Positions 1 to 64,000 of a stretch of 64,000 nt of DNA are shown in pieces. Within the stretch, counting starts at the first letter, position 1; every line of letters starts with the position of its first letter. The notes under the pieces were generated by a model. That model was given only the letters and a program-made list of their open reading frames with translations, did not search any database and was not told the origin of the DNA. Source of the stretch: Robertkochia sediminum (GTDB lineage Bacteria > Bacteroidota > Bacteroidia > Flavobacteriales > Flavobacteriaceae). The stretch is from assembly GCF_016786255.1 (NCBI RefSeq), contig NZ_JADMKT010000080.1, positions 70,796-134,795 of the forward strand, in the 5' to 3' direction. Position numbers and translations under genes: made by a program.

Positions 1-1088
1 GGTAAGCCACCGGTCTTCTCGTATAATTCTCGTGTCCACTCTTTATTACCATGTGTTTCAAGAGGAACGGGCGACAACTGCGGGAATACCATGGCCAGTC
101 GCAAAAAGGTGAGGAGTACAACGGTGGCCGCACTTAAGCGGTAAAGCCATTTTCTAAAATGCAGGTGGTTCAGCGCGTAGCGATAGGTGAAAAGTACCAG
201 GGGGATATGAACGAGGTTTACCCATTGGATCTGTGTTTTTCGATTGAAGCTGGAGATCAGAAAAAACAGGATGAATCCGTAGAACACGGTTTTGAGTCCG
301 CGATCTACAGCATTCTTTACCGGAGCTTTCACTACCGCAAAATACACCAGCGGAAATGCCAGTCCGCCAAGGGCGATCATATTTAACAGGTAATGCAGGG
401 TAAACCGAGGGTGATAGGCACTGTTCGCTCTTTCTACCAGGTGATATCTCAGGGATACCAGGTCGTTATCGTAAAGCCACCACAGATGCGGTAGGTAGAG
501 AATGAGCGCAAGGATTATAGCTCCCCAGATCTTTCCGTCCTTAAAGTTTTGGGGTCTGGAGAGTAAGAGGAAGGTAATGAACAGGGCTCCCTGGTACTTA
601 CTGTACATCATAGCGGCCATGCAAAGGCCCATTCCAACCATGGTAAGCAGATCGGGGTTGTTGAGGTGTCTTTTATAGACCCAAACCAGTAAAATACCAA
701 AAAGGATAAGTGGGGTGTCCGGAAGCATAAAAAAGCCAAAGGCACTTAACAGGGCCAGACTTCCCGTAAACCAAAAGAACAGCCAGGGGTGTTTGCCTTT
801 GAGCGGATGGTCAACAAGGTCCCAGAGCAAAATAAGACTCAAGGCGTAGATGAATGGTGAAAAAAGACGTACCCCTGCCTCTGCCGGAAGTATGCTGCTG
901 CCCAGGTGAATGAGAAAAGCAACCATGGGAGGGTGGTCAAAATAGCCCCATGAAAGCTCCCGTGAGAAATACACATAATACGCCTCGTCCATGAGCAATT
1001 CGGTGAAAATGATCTGAAGGAGGTTGGCACCTGTAATAACGAGGATCAGGATCAGGAGTGTATTCTTGCTCTTTCTGAAAGTGCGCAT
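1..1088 (-). CDS. Glycosyltransferase family 39 (ArnT/PMT-like) membrane protein, 3' end cut by window
   Basis: Reading the minus strand from an ATG at 1088 gives an open frame of about 362 residues that runs off the window start, so the C terminus is missing. Residues 34-38 are DEAYY in the first extracytoplasmic loop, followed by WGYFDHPP at 47-54; this acidic pair and HPP motif are typical of lipid-linked-sugar dependent glycosyltransferases of the ArnT/PMT_2 group. At least seven hydrophobic segments follow. Such enzymes use polyprenyl-phosphate sugars as donors at the inner membrane. The divergent neighbour at 1218 is a polyprenol-phosphate-mannose synthase-like enzyme that could make such a donor; that link is inference. 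The acceptor is unknown. Confidence 0.85.
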   Translation of the reverse strand, partial: MRTFRKSKNTLLILILVITGANLLQIIFTELLMDEAYYVYFSRELSWGYFDHPPMVAFLIHLGSSILPAEAGVRLFSPFIYALSLILLWDLVDHPLKGKHPWLFFWFTGSLALLSAFGFFMLPDTPLILFGILLVWVYKRHLNNPDLLTMVGMGLCMAAMMYSKYQGALFITFLLLSRPQNFKDGKIWGAIILALILYLPHLWWLYDNDLVSLRYHLVERANSAYHPRFTLHYLLNMIALGGLAFPLVYFAVVKAPVKNAVDRGLKTVFYGFILFFLISSFNRKTQIQWVNLVHIPLVLFTYRYALNHLHFRKWLYRLSAATVVLLTFLRLAMVFPQLSPVPLETHGNKEWTRELYEKTGGL

Positions 1089-1190
1089 ATACCGGTTGCT
1101 TTGCTTTAAAATTAGAAAATACTTTGACCTCCGTTCCTACTTCCTATGTTGAAAATCGTAAATATTAGGTTATTTGCCTCGTATAAATAT

Positions 1191-1198
1191 TATTTTTG
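1191..1198 (+). promoter_or_regulatory. Bacteroidota -7 element (TATTTTTG) before the GT2 gene
   Basis: TATTTTTG fits the Bacteroidota -7 consensus TAnnTTTG. Transcription would begin near 1204, which is downstream of the first in-frame ATG-like codon at 1146 and upstream of the ATG at 1218. The element therefore helps decide the start of the gene. No well spaced TTG -33 element is present. Confidence 0.5.
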
Positions 1199-1217
1199 TG
1201 GGACTAACTCCAAATGG

Positions 1218-1994
1218 ATGCACGCTAAAGGTCTTGTAATTATACCCACATACAACGAAATCGAGAATGTGGAAGCCATTGTCGAAGCGGTCTTCGGGCT
1301 CAAAGAAACTTTCGATGTCCTTATTGTAGACGATAATTCACCCGACGGTACGGCCCAAAAGGTGGTGGAAATGCAGGATCGTTTTTCCGGCAGGCTTCAT
1401 CTCTTACTTCGCAAGGAGAAGCAAGGTCTGGGAAAGGCCTATATCAGCGGATTCAAGTGGGCGCTGGAAAGGGATTATGAATACCTTTTCGAAATGGATG
1501 CCGATTTCTCCCATGACCCCAATGATCTTGAACGATTGTATCGCACCTGCAAAAAGCCGGGTGTAGATATCGCTATAGGCTCCCGTTATGTGCAGGGGGT
1601 CAATGTGGTGAACTGGCCATTGAACAGGGTGCTCCTGTCTTATGGGGCCTCGTTCTATGTGAAGCTCATTACCGGGATGCGTATTCACGATCCTACGGCA
1701 GGTTTTATATGTTACAGCCGCAAGGTGATCGAGGGCATTGACCTTGACGATATACAATTTGTGGGCTATGCCTTTCAGATCGAGATGAAGTTCAGGGCTT
1801 ATACCCGTGGGTTTAAGCTGGTAGAAGTACCCATTATATTTAAGGACCGCGAGCTCGGACAGTCAAAAATGAGTGGAGCCATTATCCATGAAGCGGTGCT
1901 GGGAGTTTTAAGCATGAAGTGGAAGAGTCTCTTTAATAAAAAAGATAAATCGTATGAGCAAAATTCTTATCAAGAGTGCCAACATCGTAAATGA
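1218..1994 (+). CDS. Polyprenol-phosphate mannosyltransferase-like GT2 (DPM1 family)
   Basis: A 258-residue family 2 glycosyltransferase. The N terminus reads VIIPTYNE (residues 7-14), with the nucleotide-binding DDNSPDG at 38-44 and the metal-binding DAD at 94-96 followed by FSHDP. This is the signature of dolichyl/polyprenyl-phosphate beta-mannosyl or glucosyltransferases, which transfer a sugar from a nucleotide donor to a lipid phosphate on the cytoplasmic face of the membrane. No C-terminal membrane segments are present, so it is the soluble single-domain form. I chose the ATG at 1218 because the preceding 24 codons overlap the promoter element and do not resemble the family. The 3' end overlaps the dihydroorotase by 41 bases, so the two are probably co-transcribed. 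Confidence 0.9.
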   Translation: MHAKGLVIIPTYNEIENVEAIVEAVFGLKETFDVLIVDDNSPDGTAQKVVEMQDRFSGRLHLLLRKEKQGLGKAYISGFKWALERDYEYLFEMDADFSHDPNDLERLYRTCKKPGVDIAIGSRYVQGVNVVNWPLNRVLLSYGASFYVKLITGMRIHDPTAGFICYSRKVIEGIDLDDIQFVGYAFQIEMKFRAYTRGFKLVEVPIIFKDRELGQSKMSGAIIHEAVLGVLSMKWKSLFNKKDKSYEQNSYQECQHRK

Positions 1995-3291
1995 AGATAA
2001 GATCCTTCAGGGTGATGTCCTTATAGACGGCTATCATATTGTTGAGGTCGGTTCCGATATCAGTGGCGATAAGGCCGATACCGTTATTGATGCCAATGGC
2101 AAATACCTGTTGCCCGGAATTATCGACGACCAGGTGCATTTTCGTGAGCCCGGTCTAACCCATAAGGGAAATATCGCAACAGAGAGCCGTTCGGCCATTG
2201 CGGGTGGGGTGACCACCTTTATAGAGCAACCTAATACGAATCCGCAAACCGTTACAAGAGAAAGGCTGGAGGAGAAAATGGAGATCGCCCGTAACACCTC
2301 TTTCGCCAACTATTCTTTTATGTTCGGAGGAACCAATGACAACCTTGAAGAACTAAAAAGGCTCGACCCTAAGGCATGTGCCGGGGTGAAATTATTCCTG
2401 GGTTCTTCAACAGGGAACATGCTGGTTGATAACGAAGAGGTACTTGAAAAGATCTTTAAGAATACTGAGCTGGTGATCTCTACCCATTGTGAAGATGAGG
2501 CTACCGTAAGAGCTAACCTCGAACGCTATAAGGAGATGTATGGCGATGATATTCCGATCGCCAATCACCCCCTTATCCGTAGCGAAGAGGCGTGTTACCT
2601 GTCTTCGTCCAATGCCATTGCGCTGGCTAAGCGCACTGGTGCCAGACTACACGTTTTTCACGTTTCTACTGCTAAAGAAACAGACCTGTTCACTAATGAT
2701 ATTCCGCTGGAGGAGAAAAAGATCACTGCAGAGGTGTGTACCCACCACCTGTGGTTCTCTGATGAAGACTACGCCGAAAAAGGTACGCTCATCAAATGGA
2801 ATCCTGCAGTAAAGACCGCTGCCGACAGGGACGCGTTATGGGACGCCTTACTCGATGATCGTATCGATATTTTGGCTACCGACCACGCTCCGCATACCCT
2901 GGAAGAAAAACAGAACGTATATACCAAAGCACCATCAGGAGGGCCGTTGGTTCAGCATACCCTGGCCGCCATGCTCGAAAAGCATAAGGAAGGAAAGATC
3001 AGTATGGAGAAACTCGTTCGTAAAATGAGTCACAATCCGGCCATCCTTTTTGATATCGAAAAACGAGGATACATCAGAGAGGGGTATTACGCAGACCTGG
3101 TGCTGGTAGACCTCAATAAAGAATGGACCGTAGACAAGAGTAATATCCTTTATAAATGCCAGTGGTCTCCGTTTGAAGGTACGCGCTTTAGCAGTGCGGT
3201 CACTCATACTTTTGTGAATGGCTTCCTGGCTTATGAGAACGGTAAGTTTAACGAAGGAAGAAGGGTTAAACGACTCACTTTTAACCGCTAA
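1954..3291 (+). CDS. pyrC: Dihydroorotase (class I type)
   Basis: A 445-residue amidohydrolase that would cyclise N-carbamoyl-aspartate to dihydroorotate in pyrimidine synthesis. Visible motifs are VHFREPG (61-67), GVKLFLG with the Lys that is carboxylated in many relatives, STHCEDE, HVFHVSTA and ATDHAPH containing the catalytic Asp. The normal metal motif D-x-H-x-H reads D-D-Q-V-H here, so the first metal His is Gln. I believe this substitution is shared by other Bacteroidota dihydroorotases, but could not check. The start lies inside the upstream glycosyltransferase gene. A DUF4296 lipoprotein gene follows after 16 bases, an arrangement consistent with one operon. Confidence 0.92.
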   Translation: MSKILIKSANIVNEDKILQGDVLIDGYHIVEVGSDISGDKADTVIDANGKYLLPGIIDDQVHFREPGLTHKGNIATESRSAIAGGVTTFIEQPNTNPQTVTRERLEEKMEIARNTSFANYSFMFGGTNDNLEELKRLDPKACAGVKLFLGSSTGNMLVDNEEVLEKIFKNTELVISTHCEDEATVRANLERYKEMYGDDIPIANHPLIRSEEACYLSSSNAIALAKRTGARLHVFHVSTAKETDLFTNDIPLEEKKITAEVCTHHLWFSDEDYAEKGTLIKWNPAVKTAADRDALWDALLDDRIDILATDHAPHTLEEKQNVYTKAPSGGPLVQHTLAAMLEKHKEGKISMEKLVRKMSHNPAILFDIEKRGYIREGYYADLVLVDLNKEWTVDKSNILYKCQWSPFEGTRFSSAVTHTFVNGFLAYENGKFNEGRRVKRLTFNR

Positions 3292-3307
3292 AAAAAACAA
3301 CTGGATC

Positions 3308-3724
3308 ATGAAACATCTGGTATGGATCGTTGGCCTGCTTCTTCTGTGTTCCTGCACAGAAGAAGTGGTCAATAAACCCGAAGACCTTATCCCGGAAGAT
3401 ACGATGGTAGATATCTATTTTGACATCTCCCTGATCAATGCAGCGCGCAACAGCGGTTACGATAAGTTCAAGGAGAACGGGATCAACACAAAGGAATACC
3501 TGTACAATAAATTTGATATAGACAGTGCTCGTCTCGCTTCGAGTGCAGCGTATTACACTTCCAAACCCCTTACCCATGAAAGAATTTATACGCGGGTAGA
3601 AGAACGTCTGGACAGCCTTAAAGCAGGGCTCGATACCCAAATGGATGAGCTCAATGAACAGCGTGATAAGGTGAATGCGGCTATCGATAGTCTGGAGCAA
3701 AAAAAGGATAGTGTTAAGAAATAA
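3308..3724 (+). CDS. DUF4296 lipoprotein
   Basis: A 138-residue protein that begins MKHLVWIVGLLLLCSC, a short signal peptide ending in a lipobox-like LCSC with Cys at 14 or 16. The mature part begins with acidic residues and contains the YFDISLINAAR and YYTSKP segments typical of DUF4296, a Bacteroidota family of unknown function. The C-terminal 45 residues are charged and heptad-like, so probably coiled coil. I used the ATG at 3308; 30 upstream codons in frame overlap the dihydroorotase end and have no signal-peptide character. The next gene is convergent and 17 bases away. Confidence 0.85.
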   Translation: MKHLVWIVGLLLLCSCTEEVVNKPEDLIPEDTMVDIYFDISLINAARNSGYDKFKENGINTKEYLYNKFDIDSARLASSAAYYTSKPLTHERIYTRVEERLDSLKAGLDTQMDELNEQRDKVNAAIDSLEQKKDSVKK

Positions 3725-3741
3725 TACCTTTTCTTAAAGTC

Positions 3742-4734
3742 TTAACGGTACTTTGCAATGCGCTCAAGGGTATAGCTTATGGGGGTAAAGCTCAGGTCAA
3801 GCACTTCTTTGGCCTTGCTGTTGTCGTAAAGGGTGGTCTCTGAGGCCGAACGGGCATTGGCCCTGGTAAGCTTTGCAGGACCTCCGAAGATCGCCGTGCG
3901 AAAGCGATCCAGTCGCCATAAAATTTCCAGGATCCACGGACTCAGTTTTTTATCGGGGGCTTTGTTTCCGGTAACAGCTGCGATGCCACTAAAGAGGTCT
4001 TTATAGGACAGGTTTTCGCCTACCAGGACGAATCGTTCATTGGTGATGTTGGTGACCGTGGTAGTCATGATAGCCCGAACCACATCTTTCACGTCAACGA
4101 ATCCGGATGTTCCTCCGGGATAGTATCGCAATCCTTTGTCAACAGCGCTAAAGAACTTTTCGGTGCTGTTCTCCCATATGCCTTCTCCAAGCACGACTCC
4201 GGGGTTAAAGATCGCGCAGGGTACACCTTCCTGGGTGCCTCTCCATACTTCCATCTCTGCTCCGTATTTGGTAATGGCGTATACGTTGTTGTCTTGAGAG
4301 GGATTCCACTCGTTAGTTTCTGATATAGGCTTACCATTTATGGTACCCCCAAGGGCGGCCACACTGCTCATATATAACAATTGTTTTACCCCGTGGTCGA
4401 TACAGGCGTTAACCACATTAGCGGTGCCCTCGATATTGACCTTTCTCAGCTTGCGGTAATCCCCGGGATCAAAAGAGATGAGGGCTGCGCAATGAAATAC
4501 TTTATCTGCCCCGTTTATAGCCTGATTCAGGGTGGGGATATCGAGAATATCACCTTTAACCCAATCGATCTGACCTGCCTTTTCTGTATCGATACCTTGT
4601 TCGGTAAGAAAGTTGATCGTACGCTTGCGCTTCTCTTTATTTCTGTATAAAACCCTAACCCTGAGTTCTCTGTTTAAGAATTCAAGTAATAGATGTGAAC
4701 CGATAAGTCCTGTTCCGCCGGTGAGTAAAATCAT
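3742..4734 (-). CDS. NAD(P)-dependent epimerase/dehydratase (extended SDR)
   Basis: A 330-residue extended short-chain dehydrogenase. The Rossmann motif TGGTGLIG sits at residues 5-12, a KGDIL segment marks the adenine pocket, and SSVAALGG plus YAITK provide the catalytic Ser and Tyr-x-x-x-Lys. The closest general resemblance is to dihydroflavonol-4-reductase-like and 3-beta-HSD-like proteins, so the substrate cannot be named. It is divergent from tyrS with 112 bases between the starts, and convergent with the DUF4296 gene. It appears to be a single-gene transcription unit. Confidence 0.85.
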
Positions 4735-4816
4735 AACGCCAAATTACAAATTAAATACGGGGAATTTACAAGGATATTGCCCTGGTGGTTTCCCTGTTCA
4801 AATAAATGGAAACCAT

Positions 4817-4824
4817 TATCTTTG
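4817..4824 (+). promoter_or_regulatory. Bacteroidota -7 element (TATCTTTG) before tyrS
   Basis: A perfect TAnnTTTG match 22 bases before the tyrS ATG at 4847. The -33 element is not a clear TTG. The site argues for the short start and against an upstream in-frame start at 4613, which would lie inside the divergent epimerase gene. Confidence 0.55.
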
Positions 4825-4846
4825 CGGGAGATTAAAATTAAGATCT

Positions 4847-6163
4847 ATGTCCAAGAATATAGTAGAAGAATTACAATGGAGAGGCCTGGTTCACGATATC
4901 ATGCCAGGTACTGAAGAACATTTAAATAAGGGTATGACCACAGCCTATATTGGGTTCGATCCCACTTCGGATTCCCTGCATATTGGAAGTCTTGTGCCCA
5001 TTATCCTATTGGTTCATCTGCAAAAATTCGGGCATAAGCCTGTAGCCCTTGTTGGAGGTGCTACCGGGATGATCGGAGATCCTACCGGAAAATCTGATGA
5101 GCGCAACCTGCTCGATGAAGCTACGCTCGCAAAGAACGTGGAAGGGATCAAAGGGGTGTTATCGCGCTACCTTGATTTTGATTCTTCAGCAGAGAATGCT
5201 CCCGTACTGGTAAATAACTACGACTGGATGAAGGACTTTACCTTTATCGATTTTGCGAGAGATATTGGGAAGCGTATTACCGTAAATTATATGATGGCCA
5301 AGGATTCGGTAAAGAAACGTCTTAGTGCCGAATCTGGTGTGGGAATGTCGTTCACAGAATTCACCTACCAGCTTATTCAGGGGTACGATTTTTATCACCT
5401 GTACAAGACCATGGGATGTACGCTCCAAATGGGGGGTAGTGACCAATGGGGTAATATTACCACGGGAACGGAGCTTATCAGAAGAATGTTTGCCGGTAGC
5501 GATGCTGAAGAAAGTGCTAAGGCATACGCTATGACTTGTCCGCTTATCACCAAAGCCGATGGGTCCAAGTTCGGTAAATCGGAAGGTGGGAACGTATGGC
5601 TCGATGCCACCAAGACCTCCGTATATAAGTTCTACCAGTTCTGGCTGAATACCTCCGACGAGGATGCCGAAAAATACATCAAGATCTTTACCTTCCTCGA
5701 CAGGGAAACGGTAGAAAACCTCATCCGTGAGCATAAGGAAGCTCCTCACCAGCGTTTACTTCAAAAGACTCTGGCCAAAGAGGTGACCAGCTTTGTGCAT
5801 TCTGAAGAAGAATACGAGAAAGCCGTTAAGGCATCTTCCATACTTTTCGGAAGGTCTACCTCTGAAGATCTGAAAGCACTTGATGCCACAACTTTCCTGG
5901 AAGTGTTTGACGGAGTGCCTCAGGCAGAAGTTTCCCTGGCCGATGTAGAAGCGGGGCTGGATATGATCGGTGCCCTTTCTGCCAGATCAGGATTCCTCAA
6001 ATCGAACGGGGAGGCGAGAAGAGCTCTCAAAGAAAATTCTATTTCTGTGAACCAGGAAAAGGTTAAAGAAGACTATGTCATTGGCAAAGACGATCTGATC
6101 AACGGTCAGTTCGTGTTGTTGCAACGCGGTAAGAAGAACTACTTTATCCTTAAGGCCGTATAG
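4847..6163 (+). CDS. tyrS: Tyrosine--tRNA ligase
   Basis: A 438-residue class I aminoacyl-tRNA synthetase that charges tRNA-Tyr. The HIGH-type motif is SLHIGS in the N-terminal quarter and the KMSKS-type motif is KFGKSEGG near residue 245. The GSDQWGN segment contributes to tyrosine and ATP binding. The C-terminal part from about 350 carries the S4-like RNA-binding domain of bacterial TyrRS, ending in a beta strand with [11 protein letters not shown]. Length agrees with the bacterial family (about 420-440). It is convergent with the MutS-like gene, with only 9 bases between the stops and no terminator visible. Confidence 0.97.
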
Positions 6164-6172
6164 CGGTATCAG

Positions 6173-7942
6173 TTAAACGATACCCATTTTGTCAAGCAGG
6201 AACGAAGCATTCATATTGGTGCAAATGCCCGGCCTGATCTTGTAATCAAAGCGGAGTTCACTATTTTCGATATAAGCGTCAAAAAAGTAATTTTTGACGC
6301 TTTTTATTTCTTCAGCGATCTCACAAAGGCTGAGGTCGTGGGTGGCAATGATCCCGGTAGATCCGGAGTTGGCCAGGCGCTCGACGAATTTTCGTGAGCC
6401 GGCAGCCTTATCCTTGCTATTGGTGCCTTTCAGGATCTCGTCGAGGATAATGAAATATTCAGTATCCTTAAGCTCATCAACGATAAAGCGCAGCCGTTTG
6501 AGCTCGGCATAAAAGTACGAGGCTTCTTCATTGAGGGAGTCGGCGGTACGCATGCTGGTAATAAGTTTTATCGGCCTGTAGCGCGCCCGGGAGGCACATA
6601 CCGGCAAACCACAATTACCCATCACGATAAAAAGGGCTACCGTTCTGAGGAAGGTGCTTTTCCCGGCCATATTGGCCCCGGTGATCACCATGAAGTTGTG
6701 GGTGTCTATGGTCACCGGGTTACGTACCAGCTTTTCTTCAGGGATAAGCGGGTGGCCGAGAGCCTCGGCTTGGATCACTGCTCCTTCGGCGGTGATCTCC
6801 GGAAAATGATATTCGGGGTGGTTAAAGTGAAAGTTGGCCTTGGTGATGGCGGCATCAAAGAAGGCGATGGTTGTAAACCAGTGGCTCACTTCCTCCCGGT
6901 GTTCTGTAAGCCATTTCTCGATACGCAAAGCATTAAACAGGTCGGCAAGTCCCAGCGGATTAATAATGATGGCTACCAAAAGGTTATTGCGCTGGTCCAG
7001 GGCGTCGATAAGGCGGGCGAGTTTCTTTAATTTCAGAGAAGCGGTTGCTCCATTCTTAAAGGCGTACTCTTTATAGGATTGCAGCAGTGCAGAACTGAAC
7101 TCCTGATCTTCGATAGCTTCCAACAACTTTTGATACTGCCGGAAGGTGTCCTGCGTTTTGCTTATAAAGAGGCTGAGCTTACTAATACGCCCGAGAAAGA
7201 TTCCCGATATCACCAGGCCTGCTATGAACCACAACACAAAGGTTTGGGTGGTGATCGTTTGGGTCAGGGTCAGGGTCGTAAGTATAACGCTTAATAAGGT
7301 CCAAACCGCAGGAAGCCATTTCACGGATTTTGGGAGGGTTGGGCTAAAGCCGGTCACCCATTTTAAAATATCCTTTTCAGGAGTTTCACTTTTGATCATG
7401 GCAGCGTTTGCCATAAAGTCCTGTCGCCATTCGGGAAGGGCAGAGAGCTCTGCTATGGCTTCTTGTCTGAGGGGAATATCGTCAATGCTATTTGAGGCGA
7501 GCTCGCCGGCGTAGTGTTGCCTTCCCATAGCTGTAACGGTTCGGTTGCTGTATTGAAAGAAGGATCCCGGGCCAAAAAGGTCGATGTCATGACTGTAGGC
7601 GTGATGGTGATCCTTGAGGTCGTTACCCGGGTCCAGGGTTTCGGTATTTCCCCGTAGCACTTCTGTTTCGGTTTCGTTAATGCGTATCAGGTGGGCGTAT
7701 TTGCGCTTAGTGTATTTAAGGCGGGTACTGCGATTAACCAGGAAGAGAAAGAGCAGCAGTCCCGGGATCACGATCACCGCTACCTCTGCCGCTGTGTTGT
7801 GGTAGGCATAGAGGGCTCCGGAAACTGCTAAAAAAACAAGCAGCCGAAATACACTGATCCTTGCCAGTTGTGATTTGACTGCTTTATGCTTTGCCCGGAA
7901 GGTCCGGGTGCGTTCATTATAGAATTCCAGTGGTGTGATCAT
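6173..7942 (-). CDS. Membrane-anchored MutS-family ATPase
   Basis: A 589-residue protein with the C-terminal MutS ATPase: Walker A GANMAGKST near residue 420, Walker B YFIILDEILKGTNS near 500 and a GIIATHDLSLCE segment near 535. The N terminus lacks the MutS mismatch-recognition and connector domains. Instead it has two hydrophobic helices between about 30 and 70, and another hydrophobic pair between about 205 and 250. Such membrane-spanning MutS homologues occur widely in Bacteroidota and their function is not known. They should not be called mismatch-repair proteins without evidence. It stands alone between tyrS (convergent) and rpsU (upstream, same strand). Confidence 0.85.
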   Translation of the reverse strand: MITPLEFYNERTRTFRAKHKAVKSQLARISVFRLLVFLAVSGALYAYHNTAAEVAVIVIPGLLLFLFLVNRSTRLKYTKRKYAHLIRINETETEVLRGNTETLDPGNDLKDHHHAYSHDIDLFGPGSFFQYSNRTVTAMGRQHYAGELASNSIDDIPLRQEAIAELSALPEWRQDFMANAAMIKSETPEKDILKWVTGFSPTLPKSVKWLPAVWTLLSVILTTLTLTQTITTQTFVLWFIAGLVISGIFLGRISKLSLFISKTQDTFRQYQKLLEAIEDQEFSSALLQSYKEYAFKNGATASLKLKKLARLIDALDQRNNLLVAIIINPLGLADLFNALRIEKWLTEHREEVSHWFTTIAFFDAAITKANFHFNHPEYHFPEITAEGAVIQAEALGHPLIPEEKLVRNPVTIDTHNFMVITGANMAGKSTFLRTVALFIVMGNCGLPVCASRARYRPIKLITSMRTADSLNEEASYFYAELKRLRFIVDELKDTEYFIILDEILKGTNSKDKAAGSRKFVERLANSGSTGIIATHDLSLCEIAEEIKSVKNYFFDAYIENSELRFDYKIRPGICTNMNASFLLDKMGIV

Positions 7943-8004
7943 GTATCAGACTTTAGGGTAAATCTAAAGAATAATTACATGAAAACAACAGGTACTAAAG
8001 GTCC

Positions 8005-8199
8005 TTACTCTTCGAGATTTCTTAGAAACACTTCTTTGTAGGCCGCCTTTTGTTTCATTTTACGTTTGGCTACCGAGGGTTTGGTGAATTGCTGACGCTG
8101 GCGCAACTCTTGGAGGACTTTGGTCTTTTTGAACTTTCTTTTGAATCTTTTCAGGGCTCTTTCAATGCTTTCACCCTCTTTAACTGTAGTTATTAACAT
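8005..8199 (-). CDS. rpsU: 30S ribosomal protein bS21
   Basis: A 64-residue basic protein beginning MLITTVKEGESIERALKRFK, the conserved N terminus of bS21, with the basic KRKFKKTKVLQELR helix following. In Bacteroidota bS21 takes part in sequestering the anti-Shine-Dalgarno end of 16S rRNA; the near absence of Shine-Dalgarno sites in this window is consistent with that. The gene is monocistronic: 104 bases separate it from the hydroxyproline operon and 62 bases from the MutS-like gene. Confidence 0.95.
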   Translation of the reverse strand: MLITTVKEGESIERALKRFKRKFKKTKVLQELRQRQQFTKPSVAKRKMKQKAAYKEVFLRNLEE

Positions 8200-8303
8200 A
8201 TAAGAATTTTAGGTTTCCGATAGTATAAAAAAATAAATTACTTAAAATGTTAAAGAATACCAAAAATGATGTAAAAACTCCCTTTTCAGCTCATTCCAAA
8301 GGC

Positions 8304-9554
8304 TCAGAATCGTCGTCCCGGCTCAAAGGGGGTAAGGTCAAGGCTGGTGGGGCGCTCGCCCATGATCTCAGCGATGAGCTTTCCGGTGGCGGGTCCAAGG
8401 CTCCATCCCATCATGGCATGACCCGTAGCTATGGCTGCGTTTTTCAGACCCGGTAATGCGCCTATATATGGAAGTCCGTCTGGCGAAACAGGTCTTAGTC
8501 CGCATTGCGCATCCTGTTTTTCAACTTCTTCGATGTGTAGCCCGTTATAGTAGCTTGCAGATTGTACAGCTATGGCCTCTACCCTTTCTGTTCGTATGTG
8601 GTGATTGATGCCTGAAAATTCCATGGTTCCTGCAAGCCGGGTGAATCCGCTCATGGGCGTTACCGCAATTTTTGACTCGCACAGTACGGCGGGGTAGGAG
8701 ATCGGTAGCTCGCGGGATACATTAATGCGATATCCTTTTCCGGCCTGAAGGGAGAGGTTAGTGCCTGCCTGCCTGGCAAGTTTTGCGCTCCATGCTCCTG
8801 AACACACCACAAAGTGATCAGCATGAAAGGACATCTCTCCGCTATGTGCAGACTTGACGGTGCCCTTAGCGATGGTCATCCTATCGATCTCGGTATTTTT
8901 GAGGATCCTTACCCCGGCATTTTCCAGGTAGGCGATCATCTTACCCATGAATTCATCGGGGGTGGTATGGGCATCACACAGGTAATGTACCGCTCCCCTT
9001 ACCGATGGGGCTATCCCGGGCTCGAGTGCCAGCAGGGCTTCACGGTCCAGAATTTTATTTTCAAGACCTTCACGTGTTGCGATCTCAGCGACTTCGAGTT
9101 CACTGTCTGCCGCTTTCGCTGTCTTATACAGCATGAGCAATCCCTTCTTTTCGAATTGGAAGTCACCCAATTCGCCTTGTTCGTGTAGTTCAGTATACAG
9201 TTCCTTACTGAGCAGGTTGATATCCTTGATCACTGGGATGGCTTTTGCTACCTTTTGCTTTGTACTTGAGCGTTTAAAATGCCAGGCCCATTTCAGAAAG
9301 TCTGCGTCCAGTCTTGGCTGCATATAGAACGGACTCGCAGAATTGAACATCCATTTGAGTCCTTTGTTGATCATTCCGGGTGCTGCCAGCGGAATAATAT
9401 GACTGGGAGTAAGGTATCCGGCATTTACAAAGGAAGCTCCCCGGTCCATATTTCCCTTATCGATAACCGTTACCTGGTGGCCATCCTGCTGCAGGTAATA
9501 TGCGGTACAGAGGCCTATAATACCTCCACCGATAACAATAACTTCTTTTTCCAT
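8304..9554 (-). CDS. FAD-dependent D-amino acid oxidoreductase (cis-4-hydroxy-D-proline oxidase)
   Basis: A 416-residue DAO-family flavoprotein with the dinucleotide motif VIGGGIIG at residues 6-13 and a typical C-terminal GLRPVSPDGLPYIG and GHAMMGWSLGPATG. It resembles DadA-type D-amino acid dehydrogenases. Position as the last gene of the hydroxyproline operon, four bases after the epimerase stop, points to oxidation of cis-4-hydroxy-D-proline to 1-pyrroline-4-hydroxy-2-carboxylate. The electron acceptor (oxygen or the respiratory chain) cannot be told from sequence. No signal peptide is present, so it acts in the cytoplasm or at the inner face of the membrane. Confidence 0.85.
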   Translation of the reverse strand: MEKEVIVIGGGIIGLCTAYYLQQDGHQVTVIDKGNMDRGASFVNAGYLTPSHIIPLAAPGMINKGLKWMFNSASPFYMQPRLDADFLKWAWHFKRSSTKQKVAKAIPVIKDINLLSKELYTELHEQGELGDFQFEKKGLLMLYKTAKAADSELEVAEIATREGLENKILDREALLALEPGIAPSVRGAVHYLCDAHTTPDEFMGKMIAYLENAGVRILKNTEIDRMTIAKGTVKSAHSGEMSFHADHFVVCSGAWSAKLARQAGTNLSLQAGKGYRINVSRELPISYPAVLCESKIAVTPMSGFTRLAGTMEFSGINHHIRTERVEAIAVQSASYYNGLHIEEVEKQDAQCGLRPVSPDGLPYIGALPGLKNAAIATGHAMMGWSLGPATGKLIAEIMGERPTSLDLTPFEPGRRF

Positions 9555-9558
9555 AAGA

Positions 9559-10569
9559 TCAAATTACCTGGAAGCCTTCCGCATACGGGTCTTCCGGATC
9601 GATAATTAGTTGATTGTAACCATAAATTCTAGCCCACCCCTTGATCACCGGGATGATGGCCTTAAAGGAGTCTACTGTTGTAGTTCCTTGTATTTGGCCT
9701 TCAAAGACCGATCCTATATAGCTTTCATGTATAAAGATATCACCTTCTTTTAATAATCCTTTAGCGTGCCATTGTGCCATTCGTGCAGAGGTCCCTGTTC
9801 CACAAGGGGAACGGTCAATGGCTTTATCGCCGTAGAACACCGCATTACGTGCCGTGGCACTTTCCGAAATAGGTTTTCCCGTCCACAGCAAATGCGATAC
9901 CCCGTTTATCGTTGGATTCTCCGGGTGTATGAACTTTTTGGGGTATTCTTCATTGATGCGTTTGCGGATCTCCTGGCTGTAACGAATGAGCTGGGAAGCT
10001 GAATAATTTTCAATGCCTGAAAAATTTTCCTGCGGATCAATGATCCCATAGTAATTACCGCCATAAGCTACATCGAAGGTGAGTTTGCCGAGGTGTTCGG
10101 AGGTGACTTCGAGTTGGCTCTCAGCCAGGAATGACGGGACATTTTTCAGGGCTACCCATTGCACCTTTCCACCCTCCATCTCGTAGTCGATCTCGACCAA
10201 TCCCGCCGGTGCTTCCATGCGGATCTTCCCGGGGGTTTTGGGGGTAACGAGGCCTTCTTCAAGAACCACGGTTATGGTGCCAATGGTGCCGTGACCGCAC
10301 ATAGGTAAACACCCGCTGGTCTCTATAAAGAGAATGCTCATATCGTTCTGCTGGTCTATAGGCGGATATACGATACTACCGCTCATTTGATCGTGGCCAC
10401 GGGGTTCGAACATGAGGCCTTTGCGAATCCAATCGTACTCGCGAATAAAGTGCTGCCGTTTTTCACTCATGGTACTTCCCTTGAGCGACGGAGCTCCGGA
10501 AGCGACCACCCTTACCGGATTTCCGCAGGTATGGGCGTCGATGCAAAAGAATTTCTTTTTACTGATCAC
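9559..10569 (-). CDS. 4-hydroxyproline 2-epimerase (proline racemase family)
   Basis: A 336-residue proline racemase-family enzyme. Both catalytic cysteines are visible, in MCGHGTIG near residue 90 and in SPCGTGTSA near residue 250. The related trans-3-hydroxyproline dehydratases have lost the second Cys, so this is a racemase or epimerase. It would convert trans-4-hydroxy-L-proline to cis-4-hydroxy-D-proline, the first step of the pathway. There is no ATG close to the family start. A GTG at 10569 lies two bases beyond the aldehyde dehydrogenase stop and yields ISKKKFFCIDAHTCGNP, the normal family N terminus, so I take GTG as the start. Confidence 0.9.
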   Translation of the reverse strand: MISKKKFFCIDAHTCGNPVRVVASGAPSLKGSTMSEKRQHFIREYDWIRKGLMFEPRGHDQMSGSIVYPPIDQQNDMSILFIETSGCLPMCGHGTIGTITVVLEEGLVTPKTPGKIRMEAPAGLVEIDYEMEGGKVQWVALKNVPSFLAESQLEVTSEHLGKLTFDVAYGGNYYGIIDPQENFSGIENYSASQLIRYSQEIRKRINEEYPKKFIHPENPTINGVSHLLWTGKPISESATARNAVFYGDKAIDRSPCGTGTSARMAQWHAKGLLKEGDIFIHESYIGSVFEGQIQGTTTVDSFKAIIPVIKGWARIYGYNQLIIDPEDPYAEGFQVI

Positions 10570-10571
10570 GT

Positions 10572-12155
10572 TTAAAGGGCTTTTCTGGTGTTTTCGCCAT
10601 TGACCGTGCGGTATATCCCTAAAGGATTGGCATCTTTTAGTGCGTCGGGAAGCAGGGGTTCCGAAAGGTCCTGAAAGGCTACCGGGCGTACCCATCGTTT
10701 GATGGCTCCTGTTCCTACAGAGGTGAACCTGCTGTCTGTGGTAGCGGGGTAAGGTCCGCCGTGCTGCATGCTGGGGCATACTTCCACTCCGGTGGGAACC
10801 CCGTTAATGATGAGTCGCCCTGTTCTTTCCTGTGCCAGGTAGAGTAGTTCCTGATGTTGTTCCAGCTCGTTCTTATTGCTGAGAATACTCAAGGTGAGTT
10901 GTCCCTTGAGCGCCTTGATAATAGCGAGTCGCTCTCCTTCATCACGGCACTTTACCAGGATGGAGAACGGGCCGAAGACCTCTTCCATAAGTTCGGGGTC
11001 GCTCAGGAGGGTTTGTGCATTCACCATGGCCAGAGTGGGAAGGGCAGTATTTACCTCGGCATCGTCCTGGCCTTCTGCGACTTTGCTCACCGAGGGTTTG
11101 GATAGCAACCGTTGGAAACCACGGGTGAATTTTTCGTAGATATCGGGGTGTAACATACACTGGGAAGGTTGGGTGTTTACCGCTTTTTCAATATCATTAC
11201 AAAAACGGTCCAGGTCTTCACCTTCCACAGCGATCAGAATACCCGGGTTGGTGCAGAACTGACCGGCTCCGAGATTCATGGAAGCAGCAAGTTGCCCGGC
11301 CCAGTGTTCGCTTTTTTCCTTTATGGCCGAGGGCATGATGACCACCGGATTAACACTGCCCATTTCTGCGAATACCGGAATCGGTTCTTCCCGTTTCGCA
11401 GCGATGCGTTGCAGGGCGGTCCCACCGCCAAAGCTTCCTGTAAAACCTACGGCTTTGATGCCGGGGTGTTTTACCAGGACTTCTCCAATGTGGTGGTCTT
11501 TACTGTTAAGATTGGCAAATACTCCTGCAGGCACCCCTTCTTTATCCATGGCTTTTTTAATGGCCGTAGCTACGAACTCCCCGGTTCCTGCATGAAGTGG
11601 GTGGCTTTTGACGATCACCGGACATCCTGCGGCCAGGGCACTGGCCGTATCTCCTCCGGCCGTGGAAAAGGCCAAAGGGAAGTTACTGGCGCCAAAAACC
11701 ACGACAGGCCCCAGGGGAAAGAGCATCTTTCGAATATCAGGTTTGGGTATCGGAGCCCTGTCGGGAATGGCGGTGTCTATACTGGCCTCTACCCAGGAGC
11801 CTTCTTCAACCAGGGTAGCGAACATAAGCAGCTGATTAATGGTGCGACCTAATTCGCCATTGGCCCTGCCGTCCGGCAATCCGGTTTCCAGGCAGTAGGC
11901 ATGAACGATATGCTTGCGCAATATTTCCAGTTCTTCGGCAATAGCTCTAAGGAAGGCGCCCTTCTTTTTCCCGGAGAAGTTGCTATAGGTCTTAAGATCG
12001 CGGTTGGCGGCCTCAATGGCGAGGTCGAGCTCCGATTCGTGGGCCTCATAGAAGATCCATTCGTTCGCATCGTTCGATGCCGGATTAAAGGTTTTAAAAA
12101 CCGCCTTACCCTTTGCCGACCATTCGCCGTTCACTAAATTTTTTCCGTGTATCAT
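10572..12155 (-). CDS. 2-oxoglutarate semialdehyde dehydrogenase (NADP-type aldehyde dehydrogenase)
   Basis: A 527-residue aldehyde dehydrogenase with catalytic Cys in GAGQFCTNPG and general base Glu in VFAEMGSVNP. Length and the C-terminal PYPATTDSRFTSVG segment match the KGSADH branch that oxidises 2-oxoglutarate semialdehyde to 2-oxoglutarate. In the operon it follows the 1-pyrroline-4-hydroxy-2-carboxylate deaminase, with ATGA start/stop overlap at 12152-12155, which supports this substrate. Its product enters the citric acid cycle. Confidence 0.9.
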   Translation of the reverse strand: MIHGKNLVNGEWSAKGKAVFKTFNPASNDANEWIFYEAHESELDLAIEAANRDLKTYSNFSGKKKGAFLRAIAEELEILRKHIVHAYCLETGLPDGRANGELGRTINQLLMFATLVEEGSWVEASIDTAIPDRAPIPKPDIRKMLFPLGPVVVFGASNFPLAFSTAGGDTASALAAGCPVIVKSHPLHAGTGEFVATAIKKAMDKEGVPAGVFANLNSKDHHIGEVLVKHPGIKAVGFTGSFGGGTALQRIAAKREEPIPVFAEMGSVNPVVIMPSAIKEKSEHWAGQLAASMNLGAGQFCTNPGILIAVEGEDLDRFCNDIEKAVNTQPSQCMLHPDIYEKFTRGFQRLLSKPSVSKVAEGQDDAEVNTALPTLAMVNAQTLLSDPELMEEVFGPFSILVKCRDEGERLAIIKALKGQLTLSILSNKNELEQHQELLYLAQERTGRLIINGVPTGVEVCPSMQHGGPYPATTDSRFTSVGTGAIKRWVRPVAFQDLSEPLLPDALKDANPLGIYRTVNGENTRKAL

Positions 12156-13078
12156 AAGGCAGGGGCTTTAAGGTTGTATTTTGAAAGGTCGGGTCTGGTC
12201 TCGATGCCTCTGGCGATAATGGATCTTACCTCCTCGCGAACGGCACCTTCCAGGGGTAATCGTGGTTCTCTCACGAACTCGCTTCCGATGCCGGTAGCCT
12301 TTTCGGCCATTTTGATATTCTGTACCAGCTGAGGGTTGATGTCCAGCTCGAGTAAGGGAAGGAACCAGCGATAGATCTCTATGGCTTCCTGAATACGCCC
12401 CTGCTGTACCAGTTCATAGATGGCTACGGTCTCCTCAGGGAAAGCACATACCAGGCCGGCAACCCATCCCTGGGCACCCATAAGCATGCTTTCGAGCGCC
12501 AGGGTGTCTACCCCTGAAAGGATCTTAAGACGATCTCCGAAGCGGTTTTTGATCCTGGTGATGTTCGAAATGTCGCGGGTCGATTCTTTTACGGCCTGAA
12601 TGGTGTCGATCTTCAGCAGTTCTTCGAACATGTCGAGGGTCACTTCGATCTGGTAATCTACCGGATTGTTGTAGATCATGATAGGAAGAGAAGTGCTTGC
12701 GGCAACGGTCTTAAACCACACCATGGTTTCTCTGGGCGTTGCCTTGTAGCGCATGGGCGGTAGCATCATGAGTCCGGAAGCTCCATTGCGCTCTGCCCGC
12801 TTTGCTGCGGCAACTGCATCGGTGGTGCGTTGTTCGGCAATATTGATGATCACCGGCACCTTGCCGTTACACAGGTTTACGGTTTCCTGAAGTAACAGGT
12901 CTTTTTCTGCTGTGCTCAGGGTACTGGCCTCGCCCAGGGTACCTCCCAGGATAATACCGTGTACACCGGCTTCGAGTTGTGCTTTGATATTTACGGCGAA
13001 CAATTCCATGTCTAAACGGTCGTCGGCCGTGAATTTGGTGGTTACTGCGGGCATGACCCCCTTCCATTTCAATTCCAT
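12152..13078 (-). CDS. DapA-family 1-pyrroline-4-hydroxy-2-carboxylate deaminase
   Basis: A 308-residue member of the dihydrodipicolinate synthase/N-acetylneuraminate lyase family. The Schiff-base Lys is in QAVKEST and the catalytic Tyr in IYNNP; the N-terminal GGTLGEASTL corresponds to the carboxylate-binding loop. A DapA role is unlikely because the gene opens a hydroxyproline operon next to an epimerase, a D-amino acid oxidase and a semialdehyde dehydrogenase. The inferred reaction is deamination of 1-pyrroline-4-hydroxy-2-carboxylate to 2-oxoglutarate semialdehyde. First gene of the operon. Confidence 0.85.
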   Translation of the reverse strand: MELKWKGVMPAVTTKFTADDRLDMELFAVNIKAQLEAGVHGIILGGTLGEASTLSTAEKDLLLQETVNLCNGKVPVIINIAEQRTTDAVAAAKRAERNGASGLMMLPPMRYKATPRETMVWFKTVAASTSLPIMIYNNPVDYQIEVTLDMFEELLKIDTIQAVKESTRDISNITRIKNRFGDRLKILSGVDTLALESMLMGAQGWVAGLVCAFPEETVAIYELVQQGRIQEAIEIYRWFLPLLELDINPQLVQNIKMAEKATGIGSEFVREPRLPLEGAVREEVRSIIARGIETRPDLSKYNLKAPAL

Positions 13079-13098
13079 AATATTGGTTTTTGGTATTA

Positions 13099-13106
13099 CA
13101 AATGTA
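13099..13106 (-). promoter_or_regulatory. Bacteroidota -7 element (minus-strand TACATTTG) of the hydroxyproline operon
   Basis: A perfect TAnnTTTG match on the minus strand, 20 bases before the deaminase ATG. The -33 region has no TTG, which suits an activated promoter. The 134-base space to the divergent AraC gene would hold the activator site. I see no convincing inverted or direct repeat there. Confidence 0.5.
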
Positions 13107-13212
13107 GCGGAGGGAGAGAGGAAATATTCCCAGCATTTTAGCCGTTACTGACTGTATATTATCCGTTTTGTATTAATTTAGTTCTATTATAAGCCAATAT
13201 TAGCTTTAATTA

Positions 13213-14067
13213 ATGAAGGTATTTCCATTTAAGATCCCTAAGCCCTCCAATACCAACCTGGTAGTTCAGGTAGATCGGGAACGCGTATTTTACGATAAGC
13301 TTCATCAGCATGTAGAGATACAGGTTACCTACCTGAAAGAAGGGTATGGAAAGCTATTGGTCAATGATAATGTCTTTAGCTACCGGCCAGGGGATATTTT
13401 TATCATTGGCAGTGAGGTGCCTCATTTGTTTCGGTCGGAACCCAGGGGGGAAGAGGTGTCTCATATGATCTCTTTTTTTCTTACCGAAGATGGATTCGGG
13501 CCCGAATTTTTCAGGAAGAAAGAATTGGAAGTGCTGCGTCCTTTTTGGGAAAGGTCTCAAAAAGGGATGTTGGTAAGGGCGGGAACTCATGATCTGGAGA
13601 GCCGATTTTTGGAGTTGCCTCAATTGCCGGCTTTCGATCAATTGCTCAGCGTTTTGCAGGTGCTACGTGAATTATCAGCATTCAAGGGTGAGGTGCTCAA
13701 CAGCTTTCGTTATGAAAGGGGCATCACCGACGCCGATGGGGAGCGACTCCAGGTGGTATTTGATCAGGTAATAAGAAATTTCAGGGAGCCCATCTCCCTG
13801 GGGGATATCGCTGCTAAGGTACATATGACCCCTAATGCCTTTTGTCGTTATTTTAAGACCAGAACCAATAAGACCTTCTTTGAATATCTTATCGCAGTGC
13901 GGGTGGAGCATGCCTGTGAAATGTTGCGCACCCGGGAGGAGATGGCGATGGCCGATGTGGCCTATGCCTGTGGTTTTCGAACCCTTTCTAATTTTAACCG
14001 AAAGTTCAAGGAGCTTACGGGTGTTACTCCCAGGTCTTATAAATACCAGGGTGTTTTAAATAAGTAA
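13213..14067 (+). CDS. AraC-family regulator of the hydroxyproline operon
   Basis: A 284-residue regulator: an N-terminal cupin sensing domain (about residues 1-95, with HQHVEIQVTYLKEG and RPGDIFIIG) and a C-terminal double helix-turn-helix (about 185-280, ending GVTPRSYKY). It is transcribed divergently from the hydroxyproline operon with 134 bases between starts, the usual arrangement of a pathway-specific activator. The inducer is likely a pathway substrate or intermediate; that is inference. Convergent with the DUF4440 lipoprotein, 5 bases between the stops. Confidence 0.88.
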   Translation: MKVFPFKIPKPSNTNLVVQVDRERVFYDKLHQHVEIQVTYLKEGYGKLLVNDNVFSYRPGDIFIIGSEVPHLFRSEPRGEEVSHMISFFLTEDGFGPEFFRKKELEVLRPFWERSQKGMLVRAGTHDLESRFLELPQLPAFDQLLSVLQVLRELSAFKGEVLNSFRYERGITDADGERLQVVFDQVIRNFREPISLGDIAAKVHMTPNAFCRYFKTRTNKTFFEYLIAVRVEHACEMLRTREEMAMADVAYACGFRTLSNFNRKFKELTGVTPRSYKYQGVLNK

Positions 14068-14072
14068 ACGGA

Positions 14073-14675
14073 TCACTGTGATACAGCCCGGTGGTTGTAA
14101 CTAATAACGCGCTTGAGTTTCCATTGGTTGTTTTCCTTCACCCAAAGATGCATAAAGTGACCAACCCCTTCAAGGGCTCCGGTTTCGGTCTTGTGGTATT
14201 GGTTGACCCCTTCTTGTATGGCTCCGTAGAGTTCTTTTCCGTTGTACAGGGGGTAGGAGCGCAGTGTTCCTGGCTTTAGTTTTCGTTTATAGTGATTGCC
14301 AATATCCCGAAAGCGTTGGATCATGATCTCTGAGGCACTTGCGGTATCCATATCGGTTAACTCCCCATTGCGGTCGTGGTAAAATTCAAAGTCATCGTGA
14401 ATGAGCTTCCTCGCAATGACAGTATCTTTATTGTTATAGGCAGCTGTATACAGGATACTGTCCAGCGCTTCCATTTCTCTGTTAAAGGGTTCGTTATTCA
14501 TCCTTGGATCGAGCTTCGGCTCAAGGGTGATCCTATAGGGAGGCTCCATGTCGGGGTTAATATTATTTGGCTGTTGGTTCAGCATAGCGGCATTATTTCT
14601 GTTTTCGGGTATGGTCTCCTCTCTACAGGAGGTTACTGCCATTAATGCACAAAGAATGAGTTTATACCTTTTCAT
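14073..14675 (-). CDS. DUF4440/SnoaL-like lipoprotein
   Basis: A 200-residue protein beginning MKRYKLILCALMAVTSCREE, a signal peptide with a lipobox at Cys17. The mature N terminus is Asn/Pro-rich and looks disordered. From about residue 70 the sequence fits the nuclear transport factor 2-like fold of DUF4440, with HDDFEFYHDRNGELTD and a C-terminal ENNQWKLKRVISYNHR strand pair. Function unknown. The ATG at 14684 is a possible alternative start, adding three residues. Confidence 0.75.
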   Translation of the reverse strand: MKRYKLILCALMAVTSCREETIPENRNNAAMLNQQPNNINPDMEPPYRITLEPKLDPRMNNEPFNREMEALDSILYTAAYNNKDTVIARKLIHDDFEFYHDRNGELTDMDTASASEIMIQRFRDIGNHYKRKLKPGTLRSYPLYNGKELYGAIQEGVNQYHKTETGALEGVGHFMHLWVKENNQWKLKRVISYNHRAVSQ

Positions 14676-14991
14676 TATAAACATGGTTGTGGTCGTTGTT
14701 TTTAAACGATACGATGATCCTTGAAAAGCGCATGAGTACGACACCCGCTTTTAAGGCGATAGGAATGGAGGAATATGTGTGGGGGATATCGTGATCCGGC
14801 ATCGGCAGGGGGAGAAAAACCGAAATGCTTTTAAAGGAGCACCGTCTGAAATATACGCTAATCGATTAAAGATCAATCAGGTAGTGCGCTTAATATCGTT
14901 ATATTTTCTGTGAAAGGCAACCAATTTAACGTTTGTGGTGGCAATTTCCTTTAATTAAATGGCTTATAAGCGCTGAGGGTCAGGATAAGGA
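14676..14991. other. Intergenic, no gene recognised
   Basis: This 316-base AT-rich stretch lies between the starts-side of the DUF4440 gene and the end of the MmcQ gene. I see no coding frame, RNA gene, strong hairpin or repeat in it. It should hold the promoter of the DUF4440 gene. Confidence 0.6.
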
Positions 14992-15357
14992 CTACAACTC
15001 CTCCAGGGAAGCGCGTAGTTTTTTAGGAAGTCCGGCAACCACGAGCTCATAAGAATGGTCGGTTAGTTCCAGGACCAGCTGCGGTGGAACATCTGTATTG
15101 CATCTAACGGAATTCCAGTGCTTTTTAGACATATGAAAACCTGGGGTGATGCCCTGGTATTGCGCTCTGAGTTCCTGACTTCGGTCCGGATCGCACTTAA
15201 GGTTAACCCAAGGGTCTCCTGCTTCCCATTTTTCGAGTGGGATTAGGGCGAACATCTTTCCCATGACCTTAAAAACTAAGGTGTCTTTATCGAAAGGAAA
15301 GGATTCGGTGACTCCTTTTTTACTTATACAGTGGTCTCTGAGCCGGTCAATATGCAT
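14992..15357 (-). CDS. MmcQ/YjbR family protein
   Basis: A 121-residue protein of the MmcQ/YjbR family (CyaY-like fold): MHIDRLRDHC at the start, FPFDKDTLVFKVMGKMFAL, and GFHMSKKHWNSV, the characteristic family motif. Proteins of this family are small DNA-binding-like folds with no settled role. The ATG at 15357 is five bases beyond the stop of the DUF4230 gene, so the two form an operon. A longer frame to 15426 overlaps that gene and is not used. Confidence 0.85.
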   Translation of the reverse strand: MHIDRLRDHCISKKGVTESFPFDKDTLVFKVMGKMFALIPLEKWEAGDPWVNLKCDPDRSQELRAQYQGITPGFHMSKKHWNSVRCNTDVPPQLVLELTDHSYELVVAGLPKKLRASLEEL

Positions 15358-15361
15358 GGGA

Positions 15362-16018
15362 TTACAGTTCTGAAGAGGGTTGTTTCTCCCTGGTTTTCGG
15401 AAGTATCTTCTGTTGTTTAGCCTCACTTAGTTCAAGGGCGCTATAGTCCAGTTTCCATCCTATGGCCTGTACCATGCTTTCGATCATGAGTACTGCATCC
15501 AGAGCTTCTTTCCTGGCATTGTCGAGAAGTCCGCTTTCGGGAACCTTACTAAGAATGTGCTCCCGGGCTTCCTGATGCACGGCAGAGAGGTCGTCGGTCT
15601 TGAACCAGTTAAAGAGTCCCTCCTTGATGTCGTAATATTTCACATCGGGTTCTATGCTCAACACTTCCGGTTGGGGAAACTCCTTCATGATGATCTTTTT
15701 ACTGCCTTCATCGGCCTGTAGTCTGATCTTTTTAAGGTCAAAGCCTACCTGTACCCGGGCATTGATCACCAACAAGGCTTTCTTCTTGCTGCTGATGAGT
15801 TTGAGAAAACGTTCTTTGACATTCTCATACTGGTAGATCTCGGCAAATTCTCCTTCGACGGTGACCAGCTTACAGACGTTGCGGATCTTTTCCAGGAGAA
15901 CCACCGATTGGGAATGGGTGACTTCCCTGGATTTCCGGGACCGCCAAATGGTAAAAAGCCAGTACATCCCGAGTCCGCCGAGAAGGAATCCTAATAAAAT
16001 TTCTGTGAGATCGTTCAT
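15362..16018 (-). CDS. DUF4230 membrane-anchored protein
   Basis: A 218-residue protein with one N-terminal membrane helix (about residues 7-25, LLGFLLGGLGMYWLFTIW) followed by RSRKSR, suggesting the bulk stays near the membrane surface. The body fits DUF4230, a family of unknown function with a LLVINARVQVGFDLKKI core strand region. The last 20 residues are charged and probably disordered. Upstream are 167 bases before the cyclase gene end. Function unknown. Confidence 0.8.
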   Translation of the reverse strand: MNDLTEILLGFLLGGLGMYWLFTIWRSRKSREVTHSQSVVLLEKIRNVCKLVTVEGEFAEIYQYENVKERFLKLISSKKKALLVINARVQVGFDLKKIRLQADEGSKKIIMKEFPQPEVLSIEPDVKYYDIKEGLFNWFKTDDLSAVHQEAREHILSKVPESGLLDNARKEALDAVLMIESMVQAIGWKLDYSALELSEAKQQKILPKTREKQPSSEL

Positions 16019-16185
16019 GATGCCATTATTGAACCCTCTAAGGGAATTAAGTTTGAAGGAACATTATTCTCCGCGGGGAGAAGTGCTCATCTTCATGTAC
16101 TTATAAACCTACGAAAAATATGCAAAAGCAGCGATATTTTCCCGCTGATGGGAAGGCTTTGTGGCCTGCAGGTCTTTTATGGCGA

Positions 16186-16941
16186 TTACTCCACGTGGGC
16201 TATGCGGTACAGTACCGGTTTTGAAGGAGAGGCATCATTCTCGAAAGAAGCGATCTGCAGGTTCAGCAGGTACAAGCCATCCTCGACCCGGTCCGGAATA
16301 TGAACGAATTCGGTAATGGTAGCCTGATGGCGTGTTTGTTCAGGATACTGCCAAAAGGCTTTATGCGCCAGAAGTTTTCCTTCATCTTTTTCCTTGTCTA
16401 CCGAGGGGAGGTCAACCAGCAGGTGATCAATGCCTTTTTCGGCGATCCATTTTGCGGCGGTTTCGGAGAGGTAGGGCGGATTGGTATGGGAGTATTGTCT
16501 CGTTTTTTTGGAACTCTCGTTGGGCAGGGTGCGTATGACCAGAGCCTCCGGAATCTCTTCGCCTATAGCTTCTTCGAGTTGCTTGCGGGTAATCACCAGG
16601 TCTTCGCCCTGTTTTTCCGGGGTAATACTGATCACTTTTGCCATAAAGAAAAAGGTGTTCAGGGCCTTGTTCACCGAATGGAATTCGGGCGTGATATGTC
16701 CTACGCATTCGGTGTGGGTGCCGTGGGCGTGCGGATTAAAAAAGATGTTGTTGAAATTGGTAGAGGCTCCGGCGTTCACACTTCCGGTAAAATCTCCGTG
16801 TTGTACGGGTTCTATCGTAGGGGGTGCCAGATACCAGGCATTCACATTATCGTTGCCGTTTTTTAGCGGAAGGGAGATATCGATGGGTTGCGTCAGGTTG
16901 GCCTGTAAGTTTCCCAGCTTGTGTTCGATGTGAATTTTCAA
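16186..16941 (-). CDS. Cyclase-family hydrolase (kynurenine formamidase-like)
   Basis: A 251-residue member of the cyclase family, which includes metal-dependent arylformamidases. The metal motif appears as HAHGTHTE (family HxGTHxD/E) near residue 73, and the N-terminal PIDISLPLKNG and the DHLLVDLPSVD strand match the fold. The substrate is uncertain: formyl-kynurenine is the best known, but no tryptophan catabolic gene is nearby. It follows hemW by 10 bases on the same strand, so is probably co-transcribed. Confidence 0.82.
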   Translation of the reverse strand: MKIHIEHKLGNLQANLTQPIDISLPLKNGNDNVNAWYLAPPTIEPVQHGDFTGSVNAGASTNFNNIFFNPHAHGTHTECVGHITPEFHSVNKALNTFFFMAKVISITPEKQGEDLVITRKQLEEAIGEEIPEALVIRTLPNESSKKTRQYSHTNPPYLSETAAKWIAEKGIDHLLVDLPSVDKEKDEGKLLAHKAFWQYPEQTRHQATITEFVHIPDRVEDGLYLLNLQIASFENDASPSKPVLYRIAHVE

Positions 16942-16951
16942 AAGATCAGAT

Positions 16952-18115
16952 TTATGACTCCTGTAAATTTAAAAGAAATAGGTCAGATGCTAATCCGTCG
17001 GCCAGAAACTTTCCTTTGGCCGTGGTTTTCAGAAGGGTTTCCCCTTCGTCTTCTTCCAGTTTCAGGTAGCCTTCGCGAATGTGTGCTTGGCTTTGTTCCA
17101 GTAAATGATCGCTGAATGCAGGGCCGAACTCAGAACGTATGCGGTCTATAGAAACCCCCCATATGGTGCGAAGGCCGGTCATGAGGTATTCGTTATAGCG
17201 GTCTTTCATAGTGAGGGTTTCCCGTTCCAGGGGAAGTTCCCCCTGCTGCAGGCTCTTGATGTATTTAGGGTTGCTGGCGATATTCCACGAACGGGTGGTG
17301 CCATCGTAGCTATGGGCCGACGGACCGATTCCAAGGTATTTCTTGCCCTGCCAGTAGGCCGAGTTATTGATGCTGAAGTATCCCGGATTCCCGAAATTAG
17401 ATAGTTCGTAATGCACAAAACCGTGCTTGCCCAGAGCCTCGACCAGGATGTCGAACTGTCGTGCTGCCTGATCGTCGCTGGGGTCATCGATCACTCCCTT
17501 TTTGATGAAGTGCTCCAGGGCGGTCTTAGGTTCTACCGTAAGAGCGTAACTGGAAATATGCGGAATTCCAAACGAAAGGGCGGTTTCGATGTTTTGTTTC
17601 CAGGCCTCATCACTCAACCCGGGAATCCCGTAAATAAGATCAACCGAGATATTGTCAAAGTATTTCGTAGCGGTTTCAAGGCATTTCAGGGCTTCCCCGG
17701 CGTTGTGTGCACGGTTCATAAGTTTCAGGTCTTCTTCGCGGAACGATTGGATGCCGATGCTCAGCCGGTTTACGCCTATTGCCTTGTATTCCTGTAATAG
17801 CTTGTCGGGATCACCTTCAATAAGGTCGTCAGGATTCACCTCGATCGTAAGTTCGATGGCTTCTGCCACAGCATGGTGTTTGTATACTTCCCCGATGATC
17901 TGTTCCAGTTCCTGCGGACTTAACCTGCTGGGGGTGCCCCCTCCAAAATAGATGGTCTCTACGATCTCTCCATTCATCTCATCCTTCCGAAGGGCGATCT
18001 CGGTCATGAGGGCCTCTATCATCTCCTCCTTGTGCTTCATCGACGTGGAGAAATGAAAGTCGCAGTAGTGACACGCCTGTCGGCAGAAAGGGATGTGAAT
18101 GTAAATGCCGGCCAT
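16952..18115 (-). CDS. hemW: HemW, radical SAM heme chaperone
   Basis: A 387-residue radical SAM protein with the 4Fe-4S motif CxxxCxxC at Cys11, Cys15 and Cys18 within YIHIPFCRQACHYCDF. FGGGTPS, a SAM-binding glycine motif, follows near residue 58 and ELTIEVNPDDL near residue 88. HemW-type proteins bind heme and are often mislabelled coproporphyrinogen oxidase; the true HemN has a longer N terminus. Length is normal for HemW. The start sits next to a repeat-rich intergenic stretch. Confidence 0.92.
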   Translation of the reverse strand: MAGIYIHIPFCRQACHYCDFHFSTSMKHKEEMIEALMTEIALRKDEMNGEIVETIYFGGGTPSRLSPQELEQIIGEVYKHHAVAEAIELTIEVNPDDLIEGDPDKLLQEYKAIGVNRLSIGIQSFREEDLKLMNRAHNAGEALKCLETATKYFDNISVDLIYGIPGLSDEAWKQNIETALSFGIPHISSYALTVEPKTALEHFIKKGVIDDPSDDQAARQFDILVEALGKHGFVHYELSNFGNPGYFSINNSAYWQGKKYLGIGPSAHSYDGTTRSWNIASNPKYIKSLQQGELPLERETLTMKDRYNEYLMTGLRTIWGVSIDRIRSEFGPAFSDHLLEQSQAHIREGYLKLEEDEGETLLKTTAKGKFLADGLASDLFLLNLQES

Positions 18116-18121
18116 GTGGGA

Positions 18122-18170
18122 GTTATGAGGTTACGAGGTTATAAGGTTATAAGGTTACGAAGGTACGAAG
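18122..18170 (+). repeat. Octamer array GTTAYRAG, 6 units
   Basis: Six contiguous units of GTTATGAG, GTTACGAG, GTTATAAG, GTTATAAG, GTTACGAAG and GTACGAAG. Related short arrays occur at 35444-35460 and 41159-41191. Confidence 0.85.
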
Positions 18171-18173
18171 AAA

Positions 18174-18201
18174 AGGGAATGGGGAGTAGGGAGTAGGGAG
18201 T
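18174..18201 (-). repeat. Heptamer array (AYTCCCN on minus strand), 4 units
   Basis: Read on the minus strand the units are ACTCCCT, ACTCCCT, ACTCCCC and ATTCCCT. They fit the AYTCNCN pattern of the arrays at 19801, 20576 and 38155. Confidence 0.8.
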
Positions 18202-18282
18202 GGTAAAGAAGGTAAAGAAGGTAAAGAAGGTGAAGTGGTTGAAGAAGGTGAAGTGGTTGAGGAAGGAGGAGAAGGTAAATAG
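18202..18282 (+). repeat. Nonamer array GGTRAAGAA, about 9 units
   Basis: Three exact GGTAAAGAA copies are followed by about six diverged copies alternating GGTGAAGTG and GTTGAAGAA types. No open frame with protein character uses it. Confidence 0.75.
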
Positions 18283-18385
18283 GCAAAAAGGCGAATGAGT
18301 GAATATGTTAAGAATGCGGAGATGGTAAAGTCGCTTAAATGCCGGACTGTTTAAGCATAATGCCTTTTTGAATGCCAGAGATCTT

Positions 18386-18447
18386 CCCTCCTTTTTAAGG
18401 AAGACCTGCCTGCCGCCAGGCAGGGTGAGCGAAGGCTGGGGTGGTGG
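18386..18447 (+). repeat. Dispersed CCTCCTT...GGGGTGGT element, copy 1
   Basis: CCCTCCTTTTTAAGGA is followed by the inverted repeat CCTGCCTGCCGCCAGGCAGG and GGCTGGGGTGGT. A second copy with the same ends lies at about 35484-35525. Such elements are commonly seen between Bacteroidota genes. Confidence 0.6.
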
Positions 18448-18458
18448 GTCAAATGCTT

Positions 18459-19646
18459 TTAGAAGGTTCGCTTTGCTTTCATGCCGAACAAGACCCTGGT
18501 GATCATGGTCTTTCTTACCACGAAATGATACATACTCCAGATCACGGTAATACAGATGATAACCAGTAGCAGTAATTTTAAAAAGATGGGCATCTCTAAT
18601 GGCAGGAGGTAATATCCAGATGCCACGATCACTGCCTGGTGCATGATGTAAAAAGGATAGATGGCGGTATTGAGATAGGTGAGGTGTTTACCCGGGCGGT
18701 TGAGGTATCTCATGCTATACCCAATAGCCGAAAGGATCACGGTCCAGATATGGAGGCTGTTCATGAACCCAAAAAGATAAAGTTCCGGGCCCTGTTCTAC
18801 AGGCCTGTTTGCGTTCCAGTCCCAGAAGTATGTAAAAAAGAGGATGGCCGATAAACTCAGCGCAATACCCAGGAAAAGCTTTCTGTACTTTAAGCATGTT
18901 TCCCAAAAGGATTCCAAACCGCTCAAAAAATACCCCAGGAAATAATAGGTTATGGAAGAAGTGAATACGAACCAATCGTTTATTAAACTGCCCTGTTCCG
19001 GCCACTCGATAAACAGCCGGAAGAAATAGAGAATGAAAGGGGCGGACAGTGATATGGCGAGGAGTGGTGAAGAGAGCCTTGATTCGAACCATCTCCTGTA
19101 GTGGTCCGGGAACTTTAGCTTGCTCATCGAAAAGACGGGTAACAGCAGGATGGTAAAAACGAATAAGTAGGCCACAAACCACATATGACTCCAGGTAAAT
19201 GCACCCTCAGGGTAGGGTACGATCTCAAAGACCCGGGGGTAGAATTCAGGATAGCTTAGCTGTATCCGTCCTTTTTGCATCCATTCAAAATACACCTGTA
19301 TCGGAGTGATAAAGAAGATCGCAAAGACCAGAGGGATGAATAAACGTATGGTGCGTTCACCCATAAACGCTAAAACGGAGCGTTTGCGTAATGAAAAACG
19401 AACGCCTACCCCCGCAATAAAGAACAGCAAGGGCAGCCTCCATTGATGAGTCCACCAGACGATTCGGGTGATCCATGGTGAGGTTTCAACATTGTTGATC
19501 TCCCAGGTGTAGTGTTCGACAAAAGGTACAGCGCAGTGAAATAAGATCAAGGTAGCAAAGGCCAGAACCCTGAGCCAATCGATGTAATGGAGGCGTTTAT
19601 TCAAAATGGCGATCTGATGTGTTTCATCATTATAGACGTGGAGCAT
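18459..19646 (-). CDS. Acyltransferase family 3 membrane protein
   Basis: A 395-residue integral membrane protein with about ten hydrophobic segments. RLHYIDWLRVLAFATLILFH at residues 18-37 is the conserved first helix of acyltransferase family 3 (OpgC/OafA-like), including the family His in the membrane. A second hallmark is WWTHQWRLPLLFFIAGVG near residue 70. Such enzymes transfer acyl or succinyl groups to surface or periplasmic polysaccharides or sterols. The substrate is unknown and no polysaccharide locus is adjacent. The gene is monocistronic. Confidence 0.85.
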   Translation of the reverse strand: MLHVYNDETHQIAILNKRLHYIDWLRVLAFATLILFHCAVPFVEHYTWEINNVETSPWITRIVWWTHQWRLPLLFFIAGVGVRFSLRKRSVLAFMGERTIRLFIPLVFAIFFITPIQVYFEWMQKGRIQLSYPEFYPRVFEIVPYPEGAFTWSHMWFVAYLFVFTILLLPVFSMSKLKFPDHYRRWFESRLSSPLLAISLSAPFILYFFRLFIEWPEQGSLINDWFVFTSSITYYFLGYFLSGLESFWETCLKYRKLFLGIALSLSAILFFTYFWDWNANRPVEQGPELYLFGFMNSLHIWTVILSAIGYSMRYLNRPGKHLTYLNTAIYPFYIMHQAVIVASGYYLLPLEMPIFLKLLLLVIICITVIWSMYHFVVRKTMITRVLFGMKAKRTF

Positions 19647-19800
19647 TGTTAAAGGGTTGCCTGGAACTAATAAAAATGAAGGAAAAATTGATGGCTATAT
19701 CCTCGAAAAGGATGGTGCATTTTGAGATCATTCTACCCGGTTCATCCGCTGCCTTGTTCACCGAAACTAAGTAGTTAGCTTTAGCGAGGAGGGCTCAAAA

Positions 19801-19849
19801 CTCACGACTCTCGACTCCCCATTCTCGACTCTCCATTCCCGATTCTCCA
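19801..19849 (+). repeat. Heptamer array YTCNCSA, 7 units
   Basis: Seven contiguous heptamers: CTCACGA, CTCTCGA, CTCCCCA, TTCTCGA, CTCTCCA, TTCCCGA and TTCTCCA. It ends three bases from the stop codon of the methyltransferase. Rotated by one base it reads AYTCNCN, as in the other arrays. Confidence 0.85.
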
Positions 19850-19852
19850 CCC

Positions 19853-20470
19853 CTATTCCCTTCTTCTCCCGACAAACCGGATCACACTGCTTTTGCCCCT
19901 GTGGAATGCCCCCTCATCCAGGGTCACTTCTTTTTCTTCAAGGAGGAGGATCTCAAACCCGGGAAATTCGTTCTTAATGTCCTGTATATCGAAGAGCATT
20001 TCGGGGTCTTTTGGTCCGCCGGCTTGCGGATTCTCCCTTGAGAATTTCAAATGATTCTTGCTGAAGGCTTCAAAGATCACGTATCCTCCGGGGGCAAGCA
20101 TCCCAGCGATCTTTTGGTGATAGTCATCCCTGATATTGGCCGGGAAATGCGCGAAGATGAGCACGGCAGCATCGAACTTTTCTGCTCCGAGATCAACTTC
20201 GTCAAGGGGGCCCACCTCATAACGGATGTCAACCCCGTGCTTTGTTGCCAAGGCCAGAGCCTTTTTCCGGCCTTCACTGCTTATGTCAAAGGCGACCGCT
20301 TCGAGACCCCGGGTGGCTGCATATACGGCATTACGCCCTTCTCCTTCCGCAGGAAATAGCACCTTTCCCTCAGAGAGGTATTTGTTTGCCATTTCCTTAA
20401 AAAAGGTATTAGGGGCTTCCCCATAGGCATAAGCCTTTTCACCATATCGTTTCTCCCAAAAATCTTTCAT
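19853..20470 (-). CDS. Class I SAM-dependent methyltransferase (TehB/thiopurine-type)
   Basis: A 205-residue methyltransferase. MKDFWEKRYGEKAYAYGEAPNTFF is a typical N terminus of the TehB/TPMT-like group; VLFPAEGEGRNAVYAA replaces the usual GxGxG loop with AEGEGRNA as in that group, and FDAAVLIFAHFP is motif post-I/II. Substrate unknown (family members act on tellurite, thiopurines or small thiols). I use the ATG at 20470. A start at 20500 would put the first codons into a GCATCAC repeat, which is unlikely. Confidence 0.82.
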   Translation of the reverse strand: MKDFWEKRYGEKAYAYGEAPNTFFKEMANKYLSEGKVLFPAEGEGRNAVYAATRGLEAVAFDISSEGRKKALALATKHGVDIRYEVGPLDEVDLGAEKFDAAVLIFAHFPANIRDDYHQKIAGMLAPGGYVIFEAFSKNHLKFSRENPQAGGPKDPEMLFDIQDIKNEFPGFEILLLEEKEVTLDEGAFHRGKSSVIRFVGRRRE

Positions 20471-20493
20471 AACCAATGGATTTATTTTTTTGC

Positions 20494-20514
20494 GCATCAC
20501 GCATCACGCATCAC
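20494..20514 (+). repeat. Three exact GCATCAC heptamers
   Basis: GCATCAC repeats three times with no mismatch directly upstream of the methyltransferase gene (its start is at 20470 on the minus strand). Period seven like the neighbouring array at 20534. Confidence 0.8.
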
Positions 20515-20533
20515 TTGTTACCTTTTACTTATC

Positions 20534-20610
20534 ACTAACAACTAACAACTAACAACTAACAACTAACAACTAACAACTCCCTACTCACGACTCCCCACTA
20601 ACCACTCACC
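20534..20610 (+). repeat. Eleven-unit heptamer array reaching into the pdeM stop
   Basis: Six exact ACTAACA units (20534-20575) run in phase into five variant units ACTCCCT, ACTCACG, ACTCCCC, ACTAACC and ACTCACC (20576-20610). The last units encode the final Val-Ser-Gly and the TAG stop of pdeM, which ends at 20598. Confidence 0.9.
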
Positions 20611-21239
20611 AACAAAACTTCCTCCGGCGTTACGGCATACACCTGGTCTGTAGCCTGCGGACTCAATACGTGTTTTCCCGTAAATTCTCCAAAGGCGGGG
20701 AGGATGAGCTGATGCTCCTTCTTAAAAAAGCAGGGGAGTCTCAGGCTTTGTCGCCCCGGACCTCGCAGCCTTACCCCCGGATGTATATGTCCGCAGATAT
20801 TAAAAGTATCCCCATCCTCATTCGGCTCGTGTGTGAGATAGAAGGGAGGAAGGTCCCAGGAGTCCCGAATGTGAATCCCAAGGCTCTCCAGCCGGTGTTC
20901 GGGAATAAGGTCATGGTTGCCTTTTATGAGTACGATGTCTGATTCGATATGGGTGGTCCAATCGGCAAACAGGTCCCATTCATTGTTTGGGGAACTGTGA
21001 AAAAGATCACCTAAAAAGCAAAGGGTATCAGGATTGAATTTTCTGATCAGGGTATCGATTTTTTCATAGGCGCGAAACATAGTTCCGGTGGGTACGGCCA
21101 TACCGTTCTTGCGAAAATGCGCCGCCTTCCCCAGGTGGACATCGGCTACTAAGAGCGTGGAGCGTTCCTTCCAAAAGGCCGATCCATAGGGGTGCAGGAT
21201 AAAATGATCTCCCTTGATTTTCAGCTCACTCACCTGCAT
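20598..21239 (-). CDS. pdeM: Ligase-associated DNA damage response phosphoesterase PdeM
   Basis: A 213-residue metallophosphoesterase with all core motifs: ADVHLGKAAHFRKNG (residues 32-46), FLGDLFHSS, IKGNHD and CGHIHPG. This form, lacking any extra domain, is the PdeM endonuclease found with a DNA ligase, an Lhr-like helicase and an MBL-fold nuclease; all three are upstream on the same strand. It starts 14 bases inside the end of the molybdopterin oxidoreductase gene, so it is translationally coupled to a gene with no evident repair role. Its last three codons and stop are made of a heptamer repeat. Confidence 0.9.
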   Translation of the reverse strand: MQVSELKIKGDHFILHPYGSAFWKERSTLLVADVHLGKAAHFRKNGMAVPTGTMFRAYEKIDTLIRKFNPDTLCFLGDLFHSSPNNEWDLFADWTTHIESDIVLIKGNHDLIPEHRLESLGIHIRDSWDLPPFYLTHEPNEDGDTFNICGHIHPGVRLRGPGRQSLRLPCFFKKEHQLILPAFGEFTGKHVLSPQATDQVYAVTPEEVLLVSG

Positions 21240-23541
21240 GAGACGTGGTTTTCAGGATACGAACCTTTACCGACTTGCTTATCGGGGTATGACTTTTGTC
21301 TGCAAAATGGTTGTAGGGCACCAGGACATTGGTTTCCGGAAAGTAGGAGGCCAGGTTGCCTCTAGGGATCTCGTAGGGGATAACCATAAACTTTTCGGCC
21401 CTTCGCACTACTCCGTCATAAGTACTGGTCATATCGATCACTTCTTGCGATCGCAATTGCCGTTGTTTCATGTCTTCCGGGTTCATAAACACCACCCGGC
21501 GCTCGTTGTAAATTCCGCGGTAACGATCGTCGAGTCCGTAGATGGTCGTATTGAACTGGTCGTGCGAGCGAATGGTCATGAGCAGGAATTCATCTTCTTC
21601 GAGGCCATGTTCCGGGAGTTTGCAGACACTGAGTTTCGCCTTGCCGTCGGGGAATTTGCTAAAATCGAGCTCCCGCACGTTGTTGGGCAGGTAATAGCCA
21701 CTGCCCTCACTGCGTTTGCTGAGGTTTTCGAATCCGCGGAGCACGGCTCCCATCTTTTCGCGGGTGAGCTCGTAATCACTGCCCATGGCCTTCCAGTCTA
21801 TAGGATGGTCATTGCCCAATACGGCATGGGCAATGCCGGTGACGATCTCGGGTTCACTTTTGAGGTTGCCGGAGGCCGGAGGCAAGAGTCCTTTGGTGCG
21901 GTGCACTTTTCCCATGCTGTTCTCTACCGTGAGAAATCGTTGTTCGCCATCCTTGAGGTCTCTTTCTGATCGCCCCAGGGTGGGCAGGATCAAGGCTGTT
22001 TTTCCGGTGATGAGGTGCGACCGGTTGAGCTTGGTGCTGATCTGTACGGTCAGGTTGCATTTCTGCAGGGCTTCGGCCGTATAGCGCGTATCGGAGGCTG
22101 CCGAAACAAAATTTCCACCCAGGGCAACAAAGACCTTGGCCTTTTCCTTATGCATGGCTTCGATGGCGTGTACTACATCGAGGCCGTGGTGCTCCGGAGG
22201 ATCAAATCCGAATACCTTCTTTATGGCCGCATTCATGGGCTTACTCACATAGTGCATGATCCCTACACTGCGGTCGCCCTGCACATTACTGTGTCCGCGT
22301 ACCGGGCAGGTTCCGGCACCGGGTTTACCGAGGCTTCCCTTTAGTAAAAGAAGGTTTACGCATTCTTTGATATTTTCTACCCCGTTCTTGTGCTGGGTGA
22401 GTCCCATGGCCCAGCAAATAATGATCTTTTGCTTTTTAGCGAGCAGTTCAACCGCCCTGTCGACCAGCGTTTCATCTACGCCGCAACGAGTGAGCAGGTC
22501 TTGATCGTTGTACTGTTCCAGGTCCTGCATGAGGGGAACGTAGCCACTCACGTATTTTTTGATGAAGTCGTGGTCAAAGATATCTTGGTGCTTCCGGTCG
22601 AGGGTAGCCAGTTTTTTTATAATGAGTTTGATCAAAGGAACGTCCTGGTTGATCTTTACCGGCAGGTGGAGGTCGGCGATCAATGTGCCGTCAGACAGGA
22701 TCCCTCTTGGGGTTTGCGGATTCTTAAATCGGCTGAGTCCGGCTTCGGCCAGCGGATTCACACTGATGATCTTGCCGCCGTTGTGTTTGCATTTTTCCAG
22801 GGCCATGAGCATTCGGGGGTGATTGGTGCCGGGGTTTTGTCCGATCACCATGATCACTTCGGCCTCATGGAGGTCTTCGAGCTTAACCGATCCTTTTCCG
22901 ATTCCCAGCGTTTCACTAAGGGCCACGCCACTGGATTCATGGCACATGTTCGAGCAGTCGGGCAGGTTGTTCGTACCCAGGGCTCTCGCAAAAAGACCAT
23001 AGAGAAAGGCCGCCTCATTACTGGATCTTCCGGAGGTGTAGAATACCGCTTCGTCCGGGCCGGGCAATGACTGAATGTGTTTTCCGATGAGATCAAAAGC
23101 GCCCTCCCAGCTTATGGGTTCGTAATGTGATCGTCCTTCCCGTAGTACCATGGGATGGGTGAGCCTTCCGCTTTTTCCGATCTCGTAGTCTGACCATTGG
23201 GAAAGTTCTTCTACCGAATAGCGTTTAAAGAATTCAGGATCTACCCGTTTATTGGTAGCTTCCTCAGCCAGGGCTTTGGCCCCATTTTCACAGTATTCGG
23301 CGATCTTTGAACGCTTTTCAGGATCGGGCCAGGCACATCCCGGACAATCAAAACCTTCTTTCTGATTCATGTGCAACAGGGTGCTTACTCCTTTAAGGAG
23401 CCCCATTTCTTTCATGGCGTGTTCCATAGCCACCTTAACTCCGGTAAGGCCTGCAGCGGTTTGTGCTGGTTCTTTGATACGGATTCCGGTAAACTTTAAT
23501 TCGCCTTCAGCTGAGGTGTTTCTGGCTTTGTCGGTTTTCAT
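21226..23541 (-). CDS. FdhF/YdeP-family molybdopterin oxidoreductase
   Basis: A 771-residue bis-molybdopterin-guanine-dinucleotide enzyme of the FdhF/YdeP group. Visible are FDCPGCAWPDP near residue 60 (a CxxC pair only, not a full N-terminal iron-sulfur site), YTSGRSSNEAAFLYG, CSNMCHESSG (a candidate Mo-ligand Cys), VIGQNPGTNHPRM, and a C-terminal molydopterin dinucleotide-binding domain with IRSHDQFNTTIYGLDDRYRG. The substrate is unknown; E. coli YdeP is tied to acid resistance. It sits 83 bases after the helicase and overlaps pdeM by 14 bases, so it interrupts the repair cluster. No fdhD or small subunit gene is adjacent. Confidence 0.85.
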   Translation of the reverse strand: MKTDKARNTSAEGELKFTGIRIKEPAQTAAGLTGVKVAMEHAMKEMGLLKGVSTLLHMNQKEGFDCPGCAWPDPEKRSKIAEYCENGAKALAEEATNKRVDPEFFKRYSVEELSQWSDYEIGKSGRLTHPMVLREGRSHYEPISWEGAFDLIGKHIQSLPGPDEAVFYTSGRSSNEAAFLYGLFARALGTNNLPDCSNMCHESSGVALSETLGIGKGSVKLEDLHEAEVIMVIGQNPGTNHPRMLMALEKCKHNGGKIISVNPLAEAGLSRFKNPQTPRGILSDGTLIADLHLPVKINQDVPLIKLIIKKLATLDRKHQDIFDHDFIKKYVSGYVPLMQDLEQYNDQDLLTRCGVDETLVDRAVELLAKKQKIIICWAMGLTQHKNGVENIKECVNLLLLKGSLGKPGAGTCPVRGHSNVQGDRSVGIMHYVSKPMNAAIKKVFGFDPPEHHGLDVVHAIEAMHKEKAKVFVALGGNFVSAASDTRYTAEALQKCNLTVQISTKLNRSHLITGKTALILPTLGRSERDLKDGEQRFLTVENSMGKVHRTKGLLPPASGNLKSEPEIVTGIAHAVLGNDHPIDWKAMGSDYELTREKMGAVLRGFENLSKRSEGSGYYLPNNVRELDFSKFPDGKAKLSVCKLPEHGLEEDEFLLMTIRSHDQFNTTIYGLDDRYRGIYNERRVVFMNPEDMKQRQLRSQEVIDMTSTYDGVVRRAEKFMVIPYEIPRGNLASYFPETNVLVPYNHFADKSHTPISKSVKVRILKTTSHAGE

Positions 23542-23624
23542 TTTTTGGATTTTAAAGGTCCAGGATTCTCGATATAAGCAAACTGTGACTTTTCTAAATG
23601 TAGCAAATTATGTGGTAAGGCAGA

Positions 23625-26084
23625 TCATTTTTCAAGCTGGAGCTGCATTTTACGGATCCGGTCGGACAGTTTTTCTGAAGACAGTTTTTCCCGTAAACGA
23701 TCGGTGATGATCGGGAAGGAGAAGGGGGTGGGCTTTTCGCAGCACTTCCATACGATCTCTTGCTTTTCGATGCGTTCCAGGGCCTGGGCGAGTCGGCCTT
23801 CCTCAAGGGAGTGTTCAAAGGTTTCGCGATAGGCCTGGAGATACAGGAGGTTATCGGGTTCAAAATCCTTAAACACATTAAAGAAGAGTTGCGAGCTGCT
23901 CTGGAGGTGCTTGCTCTTGAGTTGCTTGTCGGGGTATCCCTGGAATACCAACCCGGAGATCACAGCGATATCCCTGAATTTGCGCCGTGCCATTTCTGTG
24001 GCATTCAGGCTTTTATGGAGATCGTCGTGCAGGTATGCTGTGCTAAAGAGGTTGTTGTCGACCACCTGTTCGATGTCTACAGGTTGATCGGACAAAAGTT
24101 CAAAGCCGTAATCGTTAAAGGCCAGAGAAAAGCTTATGGGCTGGAGGAGGCTAATACGGTAGGCCAGCAGGCTACCCATGGCCTCATGCACAAAGCGCCC
24201 TTCGAACGGATAGAAAATGACGTGGTAACCCTCACGGGTCTTAAAGGTTTCGATAAGAAATTCTTCAGGCCCCGGAACGATCGATTCTTTTTGCTGGCGC
24301 TCAAATACCGGAGCCAGAGCTTTGAGTTCCTTGCTTTTGGAGGGTATATGGTCCTTTCCGGCCAGGTAAAGCTCATCCCGGAGCAAGGCACTCATTTGTG
24401 ATGAGAAACTCATACGACCACCCATCCAGCTGGGTACTTTAGCGTTCTTTTTCTTTGAGCGTTTTACCAGGACCTGCATTTGCTTGATCCTGAAAAGCTC
24501 AAGGTTTCGGCCGGCAAAGGTGAATACGTCGCCCGGTTGGAGTTTTGAGATAAACCACTCTTCAATATGCCCGAGGTATCCGCCTTTGAGGTATTTTACG
24601 GTGAGTACGGCATCACTAACGATAGTACCCACAGAAAGGCGGTGTCGCATGGCAATACCCCGGCTGTTCACTTTAAACTTACCGTCGTCCATGACCTCTA
24701 CCTTTCTGTATTCGTCGTATTCGCGCAGGGACTGACTTCCCATGGTGATGAAATTGAGCACCCATTGCCATTGATCATCGGTAATGCCCTGGAAACAAAA
24801 GGTAGACCGGATCTCAGGATAGATCTCTTTAGGATAAAAGCCTTCTGCAACTGCGAGGGTGGTGAGGTATTGTATGAGCACATCAAAACACAATAAATAG
24901 GGCATGCGATCTTCTACGGCTTTTTCCTTAACTGCCTTTTTCAGGGCCGATGCTTCTATGAGCTCTATGGCATGGGTCGGTAAAAAGTAGATCGTACTGT
25001 TCTTTCCCGGTTGGTGGCCACTGCGTCCCGCCCGCTGCAGGAATCGCGCCACCCCCTTGGGTCCGCCGATCTGAATAATGGTCTCTACGGGGGCAAAATC
25101 GACTCCCAGGTCGAGGCTGGAGGTGCAGACCACAGCCTTTAACCGGTCGTGCCGAATGGCTTCTTCTACCCATAGGCGTGTTTTTTTATCAATACTGCCG
25201 TGGTGCATGGCGATCTCCCCCGCGAATTCGGGGTATTTGGCAAGGATCGCCTGGAACCAGATCTCACATTGCGACCGTGTGTTGGTAAAAAGCAGGGTCG
25301 ACCTGCTTCCGCGCAGAATCGGGATCACCTCGTCGAGAAGGTGAATTCCCAGGTGGCCCCTCCAGGGAAATTTTTCCATGGTGTCTGGTATGATGGAATG
25401 CACCTGTATCTTCTTCTGAATTTTGGCCCTGATGAGCACGGAGTTTCGGAGGCTTTCTGATCCCGGTCCCAATAATACTTCCCGGGCCTGTTCTATGTTG
25501 CCTATAGTAGCCGAGATGCCCCAGATGCGCAACTCTGGACACAGGGACTTGAGGCGACTGATAGCCAGTTCGGTTTGTACGCCTCTTTTGCTGCCCAGCA
25601 ATTCATGCCATTCGTCGGCCACGATAGCCTTGCAGTTCCTGAAGTGTTTTTTAAAGTCTTTTGAAGCTAATAGCAGATGCAGGCTTTCCGGGGTGGTAAT
25701 GAGGAGGTCGGGCATCTTTTTTCGTTGAGCAGCCCTTTCTTTGGTGCTGGTATCCCCCGTTCTGATACCTACCTGCAGGTCGATCTCCATCTCTTCGGCG
25801 AAGGCTTTGCTGGCCTGGGCGATCTCGAGGGACAGGGCTCTGAGGGGAGTGATCCATATCGCTTTCACCCCACTTTTCGCAGACTTCGAAGTTGTATGGT
25901 GTTTTAACGAAAGAGCTATAGGTACCCATAAGGCAAAAGTCTTCCCGCTTCCGGTAGGCGCATTTAGGAGTCCGTTCTTTCCTTCCAGCCATGCCTTCCA
26001 GGTTTGCTTTTGAAAGGGGAAGGGTTGCCACCCTCTTTGATTGAACCATGCTGTGGCTTCCTGTATAATGGTTTGGGTTTTCAT
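23625..26084 (-). CDS. Ligase-associated Lhr-like DEXH-box helicase
   Basis: An 819-residue superfamily 2 helicase. Walker A is LLNAPTGSGKTFALW near residue 44, motif II is DEWHELLGSKRG near 156 (DEWH in place of DEVH), and motif VI is QRAGRSGH near 352. The C-terminal half carries the winged-helix and Lhr-core beta-domain region. It belongs to the ligase-associated DNA damage response helicases, shorter than full Lhr (about 1500). Start overlaps the ligase stop by four bases (ATGA at 26081-26084), consistent with coupled translation. Confidence 0.92.
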   Translation of the reverse strand: MKTQTIIQEATAWFNQRGWQPFPFQKQTWKAWLEGKNGLLNAPTGSGKTFALWVPIALSLKHHTTSKSAKSGVKAIWITPLRALSLEIAQASKAFAEEMEIDLQVGIRTGDTSTKERAAQRKKMPDLLITTPESLHLLLASKDFKKHFRNCKAIVADEWHELLGSKRGVQTELAISRLKSLCPELRIWGISATIGNIEQAREVLLGPGSESLRNSVLIRAKIQKKIQVHSIIPDTMEKFPWRGHLGIHLLDEVIPILRGSRSTLLFTNTRSQCEIWFQAILAKYPEFAGEIAMHHGSIDKKTRLWVEEAIRHDRLKAVVCTSSLDLGVDFAPVETIIQIGGPKGVARFLQRAGRSGHQPGKNSTIYFLPTHAIELIEASALKKAVKEKAVEDRMPYLLCFDVLIQYLTTLAVAEGFYPKEIYPEIRSTFCFQGITDDQWQWVLNFITMGSQSLREYDEYRKVEVMDDGKFKVNSRGIAMRHRLSVGTIVSDAVLTVKYLKGGYLGHIEEWFISKLQPGDVFTFAGRNLELFRIKQMQVLVKRSKKKNAKVPSWMGGRMSFSSQMSALLRDELYLAGKDHIPSKSKELKALAPVFERQQKESIVPGPEEFLIETFKTREGYHVIFYPFEGRFVHEAMGSLLAYRISLLQPISFSLAFNDYGFELLSDQPVDIEQVVDNNLFSTAYLHDDLHKSLNATEMARRKFRDIAVISGLVFQGYPDKQLKSKHLQSSSQLFFNVFKDFEPDNLLYLQAYRETFEHSLEEGRLAQALERIEKQEIVWKCCEKPTPFSFPIITDRLREKLSSEKLSDRIRKMQLQLEK

Positions 26085-27658
26085 AACAGCGCTTTAAGGT
26101 CGTTAAGGGTATTGGCCTCTTCCGGGCTTTTGTCTTTTCGCCATCGCAGGATCCGTGGAAAACGCACCGCTACGCCACTTTTATGACGGTTACTGGGAGC
26201 AATGCCTTCAAAGGCGATCTCGAAAACCAGCTCGGGTTTTACCTGTCGTACCGGTCCGAAACGGTCGAGGGTGTTCTTTTTTATAAATCGGTCGGCTTCC
26301 CGAAATTCGGCATCGCTCAATCCGGAATAAGCTTTGGCAAAGGTGACCAGCTCCTCGCCATCCCAAAGGGCAAAGGTGTAATCGGTAAACAGGTTGGTTC
26401 GCCTTCCGTGACCCCGCATGGCATAGGTGAGTACGGCATCGATGGTAAGGGGATCGACCTTCCATTTCCACCAGTCGCCTTTTTTTCGGCCTACCCCGTA
26501 AGGAGCATTTTTGCTTTTGAGCATCAGCCCTTCGCTTTTTTCTTCCCTGGCTCGTTCCCGTAATTGTGCGGCCTCTTCCCAGGTGTTAAAATCCAGTAGG
26601 GGTGATCGTTCGAGAAACGTTCCGGCAGGCTTTGAGAACAGGCGGTCCAGGTATGCTCTGCGTTCCTGCAGGGGGAGTGCTCTGATATCCTTGCCTTTCC
26701 ATTCAAGGAGGTCATAGGCCTTCAGGAATACGGGGCGTTCTTTAAGTAGTTTTTTACTCACTGTTTTGCGTCCGAGACGCTTCTGCAGGTCGTTAAAGCT
26801 GCCAATGCCCTGTTCATTGCGCGCCAGTAATTCTCCGTCGATCACTGTACCCTCTGGTAATAGCTCAGCAAGTTCCTGCAGTTCGGGAAATTTATCGGTA
26901 ACCAGTTCTTCTCCCCGACTCCATATAAAGAGCGCTCCCCCTCTGCATACCACCTGGGCACGAATACCGTCCCATTTGTACTCCACGTACCAATGCTGAG
27001 GTTCTCCGAGGCTTTCCGGGCCTTCTTCCAGCGGATAGGCCAGATAAAAGGGGTATGGTTTGCTTTTTTCTGCGGCTTCCTGTCCGGAAAAAACAAGTTT
27101 ATCAAAAGTCGTTGTTTCCGGGGTCCAGTTCCCCATGAGCTTAAAGGCCAACACATCCTCTTCCTGTCCCGTTGCCTGCGCCAGGGCCCTGGTCATGAGT
27201 TTTTGACTAATACCTATGCGAAAGCCACCGGTGAGTAGTTTGGTGAAAGCGAACCGCTCGTAATGGTCAAATGCCTGCCATGCCGTTTCCAGATAAAGGC
27301 GTTGCTCGTCTTCATTTTTCCTGCCCAGTCCTGCGAGCTCTTCCATGCGTTCATGGAGTGCTTTTTGATCACCACCTTGTTCTTGCGGTACGACCAGGGC
27401 TATGGTTTCTGCCAGGTCACCAACGATATGGTAGGATTCTTCGAATAGCCAAAGCGGAATCGACGCCAGGTTAGAAGCCCATTCGCGTAGTTTTGTGGTG
27501 CTCACAGGGCGTCTGGGCCGGCGATGGGAGAGCAGGGCAATGGTCCAGAGTTTGTCTTTAGGAGCCGCAGAACTAAAATACGCACTCAGGTAGGCTACCT
27601 TGCTGTTGGTGCTGTTCGTACTGTCAAGCCGTCGAATGAGTTGCGCAAAGTCTTTCAT
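26081..27658 (-). CDS. ATP-dependent DNA ligase (ligase-associated cluster)
   Basis: A 525-residue ATP-dependent DNA ligase. An N-terminal DNA-binding domain (to about residue 210) precedes the nucleotidyltransferase motif I EYKWDGIRAQ near 228 with the Lys nucleophile, motif III IDGELLA, motif IV EGLMLKSK near 370 and motif V WWKWK. The C-terminal OB domain ends GVAVRFPRILRWRKDKS, family motif VI. Bacterial ligases of this type act beside the NAD-dependent LigA. Start and stop overlaps of four bases with the nuclease and helicase genes show a tight operon. Confidence 0.93.
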   Translation of the reverse strand: MKDFAQLIRRLDSTNSTNSKVAYLSAYFSSAAPKDKLWTIALLSHRRPRRPVSTTKLREWASNLASIPLWLFEESYHIVGDLAETIALVVPQEQGGDQKALHERMEELAGLGRKNEDEQRLYLETAWQAFDHYERFAFTKLLTGGFRIGISQKLMTRALAQATGQEEDVLAFKLMGNWTPETTTFDKLVFSGQEAAEKSKPYPFYLAYPLEEGPESLGEPQHWYVEYKWDGIRAQVVCRGGALFIWSRGEELVTDKFPELQELAELLPEGTVIDGELLARNEQGIGSFNDLQKRLGRKTVSKKLLKERPVFLKAYDLLEWKGKDIRALPLQERRAYLDRLFSKPAGTFLERSPLLDFNTWEEAAQLRERAREEKSEGLMLKSKNAPYGVGRKKGDWWKWKVDPLTIDAVLTYAMRGHGRRTNLFTDYTFALWDGEELVTFAKAYSGLSDAEFREADRFIKKNTLDRFGPVRQVKPELVFEIAFEGIAPSNRHKSGVAVRFPRILRWRKDKSPEEANTLNDLKALL

Positions 27659-28686
27659 GATGCTGTTTCCTTTGCGTTTGTAGGAGGTTCTTCTTCTTCG
27701 CTGTCACCCTCGTATTCTGTATTTTCGGTATACGCATGATACCCGAGTTCTTCGCGCAGGTATCGGGAGAAGATCGCTGTATAGCCATGGGTAGCAACCA
27801 CAGTTTCACAACCGGTGGCTTTTACTGCTTCCAGGAGTCCGCTCCAGTCGGCGTGGTCAGAAAGTACGAAGCCGCGGTCTACGGCCCTTCTTCTGCGGGC
27901 CCCTCTAAAGGCCATCCAGCCACTGGCCGAGGCAGTGGCATAGGGAGCGAATTTCCGCAGCCAGACACTTCCGTGCGTGCCCGGAGGGGCAATGATGAGG
28001 TTCCCGCGGATCTCACTTTTAGGAGTGTCTTTGGTAATGAGGGTCGTAGGGGGAAGATCGGTGAACCGGCGAACGACCTCGGTCATGTTCTCGATGGCGC
28101 CATGGGTGAAGATCGTCCCTGTTTCTGGATCGAGGTGTTTGAGCAATCGTTGTGCCTTTCCCAGGGAGTAGGCAAAAAGCACCGAAGTATGACCTTCAGC
28201 CTTGTTCTGCTTCCACCAGGTATTGATGTCGTTAAAAACCTCTTGTTGGGGTCGCCAGTTAAAGGCGGGAAGCCCAAAGGTGCACTCGGTGATAAATCCG
28301 TTGCACTTCACCGGCTCAAAGGGAGGGGCGATGCCGTCGTCTTCGAGTTTGTAATCGCCTGTAAAAACCCAAACCTCTCCCTTGTGCTCCACGCGAATCT
28401 GGGAAGACCCCGGGATATGACCCGCCGGATGAAAACTAAATTTAACGTTGTTGATCACAGTAGTTTCTCCCCAATCGACCCCTTGCGCTGCGATATCGCC
28501 TAACCTACGCTCCATAATAGATTTGTTGTGATGGTGGGTGATATACTGTTGGTGGCCCCACCGCGCGTGATCGGAGTGGCCGTGGGTGATGAGGGCCTTG
28601 TTTACCGGCCGCCACGGATCCAGGTATACCCCGGCCGGTTCGCAGTAAATGCCCTTTTCGGTAAAGGCGAGTAACGGTTTTTTCAT
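27655..28686 (-). CDS. Ligase-associated DNA exonuclease (MBL/beta-CASP fold)
   Basis: A 343-residue metallo-beta-lactamase-fold nuclease. The HxHxDH metal motif is THGHSDHARWG near residue 34, and further metal ligands appear in HPAGHIPGSSQI and FTGDYKLED. A C-terminal LSDHADWSGLLEAVKATGCE segment is typical of the mRNA 3'-end processing-factor-like (beta-CASP) branch. This is the first gene of the ligase-associated cluster, and it overlaps the ligase by four bases. The last 25 residues are acidic and variable. Confidence 0.9.
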   Translation of the reverse strand: MKKPLLAFTEKGIYCEPAGVYLDPWRPVNKALITHGHSDHARWGHQQYITHHHNKSIMERRLGDIAAQGVDWGETTVINNVKFSFHPAGHIPGSSQIRVEHKGEVWVFTGDYKLEDDGIAPPFEPVKCNGFITECTFGLPAFNWRPQQEVFNDINTWWKQNKAEGHTSVLFAYSLGKAQRLLKHLDPETGTIFTHGAIENMTEVVRRFTDLPPTTLITKDTPKSEIRGNLIIAPPGTHGSVWLRKFAPYATASASGWMAFRGARRRRAVDRGFVLSDHADWSGLLEAVKATGCETVVATHGYTAIFSRYLREELGYHAYTENTEYEGDSEEEEPPTNAKETAS

Positions 28687-28713
28687 AGCGCATTGAAATT
28701 ACGAAAAAGACAT

Positions 28714-28739
28714 AAAAAAACCCGGGGTTATCCCGGGTT
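28714..28739 (-). terminator. Intrinsic terminator after the DUF2383 gene
   Basis: On the minus strand AACCCGGG pairs with CCCGGGTT around a five-base loop, followed by a run of T. It separates the DUF2383 gene from the repair operon. Confidence 0.85.
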
Positions 28740-28761
28740 GTTTAGATTGCGGTTCAACGGA

Positions 28762-29217
28762 TTAGGAAACCATTTCTTCAAACAAATGTACTTTGTTAAT
28801 GGCGTTTCTGATCGCATCGCTATGCTTGGTCAAAAGATCTACCGTAGAAGGCGGTAAGGTCTTTTGCTCTTTGAGGATCTCATTGTATTCTTCGATCACT
28901 TTCTTCTCTGCTCTCAGGCACTCTTCAAGCACGGCTTCCTGTTTGTTTTCAGATAGTAACGATCGGATGTTGGTCCAGAACCTGTGGGTAGTTCCTCGGA
29001 GGGTTCCGCTTTCTTCCGGCATTTCTCCGTAGCTCAGGATCTCCCTGCGTAGGTCTCTGGCAAAATCGCCTCGTTGTTCTGCCCGTCGTTTAAAGAACAT
29101 TTTAAGTTCTGCTGGTTCATCTATTCGGTTCATCGCGTTCAAATAGCCTTTCTCTGCATCGTAAGTGCTCTCTAGTAAGGAGTTTAAACGTTCTGACATC
29201 ATTTTGCTAAACTTCAT
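28762..29217 (-). CDS. PA2169/DUF2383 four-helix-bundle protein
   Basis: A 151-residue, all-helical, highly charged protein. ESTYDAEKGYLNAMNRI near residue 17 and a CLRAEKKVIEEYNEIL helix near 105 are ferritin-like/DUF2383 features, with acidic residues in positions that could bind metal. No signal peptide. Members of this family are often stress-induced; here that is only inferred. It has its own terminator and about 490 bases of non-coding DNA upstream, so it is monocistronic. Confidence 0.82.
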   Translation of the reverse strand: MKFSKMMSERLNSLLESTYDAEKGYLNAMNRIDEPAELKMFFKRRAEQRGDFARDLRREILSYGEMPEESGTLRGTTHRFWTNIRSLLSENKQEAVLEECLRAEKKVIEEYNEILKEQKTLPPSTVDLLTKHSDAIRNAINKVHLFEEMVS

Positions 29218-29463
29218 TGGTATATTGATTTTATTGGTTCGAAATTAATGTTACCGTTTTTCGATAACGCAACTATAGTATAAGGAATGTAGTAGTTCAT
29301 GTCAAATATATAGCGCTGTTTATCAAAGGTTTAACGAATTTTGTTAATGCTTGTTAAAGGATTTTCCTGTTAAGATTTTCGGAAGGAGGAAATTTTATCG
29401 CTAAGGGTACGTGAGGGGTTATTTCTTCAATGTTTATTTCCATACCCATTTTATCAACCGTAG

Positions 29464-29541
29464 CCTTGGCGAAGGTTGACTTCCCTTTTTCACCCTCCGA
29501 AACCTTGGTGTAGGAGGGCTTCACTTTTTTACCCTCTGAAG
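29464..29541 (+). repeat. Two tandem 39-base imperfect units, related to a copy at 36840
   Basis: Units 29464-29502 and 29503-29541 abut exactly and match at 30 of 39 positions. The first unit with its left flank (29458-29483) matches 36834-36859 at 25 of 26 positions, so it is a dispersed element as well. Confidence 0.85.
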
Positions 29542-29644
29542 CTTTAGCAAGAAAGGCCTACCCTCATTACTCTTTCCTTCAAAATAAATCGCTTACCATC
29601 TGTTTTTTAATGCCGTAAAGTATCAGGGTTATAACTTTTTAGTT

Positions 29645-29652
29645 TATATTTG
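29645..29652 (+). promoter_or_regulatory. Bacteroidota -7 element (TATATTTG) of the rpsP operon
   Basis: A perfect TAnnTTTG match 54 bases before the rpsP ATG. A transcript from here would start near 29659 and include a hairpin at 29675-29689. Confidence 0.6.
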
Positions 29653-29674
29653 CACCCTCAAAAAATTAATAATA

Positions 29675-29689
29675 GGGGTCGTGAACCCC
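29675..29689 (+). promoter_or_regulatory. Small hairpin in the rpsP leader
   Basis: GGGGT pairs with ACCCC around a five-base loop, between the -7 element and the rpsP ATG at 29707. It lacks a following T run, so it is not a terminator. A role in ribosomal-protein feedback control is possible but not shown. Confidence 0.35.
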
Positions 29690-29706
29690 GCTAATTAATG
29701 TAATTT

Positions 29707-30249
29707 ATGCCTGTTAGAATCAGATTACAGAGACACGGTAGAAAAGGGAAGCCTTTTTACTGGATCGTTGCGGCCGACAGCCGTTCAAAAAGAGATGGTA
29801 AATTCCTTGAGAAATTAGGAACTTACAATCCAAACACTAACCCTGCACAGATCGAACTTGATGTTGACGGTTCTGTACAATGGTTAAGAAACGGTGCTCA
29901 GCCTTCTGACACTGCGAAAAGAATTCTTTCTTACAAAGGAGTTATGCTTAAGCACCACCTGCTTAAAGGTGTTGATAAAGGAGCTCTTACCGAAGAAGAT
30001 GCTGCGAAGAAATTCGAAGCATGGGTAGAAGAGAAAGAGTCTAAAGTTTCTTCTAAGAAAGAAGATCTTGCTAAAGCTGAAGCTGATGCAAAAGCTAAAG
30101 CTCTTGAAGCAGAGAAAGAAGTGAACGAGAAGCGTAAAGCTGCTGCTGCCGAAGCTGAGGCTGAAGCTCAAGCTGCTGAAGCTGCCACTGCAGAAGGTGA
30201 AGAAGCTGCTGCAGAAGGTGAAGAAGAGAACAACGAGGCTGAAGCTTAA
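29707..30249 (+). CDS. rpsP: 30S ribosomal protein bS16 with long C-terminal extension
   Basis: A 180-residue bS16. The first 80 or so residues are the conserved domain (MPVRIRLQRHGRKGKPFYWI, AADSRSKRDGKFLEKLGTYNP). From about residue 105 the protein is low-complexity Lys/Glu/Ala and finally Ala/Glu-rich, doubling the usual 80-90 residues. Such tails are common in Bacteroidota bS16 and are probably disordered or helical. rimM follows after 8 bases and trmN6 after that, so ribosome assembly and tRNA modification are linked in one operon. Confidence 0.96.
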   Translation: MPVRIRLQRHGRKGKPFYWIVAADSRSKRDGKFLEKLGTYNPNTNPAQIELDVDGSVQWLRNGAQPSDTAKRILSYKGVMLKHHLLKGVDKGALTEEDAAKKFEAWVEEKESKVSSKKEDLAKAEADAKAKALEAEKEVNEKRKAAAAEAEAEAQAAEAATAEGEEAAAEGEEENNEAEA

Positions 30250-30257
30250 TTTATTTT

Positions 30258-30782
30258 ATGAGAAAAGAAGATTGCTTCTATCTCGGTAAAATCGTTAAAA
30301 AATACAGCTTTAAGGGAGAAGTCTTAGCCAAGCTGGATACAGACGATCCCGAACTCTACAAAGAATTGGAATCAGTGTTTGTTGCCATGGGCAACAACCT
30401 GGTTCCTTTTTTTATTGAACGTGCATCCCTGCACAAAGACACCTTGCTTCGTATGAAGCTGGAGGAGGTAGACAGTGAAGCAGAAGCCGACAGGCTGATG
30501 CGGGCAGAACTTTATCTTCCTTTGGAAATGCTTCCGGAACTGGACGATGATCAATTCTATTTTCACGAGGTTATCGGGTACCAGATCGAAGACGAGCGTT
30601 ACGGACTTGTAGGTGTTCTTGAAGGCGTTAACGATAATACGGCCCAGGCCCTTTTGGAGATCGACAGGGATGGGAAACAAGTGCTTATTCCGCTTAATGA
30701 TGAATTTATTGTCAAGGTAGATCGCGACAATAAAAAGATCATTGTGCGCACGCCGGAAGGACTTATCGATCTCTACCTCTAA
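30258..30782 (+). CDS. rimM: Ribosome maturation factor RimM
   Basis: A 174-residue RimM, the 16S processing factor that binds S19 during 30S assembly. FYLGKIVKKYSFKGEVLAKL is the N-terminal domain signature and the PRC-barrel region appears as FYFHEVIGYQIEDE...GLVGVLEGV. The C terminus LIPLNDEFIVKVD...IIVRTPEGLIDLYL matches the family. Second gene of the rpsP operon. Confidence 0.95.
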   Translation: MRKEDCFYLGKIVKKYSFKGEVLAKLDTDDPELYKELESVFVAMGNNLVPFFIERASLHKDTLLRMKLEEVDSEAEADRLMRAELYLPLEMLPELDDDQFYFHEVIGYQIEDERYGLVGVLEGVNDNTAQALLEIDRDGKQVLIPLNDEFIVKVDRDNKKIIVRTPEGLIDLYL

Positions 30783-30806
30783 TACGATTCTTAAGATCTT
30801 AATATC

Positions 30807-31523
30807 ATGTCGTCCGGACCTTTTCGATTTAAACAATTCGACATCCGACAGGATCGCTGTGCGATGAAAGTGGGTACCGATGGCGTCTTGCTCGGCGCAT
30901 GGGCTACTGTAAGCCATCGCCCGGGAGCCATTCTCGATATCGGAGCCGGAACAGGATTGATCGCTTTAATGCTGGCACAGCGTTCTGATGCCGGACTCAT
31001 AGATGCGCTCGAGGTCGATGATGATGCCTTTGAGCAGTGTGTAGAGAATTTCGAAGCTTCACCCTGGAACGATCGTTTGTTTTGCTATCATGCCGGTTGG
31101 GATGAGTTTGTCGATGAGATGGACGACCGATATGACCTTATCGTATCCAATCCGCCATTTTACGCAGCCGATTACAGGTCGGATGATGAAACACGGGCTA
31201 AGGCACGGTCTAATTTTTCTCTTCCTTTTAATGAGCTTTTGGCGGGTATACCTAAATTTCTTAACCCCGACGGTAAATTCGCTATGGTTGCTCCCGCTGC
31301 GGAAGAAGCGCGCATACTTGCGCTGGCAGAAGCCAATGATCTGTTTTCCGAACGAATACTTCGCGTTCGCGGTCACGAAGGAGCGCCTGTAAAACGAACC
31401 TATTTCGAATTTGGGTTAGCCCGGGTGCCGGTGCAGGAAGAAGAGCTCACAATTGAGCTTGATCGCCATGTGTATACCGAAGACTACATTGCCCTTACCA
31501 AAGATTTCTACCTGAAAATGTAA
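30807..31523 (+). CDS. trmN6: tRNA1(Val) (adenine37-N6)-methyltransferase
   Basis: A 238-residue methyltransferase of the YfiC/TrmN6 type. The N terminus FRFKQFDIRQDRCAMKVGTDG is the family signature, ILDIGAGTGLIALMLAQRS is the SAM-binding motif I, and VSNPPFY is the N6-adenine methyltransferase NPPF motif near residue 115. It probably methylates A37 of tRNA-Val. It follows rimM by 24 bases and is likely its operon partner. Confidence 0.88.
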   Translation: MSSGPFRFKQFDIRQDRCAMKVGTDGVLLGAWATVSHRPGAILDIGAGTGLIALMLAQRSDAGLIDALEVDDDAFEQCVENFEASPWNDRLFCYHAGWDEFVDEMDDRYDLIVSNPPFYAADYRSDDETRAKARSNFSLPFNELLAGIPKFLNPDGKFAMVAPAAEEARILALAEANDLFSERILRVRGHEGAPVKRTYFEFGLARVPVQEEELTIELDRHVYTEDYIALTKDFYLKM

Positions 31524-31680
31524 GGTAGCCTGAGTGGTAACTGCCGATCTTTATTGAACTTCCATATAAGGTTGCTCGTGTTTTTACTGAAGTTACTGAG
31601 CGATTTTTCTGTAATATATATTAAGGGATCCGTAAAAATTTAGGATATTTTAGGTCGATTTACTAACCTAACTACATCCT

Positions 31681-33423
31681 ATGTCCTTTCAGATTAAGAA
31701 AAATGCATCTGTATATGATATTTGTATCGTAGGTTCCGGAGCCGGTGGTGGTATGGCCGCCAAGGTGTTATCGGAAGCCGGGTACAAGATCGCCCTCATG
31801 GAGGCGGGGCCCAAATTCGATCCCGCAAACCCTGAACAACAAACACAATTCAAATGGCCTTACGATTCCCCGCGAAGAGGTGCCGGAACTACCCGTGCCT
31901 TTGGGGAGTTTGATATGGCTTATGGTGGATGGGAGATCGACGGAGAACCCTATACCCGAAAGGATGGAACTAAGTTCGATTGGTTCCGTTCGCGAATGCT
32001 TGGAGGTCGAACCAACCACTGGGGGAGGATATCCCTGAGGTTCGGACCACTGGATTTTAAGCGGAAGGACTTCGATGGTAAAGGCGATAACTGGCCTATT
32101 GGTTATGACGATGTAAAGCCCTGGTACGATAAGGTCGATAAGCTTATTGGCGTTTTTGGTACCCGTGAGGGGTTGGCCAATGAACCCGATGGGTACTTCT
32201 TGCCTCCGCCAAAACCAAGGCTTCACGAGATGTATCTCAAAAAATACGGAGAGCAGATGGGGCTCCCGGTGATCCCTTCCCGTTTATCGATCCTCACCAA
32301 ACGCGTAGACAACCGCAGAGGGGCTTGTTTCTATTGTAACCAGTGCTCTCGTTCCTGTACGATCTATGGTGACTTCTCTTCTTCTTCGGTGCTGGTGAAA
32401 CCTGCCCTGGAATATGAGAATGTCGATCTTTTTGTAAATGCCATGGTACGCGAGGTACTCACCGATGAGAACGGTAAGGCTACCGGAGTGAGCTTTATTA
32501 ATAAAGCCGACAGAGAAGAGTACCAGGTCAAGGCTAAGGTGGTCATCCTCGCTGCCAGTGCCTGTGGCTCTGCGCGAATACTGCTTAATTCCCGTTCGTC
32601 CCGATTCCCTAACGGATTGGGGAATTCCAGCGGACTCGTAGGGCGCTACCTGCACGATTCTACGGGAGCCGACAGGGCTGCGCTAATCCCGGAGCTCATG
32701 GACCGTAAGCGTTATAACGAAGACGGGGTTGGAGGGATGCACCTCTATGTGCCATGGTGGTTAAAAGACACGAAGAAGTTCGGATTTACCCGTGGGTACC
32801 ACATCGAATTCTGGGGCGGAATGGGAATGCCTTCCTATGGTGTTGGCTTTGGTATGGAGAACCTCAACGGACTCGTGCCGGGAGCAGATGGTCAAATGAA
32901 AAAGGCCGGAGGATACGGGGCCGACCTTAAGAACGATGTAAGACGTTTTTATGGTGCTGTTGTAGGTATGAGCGGAAGGGGAGAGAGTATTCCTCAAAAA
33001 GATAATTACTGCGAACTCGATCCCGATGTGGTCGATGAATTCGGGATCCCGGTACTGCGATTCAACTATAAGTGGACCGACGATGAGCGCAACCAGGCCA
33101 AACATATGCAGGATACCTTTGAAGAACTGCTTACCAATATGGGTGGAATCCTCCTCGGAGATAAGCCAGGGGCCGACCGCGACCACGGACTACACAACCC
33201 GGGAAGGATCATTCACGAGGTGGGAACCACCCGTATGGGCGACGACGCTAAGACGTCTGTAGTGAACCGGTATAATCAGTTACACGATGCAGATAACGTT
33301 TTTGTAATGGATGGAGGGCCTTTTGTTTCTCAGGCCGATAAGAATCCTACCTGGACCATCCTGGCACTGGCATGGAGAGCCAGTGAGTACCTTAATGAGG
33401 AGATTAAAAAAATGAATTTCTAA
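31681..33423 (+). CDS. GMC-family FAD dehydrogenase with a Cys cluster
   Basis: A 580-residue glucose-methanol-choline-type flavoprotein. The FAD-binding GSGAGGGMAAKVLSEAGY starts near residue 18, and the C-terminal VGTTRMGDD and PVQ-like DGGPFVSQADKNPT are GMC signature regions. Cys216, Cys219, Cys222 and Cys226 form C-x2-C-x2-C-x3-C; in FAD-dependent glucose dehydrogenases a similar set holds a 3Fe-4S cluster, so electrons may leave through it. There is no signal peptide. The small-subunit gene follows 12 bases later, and its Tat-like signal could carry both subunits out (inference). Substrate unknown. Confidence 0.85.
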   Translation: MSFQIKKNASVYDICIVGSGAGGGMAAKVLSEAGYKIALMEAGPKFDPANPEQQTQFKWPYDSPRRGAGTTRAFGEFDMAYGGWEIDGEPYTRKDGTKFDWFRSRMLGGRTNHWGRISLRFGPLDFKRKDFDGKGDNWPIGYDDVKPWYDKVDKLIGVFGTREGLANEPDGYFLPPPKPRLHEMYLKKYGEQMGLPVIPSRLSILTKRVDNRRGACFYCNQCSRSCTIYGDFSSSSVLVKPALEYENVDLFVNAMVREVLTDENGKATGVSFINKADREEYQVKAKVVILAASACGSARILLNSRSSRFPNGLGNSSGLVGRYLHDSTGADRAALIPELMDRKRYNEDGVGGMHLYVPWWLKDTKKFGFTRGYHIEFWGGMGMPSYGVGFGMENLNGLVPGADGQMKKAGGYGADLKNDVRRFYGAVVGMSGRGESIPQKDNYCELDPDVVDEFGIPVLRFNYKWTDDERNQAKHMQDTFEELLTNMGGILLGDKPGADRDHGLHNPGRIIHEVGTTRMGDDAKTSVVNRYNQLHDADNVFVMDGGPFVSQADKNPTWTILALAWRASEYLNEEIKKMNF

Positions 33424-33435
33424 TAAGACACACCT

Positions 33436-34146
33436 ATGGATAGAAGAAAAAGTATAAAAGCGATGTTCGCCGGAACCGTGACTTCCGGATTTATGTTCTC
33501 AGGATGTCTTACCGAAAAAGAAGCTGAAGCCGGTGCAGAGGCTTCGGAAAAAGCCCTGGAGCCGGGTGGTGGGTACGGACGAACCCCGGAAGAGCTGGAG
33601 AGAGATCAGCGTCTAATGGGCGAAACCTTCTTTAATGAGGAAGAAATGGCGATGATCGCTGTGTTGGCAGATCTTATCATTCCCGCCGATGAAACCTCGG
33701 GATCGGCTACCGATGCCGGAGTGCCTGATTTTATAGAGTTCATCGTTAAGGATATGCCGTATCACCAGACTCCGCTGCGAGGCGGACTCATGTGGTTGAA
33801 CCACGAAAGTAACAGGAGGTACGATCTTGAATTTGTGAAATGCTCTGAAGGCCAGCAAAAGGCGATCCTCGATGATATCGCCTACCCAGATGAGGTAGAG
33901 CCGGAATACGAGCAAGGAGCCCGCTTCTTTAGTCGTATCAGGAACCTGGTGGCTACCGGATTCTTTACCAGTAAGATGGGTATAGACGACCTGGGGTATA
34001 TGGGTAATGTGCCCAATGTATGGGATGGGGTGCCGGCAGACGTACTGGAAAAACACGGTATGGAATACGATGAGAAGATCCTGAAACAAAGTATAAAACC
34101 GGAGGAGCGTAACGACATCGAAGACTGGAAAGATTATGAGGTGTAA
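33436..34146 (+). CDS. Gluconate 2-dehydrogenase subunit 3-like protein
   Basis: A 236-residue small subunit of the gluconate 2-dehydrogenase subunit 3 family. The N terminus MDRRKSIKAMFAG followed by a hydrophobic stretch and SGC at residues 22-24 reads as a Tat-like signal with a lipobox, so it is probably a lipoprotein of the outer face of the inner membrane. The body has the family helices with FNEEEMAMIAVLADLIIPAD and AGVPDFIEFIVKDMP. It directly follows the GMC dehydrogenase. The usual third, cytochrome c subunit is not adjacent. Confidence 0.85.
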   Translation: MDRRKSIKAMFAGTVTSGFMFSGCLTEKEAEAGAEASEKALEPGGGYGRTPEELERDQRLMGETFFNEEEMAMIAVLADLIIPADETSGSATDAGVPDFIEFIVKDMPYHQTPLRGGLMWLNHESNRRYDLEFVKCSEGQQKAILDDIAYPDEVEPEYEQGARFFSRIRNLVATGFFTSKMGIDDLGYMGNVPNVWDGVPADVLEKHGMEYDEKILKQSIKPEERNDIEDWKDYEV

Positions 34147-34184
34147 ATAACCGGGTAGATTGTTAAAATTATAACATTATGCTA

Positions 34185-34215
34185 TTGTAATGTTATATTC
34201 CATTATTTACCTTTG
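34185..34215 (+). promoter_or_regulatory. Promoter TTG-N20-TACCTTTG before the acyl-CoA dehydrogenase
   Basis: TTG at 34185-34187, a 20-base spacer and TACCTTTG at 34208-34215 fit the Flavobacteriaceae consensus on both elements. Transcription would start near 34221, very close to the ATG at 34227, giving a short leader. A second ATG at 34236 is possible. Confidence 0.75.
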
Positions 34216-34226
34216 GAGACCTAATT

Positions 34227-35414
34227 ATGAAAACCATGAAGCCAGACCTGTTTGAAGCACCAGACTATTACCAGATAGACGACTTATTATCTGAAGAGCA
34301 TAAGCTTGTTCGCGACGCTACCCGTCAGTGGGTAAAGCGCGAGGTATCACCCATTATAGAAGACTTTGCACAACGTGCCGAATTCCCCAAACAAGTATTG
34401 GGCGGATTGGCAGAGATAGGAGCATTCGGACCCTATATTCCTGAGGAGTATGGAGGGGCCGGATTGGACCAGATCAGTTACGGACTCATCATGCAGGAGA
34501 TCGAACGTGGCGATAGCGGGATCCGTTCTACGGCCTCGGTGCAATCGTCATTGGTGATGTATCCGATCTACACCTATGGTAGTGAAGAACAAAAAAAGAA
34601 ATACCTGCCAAAGCTCGCAGCCGGAGAACTCGTAGGATGCTTCGGACTTACCGAGCCTAACCACGGATCGAACCCCGGAGGTATGGAAACCCGCTTCAAG
34701 GATATGGGTGACCATTACCTGCTTAATGGGGCTAAGCTGTGGATCTCTAACTCGCCTTTTGCCGATATCGCTGTGGTGTGGGCAAAGAATGAAGAAGGAC
34801 GTATTCACGGACTTATCGTAGAGCGTGATATGGAAGGATTCTCTACTCCGGAGACCCATAACAAATGGTCGTTGAGAGCCTCGGCTACCGGAGAGTTGAT
34901 CTTTGACGATGTAAAAGTGCCTAAAGAGAATCTTTTACCCGGGAAGAGCGGACTCGGAGCGCCGCTAGGGTGTCTTGATTCGGCCCGTTACGGGATCGCC
35001 TGGGGAGCTATAGGCGCAGCCATGGATTGTTACGATACGGCCTTGAGATATGCTAAAGAAAGAACCCAGTTCGGGAAACCCATTGCAGCCTATCAGTTGC
35101 AGCAAAAGAAGCTGGCCGAGATGATCACCGAGATCACCAAGGCACAACTCCTGGCCCTGCGTTTAGGGCAGCTTAAGAATGAAGGGAGGGCCACTACCGC
35201 CCAGATCTCCATGGCCAAGCGCAACAATGTGGAGATGGCTATCAAGATCGCCCGTGAAGCCCGTCAGGTCCTCGGAGGTATGGGAATTACCGGAGAGTAC
35301 AGCATCATGCGACATATGATGAACCTCGAAAGTGTGATCACCTACGAAGGGACACATGATATTCACCTGCTCATTACCGGGGCAGATATCACCGGAATAC
35401 AGGCATTCAAATAA
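34227..35414 (+). CDS. gcdH: Acyl-CoA dehydrogenase, glutaryl-CoA dehydrogenase type
   Basis: A 395-residue acyl-CoA dehydrogenase. ACF/LTEPNHGSNPGG and WISNS are family motifs, and the C-terminal TYEGTHDIHLLI with catalytic Glu374 together with GDSGIRSTASVQSSLVMYPI matches glutaryl-CoA dehydrogenases. Those decarboxylate glutaryl-CoA to crotonyl-CoA in lysine and tryptophan degradation, passing electrons to ETF. The substrate is inferred from sequence resemblance only. It has its own promoter and terminator, so it is monocistronic. Confidence 0.85.
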   Translation: MKTMKPDLFEAPDYYQIDDLLSEEHKLVRDATRQWVKREVSPIIEDFAQRAEFPKQVLGGLAEIGAFGPYIPEEYGGAGLDQISYGLIMQEIERGDSGIRSTASVQSSLVMYPIYTYGSEEQKKKYLPKLAAGELVGCFGLTEPNHGSNPGGMETRFKDMGDHYLLNGAKLWISNSPFADIAVVWAKNEEGRIHGLIVERDMEGFSTPETHNKWSLRASATGELIFDDVKVPKENLLPGKSGLGAPLGCLDSARYGIAWGAIGAAMDCYDTALRYAKERTQFGKPIAAYQLQQKKLAEMITEITKAQLLALRLGQLKNEGRATTAQISMAKRNNVEMAIKIAREARQVLGGMGITGEYSIMRHMMNLESVITYEGTHDIHLLITGADITGIQAFK

Positions 35415-35419
35415 AAAAA

Positions 35420-35443
35420 GCGGCTCTCGAGCCGCTTTTTTTT
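35420..35443 (+). terminator. Intrinsic terminator after the acyl-CoA dehydrogenase
   Basis: GCGGCTC and GAGCCGC form a seven-pair stem with a two-base loop, and a run of A before and T after makes it potentially bidirectional. It begins five bases after the stop codon. Confidence 0.9.
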
Positions 35444-35460
35444 GTTACGAGGTTACGAAG
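35444..35460 (+). repeat. Octamer repeat GTTACGAG, 2 units
   Basis: GTTACGAG followed by GTTACGAAG, the same family as 18122-18170 and 41159-41191. It directly follows the terminator. Confidence 0.7.
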
Positions 35461-35483
35461 TGTGAGTTGATAATCGGAAATAT

Positions 35484-35525
35484 CCCCTCCTTCCTAAGGA
35501 GCGGTGGCCGTAGGCCGGGGTGGTT
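35484..35525 (+). repeat. Dispersed CCTCCTT...GGGGTGGT element, copy 2
   Basis: CCCCTCCTTCCTAAGGAG is followed by GGCCGTAGGCCGGGGTGGTT. Ends match copy 1 at 18386-18447 while the middle is shorter and different, suggesting a mobile or hairpin element with conserved ends. Confidence 0.6.
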
Positions 35526-35638
35526 CTTTGTCCTTGCGAGCTCCGCTTCAGCGTGGCTTGGCAACCTCCCGAACTTTTTGAACAGTACTTTTAAAAGTAA
35601 CGTTCTTCTTCCCCTCTCAGGGAGGACCGAGCGTAAAG

Positions 35639-35660
35639 AAAAGGTCCGGTGGACCTTTTT
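35639..35660 (+). terminator. Terminator-like hairpin with no gene directly before it
   Basis: AAAAGGTCC pairs with GGACCTTTTT around a three-base loop, ending in T5. The preceding gene already has its own terminator, so this may be a second one or part of a dispersed element. Confidence 0.45.
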
Positions 35661-35863
35661 AGTGATGGGGCCAGCCGACGCGTTGGCCACTTCAGCTTTG
35701 CTGAAGACAGAAGGGGTTAATGGTATATGCGCTTGTTGCATATACGCCTGCCTAAAAGCCAAACTTCTCCTGTGATCTTAGATAATTCGACCTTGTCTAA
35801 ACCGCTGAATAACAGTGCTTTTTGTATCTTGAAAGGGAATCTGAAATCAAAAATGGAGAAAAT

Positions 35864-36715
35864 ATGAGAACATGTAGTAAGTATTTGAGAATTTCAACCC
35901 TGTTTTTTACGCTGTTATTTCTGAGTTGCAGCTCAGATGATGATGGGGGAAGCGGAAACCCTGGTGATGGAGATCCTACCGAGGTGAATTCTACCACCTA
36001 TAACCTGAATGAAGTGGCAGCGTCTGGTGTGAGTGGTACAGCAAGATTTGTGGAATTAAGCGATGGAAGTGTTACCATAGAGCTTGATTTGAATGGCACC
36101 CCAGCCGACGGACAACATCCGGCACATATTCATTTTAATACAGCGGCAGAAGGGGGAGGTATTGCCGTGACCTTGGGTACAGTTGATGGAAGTACCGGGG
36201 AAAGCACCATAAATGTAACCACCTTTGATGATGGTTCGGCGCTTAGCTATGCCGATCTCATCGATTACAATGGCTATATTAATGTGCATCTGAGTAGCGA
36301 AGAATTGTCGACTATCGTAGCTCAGGGTGATATCGGACAAAATGTGCTTACAGGTGAGTCTGTATCGTATACACTTGCTGAGGTTGAAGGATCGGGAGTT
36401 TCAGGAGAGGTTACTTTTGAAGAAAGGGTTAATGGTACTGCTTTGGCAACGATCATGCTTTCAGGAACCCCGGAAGGAGGTATGCATCCTGCTCACATTC
36501 ATGCGAACGATGTGATTGAAGGTGGAGGCATCCTTGTAAGTTTCAATATGGTCGATGGAGATTCAGGAATGAGCAAGACCCAGATCTCGCAATTTGATGA
36601 TGGCAGTCCGTTGGGTTATCAGGATATTCAAGGGCTTGATGCTCATGTGAATGTGCATTTGAGCGCTGAACAACTGGCAGTTGTGGTCGCCCAGGGTAAT
36701 ATCGGGGTCAATTAG
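35864..36715 (+). CDS. Two-domain CHRD lipoprotein
   Basis: A 283-residue lipoprotein. The signal peptide from MRTCSKYLRIS ends in LSCSS (lipobox Cys near residue 24), followed by an acidic, Gly-rich linker. The remainder is two tandem CHRD domains of about 110 residues, each with a HPAHIH motif and an INVHLS or VNVHLS strand. CHRD domains were named from chordin and bacterial copies are cell-surface proteins of unknown role. I used the ATG at 35864; the longer frame from 35822 puts 14 non-signal residues in front. Confidence 0.87.
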   Translation: MRTCSKYLRISTLFFTLLFLSCSSDDDGGSGNPGDGDPTEVNSTTYNLNEVAASGVSGTARFVELSDGSVTIELDLNGTPADGQHPAHIHFNTAAEGGGIAVTLGTVDGSTGESTINVTTFDDGSALSYADLIDYNGYINVHLSSEELSTIVAQGDIGQNVLTGESVSYTLAEVEGSGVSGEVTFEERVNGTALATIMLSGTPEGGMHPAHIHANDVIEGGGILVSFNMVDGDSGMSKTQISQFDDGSPLGYQDIQGLDAHVNVHLSAEQLAVVVAQGNIGVN

Positions 36716-36759
36716 ACTACTTGAAGATCGAAAAAAGATTAGAATACAGTATATAAGCA

Positions 36760-36793
36760 TAGGAGTCCTTGCAAAGGGGCTCCTTTTGTTTTT
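36760..36793 (+). terminator. Intrinsic terminator after the CHRD gene
   Basis: AGGAGTCCTT pairs with AAGGGGCTCCT around a short loop and is followed by TTTTGTTTTT. It closes the CHRD transcription unit before the dinB promoter. Confidence 0.75.
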
Positions 36794-36833
36794 AGGGCTA
36801 GGGGACTGTCTCCCTATTTCCCTTTCCTGTCTG

Positions 36834-36859
36834 CCGTAGCCTTGGCGAAGATTGACTTC
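36834..36859 (+). repeat. Dispersed element, second copy
   Basis: Matches 29458-29483 at 25 of 26 positions. Lies in the short gap between the CHRD terminator and the dinB promoter. Confidence 0.7.
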
Positions 36860-36900
36860 TCTATTCCCCATTTTTAACAAAATCCCTGCACCATCGTAAT

Positions 36901-36930
36901 GGAATAATTCCTAATTTTGGGAAAAATTCC
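36901..36930 (+). promoter_or_regulatory. Two GGAA-N3-TTCC dyads flanking the dinB -7 element
   Basis: GGAATAATTCC occupies 36901-36911, the -7 element TAATTTTG 36912-36919 and GGAAAAATTCC 36920-36930. The dyad centres are 19 bases apart, about two helical turns. A repressor on both would cover the -7 element and the transcription start. This has the geometry of a repressor operator, perhaps DNA-damage regulated, but the protein is unknown. Confidence 0.7.
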
Positions 36931-36937
36931 AATAAAA

Positions 36938-38152
36938 ATGAACAGGACCATCCTCCACCTCGACCTCGATACTTTTTACGTATCGGTAGAGCGATTGATC
37001 GACAGCCGACTCAAAAAGCGGCCGCTTCTCGTTGGGGGTACCAGCGACCGGGGGGTGGTGGCAGCTTGTTCGTATGAGACCCGTGCCTTTGGAGTGCATT
37101 CGGGCATGCCTATGAAGATGGCCAGACAGCTGTGTCCGGAGGCTGTGGTGATACGCGGTAATGCAGGTGTGTACAGTAAGCATTCCGATATGGTTACCGA
37201 CATTATCAAAGAGCAGGTGCCTGTATTGGAAAAGTCGAGCATCGATGAGTTCTATGCCGACCTCTCCGGGATGGATCGCTTCTTTGGGTGTTATAAATAC
37301 GCATCCGAATTGCGGCATACCATTACCAAAGAAACGGGACTCCCTATTTCTTTCGGACTCTCGGTAAATAAGGTGGTCTCTAAGGTGGCTACCAATGAGG
37401 CCAAGCCTAATAATCAGCTCAAGATCGATTACGGATTCGAAAAGCCGTTCCTGGCGCCTTTATCCATTAAAAAGATCCCTATGGTGGGCGATAAGACCTA
37501 TCAGACCCTGCGCAATCTCGGACTCAAACAGATCAGGACCATACAGGAAATGCCAAGAGATATGATGCATTCGGTACTTGGGATGAATGGAGTCACGATC
37601 TGGGACAGGGCTAATGGCATCGACACCTCTCCGGTGATCCCCTTTAACGAACTTAAGTCGATCTCTACCGAGCGTACCTTTGATAAGGATACCATCGATG
37701 TGGTGCGACTTCGCGGACTCCTTACCGCCATGACCGAGAACCTGGCCTTCCAGTTGCGTCGCGGCGATAAGCTTACGGCCTGCGTGGCAGTGAAGATCCG
37801 CTATTCCGATTTCAATACCTATACCAAACAGCTGCGTATCCCGTATACCAGCGCCGACCATATTCTGATCCCTGCCATCCTGGATCTCTTTGAAAAACTT
37901 TATAACAGGCGATTGCTGGTGCGCCTTATCGGGGTGCGCTTTAGCCACCTGGTGGGAGGCCATTACCAGATCAACCTCTTTGACGATACCCGGGAGCGCC
38001 TCGATCTCTATGAGGCCATGGACAGGATTCGCGAACGATTCGGGGAACGTAGCGTACTGCGTGCCGCTGCCATGGATGCCCGGACCATCGGACGCATGTA
38101 CAATCCGTTTAATGGCCAGCCACCACCGGTACTGGCGCATAGAAAACAGTAG
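36938..38152 (+). CDS. Y-family DNA polymerase (DinB/ImuB-like)
   Basis: A 404-residue Y-family polymerase for translesion synthesis. The catalytic motif I HLDLDTFYVSVE (residues 7-18) and motif III SSIDEFYADLSG keep their acidic residues, so it should be active. The helix-hairpin-helix IPMVGDKTYQTLRNLGLK and a little-finger domain follow. A tight partnership with the dnaE gene 44 bases downstream resembles ImuB-DnaE2 cassettes of other phyla; unlike ImuB it retains catalytic acids. I used the ATG at 36938, just after the second dyad; a TTG at 36917 would lie inside the promoter. Confidence 0.88.
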   Translation: MNRTILHLDLDTFYVSVERLIDSRLKKRPLLVGGTSDRGVVAACSYETRAFGVHSGMPMKMARQLCPEAVVIRGNAGVYSKHSDMVTDIIKEQVPVLEKSSIDEFYADLSGMDRFFGCYKYASELRHTITKETGLPISFGLSVNKVVSKVATNEAKPNNQLKIDYGFEKPFLAPLSIKKIPMVGDKTYQTLRNLGLKQIRTIQEMPRDMMHSVLGMNGVTIWDRANGIDTSPVIPFNELKSISTERTFDKDTIDVVRLRGLLTAMTENLAFQLRRGDKLTACVAVKIRYSDFNTYTKQLRIPYTSADHILIPAILDLFEKLYNRRLLVRLIGVRFSHLVGGHYQINLFDDTRERLDLYEAMDRIRERFGERSVLRAAAMDARTIGRMYNPFNGQPPPVLAHRKQ

Positions 38153-38154
38153 TC

Positions 38155-38189
38155 ATTCACAATTCACCATTCATCATTCACCATTCACT
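38155..38189 (+). repeat. Heptamer array ATTCACN, 5 units
   Basis: Units ATTCACA, ATTCACC, ATTCATC, ATTCACC and ATTCACT fill the gap between the dinB stop and the dnaE start almost completely. The next heptamer ATAACCC is a degenerate copy that contains the in-frame TAA before the TTG start. Confidence 0.85.
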
Positions 38190-38196
38190 ATAACCC

Positions 38197-41157
38197 TTGT
38201 ACCTCAATTGCCATACATATTACAGTCTGCGTTTCGGAACCTTCTCCGAGACCGATCTCCTCGAACTGGCCCGGGAGATGGAGGCAGGGTGTATTGCCCT
38301 GACCGATATCAATAATACCTCGGCCTGTCTCAACTTTGTGCGTAAAGCTTCGGAGTATGGGGTGCGTCCCTTATTGGGGGTCGATTTTCGTAATGGAGTG
38401 AAACAGGAATTCGTGGGACTGGCAGCTGATAATAACGGATTTTATGAGCTTAACGATTTCCTCTCCGATCACCTGCATCGCGGGGTTGCGTTCGATAAGC
38501 GTGCGCCTCATTTTAAGCATGCCTGGGTGGTCTATCCCTTTGAGAAGGTGCTGGAGGAAGAGATGGCGCAATTCAGGGAGAATGAGTTTATCGGGGTTTC
38601 TGTTGCCGACCTGCGTAAATTGCCCTTTTCCCGTTATATCAATGAACATCGCGACCGTTTGGTGGTGCAGCAACCGGTAACCTTTCGCAATAAACGGGAT
38701 TTTAATGCGCACCGGTTGTTGCGGGCTATCGATAACAACATCCTGTTGAGCAAGCTCGATAAAAAGGAGGAAGCTTCAGAAGATGAACGTATGTATCCCA
38801 TGCCAAACCTGGCCATGGCCTTTCGCGAGCATGCCTTTATCCTCGAGAATACCCGGAGGCTTATGGAGCAATGTGCGATCGAATTCGACTTCTCCGACTC
38901 CAAACCCATGCAGAACCAGCGCAGCTATACCGGTGACGAAGAAGCCGACTGGCAGTTGCTTCGCGAGCTCTGTGAAAAAGGGCTGCCTTATCGCTACCCC
39001 GTGGCAGGCCCGGACATCATGGAGCGTATAGAAAAAGAGCTGTCGGTGATCAGGGAGATGAATTTTGTATCCTACTTTCTCATCAATCACGATATTATCA
39101 CCTATGCGAAAAGCAAGGGGTATTTTCATGTAGGCCGGGGGAGTGGTGCCAATAGTGTGGTGGCCTATTTGCTAGGGATCACCGATGTGGATCCCATGGA
39201 GCTTGATCTCTATTTTGAGCGCTTTATCAATCGCTACCGTACGAGTCCGCCCGATTTTGATATCGATTTTTCCTGGCGCGACCGCCAGGATGTGACCCGG
39301 TATATCTTTGAGCGGTTTCCGAACGTAGCCCTGCTGGGAGCCTATGTAACCTTTCAGTACCGGGGGGTGGTACGCGAACTGGGTAAGGTGTTCGGACTTC
39401 CTAAGGAAGAGATCGACAGGCTCAGTGATGAGCGCAAGGTGATGCAGGACCTCGATGAGACGGCCCGGTTAGTGATCAAATACGGACAACTCATTCATGG
39501 GATGCCTAATTATGTGAGTATCCATTCCAGTGGGATCCTTATCAGTGAGCGGCCCCTGCACTGGTTTTCGGCCACCAATATGCCCCCTAAAGGATTTCCT
39601 ACGGTGCAGTTCGATATGCATATCGCCGAAGATGTGGGGCTGTATAAGTTCGATATCCTCGGGCAACGCGGACTCGCAAAGATCAAGGAGGCAGTGGCCA
39701 TTATCCGTGAGAATCAGCCGGAAGCTCCTCCCTTCGATATTCATGATATACGAAGCCTCAAGCAGGATGAGAAGATCAACGCCATGGTGAGTCGGGCTCA
39801 GTGTATGGGGTGCTTTTATGTCGAGTCACCGGCCATGCGCATGCTGCTTAAAAAACTGGAGGTCGATAATTACCTGGGGCTGGTGGCAGCGAGTTCGATC
39901 ATTCGTCCCGGAGTGTCCAAAAGCGGAATGATGCGGGAGTATATTCTCCGCCACCGTGATCCCGAGCGCAGAAAAGACGCCCACCCGGTGATGCGGGAGA
40001 TCATGCCCGATACCTATGGGGTTATGGTCTACCAGGAAGATGTGATCAAGGTGGCCCACCATTTTGCCGGACTCACCCTGGGGGAGGCCGATGTACTGCG
40101 GCGGGGGATGAGCGGGAAGTACCGCTCCCGGGAAGAGTTTAAGAGGGTCGAAGATAAGTTTATTGAGAATTGCCGGGAGAAAGGTTATGCCGAAGAGATG
40201 ATACAGGAGGTGTGGCGGCAGGTGGCAAGCTTCGCAGGGTACGCCTTTGCGAAAGGGCATTCGGCCTCTTATGCCGTGGAGAGCTATCAGAGTCTTTTTT
40301 TACGGGCCTACTTTCCGCTGGAATACATGGTGGCGGTGCTCAATAACGGGGGCGGATTCTACCGTACCGAGATCTATGTCCACGAAGCTCGAATGCTTGG
40401 CGCTACTATCCATGTGCCCTGTGTGAACCGCAGCTTTCCGCAGCATACCATACAGGGTAAGGATATTTATTTGGGATTGTTGGTGCTGCAGGAACTGGAA
40501 GAGCGTACCGCTTTGAATATCGTCAGGGAACGTTTGCAGGAAGGTGAATACCGGTCGTTAGACGACTTCGTAGACCGGGTGCGTATTGGCATCGAGCAGT
40601 TGTCGATCCTGATACGTATCAATGCCTTTCGCTTTACCGGCGTCGATAAGTACGAGCTGCTTTGGCATGCCCATTTTAAACTGGGAGTGAGTAAGAAGCC
40701 CGAATTACAGCAGCGGTTGTTTCGGCCGCCCCATCGCGATTTTGAGATCCCCGTATTGCATACGACCGACCTGGAAGCCGCCTTCGATCAGATCGAGTTG
40801 CTGGGGTTTTGCCTTTGCAGTCCGTTCGAATTACTGAAGGAGAAGCCTCTGAATGATCATACCACCAAAGATCTGGAGCGCTTTCTGAATCGGAATATCG
40901 ATATCTATGGCTATCTCGTAACCGTAAAGCGCACCAGAACCCAGCACGGGAAAGAAATGAACTTCGCCACCTTTATTGATCAGGTGGGAGAGGTGTTCGA
41001 CTGTACCCTGTTTCCGCAGGTCGCAGCCAAGTATTATTTCAGAGGGAAGGGGATCTATCGCCTCTATGGTAAGGTGGTCGATGAGTTCGGATTTCTGAGT
41101 ATCGAGGTGATCAAGATGCGTAAGGAAGAGTACGTGGAAGACCCGAGGTACAAGTAA
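38197..41157 (+). CDS. Second DNA polymerase III alpha subunit (DnaE2-like)
   Basis: A 986-residue C-family polymerase. The N-terminal PHP domain starts YLNCHTYYSLRFGTFS and has lost the usual HxH of active PHP sites. The polymerase signature HVGRGSGANSVVAYLLG and the catalytic PPDFDIDFSW (two Asp) are present, as is a KGHSASYAVESYQ segment. Shorter than replicative DnaE (about 1150-1450), with no long C-terminal tau-binding region, and paired with a Y-family polymerase: this suggests an error-prone repair polymerase. A TAA sits in frame at 38191, so the start must be the TTG at 38197. Confidence 0.88.
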   Translation: MYLNCHTYYSLRFGTFSETDLLELAREMEAGCIALTDINNTSACLNFVRKASEYGVRPLLGVDFRNGVKQEFVGLAADNNGFYELNDFLSDHLHRGVAFDKRAPHFKHAWVVYPFEKVLEEEMAQFRENEFIGVSVADLRKLPFSRYINEHRDRLVVQQPVTFRNKRDFNAHRLLRAIDNNILLSKLDKKEEASEDERMYPMPNLAMAFREHAFILENTRRLMEQCAIEFDFSDSKPMQNQRSYTGDEEADWQLLRELCEKGLPYRYPVAGPDIMERIEKELSVIREMNFVSYFLINHDIITYAKSKGYFHVGRGSGANSVVAYLLGITDVDPMELDLYFERFINRYRTSPPDFDIDFSWRDRQDVTRYIFERFPNVALLGAYVTFQYRGVVRELGKVFGLPKEEIDRLSDERKVMQDLDETARLVIKYGQLIHGMPNYVSIHSSGILISERPLHWFSATNMPPKGFPTVQFDMHIAEDVGLYKFDILGQRGLAKIKEAVAIIRENQPEAPPFDIHDIRSLKQDEKINAMVSRAQCMGCFYVESPAMRMLLKKLEVDNYLGLVAASSIIRPGVSKSGMMREYILRHRDPERRKDAHPVMREIMPDTYGVMVYQEDVIKVAHHFAGLTLGEADVLRRGMSGKYRSREEFKRVEDKFIENCREKGYAEEMIQEVWRQVASFAGYAFAKGHSASYAVESYQSLFLRAYFPLEYMVAVLNNGGGFYRTEIYVHEARMLGATIHVPCVNRSFPQHTIQGKDIYLGLLVLQELEERTALNIVRERLQEGEYRSLDDFVDRVRIGIEQLSILIRINAFRFTGVDKYELLWHAHFKLGVSKKPELQQRLFRPPHRDFEIPVLHTTDLEAAFDQIELLGFCLCSPFELLKEKPLNDHTTKDLERFLNRNIDIYGYLVTVKRTRTQHGKEMNFATFIDQVGEVFDCTLFPQVAAKYYFRGKGIYRLYGKVVDEFGFLSIEVIKMRKEEYVEDPRYK

Positions 41158-41158
41158 A

Positions 41159-41191
41159 GTTATAAGGTTACGGGGTTACGAGGTTATGAAG
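41159..41191 (+). repeat. Octamer array GTTAYRRG, 4 units
   Basis: GTTATAAG, GTTACGGG, GTTACGAG and GTTATGAAG begin two bases after the dnaE stop. Same family as 18122-18170 and 35444-35460. Confidence 0.8.
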
Positions 41192-41278
41192 TTGCTGGTT
41201 GTCTTTAAGAGAGGCAAAGCGACAAAGCAATTTTTGCCTTTGTCATTCATGTCTCCCTTGTTACCGTTGTCACCCCCG

Positions 41279-41803
41279 TCACCCTTGTAACCAATCAAAA
41301 GAAAAGATCTCCCCTTTGTACTCCCATACCTTCCAGATGAACATGCCAATATAGATCATGGCAATGAGAAACTTTAAAAAGGTTCCGGTAAGGAATCCGA
41401 GGAAGGATCCGAAGGCGGCCTTTAGGGCTTGTTTGTGTTCAGCCTTATTGATGAGTTCTCCTGCGAGGGCCCCGAGAAAGGGCCAGATAATAATACCAAA
41501 GATCCCGAATATCGGGAATACCAGGGCAACCAGGAGTCCTACAGTGGTACCCCACACGCCGGCCTTACTACCGCCAAAGCGCTTGGTGCCCGCTGCCGGA
41601 ATGATATAGTCCAGTACCACCACTAAAAGGGCTATAAAGAGTGTAACGCCCAGTAAGGTCCAATTCATGGGGACACTTTTGGTGAGGTAAAGCAGCAGGA
41701 GTCCGACCCAACTGAGCGGTGGTCCGGGCAGTGCCGGCAGAAAACTTCCCAGCAGTCCGATAAGCATGAGGAGAAAGCCAATAAATACGAGCAGTATGTC
41801 CAT
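41279..41803 (-). CDS. DUF456 family membrane protein
   Basis: A 174-residue protein with about four to five membrane helices covering most of its length. Gly/Pro-rich LLGSFLPALPGPPLSWVGLLLL and VPGLVFPIFGIFGIIIWPFLGALAGE are the DUF456 repeat features. DUF456 is of unknown function and widely distributed. Convergent with dnaE (about 120 bases apart), divergent from the BlaI-type regulator. Confidence 0.88.
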   Translation of the reverse strand: MDILLVFIGFLLMLIGLLGSFLPALPGPPLSWVGLLLLYLTKSVPMNWTLLGVTLFIALLVVVLDYIIPAAGTKRFGGSKAGVWGTTVGLLVALVFPIFGIFGIIIWPFLGALAGELINKAEHKQALKAAFGSFLGFLTGTFLKFLIAMIYIGMFIWKVWEYKGEIFSFDWLQG

Positions 41804-41854
41804 AGTTGAGGTTTGTGATAGGACGAAGATAAAGAACCTTTGTTACATTTTTTA

Positions 41855-41895
41855 AACTAAAACTTTAGTTTGAACTAATTATTTAGTTATATTTG
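41855..41895 (+). promoter_or_regulatory. Two ACTAA/TTAGT dyads and -7 element: BlaI-type operator/promoter
   Basis: AAACTAAA-AC-TTTAGTTT (41855-41872) is a perfect 8-base inverted repeat. AACTAA-N3-TTAGTT (41874-41888) is a 6-base repeat with the same half-site, and it runs into the -7 element TATATTTG (41888-41895). A repressor bound here would occlude the promoter of the BlaI/M56 genes. The site is typical of BlaI-family winged-helix repressors that control their own operon. Confidence 0.75.
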
Positions 41896-41996
41896 AATAT
41901 CTGCTGATCAGTTATTTAGGTTTATTGAGTTGTTTTAAGGCTTGAAAAATTTAAGGCTCCGGCAGAATGAACCACACTTTAAAACGCAAGAGTGAC

Positions 41997-42362
41997 ATGA
42001 AACAATTAACCAAGGCAGAAGAAGAAGTAATGCAGGTGTTATGGAAGCTGGAAAAGGCCAGTGTGAAGGCTATGATCAAGGAATTTCCTGATCCTAAGCC
42101 GGCTTATAATACGGTTTCGACCATTGTTCGTATCCTGGAGACCAAGGGTTTCGTTGATCATGAACAAAGGGGGAAAGGGTATCTGTATTTCCCGGTGGTT
42201 GCAAAAGAAGAATACAGTAATCAGTCGATCAATTCGGTAGTGGAAAAATACTTCCAGGGATCCTTTAAAAGCATGGTCTCCTTCTTTGTGAAGAAGAATG
42301 ACCTGAGCATGAAAGAAATGGAAGAGATCATGAAGGAGATCGAAAAAAATAAGGAGTTATGA
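41997..42362 (+). CDS. BlaI/MecI/CopY-family repressor
   Basis: A 121-residue winged-helix repressor: LTKAEEEVMQVLWKLEKASVKAM is the N-terminal helix region, YNTVSTIVRILETKGFV the recognition helix and GYLYFPVV the wing. The C-terminal helices mediate dimerisation and usually include the site cut by the partner peptidase. It overlaps the M56 peptidase gene by four bases, the normal BlaI-BlaR1 arrangement. I used the ATG at 41997; the frame from 41967 adds ten residues that do not fit the family. Confidence 0.9.
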   Translation: MKQLTKAEEEVMQVLWKLEKASVKAMIKEFPDPKPAYNTVSTIVRILETKGFVDHEQRGKGYLYFPVVAKEEYSNQSINSVVEKYFQGSFKSMVSFFVKKNDLSMKEMEEIMKEIEKNKEL

Positions 42363-44284
42363 TACGTTATTTGATCATCATGTTGAGTTGCCAGCTGTTG
42401 TTTCTGCTGGTATACGATCTGTTCCTGAAAAAAGAGACCTTCTTTAACTGGAACCGGGTGTATCTCCTGGTAACACCCCTGTTATCTTTGGTAATTCCGT
42501 TCATTCGACTGGATGCGCTCACTACGACGGCTCCTGAAATATTGTCTGCGGCAGCTCCGGCGATCTTTTTGGAGCCTCAGGCGGTAAGTGCAGTGCAAGT
42601 TGTTGCTCAGGAGTCAGGAAACAACCTTAATACGTGGGAGTGGTTGGCTATTGCGGGAAGTAGCGTTGCCTTCCTTTTCTTTGCTTACAAATTGCTTTTG
42701 CTTCTGCGATTAAGGCAAACAGGATTCATTCGTCGTTTTCGTGATTATTTGCAGGTCGAGGTGCCTCAGAGCGAGATCGCCTTCTCCTTCTTCAGGCAGA
42801 TATTTCTCGGAAATAAAGTATTGGAACGTAAGCACGATCACATTATCGAACACGAGCTGGTGCATATACGGGAAGGACATACCTGGGATCTGCTGTATTT
42901 TGAAGTGCTCCGTATCCTTTTCTGGTTCAATCCGCTGGTTTATGTGTTCCAGGCTCGTATCACTGAGCTTCACGAATACATCGCCGATGCTAAAATGGCC
43001 GGTAACGGAAAAAAGGAAACCTATCAATATTTACTGGAAGAGGTCTTTCAGACTCAGAAGATCTCCTTCGTCAATTCATTCTTCAATCATTCATTAATCA
43101 AAAAACGCATTGTTATGTTACATCAAAATCGATCGAAACAGATCAGGAAGTTCAAATACCTGCTAATGATCCCCCTGCTGTTGGGGATGTTGGTGTATAC
43201 CTCTTGTGAGCAGGAAGTTGATTCTACAAAGTCCTCCCCGGTGGAAGGCCTGGATCCTCAAGTACAAAAGTATTACCATGAGTATAAGGCCATGATCGAG
43301 TCGGGTGCCGATATTTTTGAGCTCACTAAAGATATTTACAGTAAAACTCCAGATGGAGAGATCATGTCTGAAGAGTATTTCTACCGCACCGGAGCCCTTT
43401 GGCTTTTAAAGAAAGAGACTTTCGATGAATCTGTTGGTCTGAGTGATGAGCTGAAAGAGGAGTTAGACCGGCTGGTTAAAATGACTTACAAGCAATATCT
43501 GATGACTAAGAAGCAGGAGAAAAATCCTGTATACACGTTTACCTCAATTGCTGAAAAACCTTCGTTTCAAGTTCCTTGTGAAGAAGGAGCGGACGCTTTC
43601 ACCTGCTTTAAAGAGCAATTGGATGACCATGTGATAAAAACGTTCCGTTATCCGGAGGAGGCTCGGGAAAAAGGGATCCAGGGAAGAGTATATCTGAACT
43701 TTAAGATCGATACCGATGGAAGTATTTCCATTCTTCAGACCCGCGCGCCCCATGAACTCCTGGATGCTGAGGCTCGCAGGATCATTGAATCCTTACCAAA
43801 ACTCAATCCGGGGAAAAAGGCCGATGGCACCCCCGTACCGATCACCTTTGCATATCCGATCATTTTTAAGTTGGGAGATGGCGTTGAAGCTGATAGTGAA
43901 TCTGTGGTGGTAAAGAATGATATTGCGGGGTCTTCGGAAGTACCCTTTACGACGATTCCTGTGAAACCCAGTTTTAAAACACCCTGTGCAGATGGTCAGG
44001 AGGCTTTTGCATGCTTTAAGGAGAAACTAAATGCGCATGTAATAGCAACCTTTCAGTATCCCGAAGAAGCCAAAGCAGCAGGGATCGAAGGAAAGGTTTA
44101 CCTGAACTTCAGAATTGATACCGACGGTAATGTGAAGGTCATCAATTCAAGGGCACCACATGAACTGCTGGATACCGAGGCTCGGAGGATCATTGAATCG
44201 TTGCCCGTTCTCAATCCCGGGGGAGATGAAAATGGAAATCCGGTGCCTGTAAGTTTTGCTTATCCGATTGTTTTTAAGTTGTAA
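42359..44284 (+). CDS. BlaR1-like M56 peptidase with two C-terminal TonB domains
   Basis: A 641-residue sensor-like protein. Four hydrophobic segments (about 1-23, 32-50, 95-117, 262-282) surround the zinc motif H165-E-L-V-H169 in HIIEHELVHIREGH, the M56 site used by BlaR1 to cut BlaI. Beyond residue 395 two TonB C-terminal-like domains (about 395-505 and 530-641) repeat each other almost residue for residue, including the shared GRVYLNFKIDTDG/GKVYLNFRIDTDG strand and EARRIIESLP. These could sense or bind a cell-envelope partner; the ligand is unknown. Overlaps the repressor gene by four bases. Confidence 0.88.
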   Translation: MIRYLIIMLSCQLLFLLVYDLFLKKETFFNWNRVYLLVTPLLSLVIPFIRLDALTTTAPEILSAAAPAIFLEPQAVSAVQVVAQESGNNLNTWEWLAIAGSSVAFLFFAYKLLLLLRLRQTGFIRRFRDYLQVEVPQSEIAFSFFRQIFLGNKVLERKHDHIIEHELVHIREGHTWDLLYFEVLRILFWFNPLVYVFQARITELHEYIADAKMAGNGKKETYQYLLEEVFQTQKISFVNSFFNHSLIKKRIVMLHQNRSKQIRKFKYLLMIPLLLGMLVYTSCEQEVDSTKSSPVEGLDPQVQKYYHEYKAMIESGADIFELTKDIYSKTPDGEIMSEEYFYRTGALWLLKKETFDESVGLSDELKEELDRLVKMTYKQYLMTKKQEKNPVYTFTSIAEKPSFQVPCEEGADAFTCFKEQLDDHVIKTFRYPEEAREKGIQGRVYLNFKIDTDGSISILQTRAPHELLDAEARRIIESLPKLNPGKKADGTPVPITFAYPIIFKLGDGVEADSESVVVKNDIAGSSEVPFTTIPVKPSFKTPCADGQEAFACFKEKLNAHVIATFQYPEEAKAAGIEGKVYLNFRIDTDGNVKVINSRAPHELLDTEARRIIESLPVLNPGGDENGNPVPVSFAYPIVFKL

Positions 44285-44306
44285 TGACATATTTTTAAGT
44301 TGAGTG

Positions 44307-44339
44307 AAAAAGGCTGGAATATCATGTTCCGGCCTTTTT
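44307..44339 (+). terminator. Intrinsic terminator after the M56 gene
   Basis: AAAAAGGCTGGAA pairs with TTCCGGCCTTTTT (one G-T pair) around a seven-base loop. It follows the stop codon by 22 bases. Confidence 0.85.
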
Positions 44340-44437
44340 ACTTTAAGGGAGCTCGGGCCTTTCTCCACTTCGTCAATTGACAACGATTAGTTCTCTATTT
44401 CTGAAAAAATCGTATTTTCCCCTCACAAAGAATCTTC

Positions 44438-44914
44438 ATGCAAAAACTGGCCCTGATCATTTGCTGTTTCCTTTTGGTTTCTTGTGATCTTTTTGATTCC
44501 AAAAAAGTATCGCCGGAAGAGATCGTCCGCGAAGAGATGAAAAGTATCAATTGGAACGATGTCGATCATTTCCCGATCTTTCCTTCCTGCGATGAAACCG
44601 CCAACAGGCAGGCGCAGCAGCTTTGTTTTCAGCAAGAATTTACCGAACAGATCTACCGAACCCTAAGCAAGCACCAATTGGTGGTGCGCAAAAGATTTCA
44701 GGATACGGTAAAGGTCCAGTTGCTTATAGATAGTAAGGGTAAGATCTCTATCATATCGATCAATAAAAGCGAGGAAACCGAAAAAATGCTCCCTGCCCTC
44801 GATGGACTGATCGAGCTGGCTGTAAATCGAATGCCTAAGGTGTATCCCGCACTAAAGCGCAATATTCCTGTAAATACCCGGGTGGTCATGCCGGTGGTGC
44901 TCAAAATGGATTGA
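44438..44914 (+). CDS. TonB-C-like lipoprotein
   Basis: A 158-residue lipoprotein: MQKLALIICCFLLVSCDLF is the signal peptide with Cys16 as the lipidation site. The last 90 residues have the strand pattern of TonB C-terminal domains, with VQLLIDSKGKISIISI and a final VNTRVVMPVVLK, matching the third strand pattern in the upstream M56 protein. FPSCDETANRQAQQLCFQQEF carries two Cys that could form a disulfide. Sequence similarity to the adjacent domains is weak, so the relation is tentative. It follows the M56 terminator. Confidence 0.7.
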   Translation: MQKLALIICCFLLVSCDLFDSKKVSPEEIVREEMKSINWNDVDHFPIFPSCDETANRQAQQLCFQQEFTEQIYRTLSKHQLVVRKRFQDTVKVQLLIDSKGKISIISINKSEETEKMLPALDGLIELAVNRMPKVYPALKRNIPVNTRVVMPVVLKMD

Positions 44915-44990
44915 TCACAGTTAATTAAACTTCTTCCCGTATTTTATGCGTTAATTTGCATCGTCGGGTAATGGCATAAATCAATAGCTC

Positions 44991-45545
44991 TTGAAGAACG
45001 AAAGAATTATTTTAGGGATCGATCCGGGAACTACCATCATGGGGTTCGGACTCATTAAATGCGTGGGGCAGCATATCACGCTGATCCAGCTGGATGAACT
45101 TATCCTTAAAAAGTATACCGACCATTACCTGAAACTTCAGAAGATCTTTGAGCATACCATCGGATTGATAGAGGCGTATCATCCGGATGAGATCGCTCTT
45201 GAAGCGCCTTTCTTTGGTAAGAATGTACAGTCTATGCTTAAATTGGGCCGTGCCCAGGGGGTAGCCATGGCTGCAGGTCTTTCACGACAGATCCCTGTTA
45301 CCGAATATTCCCCCAGAAAGATCAAAATGGCCATTACCGGTAAGGGTAGTGCCAGTAAGGAACAGGTGGCCCGCATGCTGCAAAGTATTGTGGAGCTCAA
45401 GACCCTCCCTAAGAATCTGGATGCGACCGACGGACTCGCCGTTGCGGTGTGTCATTTTTACAATAGCGGGAAGGTGGTTGCAGGAAAAAGCTATTCCGGA
45501 TGGGAGGCTTTTGTAAAGCAAAACGAATCCCGGGTAAAAAAATAG
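44991..45545 (+). CDS. ruvC: Holliday junction resolvase RuvC
   Basis: A 184-residue RuvC. Catalytic acids are visible in ILGIDPGT (residues 7-14), LEAPFFGKN and ATDGLAVAVCH. It cuts Holliday junctions in complex with RuvAB. There is no ATG near the family start; a TTG at 44991 gives KNERIILGIDPGTT, so TTG is the start. ruvA and ruvB are not in the window. A small hypothetical gene follows nine bases later. Confidence 0.94.
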   Translation: MKNERIILGIDPGTTIMGFGLIKCVGQHITLIQLDELILKKYTDHYLKLQKIFEHTIGLIEAYHPDEIALEAPFFGKNVQSMLKLGRAQGVAMAAGLSRQIPVTEYSPRKIKMAITGKGSASKEQVARMLQSIVELKTLPKNLDATDGLAVAVCHFYNSGKVVAGKSYSGWEAFVKQNESRVKK

Positions 45546-45554
45546 TTGAGCGTT

Positions 45555-45914
45555 ATGGGGGGAGAAATGCAAAAGGTAGAAACGATACAGGAATTACTTT
45601 CGGTGGCGTCTGCAGAAAACCTGTACCCGAAACTGATAGCCCAGCTCAATAAGGACCTGGCCTATGCCAATCACGAACACAGCTTCCCTTCAACCATTGC
45701 TCCGGAAGAACTCAAAAGGGAATTACATGAAGTTGTTTACCACCTGGTGAATGATCGTTTTGCCGATTATCTCAATCTCTTGTACATCATCGATGTTTCA
45801 GAGGCTCAGGTGCGAAAGCTTGACGGGAGCGATCTTGTTAAGCTCGCTGCACAGGTGTCTTTTTTGATCCTGAAACGGGAATGGCAAAAGGTGTGGTATA
45901 AGAACCGCTATTAG
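45555..45914 (+). CDS. Small conserved hypothetical protein
   Basis: A 119-residue protein that I do not recognise as a named family. It is helical and acidic with no signal peptide or membrane segment, with KLIAQLNKDLAYANHEHSF and a C-terminal LAAQVSFLILKREWQKVWYKNRY. Starts may be ATG 45555, ATG 45567 or TTG 45546. It follows ruvC by nine bases on the same strand and may be co-transcribed. Its stop overlaps the convergent outer-membrane gene by four bases. Confidence 0.6.
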   Translation: MGGEMQKVETIQELLSVASAENLYPKLIAQLNKDLAYANHEHSFPSTIAPEELKRELHEVVYHLVNDRFADYLNLLYIIDVSEAQVRKLDGSDLVKLAAQVSFLILKREWQKVWYKNRY

Positions 45915-46450
45915 AAGTAGACCCTGAAAAAGGGTGCCCAGGCATTGGCGTAGATGCTTTTCCTGCTGTCGTACAACACATCGTAACGTACCCCTACCGT
46001 TACAGGCCCCGTATTATAACCTGCTCCCAGGAACAGCGCCGGATACCAATAATCCTGATCGGCAATAAGATCGCTGTCAAAATCTCTCGCAACCCGTAAC
46101 TCTTCGAACTCTGCAGAAAGTTGTACCTGTGGTACCGGACTAAAGAGTCCGATAAGGCTCCCTCCAAAAATGGTCGATTTGTAAAAGTTGTCTTCTGCAG
46201 CGTAGCTAAAATTGAGTCCTGCCCCTAATGCCATGGACCGATTTACCTGGTAGATGGCACTTGGAGCCAGGGTGGCCGAGAAAAAATTGTTTCCAAAACC
46301 GAGGCCGACGCTTCCGCCAAAGCGAATATTCTCAGCAAAGCCCCTTTTTTGAGTGGGGGGATAGCTTTGGGCGTTAACGTTTGCGTAAAAAAACACCGCT
46401 AAAAATAGGGGTGTGAAATGTTTTAAGAAAAAAAACGAAGGTATTCTCAT
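45911..46450 (-). CDS. Outer-membrane beta-barrel-like protein
   Basis: A 179-residue protein with a signal peptide (MRIPSFFFLKHFTPLFLAVFFYANVNAQ, cleaved after Gln28) and a body of alternating beta strands rich in Gly and aromatic residues, ending FFRVYF, the C-terminal aromatic typical of outer-membrane barrels. Homologues in Flavobacteriaceae are often mis-named alpha-ketoglutarate decarboxylase because they sit beside sucA; there is no enzyme motif here. Divergent from sucA with 107 bases between. Confidence 0.7.
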   Translation of the reverse strand: MRIPSFFFLKHFTPLFLAVFFYANVNAQSYPPTQKRGFAENIRFGGSVGLGFGNNFFSATLAPSAIYQVNRSMALGAGLNFSYAAEDNFYKSTIFGGSLIGLFSPVPQVQLSAEFEELRVARDFDSDLIADQDYWYPALFLGAGYNTGPVTVGVRYDVLYDSRKSIYANAWAPFFRVYF

Positions 46451-46483
46451 AATTCTTTATGATGGGTTATAAATATACTAAAA

Positions 46484-46517
46484 TTGAATGCTGTTTTTCG
46501 CAATTATTGTACTTTTG
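46484..46517 (+). promoter_or_regulatory. Promoter TTG-N23-TACTTTTG of sucA
   Basis: TTG at 46484-46486 and TACTTTTG at 46510-46517 with a 23-base spacer fit the Bacteroidota consensus. The ATG is at 46558, giving a leader of about 34 bases. Confidence 0.6.
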
Positions 46518-46557
46518 TCAGTAAAATTTTGCCATTTAACGGCCTTGAAAAGAAAAC

Positions 46558-49365
46558 ATGGATAAATATTCCTTTTTAAATGCGGCTCACACCGCTTTTT
46601 TTGCGGAGTTATACGACCAATATTTAATAAATCCCGATAGTGTAGAACCTAGTTGGAGGGCCTTTTTTCAGGGCTTCGACTTCGGAATGGAGAGTGCTTC
46701 TCCCGAAGAGTTGAGGCAAGCCCTGGAAGATGAAACCTATATGGTTGAAGTTCCTGCAACAGGCGAAAAGTACGAGATCTCTACCGACGTTCATAAGGAG
46801 TTCCAGGTGATACGCCTTATCGATGCCTACAGGGGAAGAGGACACCTCTTTACCAAGACGAATCCCGTGCGCGAGCGGAGAAAATACGCCCCTACCCTGG
46901 CTCTGGAGAATTTCGGCCTTTCCAACAAGGATCTGGAAACCGTTTTCAGTGCAGGAGATGTGTTGGGGATCGGCCCGTCTACCCTTAAGGAGATCGTAAG
47001 ACACCTCGAAGCTATCTACTGTGATGCGATCGGAGTTGAGTATATGCATATTCGTCACCCTGAGATCGTTCAGTGGATCCAGGAGTGGCTCAACAAGAAT
47101 GATAATCACCCGAAATTTAGCGAAGGACAGAAAAAACACATCCTCAGGAAGCTGAGTGAAGCTGTGGTTTTTGAGTCGTTTCTCCATACCAAATACGTCG
47201 GGCAAAAACGTTTCTCTCTGGAAGGGAATGAGTCGCTTATCCCGGCCCTCGATGCTATTGTCGAAATGGCAGCAGGAATGGGCGTGAAACAATTCGTTAT
47301 GGGAATGGCTCACCGCGGTAGGCTTAATGTGCTTACCAATATCTTCGGTAAGAGCGCTAAAGACATCTTTAGTGAGTTCGAAGGAAAAGATTATGAGGTA
47401 GCCGCCTTTGACGGGGATGTGAAGTATCACCTCGGGTGGACCAGTGATCGACTTACCGATAACGGGAACAAGATCAATATGAATATCGCTCCAAACCCAT
47501 CCCACCTCGAGACCGTTGGTCCGGTGGTGCAGGGGATCACGCGGGCAAAGCAAGATCAGCATACACCCGATGACCTGTCTAAGGTGTTGCCTATCGTTGT
47601 ACACGGCGATGCGGCTATTGCCGGTCAGGGAGTGGTTTATGAGATGGCGCAAATGGCCGGTCTTGATGGCTACAGAACGGGAGGTACGATCCATGTGGTT
47701 GTGAACAACCAGATCGGATTTACCACCAACTACCTGGATGCGAGAACCTCTACCTATTGTACCGATGTAGGTAAGGTGACCCTGAGTCCGGTAATGCACG
47801 TTAATGCAGATGATGCGGAGGCCGTGGTGCACGCTGCTGCCTTTGCCCTGGAATACCGTATGCGTTTTGGGCGCGATGTGTTCATCGACCTGCTCGGATA
47901 TCGAAAGTATGGCCATAATGAGGGGGATGAGCCCCGATTTACCCAGCCTAAATTGTATAAGGCTATCGCCAAGCATGAGAATCCACGTGATATCTATGCG
48001 CAGCGTTTGATCTCAGAAGGTCTTGTCGATGAGTCGTATGTTAAAGATCTCGATGCAAAATACAAGTCCGGCCTTGAAGAGCACCTGGAGGATTCCAGAA
48101 AAGAAAGTCTAACGGTGATCAAACCGTTTATGGAGGACGAATGGAAAGGACTTAGCAGGGTGAAGCGCGATGGGATGTGCGAGTCTATCGACACCTCTTA
48201 TCCGAAAGATAAGCTCGCTGCTATAGCCAAGGCCATTACTACCCTGCCGGAAGACAAGAAATTTATAAGAAAGATCCAGCGTCTGGTCGGGGAGCGTTAT
48301 AAGATGTTCTTCGAGAAGGATCAGCTGGACTGGGCTATGGGAGAGCTCCTGGCCTATGGCTCACTATTAGAAGAAGGTCACGGGGTGCGCATCTCAGGAC
48401 AGGATGTGGAGCGCGGTACCTTTTCCCACCGTCACGCGGTGATCAAGGTTGAAGATTCGGAGGAAGAAGTAATACTTCTTAATGAATTAGGAGATCATCA
48501 GAACGGACAGTTCGATATATACAATTCCCTGCTTTCAGAGTATGGGGTGGTAGGGTTTGATTATGGGTATGCCATGGCCAATCCGAATACCCTGACCATT
48601 TGGGAGGCGCAATTCGGGGATTTCAGTAACGGAGCACAGATCATGATCGACCAGTACATTACTTCTGCTGAAGATAAGTGGAAGATGATGAATGGATTGG
48701 TGATGCTGTTGCCGCACGGATATGAAGGTCAGGGTGCAGAGCACTCTTCGGCCCGCATGGAACGTTACCTGCAATTGTGTGCTAAAGACAATATGTATGT
48801 AGCCGATGTAACCACTCCGGCTAACTTTTTCCACTTGTTGAGAAGACAGATGAAGGCGACCTTTAGAAAGCCGTTGATCGTATTTACACCTAAGAGCTTG
48901 CTGAGGCATCCTAAAGTAGTTTCTTCTGCTGAAGAATTGGCGAATGGAAGTTTCCAGATGGTGATCGATGATCAGGAAGTGAAGAAAGATAAGGTGACTT
49001 CGGTGGTATTCTGTACCGGGAAGTTCTATTACGACCTGCTTGCGGCCAGAGAAGAAAATGGTAGAGATGATGTGGCGCTCGTTCGACTCGAACAGCTATT
49101 CCCGCTACCGGAAGAAAAGATCCGTGAGGTGATCGCCGGATATGCCAATGCCAAAGAAGTGGTTTGGGCACAGGAAGAGCCCCGTAATATGGGGGCGTGG
49201 TCGTACCTGTTGCTACACCTTCCGGAAGCCCGGGAGTTCAGAGTGGCTTCAAGACGATTCTATTCGGCGCCGGCAGCAGGAAGTGCTACCCGATCGAAGA
49301 TTCGTCATCAGGAGGTTATCGACTATGTTTTTGATGCGTCAAAAGACAATATGGTGCGCAGATAA
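46558..49365 (+). CDS. sucA: 2-oxoglutarate dehydrogenase E1 component
   Basis: A 935-residue thiamine diphosphate-dependent E1 subunit. Family motifs are FLHTKYVGQKRFSLEG, MGMAHRGRLNVL and the ThDP-binding HGDAAIAGQGVV region with VVNNQIGFTT near residue 380; the C-terminal half carries the pyrimidine-binding VEDSEEEV-HQNGQF region and the MERYLQL segment. It decarboxylates 2-oxoglutarate and transfers the succinyl group to lipoate on OdhB. Length is normal for the family (about 930-950). odhB follows after 99 bases; the lipoamide dehydrogenase gene is not in the window. Confidence 0.97.
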   Translation: MDKYSFLNAAHTAFFAELYDQYLINPDSVEPSWRAFFQGFDFGMESASPEELRQALEDETYMVEVPATGEKYEISTDVHKEFQVIRLIDAYRGRGHLFTKTNPVRERRKYAPTLALENFGLSNKDLETVFSAGDVLGIGPSTLKEIVRHLEAIYCDAIGVEYMHIRHPEIVQWIQEWLNKNDNHPKFSEGQKKHILRKLSEAVVFESFLHTKYVGQKRFSLEGNESLIPALDAIVEMAAGMGVKQFVMGMAHRGRLNVLTNIFGKSAKDIFSEFEGKDYEVAAFDGDVKYHLGWTSDRLTDNGNKINMNIAPNPSHLETVGPVVQGITRAKQDQHTPDDLSKVLPIVVHGDAAIAGQGVVYEMAQMAGLDGYRTGGTIHVVVNNQIGFTTNYLDARTSTYCTDVGKVTLSPVMHVNADDAEAVVHAAAFALEYRMRFGRDVFIDLLGYRKYGHNEGDEPRFTQPKLYKAIAKHENPRDIYAQRLISEGLVDESYVKDLDAKYKSGLEEHLEDSRKESLTVIKPFMEDEWKGLSRVKRDGMCESIDTSYPKDKLAAIAKAITTLPEDKKFIRKIQRLVGERYKMFFEKDQLDWAMGELLAYGSLLEEGHGVRISGQDVERGTFSHRHAVIKVEDSEEEVILLNELGDHQNGQFDIYNSLLSEYGVVGFDYGYAMANPNTLTIWEAQFGDFSNGAQIMIDQYITSAEDKWKMMNGLVMLLPHGYEGQGAEHSSARMERYLQLCAKDNMYVADVTTPANFFHLLRRQMKATFRKPLIVFTPKSLLRHPKVVSSAEELANGSFQMVIDDQEVKKDKVTSVVFCTGKFYYDLLAAREENGRDDVALVRLEQLFPLPEEKIREVIAGYANAKEVVWAQEEPRNMGAWSYLLLHLPEAREFRVASRRFYSAPAAGSATRSKIRHQEVIDYVFDASKDNMVRR

Positions 49366-49392
49366 CAAAGAAAATTAAAAGAGGAGATCAGA

Positions 49393-49400
49393 TATATTTG
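49393..49400 (+). promoter_or_regulatory. Possible internal promoter -7 element (TATATTTG) before odhB
   Basis: A perfect TAnnTTTG match in the sucA-odhB gap, 65 bases before the odhB ATG. No matching -33 element, so it may be weak or chance. Confidence 0.35.
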
Positions 49401-49464
49401 TATCAGAAAAGCCTCGAAAACCATAAACTAATCAAGAATTTTTTAAGACTAAAATAGGATACAG

Positions 49465-50688
49465 ATGATTTTAGAAATGAAAGTCCCTTCGCCGGGAGAG
49501 TCTATTACAGAAGTAGAGATCGCGCAATGGCTGGTAGAAGACGGTGATTACGTTGAAAAAGACCAGGCGATCGCTGAGGTTGATTCTGATAAGGCTACCC
49601 TGGAATTGCCGGCAGAGGCAAGTGGGATCATCACCCTAAAAGCCGAAGAAGGTGATGCTGTAGCTGTGGGAGAAGTGGTGTGTTTGATCGATACCAGTGC
49701 CGAAAAACCTGCTGGTGGAGCAACGTCTGAGCCAAAGGCGGAAGAAGAAAAAGCTCCTGCTAAAAAAGAAGAAAAAGAAGCGCCTAAGGAAGCGCCTGCT
49801 GCCGACACTTATGCCAGCGGAACAGCAAGTCCTGCGGCCAAAAAGATCCTTGCCGAAAAAGGCATCGACCCTAAAGAAATAAAAGGAACCGGAAAAGACG
49901 GACGAATTACCAAAGACGACGCGGTTAAGGCGGTGCCATCCATGGGGACCCCTGGCGGAGGAAGTCGTGGCGTATCCCGTTCGAAGCTTTCTATGCTCCG
50001 CAGAAAAGTGGCCGAACGTCTTGTTTCTGCCAAGAACGAGACGGCCATGCTTACCACCTTCAATGAGGTGGATATGAGTCCGATCTTTGCGCTGCGTAGC
50101 CAGTATAAAGAAGACTTTAAGGCCAAGCACGGAGTGAGTCTCGGATTTATGAGTTTCTTCACCAAAGCTGTGGTTCGCGCCTTGCAGATGTATCCTGCTG
50201 TGAACTCCATGATCGACGGTAAGGAAATGATCACCTATGATTTCTGTGATATTTCTGTGGCTGTTTCAGGGCCAAAGGGACTCATGGTTCCGGTAATGCG
50301 TAATGCCGAAAATCTGAGTTTCCGCGGGGTAGAGCAGGAGATCAAACGTCTGGCTATTCGCGCCCGTGACGGACAGATCACTGTGGATGAAATGACCGGG
50401 GGAACCTTCACCATTTCCAATGGAGGGGTGTTTGGATCCATGTTGTCTACGCCAATTATCAATCCGCCGCAATCAGGTATCCTCGGGATGCACAATATCG
50501 TAGAGCGTCCGGTTGCTGTTAATGGTAAGGTAGAGATCAGGCCTATTATGTATGTGGCACTGTCTTATGACCACCGTATCATTGACGGAAGAGAGTCGGT
50601 TGGATTCCTGGTGGCTGTAAAAGAGGCCCTCGAGAATCCGGAAGAACTTCTTATGGATAACAATGTTAAGAAAGCACTGGAGCTGTAA
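49465..50688 (+). CDS. odhB: Dihydrolipoyllysine succinyltransferase E2 component
   Basis: A 407-residue E2 of the 2-oxoglutarate dehydrogenase complex. The single lipoyl domain (1-75) has lipoyl Lys43 in [12 protein letters not shown] flexible Ala/Glu/Lys/Pro linker (about 78-115) leads to the E3-binding domain (about 119-155, [20 protein letters not shown]), then the catalytic domain (about 170-405) with [10 protein letters not shown], the HxxxD motif. It pairs with sucA upstream. An intrinsic terminator follows. Confidence 0.97.
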
Positions 50689-50712
50689 GCGACCGGTGAA
50701 TGAATATAAAGG

Positions 50713-50744
50713 CCGTCAAATCCTCTGGGTTTGGCGGTTTTTTT
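50713..50744 (+). terminator. Intrinsic terminator after odhB
   Basis: CCGTCAAATCC pairs with GGGTTTGGCGG (two G-T pairs) around a three-base loop, followed by T7. It closes the sucA-odhB unit. Confidence 0.85.
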
Positions 50745-50748
50745 ATGC

Positions 50749-51189
50749 TCATACCCTCAAATACAACGCCTTCTTGTCGTAATCTATAATAGCCTTGCCT
50801 CTTTTGAGGATATCGGAGCCAATAATACCATTAACAGGGGAAGCATTATGGTTAATGAGGGCCTGGTTTACATGCGTAAGGTCAAAGAGCACGATCTTGA
50901 TCCTTTTTCGTGACCAGTTGCCAATGGTGATCTCGTTCTTTTTGGAGATCTCTGTGGGCATATTAGAGGCGCCGGCTCCTGCAGCCCTGATGTCTGATGC
51001 CTCTGAGTTTAATTTGAACTTTTCGATACAATCGAGTCCGATACAGGTGCTGGAAGCTCCTGTGTCAAGGATGAACTTGCCTGCAACACCATTAATAGCG
51101 GCGTCCATTTCGAAGTGATTGGTCTTGGTTCGGGTAAGTTTGATTCTGGTGTATTCTTTGTCGTTGAGAAACTTTTTAAGGCTGGTCAT
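50749..51189 (-). CDS. Retropepsin-like aspartic protease
   Basis: A 146-residue single-domain aspartic protease of the retropepsin/DUF1758-like group: FILDTGASSTCIG contains the active-site DTGAS, and the C-terminal GIIGSDILKRGKAIIDYDKK strand region matches. No signal peptide, so cytoplasmic. It would be active as a dimer. Divergent from tatD by 53 bases. Confidence 0.85.
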   Translation of the reverse strand: MTSLKKFLNDKEYTRIKLTRTKTNHFEMDAAINGVAGKFILDTGASSTCIGLDCIEKFKLNSEASDIRAAGAGASNMPTEISKKNEITIGNWSRKRIKIVLFDLTHVNQALINHNASPVNGIIGSDILKRGKAIIDYDKKALYLRV

Positions 51190-51208
51190 GATCTTCCCAT
51201 GGTTTTCA

Positions 51209-51216
51209 CAAATATA
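51209..51216 (-). promoter_or_regulatory. -7 element (minus-strand TATATTTG) of the aspartic protease gene
   Basis: Perfect TAnnTTTG on the minus strand, 19 bases before the ATG at 51189. It lies in a 53-base gap shared with the tatD promoter. Confidence 0.5.
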
Positions 51217-51230
51217 GCCGATTAAACTGT

Positions 51231-51238
51231 TATTTTTG
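51231..51238 (+). promoter_or_regulatory. -7 element (TATTTTTG) directly before tatD
   Basis: Perfect TAnnTTTG that ends only four bases before the tatD ATG at 51243. Transcription would start at or next to the start codon, so the message could be leaderless. No TTG -33 element at normal spacing. Confidence 0.45.
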
Positions 51239-51242
51239 CGCC

Positions 51243-52010
51243 ATGATTTTAACAGATACTCATACCCATTTGTACAGTGAGGCCTTTGATGAAGATCGGG
51301 ACTCGATGATGCAGCGAGCTTTAGATGCGGGGGTTGAACGCTTTTTTATTCCTGCGATCGACGCCTCCTACATACCGTCCATGTTGCAATTGAAAAAGGA
51401 TTTTCCCGATCATATCTATCTTATGGCGGGCTTGCATCCTACTCATGTGAAAGAAAATTTCAGGGAAGAGTTGGAGCAGGCAAGACAAATGATGGAAGCG
51501 CATAAGGTGTATGCGGTAGGAGAAACAGGAATAGACCTGTACTGGGATAAGACCTTTGTTAAAGAGCAGCAGGAGGCTTTTCATACCCAAATTGGATGGG
51601 CTAAAGAAAAAGGACTTCCGGTGGTGATCCATTGCCGTGATGCTTTTGAAGAGGTGTTCGAGGTGTTGGAAGATGAGAAAGATGATAAACTTTTCGGGAT
51701 CTTTCATTGCTTTACCGGGACCGAAGCCCACGCTCAGCGTGCTATCGATTGTAATATGAAGCTGGGTATCGGTGGGGTTGTCACCTTTAAGAATGGTAAG
51801 ATCGATAAGTTTCTGGGTGATTTCCCTATTGAGCATATGGTGTTGGAAACCGATTCGCCCTACCTGGCGCCGGTGCCATACAGGGGGAAGCGCAATGAAA
51901 GTGCCTACCTCTTGCAGGTGGCAGAAAAAATGGCTCAGATCTATGGTCTGAGTGTGGAAGAAGTAGCCCGGATCACTACCGAAAATTCGCAGACTGTTTT
52001 CGGAATTTAA
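51243..52010 (+). CDS. TatD-family metal-dependent hydrolase
   Basis: A 255-residue TatD-type deoxyribonuclease/hydrolase. The metal motif DTHTHLYSEAFDEDRD is at residues 4-19, GETGIDLYWD near residue 92, VIHCRDAFEEV near 127 and the C-terminal ETDSPYLAPVPYRGKRNES, the family signature. Activity as a 3'-exonuclease/deoxyribonuclease in DNA or RNA processing is known for relatives; the exact role here is inferred. Followed by an acyltransferase gene about 10-58 bases downstream. Confidence 0.92.
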   Translation: MILTDTHTHLYSEAFDEDRDSMMQRALDAGVERFFIPAIDASYIPSMLQLKKDFPDHIYLMAGLHPTHVKENFREELEQARQMMEAHKVYAVGETGIDLYWDKTFVKEQQEAFHTQIGWAKEKGLPVVIHCRDAFEEVFEVLEDEKDDKLFGIFHCFTGTEAHAQRAIDCNMKLGIGGVVTFKNGKIDKFLGDFPIEHMVLETDSPYLAPVPYRGKRNESAYLLQVAEKMAQIYGLSVEEVARITTENSQTVFGI

Positions 52011-52067
52011 AAGGGCCCTTTGCGGTTTCTGAAAATTTCGTTGTTTTGTGGTCTAAATAACCAACCA

Positions 52068-53195
52068 TTGATAACAATAAACGACATACGACCCTATCAT
52101 GACGAGGAAGTTAATGAGGTGCTTTGCAGCTATGTGAGGCATCCCATGTTTCAGGCCTTGCTAGATTTCACCTTTCCGGATAAATCCATGCAAGAAGTGG
52201 TGGCAGAGGTGAAGGCCTGTCACTCGATTTCCGATTTCCAGACAAGGATCGTCTATCAGAGTATTCGTCAGGTATTGGAGCGCTCTTCAGATGGATTTAC
52301 TACAGAAGGGTTTGATAGGCTCGATCCGGATACGGCATACCTGTTCATCTCGAATCACCGGGATATCGTACTTGACACTTCCTTATTGAATGTAGCCTTG
52401 CACGATCACGGTCAGATCATGACCGCATCGGCTATTGGTGATAATCTGGTGCGCAAATCGTTTCTGCTGGCCCTGTCCAGGCTGAATCGTAATTTCCTGA
52501 TCTTTCGTAAACTCGGCGTCAGGGAAATGCTTCAAAGCTCCAGAGTGGTTTCTTCGTATATAAGAGAGTTGATCACCGGAGTGAATCGCTCTGTTTGGAT
52601 CGCTCAGCGCGAAGGAAGAACTAAAGATGGAGACGACCGTACCCAGCAAGGTGTGCTTAAGATGATCGCCCTGGGTAGCGATGAAGAAGATCTGATGCCG
52701 TACTTCAAGAAGCTGAAGATCGTGCCTGTGGCTATTTCTTATGAATTTGATCCCACCGATATGCTCAAAATGCCGGAGCTAATGGCCAAGCATTACGATC
52801 AGGAATATATAAAGTCGGAAAACGAAGATTTTAATAGTATCTTGAAGGGTGCAACGGGACAAAAGAAGCGCATACATATTTCGGCCTCAGCACCTCTGGC
52901 TGAAGAGCTGGATGAGATCGCCGCCAGCGGACTCCCTGTGAACAAGCAGTTGCAAATGCTTACGGAGTTGATCGATCTCAGGATCCATAAGCACTACAGG
53001 TTGTGGCCATCCAATTACATTGCTTATGACCTGCTTCATGAGACCAGTGCCTTTGCTTCGGAATACACCGATAAGGAGTTGCGTCAGTTTCAACGCCGTA
53101 TTTTACGTCGGGTAGACGATAATGATCCGGTGGCGCTGGAGAACTTTTTAAAGATGTACGCGAATCCCGTTGTCAATAAAATGCAGGAAGCATGA
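52068..53195 (+). CDS. 1-acyl-sn-glycerol-3-phosphate acyltransferase-like protein
   Basis: A protein of about 375 residues in the PlsC/GPAT acyltransferase superfamily. The catalytic HxxxxD appears as SNHRDIVLD near residue 98 and the glycerophosphate-binding region as WIAQREGRTKDGDDRTQQG. The C-terminal half is unlike PlsC and resembles larger Bacteroidota homologues. There is no ATG near the conserved start; TTG at 52068 (giving ITINDIRPYHDEEVNE) fits better than TTG at 52020, but both are possible. ATGA overlap with ansA at 53192-53195. Confidence 0.8.
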   Translation: MITINDIRPYHDEEVNEVLCSYVRHPMFQALLDFTFPDKSMQEVVAEVKACHSISDFQTRIVYQSIRQVLERSSDGFTTEGFDRLDPDTAYLFISNHRDIVLDTSLLNVALHDHGQIMTASAIGDNLVRKSFLLALSRLNRNFLIFRKLGVREMLQSSRVVSSYIRELITGVNRSVWIAQREGRTKDGDDRTQQGVLKMIALGSDEEDLMPYFKKLKIVPVAISYEFDPTDMLKMPELMAKHYDQEYIKSENEDFNSILKGATGQKKRIHISASAPLAEELDEIAASGLPVNKQLQMLTELIDLRIHKHYRLWPSNYIAYDLLHETSAFASEYTDKELRQFQRRILRRVDDNDPVALENFLKMYANPVVNKMQEA

Positions 53196-54217
53196 AGAAC
53201 AGGAGTAAGATATTGCTTATTTACACAGGAGGTACCATAGGTATGATCAAGGATTATAAGACCGGGGTGCTTCGCGCTTTTGATTTCGATAAGCTTCTGA
53301 TGCGTATTCCTGAATTATCCCATCTCGATTGTGAGATCGACACCTATGCCTTTGAAGATCCGCTGGATTCGTCTAATATGGATCCCGATCACTGGGTGCG
53401 TATAGCGAGCCTGGTGGAAGAGCACTACAAGCAATACGACGGGTTCGTGGTGCTGCACGGTAGTGATACCATGAGTTATTCGGCCTCGGTATTGAGCTTT
53501 ATGCTTGAAAACCTGGCCAAGCCTGTAATATTGACCGGTTCGCAATTGCCTATCGGAGATCTTCGTACCGATGCTAAAGAGAACCTGATCACGGCGATAG
53601 AGATCGCATCCTTAAAGAAGAACGGCAGGTCGGTGATCCGGGAGGTGTGTTTGTATTTTGAGTACAAGCTCTACCGCGGTAATCGCACTACAAAGATCAA
53701 TGCCGAACATTTTGAAGCCTTTGCTTCGATGAATTTTCCGCCCCTGGCAGAAAGCGGAGTGCATCTTAAGGTAAATCACCAATACCTCCTGCCAACGAGC
53801 AAAAAACCGTTGAAAGTGCATAAAGAGCTGGATAATCGCATCGCTGTGATCAAGCTCTTTCCGGGTATCACCAGGTCGGTGATCGCGGCACTAATGCTGC
53901 ATGCTGAGGTGCGGGCAGTTATTTTGGAGACCTATGGAGCAGGAAATGCACCTACCAGTACGTGGTTCACCGAATTGATCGAAGAGGCCATTGCTCAGGG
54001 TAAGCATGTGGTCAATGTGACCCAGTGTTCCGGAGGGAGTGTCATGATGGGGCATTACGAGACATCATCTCATCTTAAGCGACTTAAGGTGATCAATGGT
54101 AAAGATATCACCACGGAGGCTGCCGTAGCCAAACTTATGTACCTGCTCGGACAAGGCGTGGGGCCTAAGGTTTTCAAGACGATCTTCGAAACTTCCCTGC
54201 GTGGGGAGATGGTTTAA
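53192..54217 (+). CDS. ansA: L-asparaginase, type I (cytoplasmic)
   Basis: A 341-residue asparaginase: the first catalytic Thr is in YTGGTIGM (residues 11-18), the second Thr and Asp in HGSDTMSYSAS near residue 90, and TGSQLPIGDLRTDA follows. Absence of a signal peptide marks the cytoplasmic type I. It hydrolyses asparagine to aspartate and ammonia. It overlaps the upstream acyltransferase gene by four bases and is the last gene before tRNA-Ser. Confidence 0.94.
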   Translation: MKNRSKILLIYTGGTIGMIKDYKTGVLRAFDFDKLLMRIPELSHLDCEIDTYAFEDPLDSSNMDPDHWVRIASLVEEHYKQYDGFVVLHGSDTMSYSASVLSFMLENLAKPVILTGSQLPIGDLRTDAKENLITAIEIASLKKNGRSVIREVCLYFEYKLYRGNRTTKINAEHFEAFASMNFPPLAESGVHLKVNHQYLLPTSKKPLKVHKELDNRIAVIKLFPGITRSVIAALMLHAEVRAVILETYGAGNAPTSTWFTELIEEAIAQGKHVVNVTQCSGGSVMMGHYETSSHLKRLKVINGKDITTEAAVAKLMYLLGQGVGPKVFKTIFETSLRGEMV

Positions 54218-54298
54218 AATTAACGACGAGAATTTTATCAACTGAAAAAAAATTCGTTATTTGGCGCTCCAAATGTCGTAAGACGTCAAATAGAATAC

Positions 54299-54386
54299 AG
54301 AGAGGTGGCCGAGTGGTCGAAGGCGCACGCCTGGAAAGTGTGTATACGGCAAAACCGTATCGAGGGTTCGAATCCCTTCCTCTCTG
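54299..54386 (+). tRNA. tRNA-Ser(GGA)
   Basis: An 88-base type II tRNA. The acceptor arm AGAGAGG pairs with CCTCTCT; the D arm follows with GCC and GGC; the anticodon loop CTGGAAA has anticodon GGA (codons UCC and UCU) on a CACGC/GTGTG stem; a long variable arm ATACGG-CAAAA-CCGTAT and the T arm GGGTTCGAATCCC complete it. Discriminator is G, and CCA is not encoded. Confidence 0.97.
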
Positions 54387-54461
54387 CTTTGTATTTAACA
54401 TTTAATAACATTTTTTTTTTATCTTTAACCCTATTAACTAACAAATTTAAGTTTAGAAGAA

Positions 54462-55265
54462 ATGAAAAGACTATTCTCTATTCTGGCTGTAGCCGGATTA
54501 TTAGCTTTTACTGCGCCTAACGCCAACGCTCAGGATGAGGCTTCCGCTGTAACTGAAAATACCTCAGAAATCGTTGCAGCTGATGACGCTGCTGTTGCTC
54601 TTGTACAGGATGAGGCTGCTCCCGCAGAGGAGACAAGAACCTTCCACCAAGAGCTTAAGAATCGTTTCATCGAGGGTGGTGCAGGATTCATGGGGATCGT
54701 ACTTCTTTGTTTGATCCTTGGTCTGGCTGTAGCTATCGAAAGAATTATCTTCCTTAATATGGCTACTACCAACACTAAAAAGCTGGCTCAAAATGTAGAA
54801 GATGCTCTTGCCTCTGGTGGTGTTGAAGCTGCTAAAGAAGTTTGTCGTAACACTAAAGGGCCTGTTGCTTCTATTTACTATCAAGGACTTGACAGAATGG
54901 ACGAAGGTGTTGAAGCCGCTGAGAAAGCAGTTGTTGCTTACGGTGGTGTGCAAATGGGACAACTTGAGAAAAACGTTTCCTGGTTATCTCTCTTCATCGC
55001 GATCGCTCCGATGCTTGGGTTCATGGGTACAGTAATTGGTATGATCCAGGCATTTGATAAGATTAGTGCTGCGGGTGGACTTGATGCATCGCTTATTGCA
55101 GGTGATATTAAAGTGGCACTTCTTACTACAGTATTTGGTCTTATTGTGGCTATTATCCTTCAGATCTTTTACAACTACATCATCGCTAAGATCGATAGCA
55201 TTGTAAACGACATGGAAGATGCGTCTATCACTTTGGTAGATATGCTCGTAGCTCACAAAAAGTAA
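54462..55265 (+). CDS. exbB: ExbB/TolQ-type proton channel subunit
   Basis: A 267-residue MotA/TolQ/ExbB family protein. An N-terminal signal-like helix (ends at NAQ, residue 24) and an acidic linker precede three membrane helices: about 75-95, 160-185 (with MLGFMGTVIGMIQAF, the family core) and 215-240. It powers TonB or a similar energy transducer together with the ExbD proteins downstream. First gene of the operon 54462-56852. Confidence 0.92.
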   Translation: MKRLFSILAVAGLLAFTAPNANAQDEASAVTENTSEIVAADDAAVALVQDEAAPAEETRTFHQELKNRFIEGGAGFMGIVLLCLILGLAVAIERIIFLNMATTNTKKLAQNVEDALASGGVEAAKEVCRNTKGPVASIYYQGLDRMDEGVEAAEKAVVAYGGVQMGQLEKNVSWLSLFIAIAPMLGFMGTVIGMIQAFDKISAAGGLDASLIAGDIKVALLTTVFGLIVAIILQIFYNYIIAKIDSIVNDMEDASITLVDMLVAHKK

Positions 55266-55294
55266 TTTTTTAACAAGACCAAACAAAAAAGAAT

Positions 55295-55729
55295 ATGTAC
55301 AGAATAGCTAAAATATTAGCGATCATATTAGGAGTTGCAGGACTTGTGATATGGGTGATGATTGCCCGTAACGACGACCCCGCTTCATCTGGTATGGTTG
55401 ATTTAATGATCAATCTGGGGAAATGGATGACTATAATCACTGCAGTGGTAACCTTCGCGTTGGCCATCTGGCAGTTGATCACCCACCCGGAGAAACTGAA
55501 AAGAGCACTGATCTCTCTGGCCGTATTTGCGGTTGTTATTTTGGCAAGTTACTTCGTACTTTCTTCAGGTACCGATATTAACCTGGAAAGACTTGCTGCG
55601 AAAGGGATCTCAGTAGACGAAGGAACTTCAAGAACGGTAGGTGCCGGACTTTGGGCCTTTTACCTTCTTGCACTTATCGCCATCGTCTCTATGTTGTACG
55701 GTGGAGTAAAAAAGCTTTTAAACAACTAA
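55295..55729 (+). CDS. Four-helix membrane protein of the Exb operon
   Basis: A 144-residue integral membrane protein with hydrophobic segments at about 5-27, 38-60, 72-92 and 120-140, and no recognised domain. It lies between exbB and the first exbD with short gaps (29 and 1 bases), so it is part of the unit. Its conserved position next to ExbB/ExbD suggests an accessory subunit of the proton channel, but this is inference. Confidence 0.75.
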   Translation: MYRIAKILAIILGVAGLVIWVMIARNDDPASSGMVDLMINLGKWMTIITAVVTFALAIWQLITHPEKLKRALISLAVFAVVILASYFVLSSGTDINLERLAAKGISVDEGTSRTVGAGLWAFYLLALIAIVSMLYGGVKKLLNN

Positions 55730-55730
55730 T

Positions 55731-56354
55731 ATGGCAAGAAGAGGTGGAGCACCGGAAGTAAATGCAGGATCTATGGCAGATATTGCGTTCTTACTCCTGA
55801 TCTTTTTCCTGGTTACGACAACCATTGAAACAGACGCAGGACTGGACCGTAAGTTACCGCCTATGGATGATGCAACACCGGAAGATGTAATTATCAAACA
55901 AAAGAACATATTTACCGTAGAGGTAAATAAGAATAACCAACTGTTGGTAGAAGAGAACCTGATGCGTCTCGAAGATCTGAGAGCTGCAGCAGTGAAATTC
56001 CTCGACAACGGTGGGGGTGTAGGTGAAGAAGGAGAGCGTTGTGACTACTGTCGTGGAGACAGAGACCCGGCGTCTTCGGATCACCCTAACAAAGCGGTTA
56101 TCTCCCTGAGAAACGACCGTCTGACACAGTACAGTACTTATATCGCTGTACAGAATGAATTGGTAGCAGCTTATAACGAGCTTCGTAACAGGGAAGCAGA
56201 ACGCCTTTTTGGCCGTTCCTTTACGGATATGGAAGCAGATTATCTTGATCCTAAAACTCAGCAGAGTGTAAAAGATGAGCTGAAGCCAAGAATTGAAAGA
56301 ATCCAGGGAATGTATCCACAGAAACTGTCGGAGGCAGAACCAAAGAGTAACTAA
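55731..56354 (+). CDS. exbD: ExbD/TolR-type subunit with Cys pair
   Basis: A 207-residue ExbD. After ten N-terminal residues, SMADIAFLLLIFFLVTTT is the single membrane helix with the conserved channel Asp. The periplasmic domain carries an inserted segment with C104-D-Y-C107 (C-x-x-C) and a charged C-terminal helix. A CxxC in ExbD is not typical, so it could form a disulfide or bind a metal. Sits one base after the four-helix protein gene. Confidence 0.9.
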   Translation: MARRGGAPEVNAGSMADIAFLLLIFFLVTTTIETDAGLDRKLPPMDDATPEDVIIKQKNIFTVEVNKNNQLLVEENLMRLEDLRAAAVKFLDNGGGVGEEGERCDYCRGDRDPASSDHPNKAVISLRNDRLTQYSTYIAVQNELVAAYNELRNREAERLFGRSFTDMEADYLDPKTQQSVKDELKPRIERIQGMYPQKLSEAEPKSN

Positions 56355-56369
56355 AATTCATTAAAGACT

Positions 56370-56852
56370 ATGTCAAGATTTAAAAAGAAAAAAGATGGAG
56401 AAGTTCCTGCGGTATCAACTGCATCATTGCCGGATATCGTATTCATGCTCCTGTTCTTCTTTATGACAGTGACCGTAATGAAAGATAGCTCTTTGATGGT
56501 TCAAAATGAATTGCCTTTCGCTTCTGAAATTACGAAACTGGATAAGAAGGATCGAGTGATCTATATCTATGCCGGTAAGCCAAGTGCAAGATACCAGGAT
56601 ACTTACGGTAGTGCGCCGAAGATCCAGCTGAACGATAAGTTCGCCGATGTATCTGATGTAGCTGCATACGTGCTTGCAGAAAGAGCTCAGAAACGTGAAG
56701 AACTGCAAAACGTTCTAACCACTGCGCTTAAAGTAGATATGGATACGAACATGGGTCTGATATCAGATATCAAACAGGAATTGCGTAAAGTAAATGCATT
56801 GAAGATCAACTATACGACAAGATCAGGAGATGCATTCAGAAATATGCAATAA
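56370..56852 (+). CDS. exbD: Second ExbD/TolR-type subunit
   Basis: A 160-residue ExbD paralogue. The membrane segment LPDIVFMLLFFFMTVTV (about residues 20-37) keeps the conserved Asp. The periplasmic part has lost most similarity to the first ExbD and contains two tyrosine-rich strands and a helical end. Located 15 bases after the first exbD and followed by a terminator, so it is the last gene of the unit. Confidence 0.9.
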   Translation: MSRFKKKKDGEVPAVSTASLPDIVFMLLFFFMTVTVMKDSSLMVQNELPFASEITKLDKKDRVIYIYAGKPSARYQDTYGSAPKIQLNDKFADVSDVAAYVLAERAQKREELQNVLTTALKVDMDTNMGLISDIKQELRKVNALKINYTTRSGDAFRNMQ

Positions 56853-56880
56853 TCCATTTCGAATAAACTTTTATTAGTTA

Positions 56881-56917
56881 GAAAACGCTTCCGCCTTTTT
56901 TGGTTGGAAGCGTTTTT
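56881..56917 (+). terminator. Intrinsic terminator of the Exb operon
   Basis: GAAAACGCTTCC pairs with GGAAGCGTTTTTC around a 13-base loop and ends in a T run. It closes the operon before the outer-membrane barrel gene. Confidence 0.85.
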
Positions 56918-56943
56918 CTTTTTAATACCTTAGACTCGTGGTT

Positions 56944-57642
56944 ATGAAAAAAGCTGTTTCCTCTATTATTTTGCTCTTGAGCCTCTGGCCTGCTTTTGGG
57001 CAGCTGGATAGTCTCGCCGTGCAGATCAATGATGAAAAGTATTTTGAAGACCAGTTCTATGTTGGGGTGTATTACAATGCCTTGCTCGATCAGCCTACCG
57101 ATATCGGACAAAGTAAATTGTCTTATGGGGTGCATGGCGGATTTATAAAAGATCTGCCCCTGAACAAAAGCCGTACGGTAGCCATTGGCCTTGGGGCCGG
57201 TTTGGCTTATCAGAGTATTAATACCGAATTGCGCGCCCGTAAGTTGAGTAATGGGACCATTGTCTATAATCCTGTAGCCCCGGGACTAACTTACAGAAGG
57301 AACACCATATCTTTCGCTTCTGCAGAGCTTCCTTTGGAATTACGCTGGAGAGCATCCTCGCCCACCCGGTATAAGTTCTGGCGGGTATATGCCGGATTTA
57401 AATTGAACTACATATTGGAGGCTCGTTCGAGCTTCGTTACCCAGGATGTTAAGGAGAGTTTTAAGAACGATGATGTGAATTCATGGTTGTACGGTACCTA
57501 CCTGACCTTTGGATATAACACCTGGAACTTCTACATCTATTATCAGCTTAACACCTTATTTGAGGAAGGGGTACAGACTGCTTCCGGGGAACCTATCGAT
57601 TCCAGGTCGTTGCAGGTGGGGCTGATGTTCTATATCTTATAA
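56944..57642 (+). CDS. Outer-membrane beta-barrel protein (PorT-like)
   Basis: A 232-residue protein with signal peptide MKKAVSSIILLLSLWPAFGQ and a barrel of alternating aromatic strands, ending GLMFYIL. It resembles the small outer-membrane barrels annotated as porin or PorT-like in Flavobacteriaceae. Its position behind the ExbB/ExbD genes may suggest a role with a TonB-linked envelope process; the family name alone is not enough to claim type IX secretion. A GTG at 56938 would add two residues. Its end overlaps the convergent gene by six bases. Confidence 0.7.
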   Translation: MKKAVSSIILLLSLWPAFGQLDSLAVQINDEKYFEDQFYVGVYYNALLDQPTDIGQSKLSYGVHGGFIKDLPLNKSRTVAIGLGAGLAYQSINTELRARKLSNGTIVYNPVAPGLTYRRNTISFASAELPLELRWRASSPTRYKFWRVYAGFKLNYILEARSSFVTQDVKESFKNDDVNSWLYGTYLTFGYNTWNFYIYYQLNTLFEEGVQTASGEPIDSRSLQVGLMFYIL

Positions 57643-58242
57643 CCAGTACGAAAATGTGATGAGCTGGGTAATTGCTCCTAGTAACACGCCGGTGGCAAGC
57701 TCATGGGTTTTATTTGCCCTTTGATACAGTCGGGCCGAGGCTACGATGCCCATGATCAAAAAGAGGATGGAAAGCCCCAGGGTAATGTTCTTTTCGTAGT
57801 GAAAAGACAATCCTAATACAAATGTCGTGAGGCCGCCAATGCCTAACATATGCAGGCTTACCTTGTAGTTAAAATAAATAAGGAAAAGGGTTGCTAAAAG
57901 TGCTCCTATGATGCCGACAAAATAAAAATGTAGCTCACTGGAATAGCTGGACGGAATGATCTTGATCAGGGCAATATAACTTATGGCGATGTAAATGTAT
58001 AGGGGTATTTTACGCGTTTTGGCTTCATACAGGTTCGTTCTGCTTATCCACCCCAGGTTCCTTAACAAAAAGAAAAGCAATACCGGAATAGCTGCCGTAA
58101 CGATAAAAACGGCCGCCAGAATGGCTCTGATGTTTTCCGGGGGGCTGAACCTCGGCGTAATGAGAAAATACGCCAGCGTGCCTCCAAACGCTATGAAAAG
58201 CGGATTAAACAGGAAGCTTATGAGTTTGGGGATTAATTTCAT
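57637..58242 (-). CDS. PAP2-like membrane protein with altered active site
   Basis: A 201-residue membrane protein with about six hydrophobic segments. KVSLHMLGIGGLTTFVLG and ARLYQRANKTHELATG recall the second and third PAP2 phosphatase motifs: the third motif of active enzymes is SRxxxxxHxxxD and here reads ARLYQRANKTHELATG, with the final Asp replaced. It may be inactive or have another role. It overlaps the rpoN stop by one base and is probably co-transcribed with it. Confidence 0.65.
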   Translation of the reverse strand: MKLIPKLISFLFNPLFIAFGGTLAYFLITPRFSPPENIRAILAAVFIVTAAIPVLLFFLLRNLGWISRTNLYEAKTRKIPLYIYIAISYIALIKIIPSSYSSELHFYFVGIIGALLATLFLIYFNYKVSLHMLGIGGLTTFVLGLSFHYEKNITLGLSILFLIMGIVASARLYQRANKTHELATGVLLGAITQLITFSYWL

Positions 58243-59696
58243 CAGATCTCTTTTCTTAGACGGGCTACGGGTATGTTAAGTTGCTCCCTGTACTTAGCTA
58301 CCGTTCTACGGGCTATCGGATAGCCTTTTTCCTTTAGTAATGCGGCCAGCTTATCGTCGGTAAGTGGCTTTCTTTTATCTTCCTCTTCAATGAGGTTTTC
58401 CAGGATCTTTTTGATCTCCCGCGTAGATACATCCTCGCCCTCCTCGTTCTTCATGGCTTCGGAGAACAGATCCTTAATGAGTTTGGTGCCATACGGCGTG
58501 TCGACATATTTGCTGTTGGCTACCCTGGAAACGGTAGAAACATCCATATCGATCTTATCGGCAATATCTTTTAAGATCATCGGCTTCAGGTTGCGCTCAT
58601 CACCGGTAAGAAAGTAGTCCTTCTGGTAGTGCATGATCGCATTCATGGTCATGTACAGGGTTTCCTGTCGTTGTCGCACGGCATCGATGAACCATTTTGC
58701 TGCATCCAGCTTTTGCTTGATGAACATGACCGCATCTTTTTGGGATTTCGACTTTTCCTTGGAATCCTTATAGCCTTTGAGCATGTTGTTGTACTCCCGG
58801 GAAACATGCAGCTCGGGTGCATTACGGCCGTTTAGGGAAAGCTCCAGTTCGCCATCGATGATGCGAATGGTGAAATCGGGAACCACATGTTCTACGATAC
58901 GGTTGTTACCGGAATAGGCACCTCCGGGTTTTGGGTTGAGCTTTTCGATCTCATGTATGGCATCGCGAAGTTCTTCTTCGTCAATGTCATGGCGCTTCAT
59001 GAGCTTTTTGTAGTGCTTTTTACTGAAGGGTTCGAACGAACGCTCCAGGATGTCGATGGCCAGGTCTACTGCGGGAGTAGGGGTTTTGCTTTTAAGCTGA
59101 AGGAGGAGGCATTCTTCCAGATTTCTGGCGCCTACACCTGCGGGATCCAGCTGGTGTACGACCTGCAACACATGTAGTACTTCCTTTTCGTCTGTGTAGA
59201 TATTCTGGGTAAAAGCGAGGTCATCTACCAGGTCGGCAAGATCACGGCGTATATAACCGCTCTCATCAATGCTTCCTACAAGGAATTCTGCGATCTCGTA
59301 TTCCTGGGGCTTTAGCCTGTAGGTATTCAGTTGATTGATCAGGTACTGGTGGAACGTGGTTCCTGCGGCATAGGGTACTTGCTTGTCTTCGTCGTCACTG
59401 CTATAGTTGCTCGACTGCAGGCGGTATTCGGGGATCTCATCGTCACTCAGGTACTCATCAACGTTAATGTCGTCTGCATTGATCTGTTCACTGTCATTAT
59501 CCTGGTAGGGATCCTCCATGTCGTGCTCGGGCAGGTCAATTTCCTCCTTGCCGCTTTCCAACGCCGGATTCTCCTCTAATTCCTGCTTCATGCGCTGTTC
59601 AAAGGCCTGGGTGGGCAATTGAATAAGCTTCATCAGCTGGATCTGCTGAGGAGATAGTTTTTGAGATAATTTAAATTGGAGCGACTGCTTTAACAT
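58242..59696 (-). CDS. rpoN: RNA polymerase sigma-54 factor
   Basis: A 484-residue sigma-54. Region I begins LKQSLQFKLSQKLSPQQIQLMKLIQLPTQ; an acidic region II follows (about 55-105, many Asp and Glu); the C terminus has the RpoN box ARRTVAKYRE. It drives transcription with enhancer-binding ATPases. The downstream small membrane gene overlaps it by one base. Preceded on the same strand by asnS and its terminator. Confidence 0.97.
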   Translation of the reverse strand: MLKQSLQFKLSQKLSPQQIQLMKLIQLPTQAFEQRMKQELEENPALESGKEEIDLPEHDMEDPYQDNDSEQINADDINVDEYLSDDEIPEYRLQSSNYSSDDEDKQVPYAAGTTFHQYLINQLNTYRLKPQEYEIAEFLVGSIDESGYIRRDLADLVDDLAFTQNIYTDEKEVLHVLQVVHQLDPAGVGARNLEECLLLQLKSKTPTPAVDLAIDILERSFEPFSKKHYKKLMKRHDIDEEELRDAIHEIEKLNPKPGGAYSGNNRIVEHVVPDFTIRIIDGELELSLNGRNAPELHVSREYNNMLKGYKDSKEKSKSQKDAVMFIKQKLDAAKWFIDAVRQRQETLYMTMNAIMHYQKDYFLTGDERNLKPMILKDIADKIDMDVSTVSRVANSKYVDTPYGTKLIKDLFSEAMKNEEGEDVSTREIKKILENLIEEEDKRKPLTDDKLAALLKEKGYPIARRTVAKYREQLNIPVARLRKEI

Positions 59697-59725
59697 TACT
59701 TCTTTGTGCTTTGTATAAAAATAAA

Positions 59726-59762
59726 AAAACTAGCCATAGCATGCCTGCTAATGGCTAGTTTT
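59726..59762 (-). terminator. Intrinsic terminator after asnS
   Basis: On the minus strand AAAACTAGCCAT pairs with ATGGCTAGTTTT around a 13-base loop, followed by T. It separates asnS from rpoN. Confidence 0.85.
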
Positions 59763-59788
59763 ATTAAGATGTCTTAAGGATGTGGTTC

Positions 59789-61228
59789 CTAGAACTCTGC
59801 ATTCTGCGGTGTCCTCGGGAAAGGGATCACATCGCGAATGTTGGTCATACCGGTAGCGAAAAGTACCAGTCGCTCAAATCCGAGTCCGAATCCGCTGTGA
59901 ACTGCAGTTCCGAATTTTCTAAGGTCCAGGTACCACCAGAGTTCCTTCTCGTCGATTCCCATTTCTTTAACCTTCTCCATGAGTACGTCGAGGCGTTCTT
60001 CCCTTTGTGATCCTCCAACGATCTCTCCGATCCCCGGAAAGAGGATGTCCATGGCGCGAACCGTATTGCCGTCCTCGTTCAGGCGCATATAGAAAGCCTT
60101 GATCTTAGCAGGGTAATCGAACAGGATCACCGGAGCCTTAAAGTGCTTCTCTACCAGGTAGCGTTCGTGCTCACTTTGGAGGTCGGCACCCCATTCCTCA
60201 ATGAGGTATTGGAATTTCTTTTTCTTATTAGGCTTGCTGTTCTTGAGAATGTCTATCGCCTCGGTATAGCTTACCCTTTTGAAATTATTGTCAAGTACGA
60301 ATCTGATCTTCTCGCGGAGGGTCATTTCGCTGCGTTCGTTTTGCGGCTTGCTCTTTTCTTCCTGTAGTAAACGGTTTTCAAGGAATTCAAGGTCGTCTCC
60401 ACAGTGGTCTAATACATATTTAAGTACGTATTTGATAAAGTCTTCTGCAAGGTCCATATTCCCGTCGAGGTCCATAAAAGCTACCTCCGGCTCGATCATC
60501 CAGAACTCTGCCAGGTGTCGGGAAGTGTTTGAATTCTCTGCTCTGAAGGTAGGGCCAAAGGTGTATACCTTACCCAATCCCATGGCAAAGGTCTCGGCTT
60601 CAAGCTGACCTGATACCGTAAGGTTGGTCTCCTTGCCAAAGAAGTCTTTTTTGTAATCAACTTCCCCTTCTTCGTTTAATGGAGGATTTTTGGCGTCTAA
60701 GGCGCTTACGCGGAACATTTCTCCCGCTCCCTCGGCATCAGAACCGGTGATGATAGGTGTGTTTACGTAGAAGAAATCATTCTGACGGAAATACTGATGA
60801 ATCGCAAAAGAAAGTGCCGATCGCACGCGCATGACCGCTCCAAAGGTGTTGGTACGAACACGAAGGTGGGCCTTCTCTCTTAAGAATTCTAAGGAGTGTT
60901 TCTTGGGTTGTATCGGATAGGTTTCCGGATCAGAATCACCAAGCACCTCCAACTTGCTTACCTGTATCTCGAACTTTTGTCCGCGGCCCTGGCTCTCAAC
61001 GAGGGTTCCTGTAACGGCGATCGCCGCTCCCGTAGTAAGGCGCTTAAGGGTTTCTTCAGGTGTATTTTCAAAATCGACCACACACTGAATGTTGTGAATT
61101 GTAGATCCGTCATTAAGGGCAATAAAACGGTTGGAACGAAATGTACGAATCCATCCTTTTGCAGTGACTTCCTGCAAAAGTGCCTTGCCCTGTAGTAGTT
61201 CTTTTATATTGTGTACTGCTAGTGCCAT
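59789..61228 (-). CDS. asnS: Asparagine--tRNA ligase
   Basis: A 479-residue class II synthetase. The N-terminal OB anticodon-binding domain starts near residue 20 ([12 protein letters not shown]); motif 2 is [19 protein letters not shown] and motif 3 [16 protein letters not shown]. It charges tRNA-Asn. I chose ATG 61228: an upstream ATG at 61252 would begin inside the -7 element at 61250-61257. It has its own terminator. Confidence 0.96.
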
Positions 61229-61249
61229 TGTATTGTCAATTTTGAGGGT

Positions 61250-61257
61250 CAAAGATA
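61250..61257 (-). promoter_or_regulatory. -7 element (minus-strand TATCTTTG) of asnS
   Basis: Perfect TAnnTTTG on the minus strand, 21 bases before ATG 61228. Decides in favour of the shorter start. Confidence 0.55.
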
Positions 61258-61575
61258 AAATATTTCCGTCTTAACCGCGCATGATGCTATAGGGAAATAT
61301 TAATTCGACCATCTCATAGCTTAAACAGTTATCGTAAGATTACCTGGGGGTTATATTCGATAAAATAACGGGTATAGTCGATATAATTCCTTATAATTGT
61401 AAGACATTATACCTTTTATTGGTAAATTTACCCTCGCATTTGATCTTGAAATTAGATGAAATGTGCAAAAAATACTATAGAAAGATTTTAGATGGTCGGG
61501 ATTTCGGGATTTAGCGTATAGGTCTTGAGTGTCACATTATATCTTATTACAATGTAGGTTTGGGGGAACCTCGAA

Positions 61576-61617
61576 AGTCTGCTTGGGTGCTTCGGCATCC
61601 GGCAGGCTTTTTTTTTT
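61576..61617 (+). terminator. Orphan plus-strand terminator hairpin
   Basis: A 15-base and a 14-base arm with a TTCG tetraloop pair well and are followed by T10 on the plus strand. Flanking genes are both on the minus strand, so nothing upstream needs it. Read on the minus strand it is followed by only a weak T run. Confidence 0.7.
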
Positions 61618-61620
61618 AGG

Positions 61621-64000
61621 CTACTCGTCCTCTTTGTCGTCTTCTTCCTCTTCGTAATCTTCCTCTTCGTCGTCTTCAGCCAGAACGTCGATCACCGGTT
61701 CCTTAAGAACCTGTTTGTTGGCGATGTTTCTTTCAAGTGCCAGGAGGAGGGAAGGTAAAAGGATCAGGTTAGCCAACATGGCAAACAAGAGGGTCATGGA
61801 TACGAGTCCGCCAAGCGCTTTGGTTCCTCCAAAATTACTGATCATAAATACCGAGAATCCGAAGAATAGGACGATGGATGTGTAGAACATACTCACTCCG
61901 GTTTCTCTGAGGGCATTGTATACCGATTTTCTGATGTGCCAGTGGTTGGCAGCAAGTTCCTGCCTGTATTTGGCCAGGAAGTGAATGGTGTCGTCTACAG
62001 AGATTCCGAAGGCTATACTAAATACCAGGATGGTCGATGGCTTGATAGGAATACCCAGATACCCCATAACCCCTGCTGTAATGATAAGCGGCAGGATGTT
62101 CGGGATAAGTGATACCAGGATCATTTTGAACGAACGGAACATGTAGGCCATAAAGAGCGAGATCAATACAATGGCCAGGGACAACGACATTACCAGGTTG
62201 TTTACCAGGTATTTTGTTCCCTTCATGAATACCAGGGCCTTTCCGGTTACGGTCACATCATAGCGATCCTCAGGCAATGCCTTACGGATCTTCTTTTCGA
62301 GATCTTCTTCGATGCCTTCCATCTTGTCTGTGCCGATGTCTTTCATGAAGGTGGTGATCCTTGCGATCTGACCGGTAGAATCTACAAAGCTGCTGAGCAG
62401 GTTCGAATTGTCCGACGATTTTTTGGCGTAGGACAGTATAAAGGTGTTTTCCTGGCTGTTCGGCAGCTGGTAGTACTTAGGGTTACCATTGTAAAAGGCT
62501 TGTTTGGAGTACTTGACCAGGTTGGTGACCGAGATCGGATTGGAGAGCTCAGGGATCTCGCGAATCACTTCTTCCAGCTCGTCCATGCGTTTGAGTGTTG
62601 AAGATTTCATAACCCCATTCCTTCTCTTGGTGTCGATCATAACCTCTATAGGCATGATCCCGTCAAATTCTTCTTCGAAAAAGCGGATGTCGTCAAAGAA
62701 CGCCGCGCCCTTTGGCATGTCTTCGATCAGGGATCCGGAAACGCGAATCTGGTAGATCCCGATAATACTTGTGATCAGAGCGATAAGTGAAACGATGAAT
62801 ACGGCAATACGATGTTCGCGAACCGTATTTTCCATCCATCCTACAAAGGCGTTGATCCAGGTCTTGTTCAGGTGCTTCAGGTGTTTCGTCTTAGGGATCG
62901 ACATAAAGCTGTACAGGATCGGGATGATGAGCAGGGACAGGATGAAAATAAAGATGATGTTCAGGGAGGCAACGATACCAAATTCGGTAAGCAGCTTACT
63001 GTTGGTAATGATAAAAGTAGCGAAACCTGCCGCTGTGGTCATATTCGTCATCAAGGTAGCATTACCCACCTTGGAGATCACCCGTTGCAGGGACTTGGCC
63101 TTGTTACCGTGCTTGTTGAATTCCTGCTGGTATTTGTTGATCAGGAAGATACAGTTCGGGATCCCGATCACTATAATAAGCGGAGGGATAAGTGCAGTGA
63201 GCACCGTGATCTCATATTTGAGCAGTCCCAGGGTTCCGAAAGCCCACATTACGCCAATGATCACTACGACCATAGAGATGATGGTGGCTCGGAAAGAGCG
63301 GAAAAAGAAAAAGAAGATCAGCGAGGTAACCAGCAGTGCAGCGGCAATAAAGGTGCCGATCTCATCTATGATATTTTGGGCGTTCAGCGTGCGTATGTAG
63401 GGCATTCCCGATACGCGAAGGTCGAGGCCTGTGTTGTTTTCAAATTCTTCGATCAGGGGAATGAAATCGTTGAATATAAAATCTTTTCGAACCGATGTGT
63501 TTACGATCTCTTTGTCGAGGTATACTGCCGACCTCAGGGTTTGTGTTTCCTTATTAAAAAGAAGACTTTCGTAAAAGGGGAGGCGGTTAAAAAGCTCTTC
63601 CTTCAATTGGTCTACCTCTTGCTGACTTTCGACCTCTCCTTCTGTAAAGGGCTGGAGCTCGAATTCCTGTTTTTCGGTATTCTTGACCAGTTTTTTCAGG
63701 TTGTCTGTTGAGACAACGAGGGCTACCTCTGGTTTGGCCTGAAGTTGTTTGTTGAGCTTATTCCAGGCATTAAAATGCTCTGGAGTAAAAAGACTGCTGT
63801 CTTTGATCCCTACGACGATCAGGTTTCCTTCTTCCCCGAAAACATCGAGGAATTTATTGTAGGATACATTGATCGGGTGGTCGTCCGGTAACATATTCGC
63901 CTCGGTGTATGTAAACCTCATATATTGCCACTGGGAGGCCATAAAAATGGTAACCCCTGCAAGGGCAACCAAGATCGCAATACGGTTTCTTAGAATGAGA
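61621..64000 (-). CDS. MMPL/RND-superfamily exporter, 5' end cut by window
   Basis: At least 793 residues of an RND-superfamily permease with two large periplasmic loops and two blocks of membrane helices. FTYTEANMLPDDHP in the N-terminal loop and the later GISVDDTIHFLAKY segment match the MMPL/patched-like group. The frame stays open to the window edge (a TTG at 63972 is only an internal codon), so the start is missing. The C-terminal 30 residues are strongly acidic (Glu/Asp). Possible lipid or small-molecule exporter; substrate unknown. Confidence 0.85.
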   Translation of the reverse strand, partial: LILRNRIAILVALAGVTIFMASQWQYMRFTYTEANMLPDDHPINVSYNKFLDVFGEEGNLIVVGIKDSSLFTPEHFNAWNKLNKQLQAKPEVALVVSTDNLKKLVKNTEKQEFELQPFTEGEVESQQEVDQLKEELFNRLPFYESLLFNKETQTLRSAVYLDKEIVNTSVRKDFIFNDFIPLIEEFENNTGLDLRVSGMPYIRTLNAQNIIDEIGTFIAAALLVTSLIFFFFFRSFRATIISMVVVIIGVMWAFGTLGLLKYEITVLTALIPPLIIVIGIPNCIFLINKYQQEFNKHGNKAKSLQRVISKVGNATLMTNMTTAAGFATFIITNSKLLTEFGIVASLNIIFIFILSLLIIPILYSFMSIPKTKHLKHLNKTWINAFVGWMENTVREHRIAVFIVSLIALITSIIGIYQIRVSGSLIEDMPKGAAFFDDIRFFEEEFDGIMPIEVMIDTKRRNGVMKSSTLKRMDELEEVIREIPELSNPISVTNLVKYSKQAFYNGNPKYYQLPNSQENTFILSYAKKSSDNSNLLSSFVDSTGQIARITTFMKDIGTDKMEGIEEDLEKKIRKALPEDRYDVTVTGKALVFMKGTKYLVNNLVMSLSLAIVLISLFMAYMFRSFKMILVSLIPNILPLIITAGVMGYLGIPIKPSTILVFSIAFGISVDDTIHFLAKYRQELAANHWHIRKSVYNALRETGVSMFYTSIVLFFGFSVFMISNFGGTKALGGLVSMTLLFAMLANLILLPSLLLALERNIANKQVLKEPVIDVLAEDDEEEDYEEEEDDKEDE

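Follow-up and report, generated by a model that had tools for sequence, protein, structure and literature searches.

The systems closest to the one analysed here are those of the Bacteroidetes, which use "non-canonical LexA" proteins made of an HTH_3 and a peptidase S24 domain (Sanchez-Osuna et al. 2021, PMC8565304). One group of these systems, found primarily in Flavobacteriaceae, is associated with the motif GGA-N5-TCC, which stands before dinB(-dnaE), splB, a uracil-glycosylase operon, umuDC, SRAP, the repressor's own gene and, in several species, recA (PMC8565304). In the same work the protein of Salegentibacter agarivorans bound GGA-N5-TCC in EMSA, and the predicted targets of this species responded to mitomycin C, with the exception of recA; in both species of that study the largest induction was that of error-prone polymerase genes. 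The fold of non-canonical LexA has already been modelled there, and the portion of the report at hand mentions two or more instances of the motif without giving their spacing.

The window studied here is a stretch of 64,000 nucleotides from Robertkochia sediminum, in which two dyads of this type frame the promoter of a dinB-dnaE operon. The left dyad, GGAATAATTCC (36901-36911, + strand; centre 36906, near -18 relative to the transcription start predicted below), and the right dyad, GGAAAAATTCC (36920-36930, + strand; centre 36925, near +2), share their half-sites and have their centres 19 bp apart, all of it where the original prediction had placed it. The 8 bases separating them are exactly TAATTTTG (36912-36919, + strand), the -7 promoter box that the dyads had been said to flank, and this word agrees with the flavobacterial sigma-A consensus TAnnTTTG, located at -12 to -5 in the available text of PMC9723704. 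By that convention transcription of dinB is therefore predicted to start at 36924, within the right dyad, and the dyads, near -18 and +2, would span the core promoter. Taken by itself, the -7-like word occurs at chance frequency (36 matches to TANNTTTG vs 39 expected).

The first gene of the operon is dinB (36938-38152, + strand), which encodes a Y-family DNA polymerase with IMS and IMS_C matches and starts with an ATG at 36938, as do the orthologues of the relatives; the mechanically called start, a TTG at 36917, falls inside the operator and is unlikely. It is followed after 44 bases by a gene for a 986-aa DNA polymerase III alpha-type protein (38197-41157, + strand), the presumed dnaE2-type partner. 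The description of the latter as a second dnaE was right, because one further match to it exists in the genome, on contig C64 (32% and 40% identity in two segments), and no more. The interval between both genes (38156-38196) consists mostly of short ATTCA-type repeats. Further along the window, 41967-44284 holds a BlaI-type repressor gene and then a gene with BlaR1-type M56 peptidase and TonB_C domains.

The scan of the complete genome proposed along with the original prediction returned the gap-8 GGA-N5-TCC pair at four places in the host, all of them at damage-response genes: dinB-dnaE2, an HTH_3 + S24 repressor gene, recA and a splB-like gene. On contig C66 the pair lies 53 bp before the gene of the HTH_3 + S24 protein, and on contig C58 it lies about 110 bp upstream of recA and does not cover the likely -7 box of that gene, which is some 40 bases farther downstream. 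The fourth place (C71:38911-38940, L227), which surfaced with the looser published motif, precedes a splB-like radical SAM gene, an assignment that comes from a Pfam call made on the protein of a relative. The gap of this operator also contains a -7-like word, TATTTTTG, and the right dyad contains the splB ATG, whose offset does not change between the host and three relatives of the same genus (L234, L235, L236). The splB mRNA is hence predicted to be leaderless, with transcription probably starting on the A of the ATG and with operator and start codon overlapping. The host homologs of an exonuclease (L228, L229) have no site directly upstream.

Our results also supply the regulator, which the original prediction had left unknown. 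The search for S24/LexA-like repressors recovered a 254-aa non-canonical LexA on another contig (G000:C66:113691-114452), with an N-terminal HTH_3 domain (PF01381, 40.1 bits for a cut-off of 23) and a C-terminal peptidase S24 domain (PF00717, 49.9 bits for a cut-off of 23.3). The LexA DNA-binding domain PF01726 is absent from its domain matches, and with the canonical LexA profile TIGR00498 it reaches 21 bits, far below the cut-off of 111. The Ala-Gly and Ser/Lys positions are kept: Ala104-Gly105, Ser143 and Lys182 are invariant in 18/18 aligned orthologs, as is the sequence ADIERG in the helix-turn-helix. We take Ser143 and Lys182 to be the catalytic dyad by the position of their motifs, as in S24 peptidases. 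Clear orthologs are present in 17 of the 59 relatives compared (44-91% identity, E <= 2e-67), whereas the next S24 matches have E >= 5e-27. The protein of Salegentibacter agarivorans DSM 23515 (L165), presumably accession WP_075324850.1, is 58% identical over 249 aa, and that of Robertkochia marina, 92% identical, comes first among the best 80 of 564 matching genomes. Searching the sequences of solved structures with the repressor profile yielded nothing beyond weak matches to HTH domains and one coiled-coil hit that is spurious.

Divergent from the repressor gene, the host carries a putative DNA-repair gene (TIGR03915-like, DUF4130; L002:751-1395, - strand), whose score of 101 bits is slightly below the cut-off of 112. 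A single GGAAAATTTCC lies about 34 bp before its start, and this gene is possibly an extra, fifth target.

Comparison of the host and 59 relatives links the repressor to the paired sites. The exact gap-8 GGAW-N3-WTCC pair is found in 18 of the 60 genomes, which are precisely the 18 that have the repressor, and in none of the 42 that lack it (Fisher p 1e-15 for 18/18 vs 0/42, a statistic that ignores kinship and is inflated by it). With the looser GGA-N5-TCC pair, the 18 repressor genomes yield 46 pairs (control 7), and the 42 repressor-less genomes yield 6, distributed over 5 of them (control 2). Furthermore, when the gap is left free between 3 and 17 bases, gap 8 accounts for 32 of 54 places in the repressor genomes vs 0 of 10 in the others. 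The repressor gene itself follows the same pattern. An S24 match was present in 44 of the 60 genomes, and among the 30 upstream regions compared, strict sites precede the repressor's own gene in 18/18 orthologs (at least two in 16). Extending the comparison to the best 80 of 564 named relatives, each of the 79 readable promoters contains between two and four GGA-N5-TCC sites, which add up to 180, compared with 5 control sites in the 80 upstream regions; the locus left out (L183) has its promoter missing at a contig end.

These observations bear directly on the identity of the protein that uses the dyads. Another protein with this fold, such as the S24 protein of contig C21 or a prophage repressor, could bind them, with the C66 protein regulating only itself; the host indeed contains a second S24 match, 21% identical to the C66 repressor (G000:C21:16797-17474). 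We consider this very improbable, since the GGAW pair tracks the C66 ortholog exactly (18/18 vs 0/42) and the weaker S24 genes found elsewhere have no strict sites at their own promoters (0/12 examined). The dyads are almost certainly docking sites of a LexA-like damage repressor encoded elsewhere in the genome, of a type known in relatives. More specifically, it is highly probable that the two dyads form a composite operator through which the non-canonical LexA of C66 would repress dinB-dnaE2 until DNA damage occurs.

For this species we infer that the repressor binds the dyads as two cooperating dimers, represses by occlusion and is cleaved. In the undamaged cell, two repressor dimers would sit side by side, one on each GGA-N5-TCC dyad, as the Salegentibacter EMSA suggests. 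The geometry of the promoter indicates that these dimers would mask both the -7 box and the transcription start, excluding RNA polymerase and keeping dinB-dnaE2 off. When DNA is damaged, the repressor, stimulated by RecA filaments, would cleave itself at Ala104-Gly105 by means of Ser143/Lys182, as the conserved residues lead us to expect. With the dimers gone, dinB-dnaE2, splB and the repressor gene itself would be transcribed, and perhaps recA as well.

The same geometry speaks to a second alternative, in which the protein bound to the dyads is an activator, or each dyad serves a different protein instead of both receiving dimers of one repressor. According to PMC8565304 itself, excluding activation calls for data from a non-cleavable mutant. 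Nevertheless, the sites take up an occluding position, over both the -7 box and the predicted start, the half-sites are common to both dyads, and pairs of this kind are also found at the repressor's own promoter, so that we give this alternative very little credence.

Repression by the C66 protein is also consistent with the distribution of the sites at dinB. A dinB-type match was found in 55 of the 60 genomes, and the best 30 upstream regions were compared, together with that of G026. Two sites lie directly upstream of dinB in 14 of the 30 regions, with gap 8 in 13 of them and gap 11 in the other, and each of these genomes bears the repressor; the 16 regions without two sites come from repressor-bearing genomes in 3 cases and from repressor-less ones in 13. 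As regards the comparison of dinB promoters that the original prediction called for, two sites are thus in place in 14 of the 18 repressor-bearing genomes, and in two more (G005 and G016) the pair stands before dnaE2, which precedes dinB in both. In G014, four sites lie between the repressor and SRAP genes, and dinB is found farther downstream on the SRAP strand, in a putative operon. G026, which completes the 18 genomes with the repressor, lacks any site at dinB. In G048, which belongs to another family, the repressor gene and dinB are divergent neighbours with one common pair.

An ungapped comparison of five genomes of the genus gives 99% identity over the 30-bp operator, vs 26% and 41% in two upstream blocks. 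The left dyad GGAATAATTCC is retained in 4 further genomes of the genus that were searched, with GGAAAAATTCC in its place in one.

A single dyad is unremarkable and the pair is what is remarkable. There are 4 instances of the single GGAANNNTTCC in the window vs 1.71 expected, and 4 or more were reached in 8/100 shuffles; genome-wide, GGAWWWWWTCC occurs 67 times vs 45 for its backwards control. The search for single dyads as a way of finding the regulon was dropped for this reason, the singles being near chance. We left a single GGAAATATTCC at window position 13120 off the list of targets; its neighbours are a gene of the DHDPS family on one side and one for an AraC-type regulator on the other. 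On the other hand, GGA-N5-TCC-N8-GGA-N5-TCC is found once in the window and in 0/100 shuffled windows, and 4 times in the 3.53 Mb genome vs 1 for the backwards control. A stricter form (GGAW/WTCC halves, W cores, one outer T, gap 2-14) is found at 3 genomic places, all of them with gap 8, for 0 in the control. The search for GGAANNNTTCC-N8-GGAANNNTTCC with up to two mismatches gave no excess in the genome (3 places vs 5 for the backwards control), and it is informative by the genes it reached, not by their number, because the control exceeds the pair; its three places are those at dinB-dnaE2, the repressor gene and recA. That the dyads are chance A+T-rich palindromes, or sequence that merely neighbours a promoter, is the least credible reading of all: it can point to the near-chance singles and to the two-mismatch search, and it is already contradicted by a pair that no window shuffle produced, by its recurrence at four damage-related genes and by the conservation of the operator against diverged flanks.

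recA was found in 56 of the 60 genomes and 30 upstream regions were compared, 16 of them from repressor-bearing genomes; the pair is present in 3/30, namely in the host and in two relatives of the same genus, and there is none in the recA regions of the 13 other repressor-bearing genomes. We see recA as a recent and less certain candidate member of the regulon, the function of its pair being probably weaker because it lies off the -7 box and is limited to the genus. Further genes with paired sites in relatives are splB, an RNase_T/GIY-YIG exonuclease gene, umuDC and SRAP, and 8 of the 9 splB loci tested in relatives match the host splB. At least three pairs have no assigned damage gene alongside (G002:C18:376235, G002:C2:6126 and G016:C19:332055), and the first of them (L142) has no gene start close by. 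The pair in G016 (C19:332055-332084, L238:1556-1585) is a gap-8 pair with A+T-rich cores and marks a possible further target.

The spacing of neighbouring sites may follow a rule of its own. In the 79 repressor promoters (from the best 80 of 564), neighbouring sites are 19-23 bp (51 cases), 29-32 bp (25) or 40-42 bp (17) apart, with 8 further spacings at 72-108 bp and none at 24-28 or 33-39 bp. These values have a period of about 10.5-11 bp, with R 0.69, reached by 0/5000 uniform draws, for 80 loci pooled into 24 label groups, 8 of which are MAGs or organisms labelled separately; the statistic sets aside the 8 spacings greater than 60 bp and is compared with a null that is uniform over 14-45 bp and ignores shared descent. 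The period grid was finer for the observed maximum than for the null draws; at 10.5 bp, a point of both grids, R is likewise 0.69. We also considered that the 40-42 bp class might hide a degenerate middle site, and rejected this: the average of its 17 promoters, excluding the last few, under-counted offsets, has no motif-like remnant at any offset. One promoter (L211) has a candidate middle site at offset 19, with 2 mismatches of 6.

We tentatively propose that the SOS operator is a composite with a spacing rule, in which targets mostly have 19 bp between centres (gap 8), repressor promoters have about 2, 3 or 4 helical turns, and the values in between are avoided. Since the spacings are near whole helical turns, the repressor dimers would cooperate on one face of the DNA helix, and this rule would persist while the core sequence, the distance to the -7 box and the number of sites drift. 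We give the rule an even chance at best, because shared descent could yield part of the periodicity. The fixed 8-base gap and the way the pair straddles the -7 box may be new, in that they go beyond the "two or more instances" mentioned in the accessible text of PMC8565304. If the rule is true, it would provide a stricter finder of SOS targets for Flavobacteriaceae (46 pairs in 18 genomes vs 6 in 42), as well as a simple system in which to test cooperative binding by phage-derived SOS repressors.

Altogether, the prediction that this is a two-site repressor operator of a damage regulon is well supported by the candidate operators that also precede recA, the repressor gene, splB and the dinB operons of relatives. 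Its suggestion that the regulon might not be described for this group does not stand, the class having been published for Flavobacteriaceae in 2021 (PMC8565304). In the literature searched, no paper pairs Robertkochia with LexA or with the SOS response and, among the later papers listed, none is nearer to this system than PMC8565304; those that cite it or share its terms are, judged by titles, reviews or studies of other organisms. An orphan motif thus becomes an assigned damage regulon in Robertkochia, for which a repressor gene and four candidate targets can be named.

Among known systems, lambda CI offers dimers cooperating on one DNA face, the same arrangement as proposed here. Canonical LexA is also an autoregulated, self-cleaving S24 repressor of damage genes, but it has the LexA_DNA_bind domain, whereas the C66 repressor has the HTH_3 of phage repressors. 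A protein of canonical LexA architecture was seen in one genome of the same family (G021, L026:797-1396, - strand), divergent from dinB, with LexA_DNA_bind at 47.8 bits, an S24 domain, and TIGR00498 at 96 bits, below the cut-off of 111. In the adjacent stretch L026:1396-1500, TTTGTTCTA / TAGAACAAA form an inverted repeat that is perfect over 9 bp, and the 8 bases between its arms are the -7-like box TATTTTTG. This LexA may be an exception, because PMC8565304, in the text at hand, reports no LexA homologs in complete Bacteroidetes genomes. The CTAA-N5-TTAG group of the same study has the same protein architecture and SOS role as the host system, and its operator differs from the GGA-N5-TCC of the window. 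The GGA-N5-TCC group, exemplified by S. agarivorans DSM 23515, shares with the host system the HTH_3 and S24 domains, the catalytic residues, the motif and autoregulation, as well as the targets dinB-dnaE, splB and recA, and the published account reveals no essential difference between them. With the repressor's domains, cleavage and dyad residues and orthology, and the sites at its own gene and at targets, all found, the window operator is, as judged from sequence, an instance of the published GGA-N5-TCC non-canonical LexA system.
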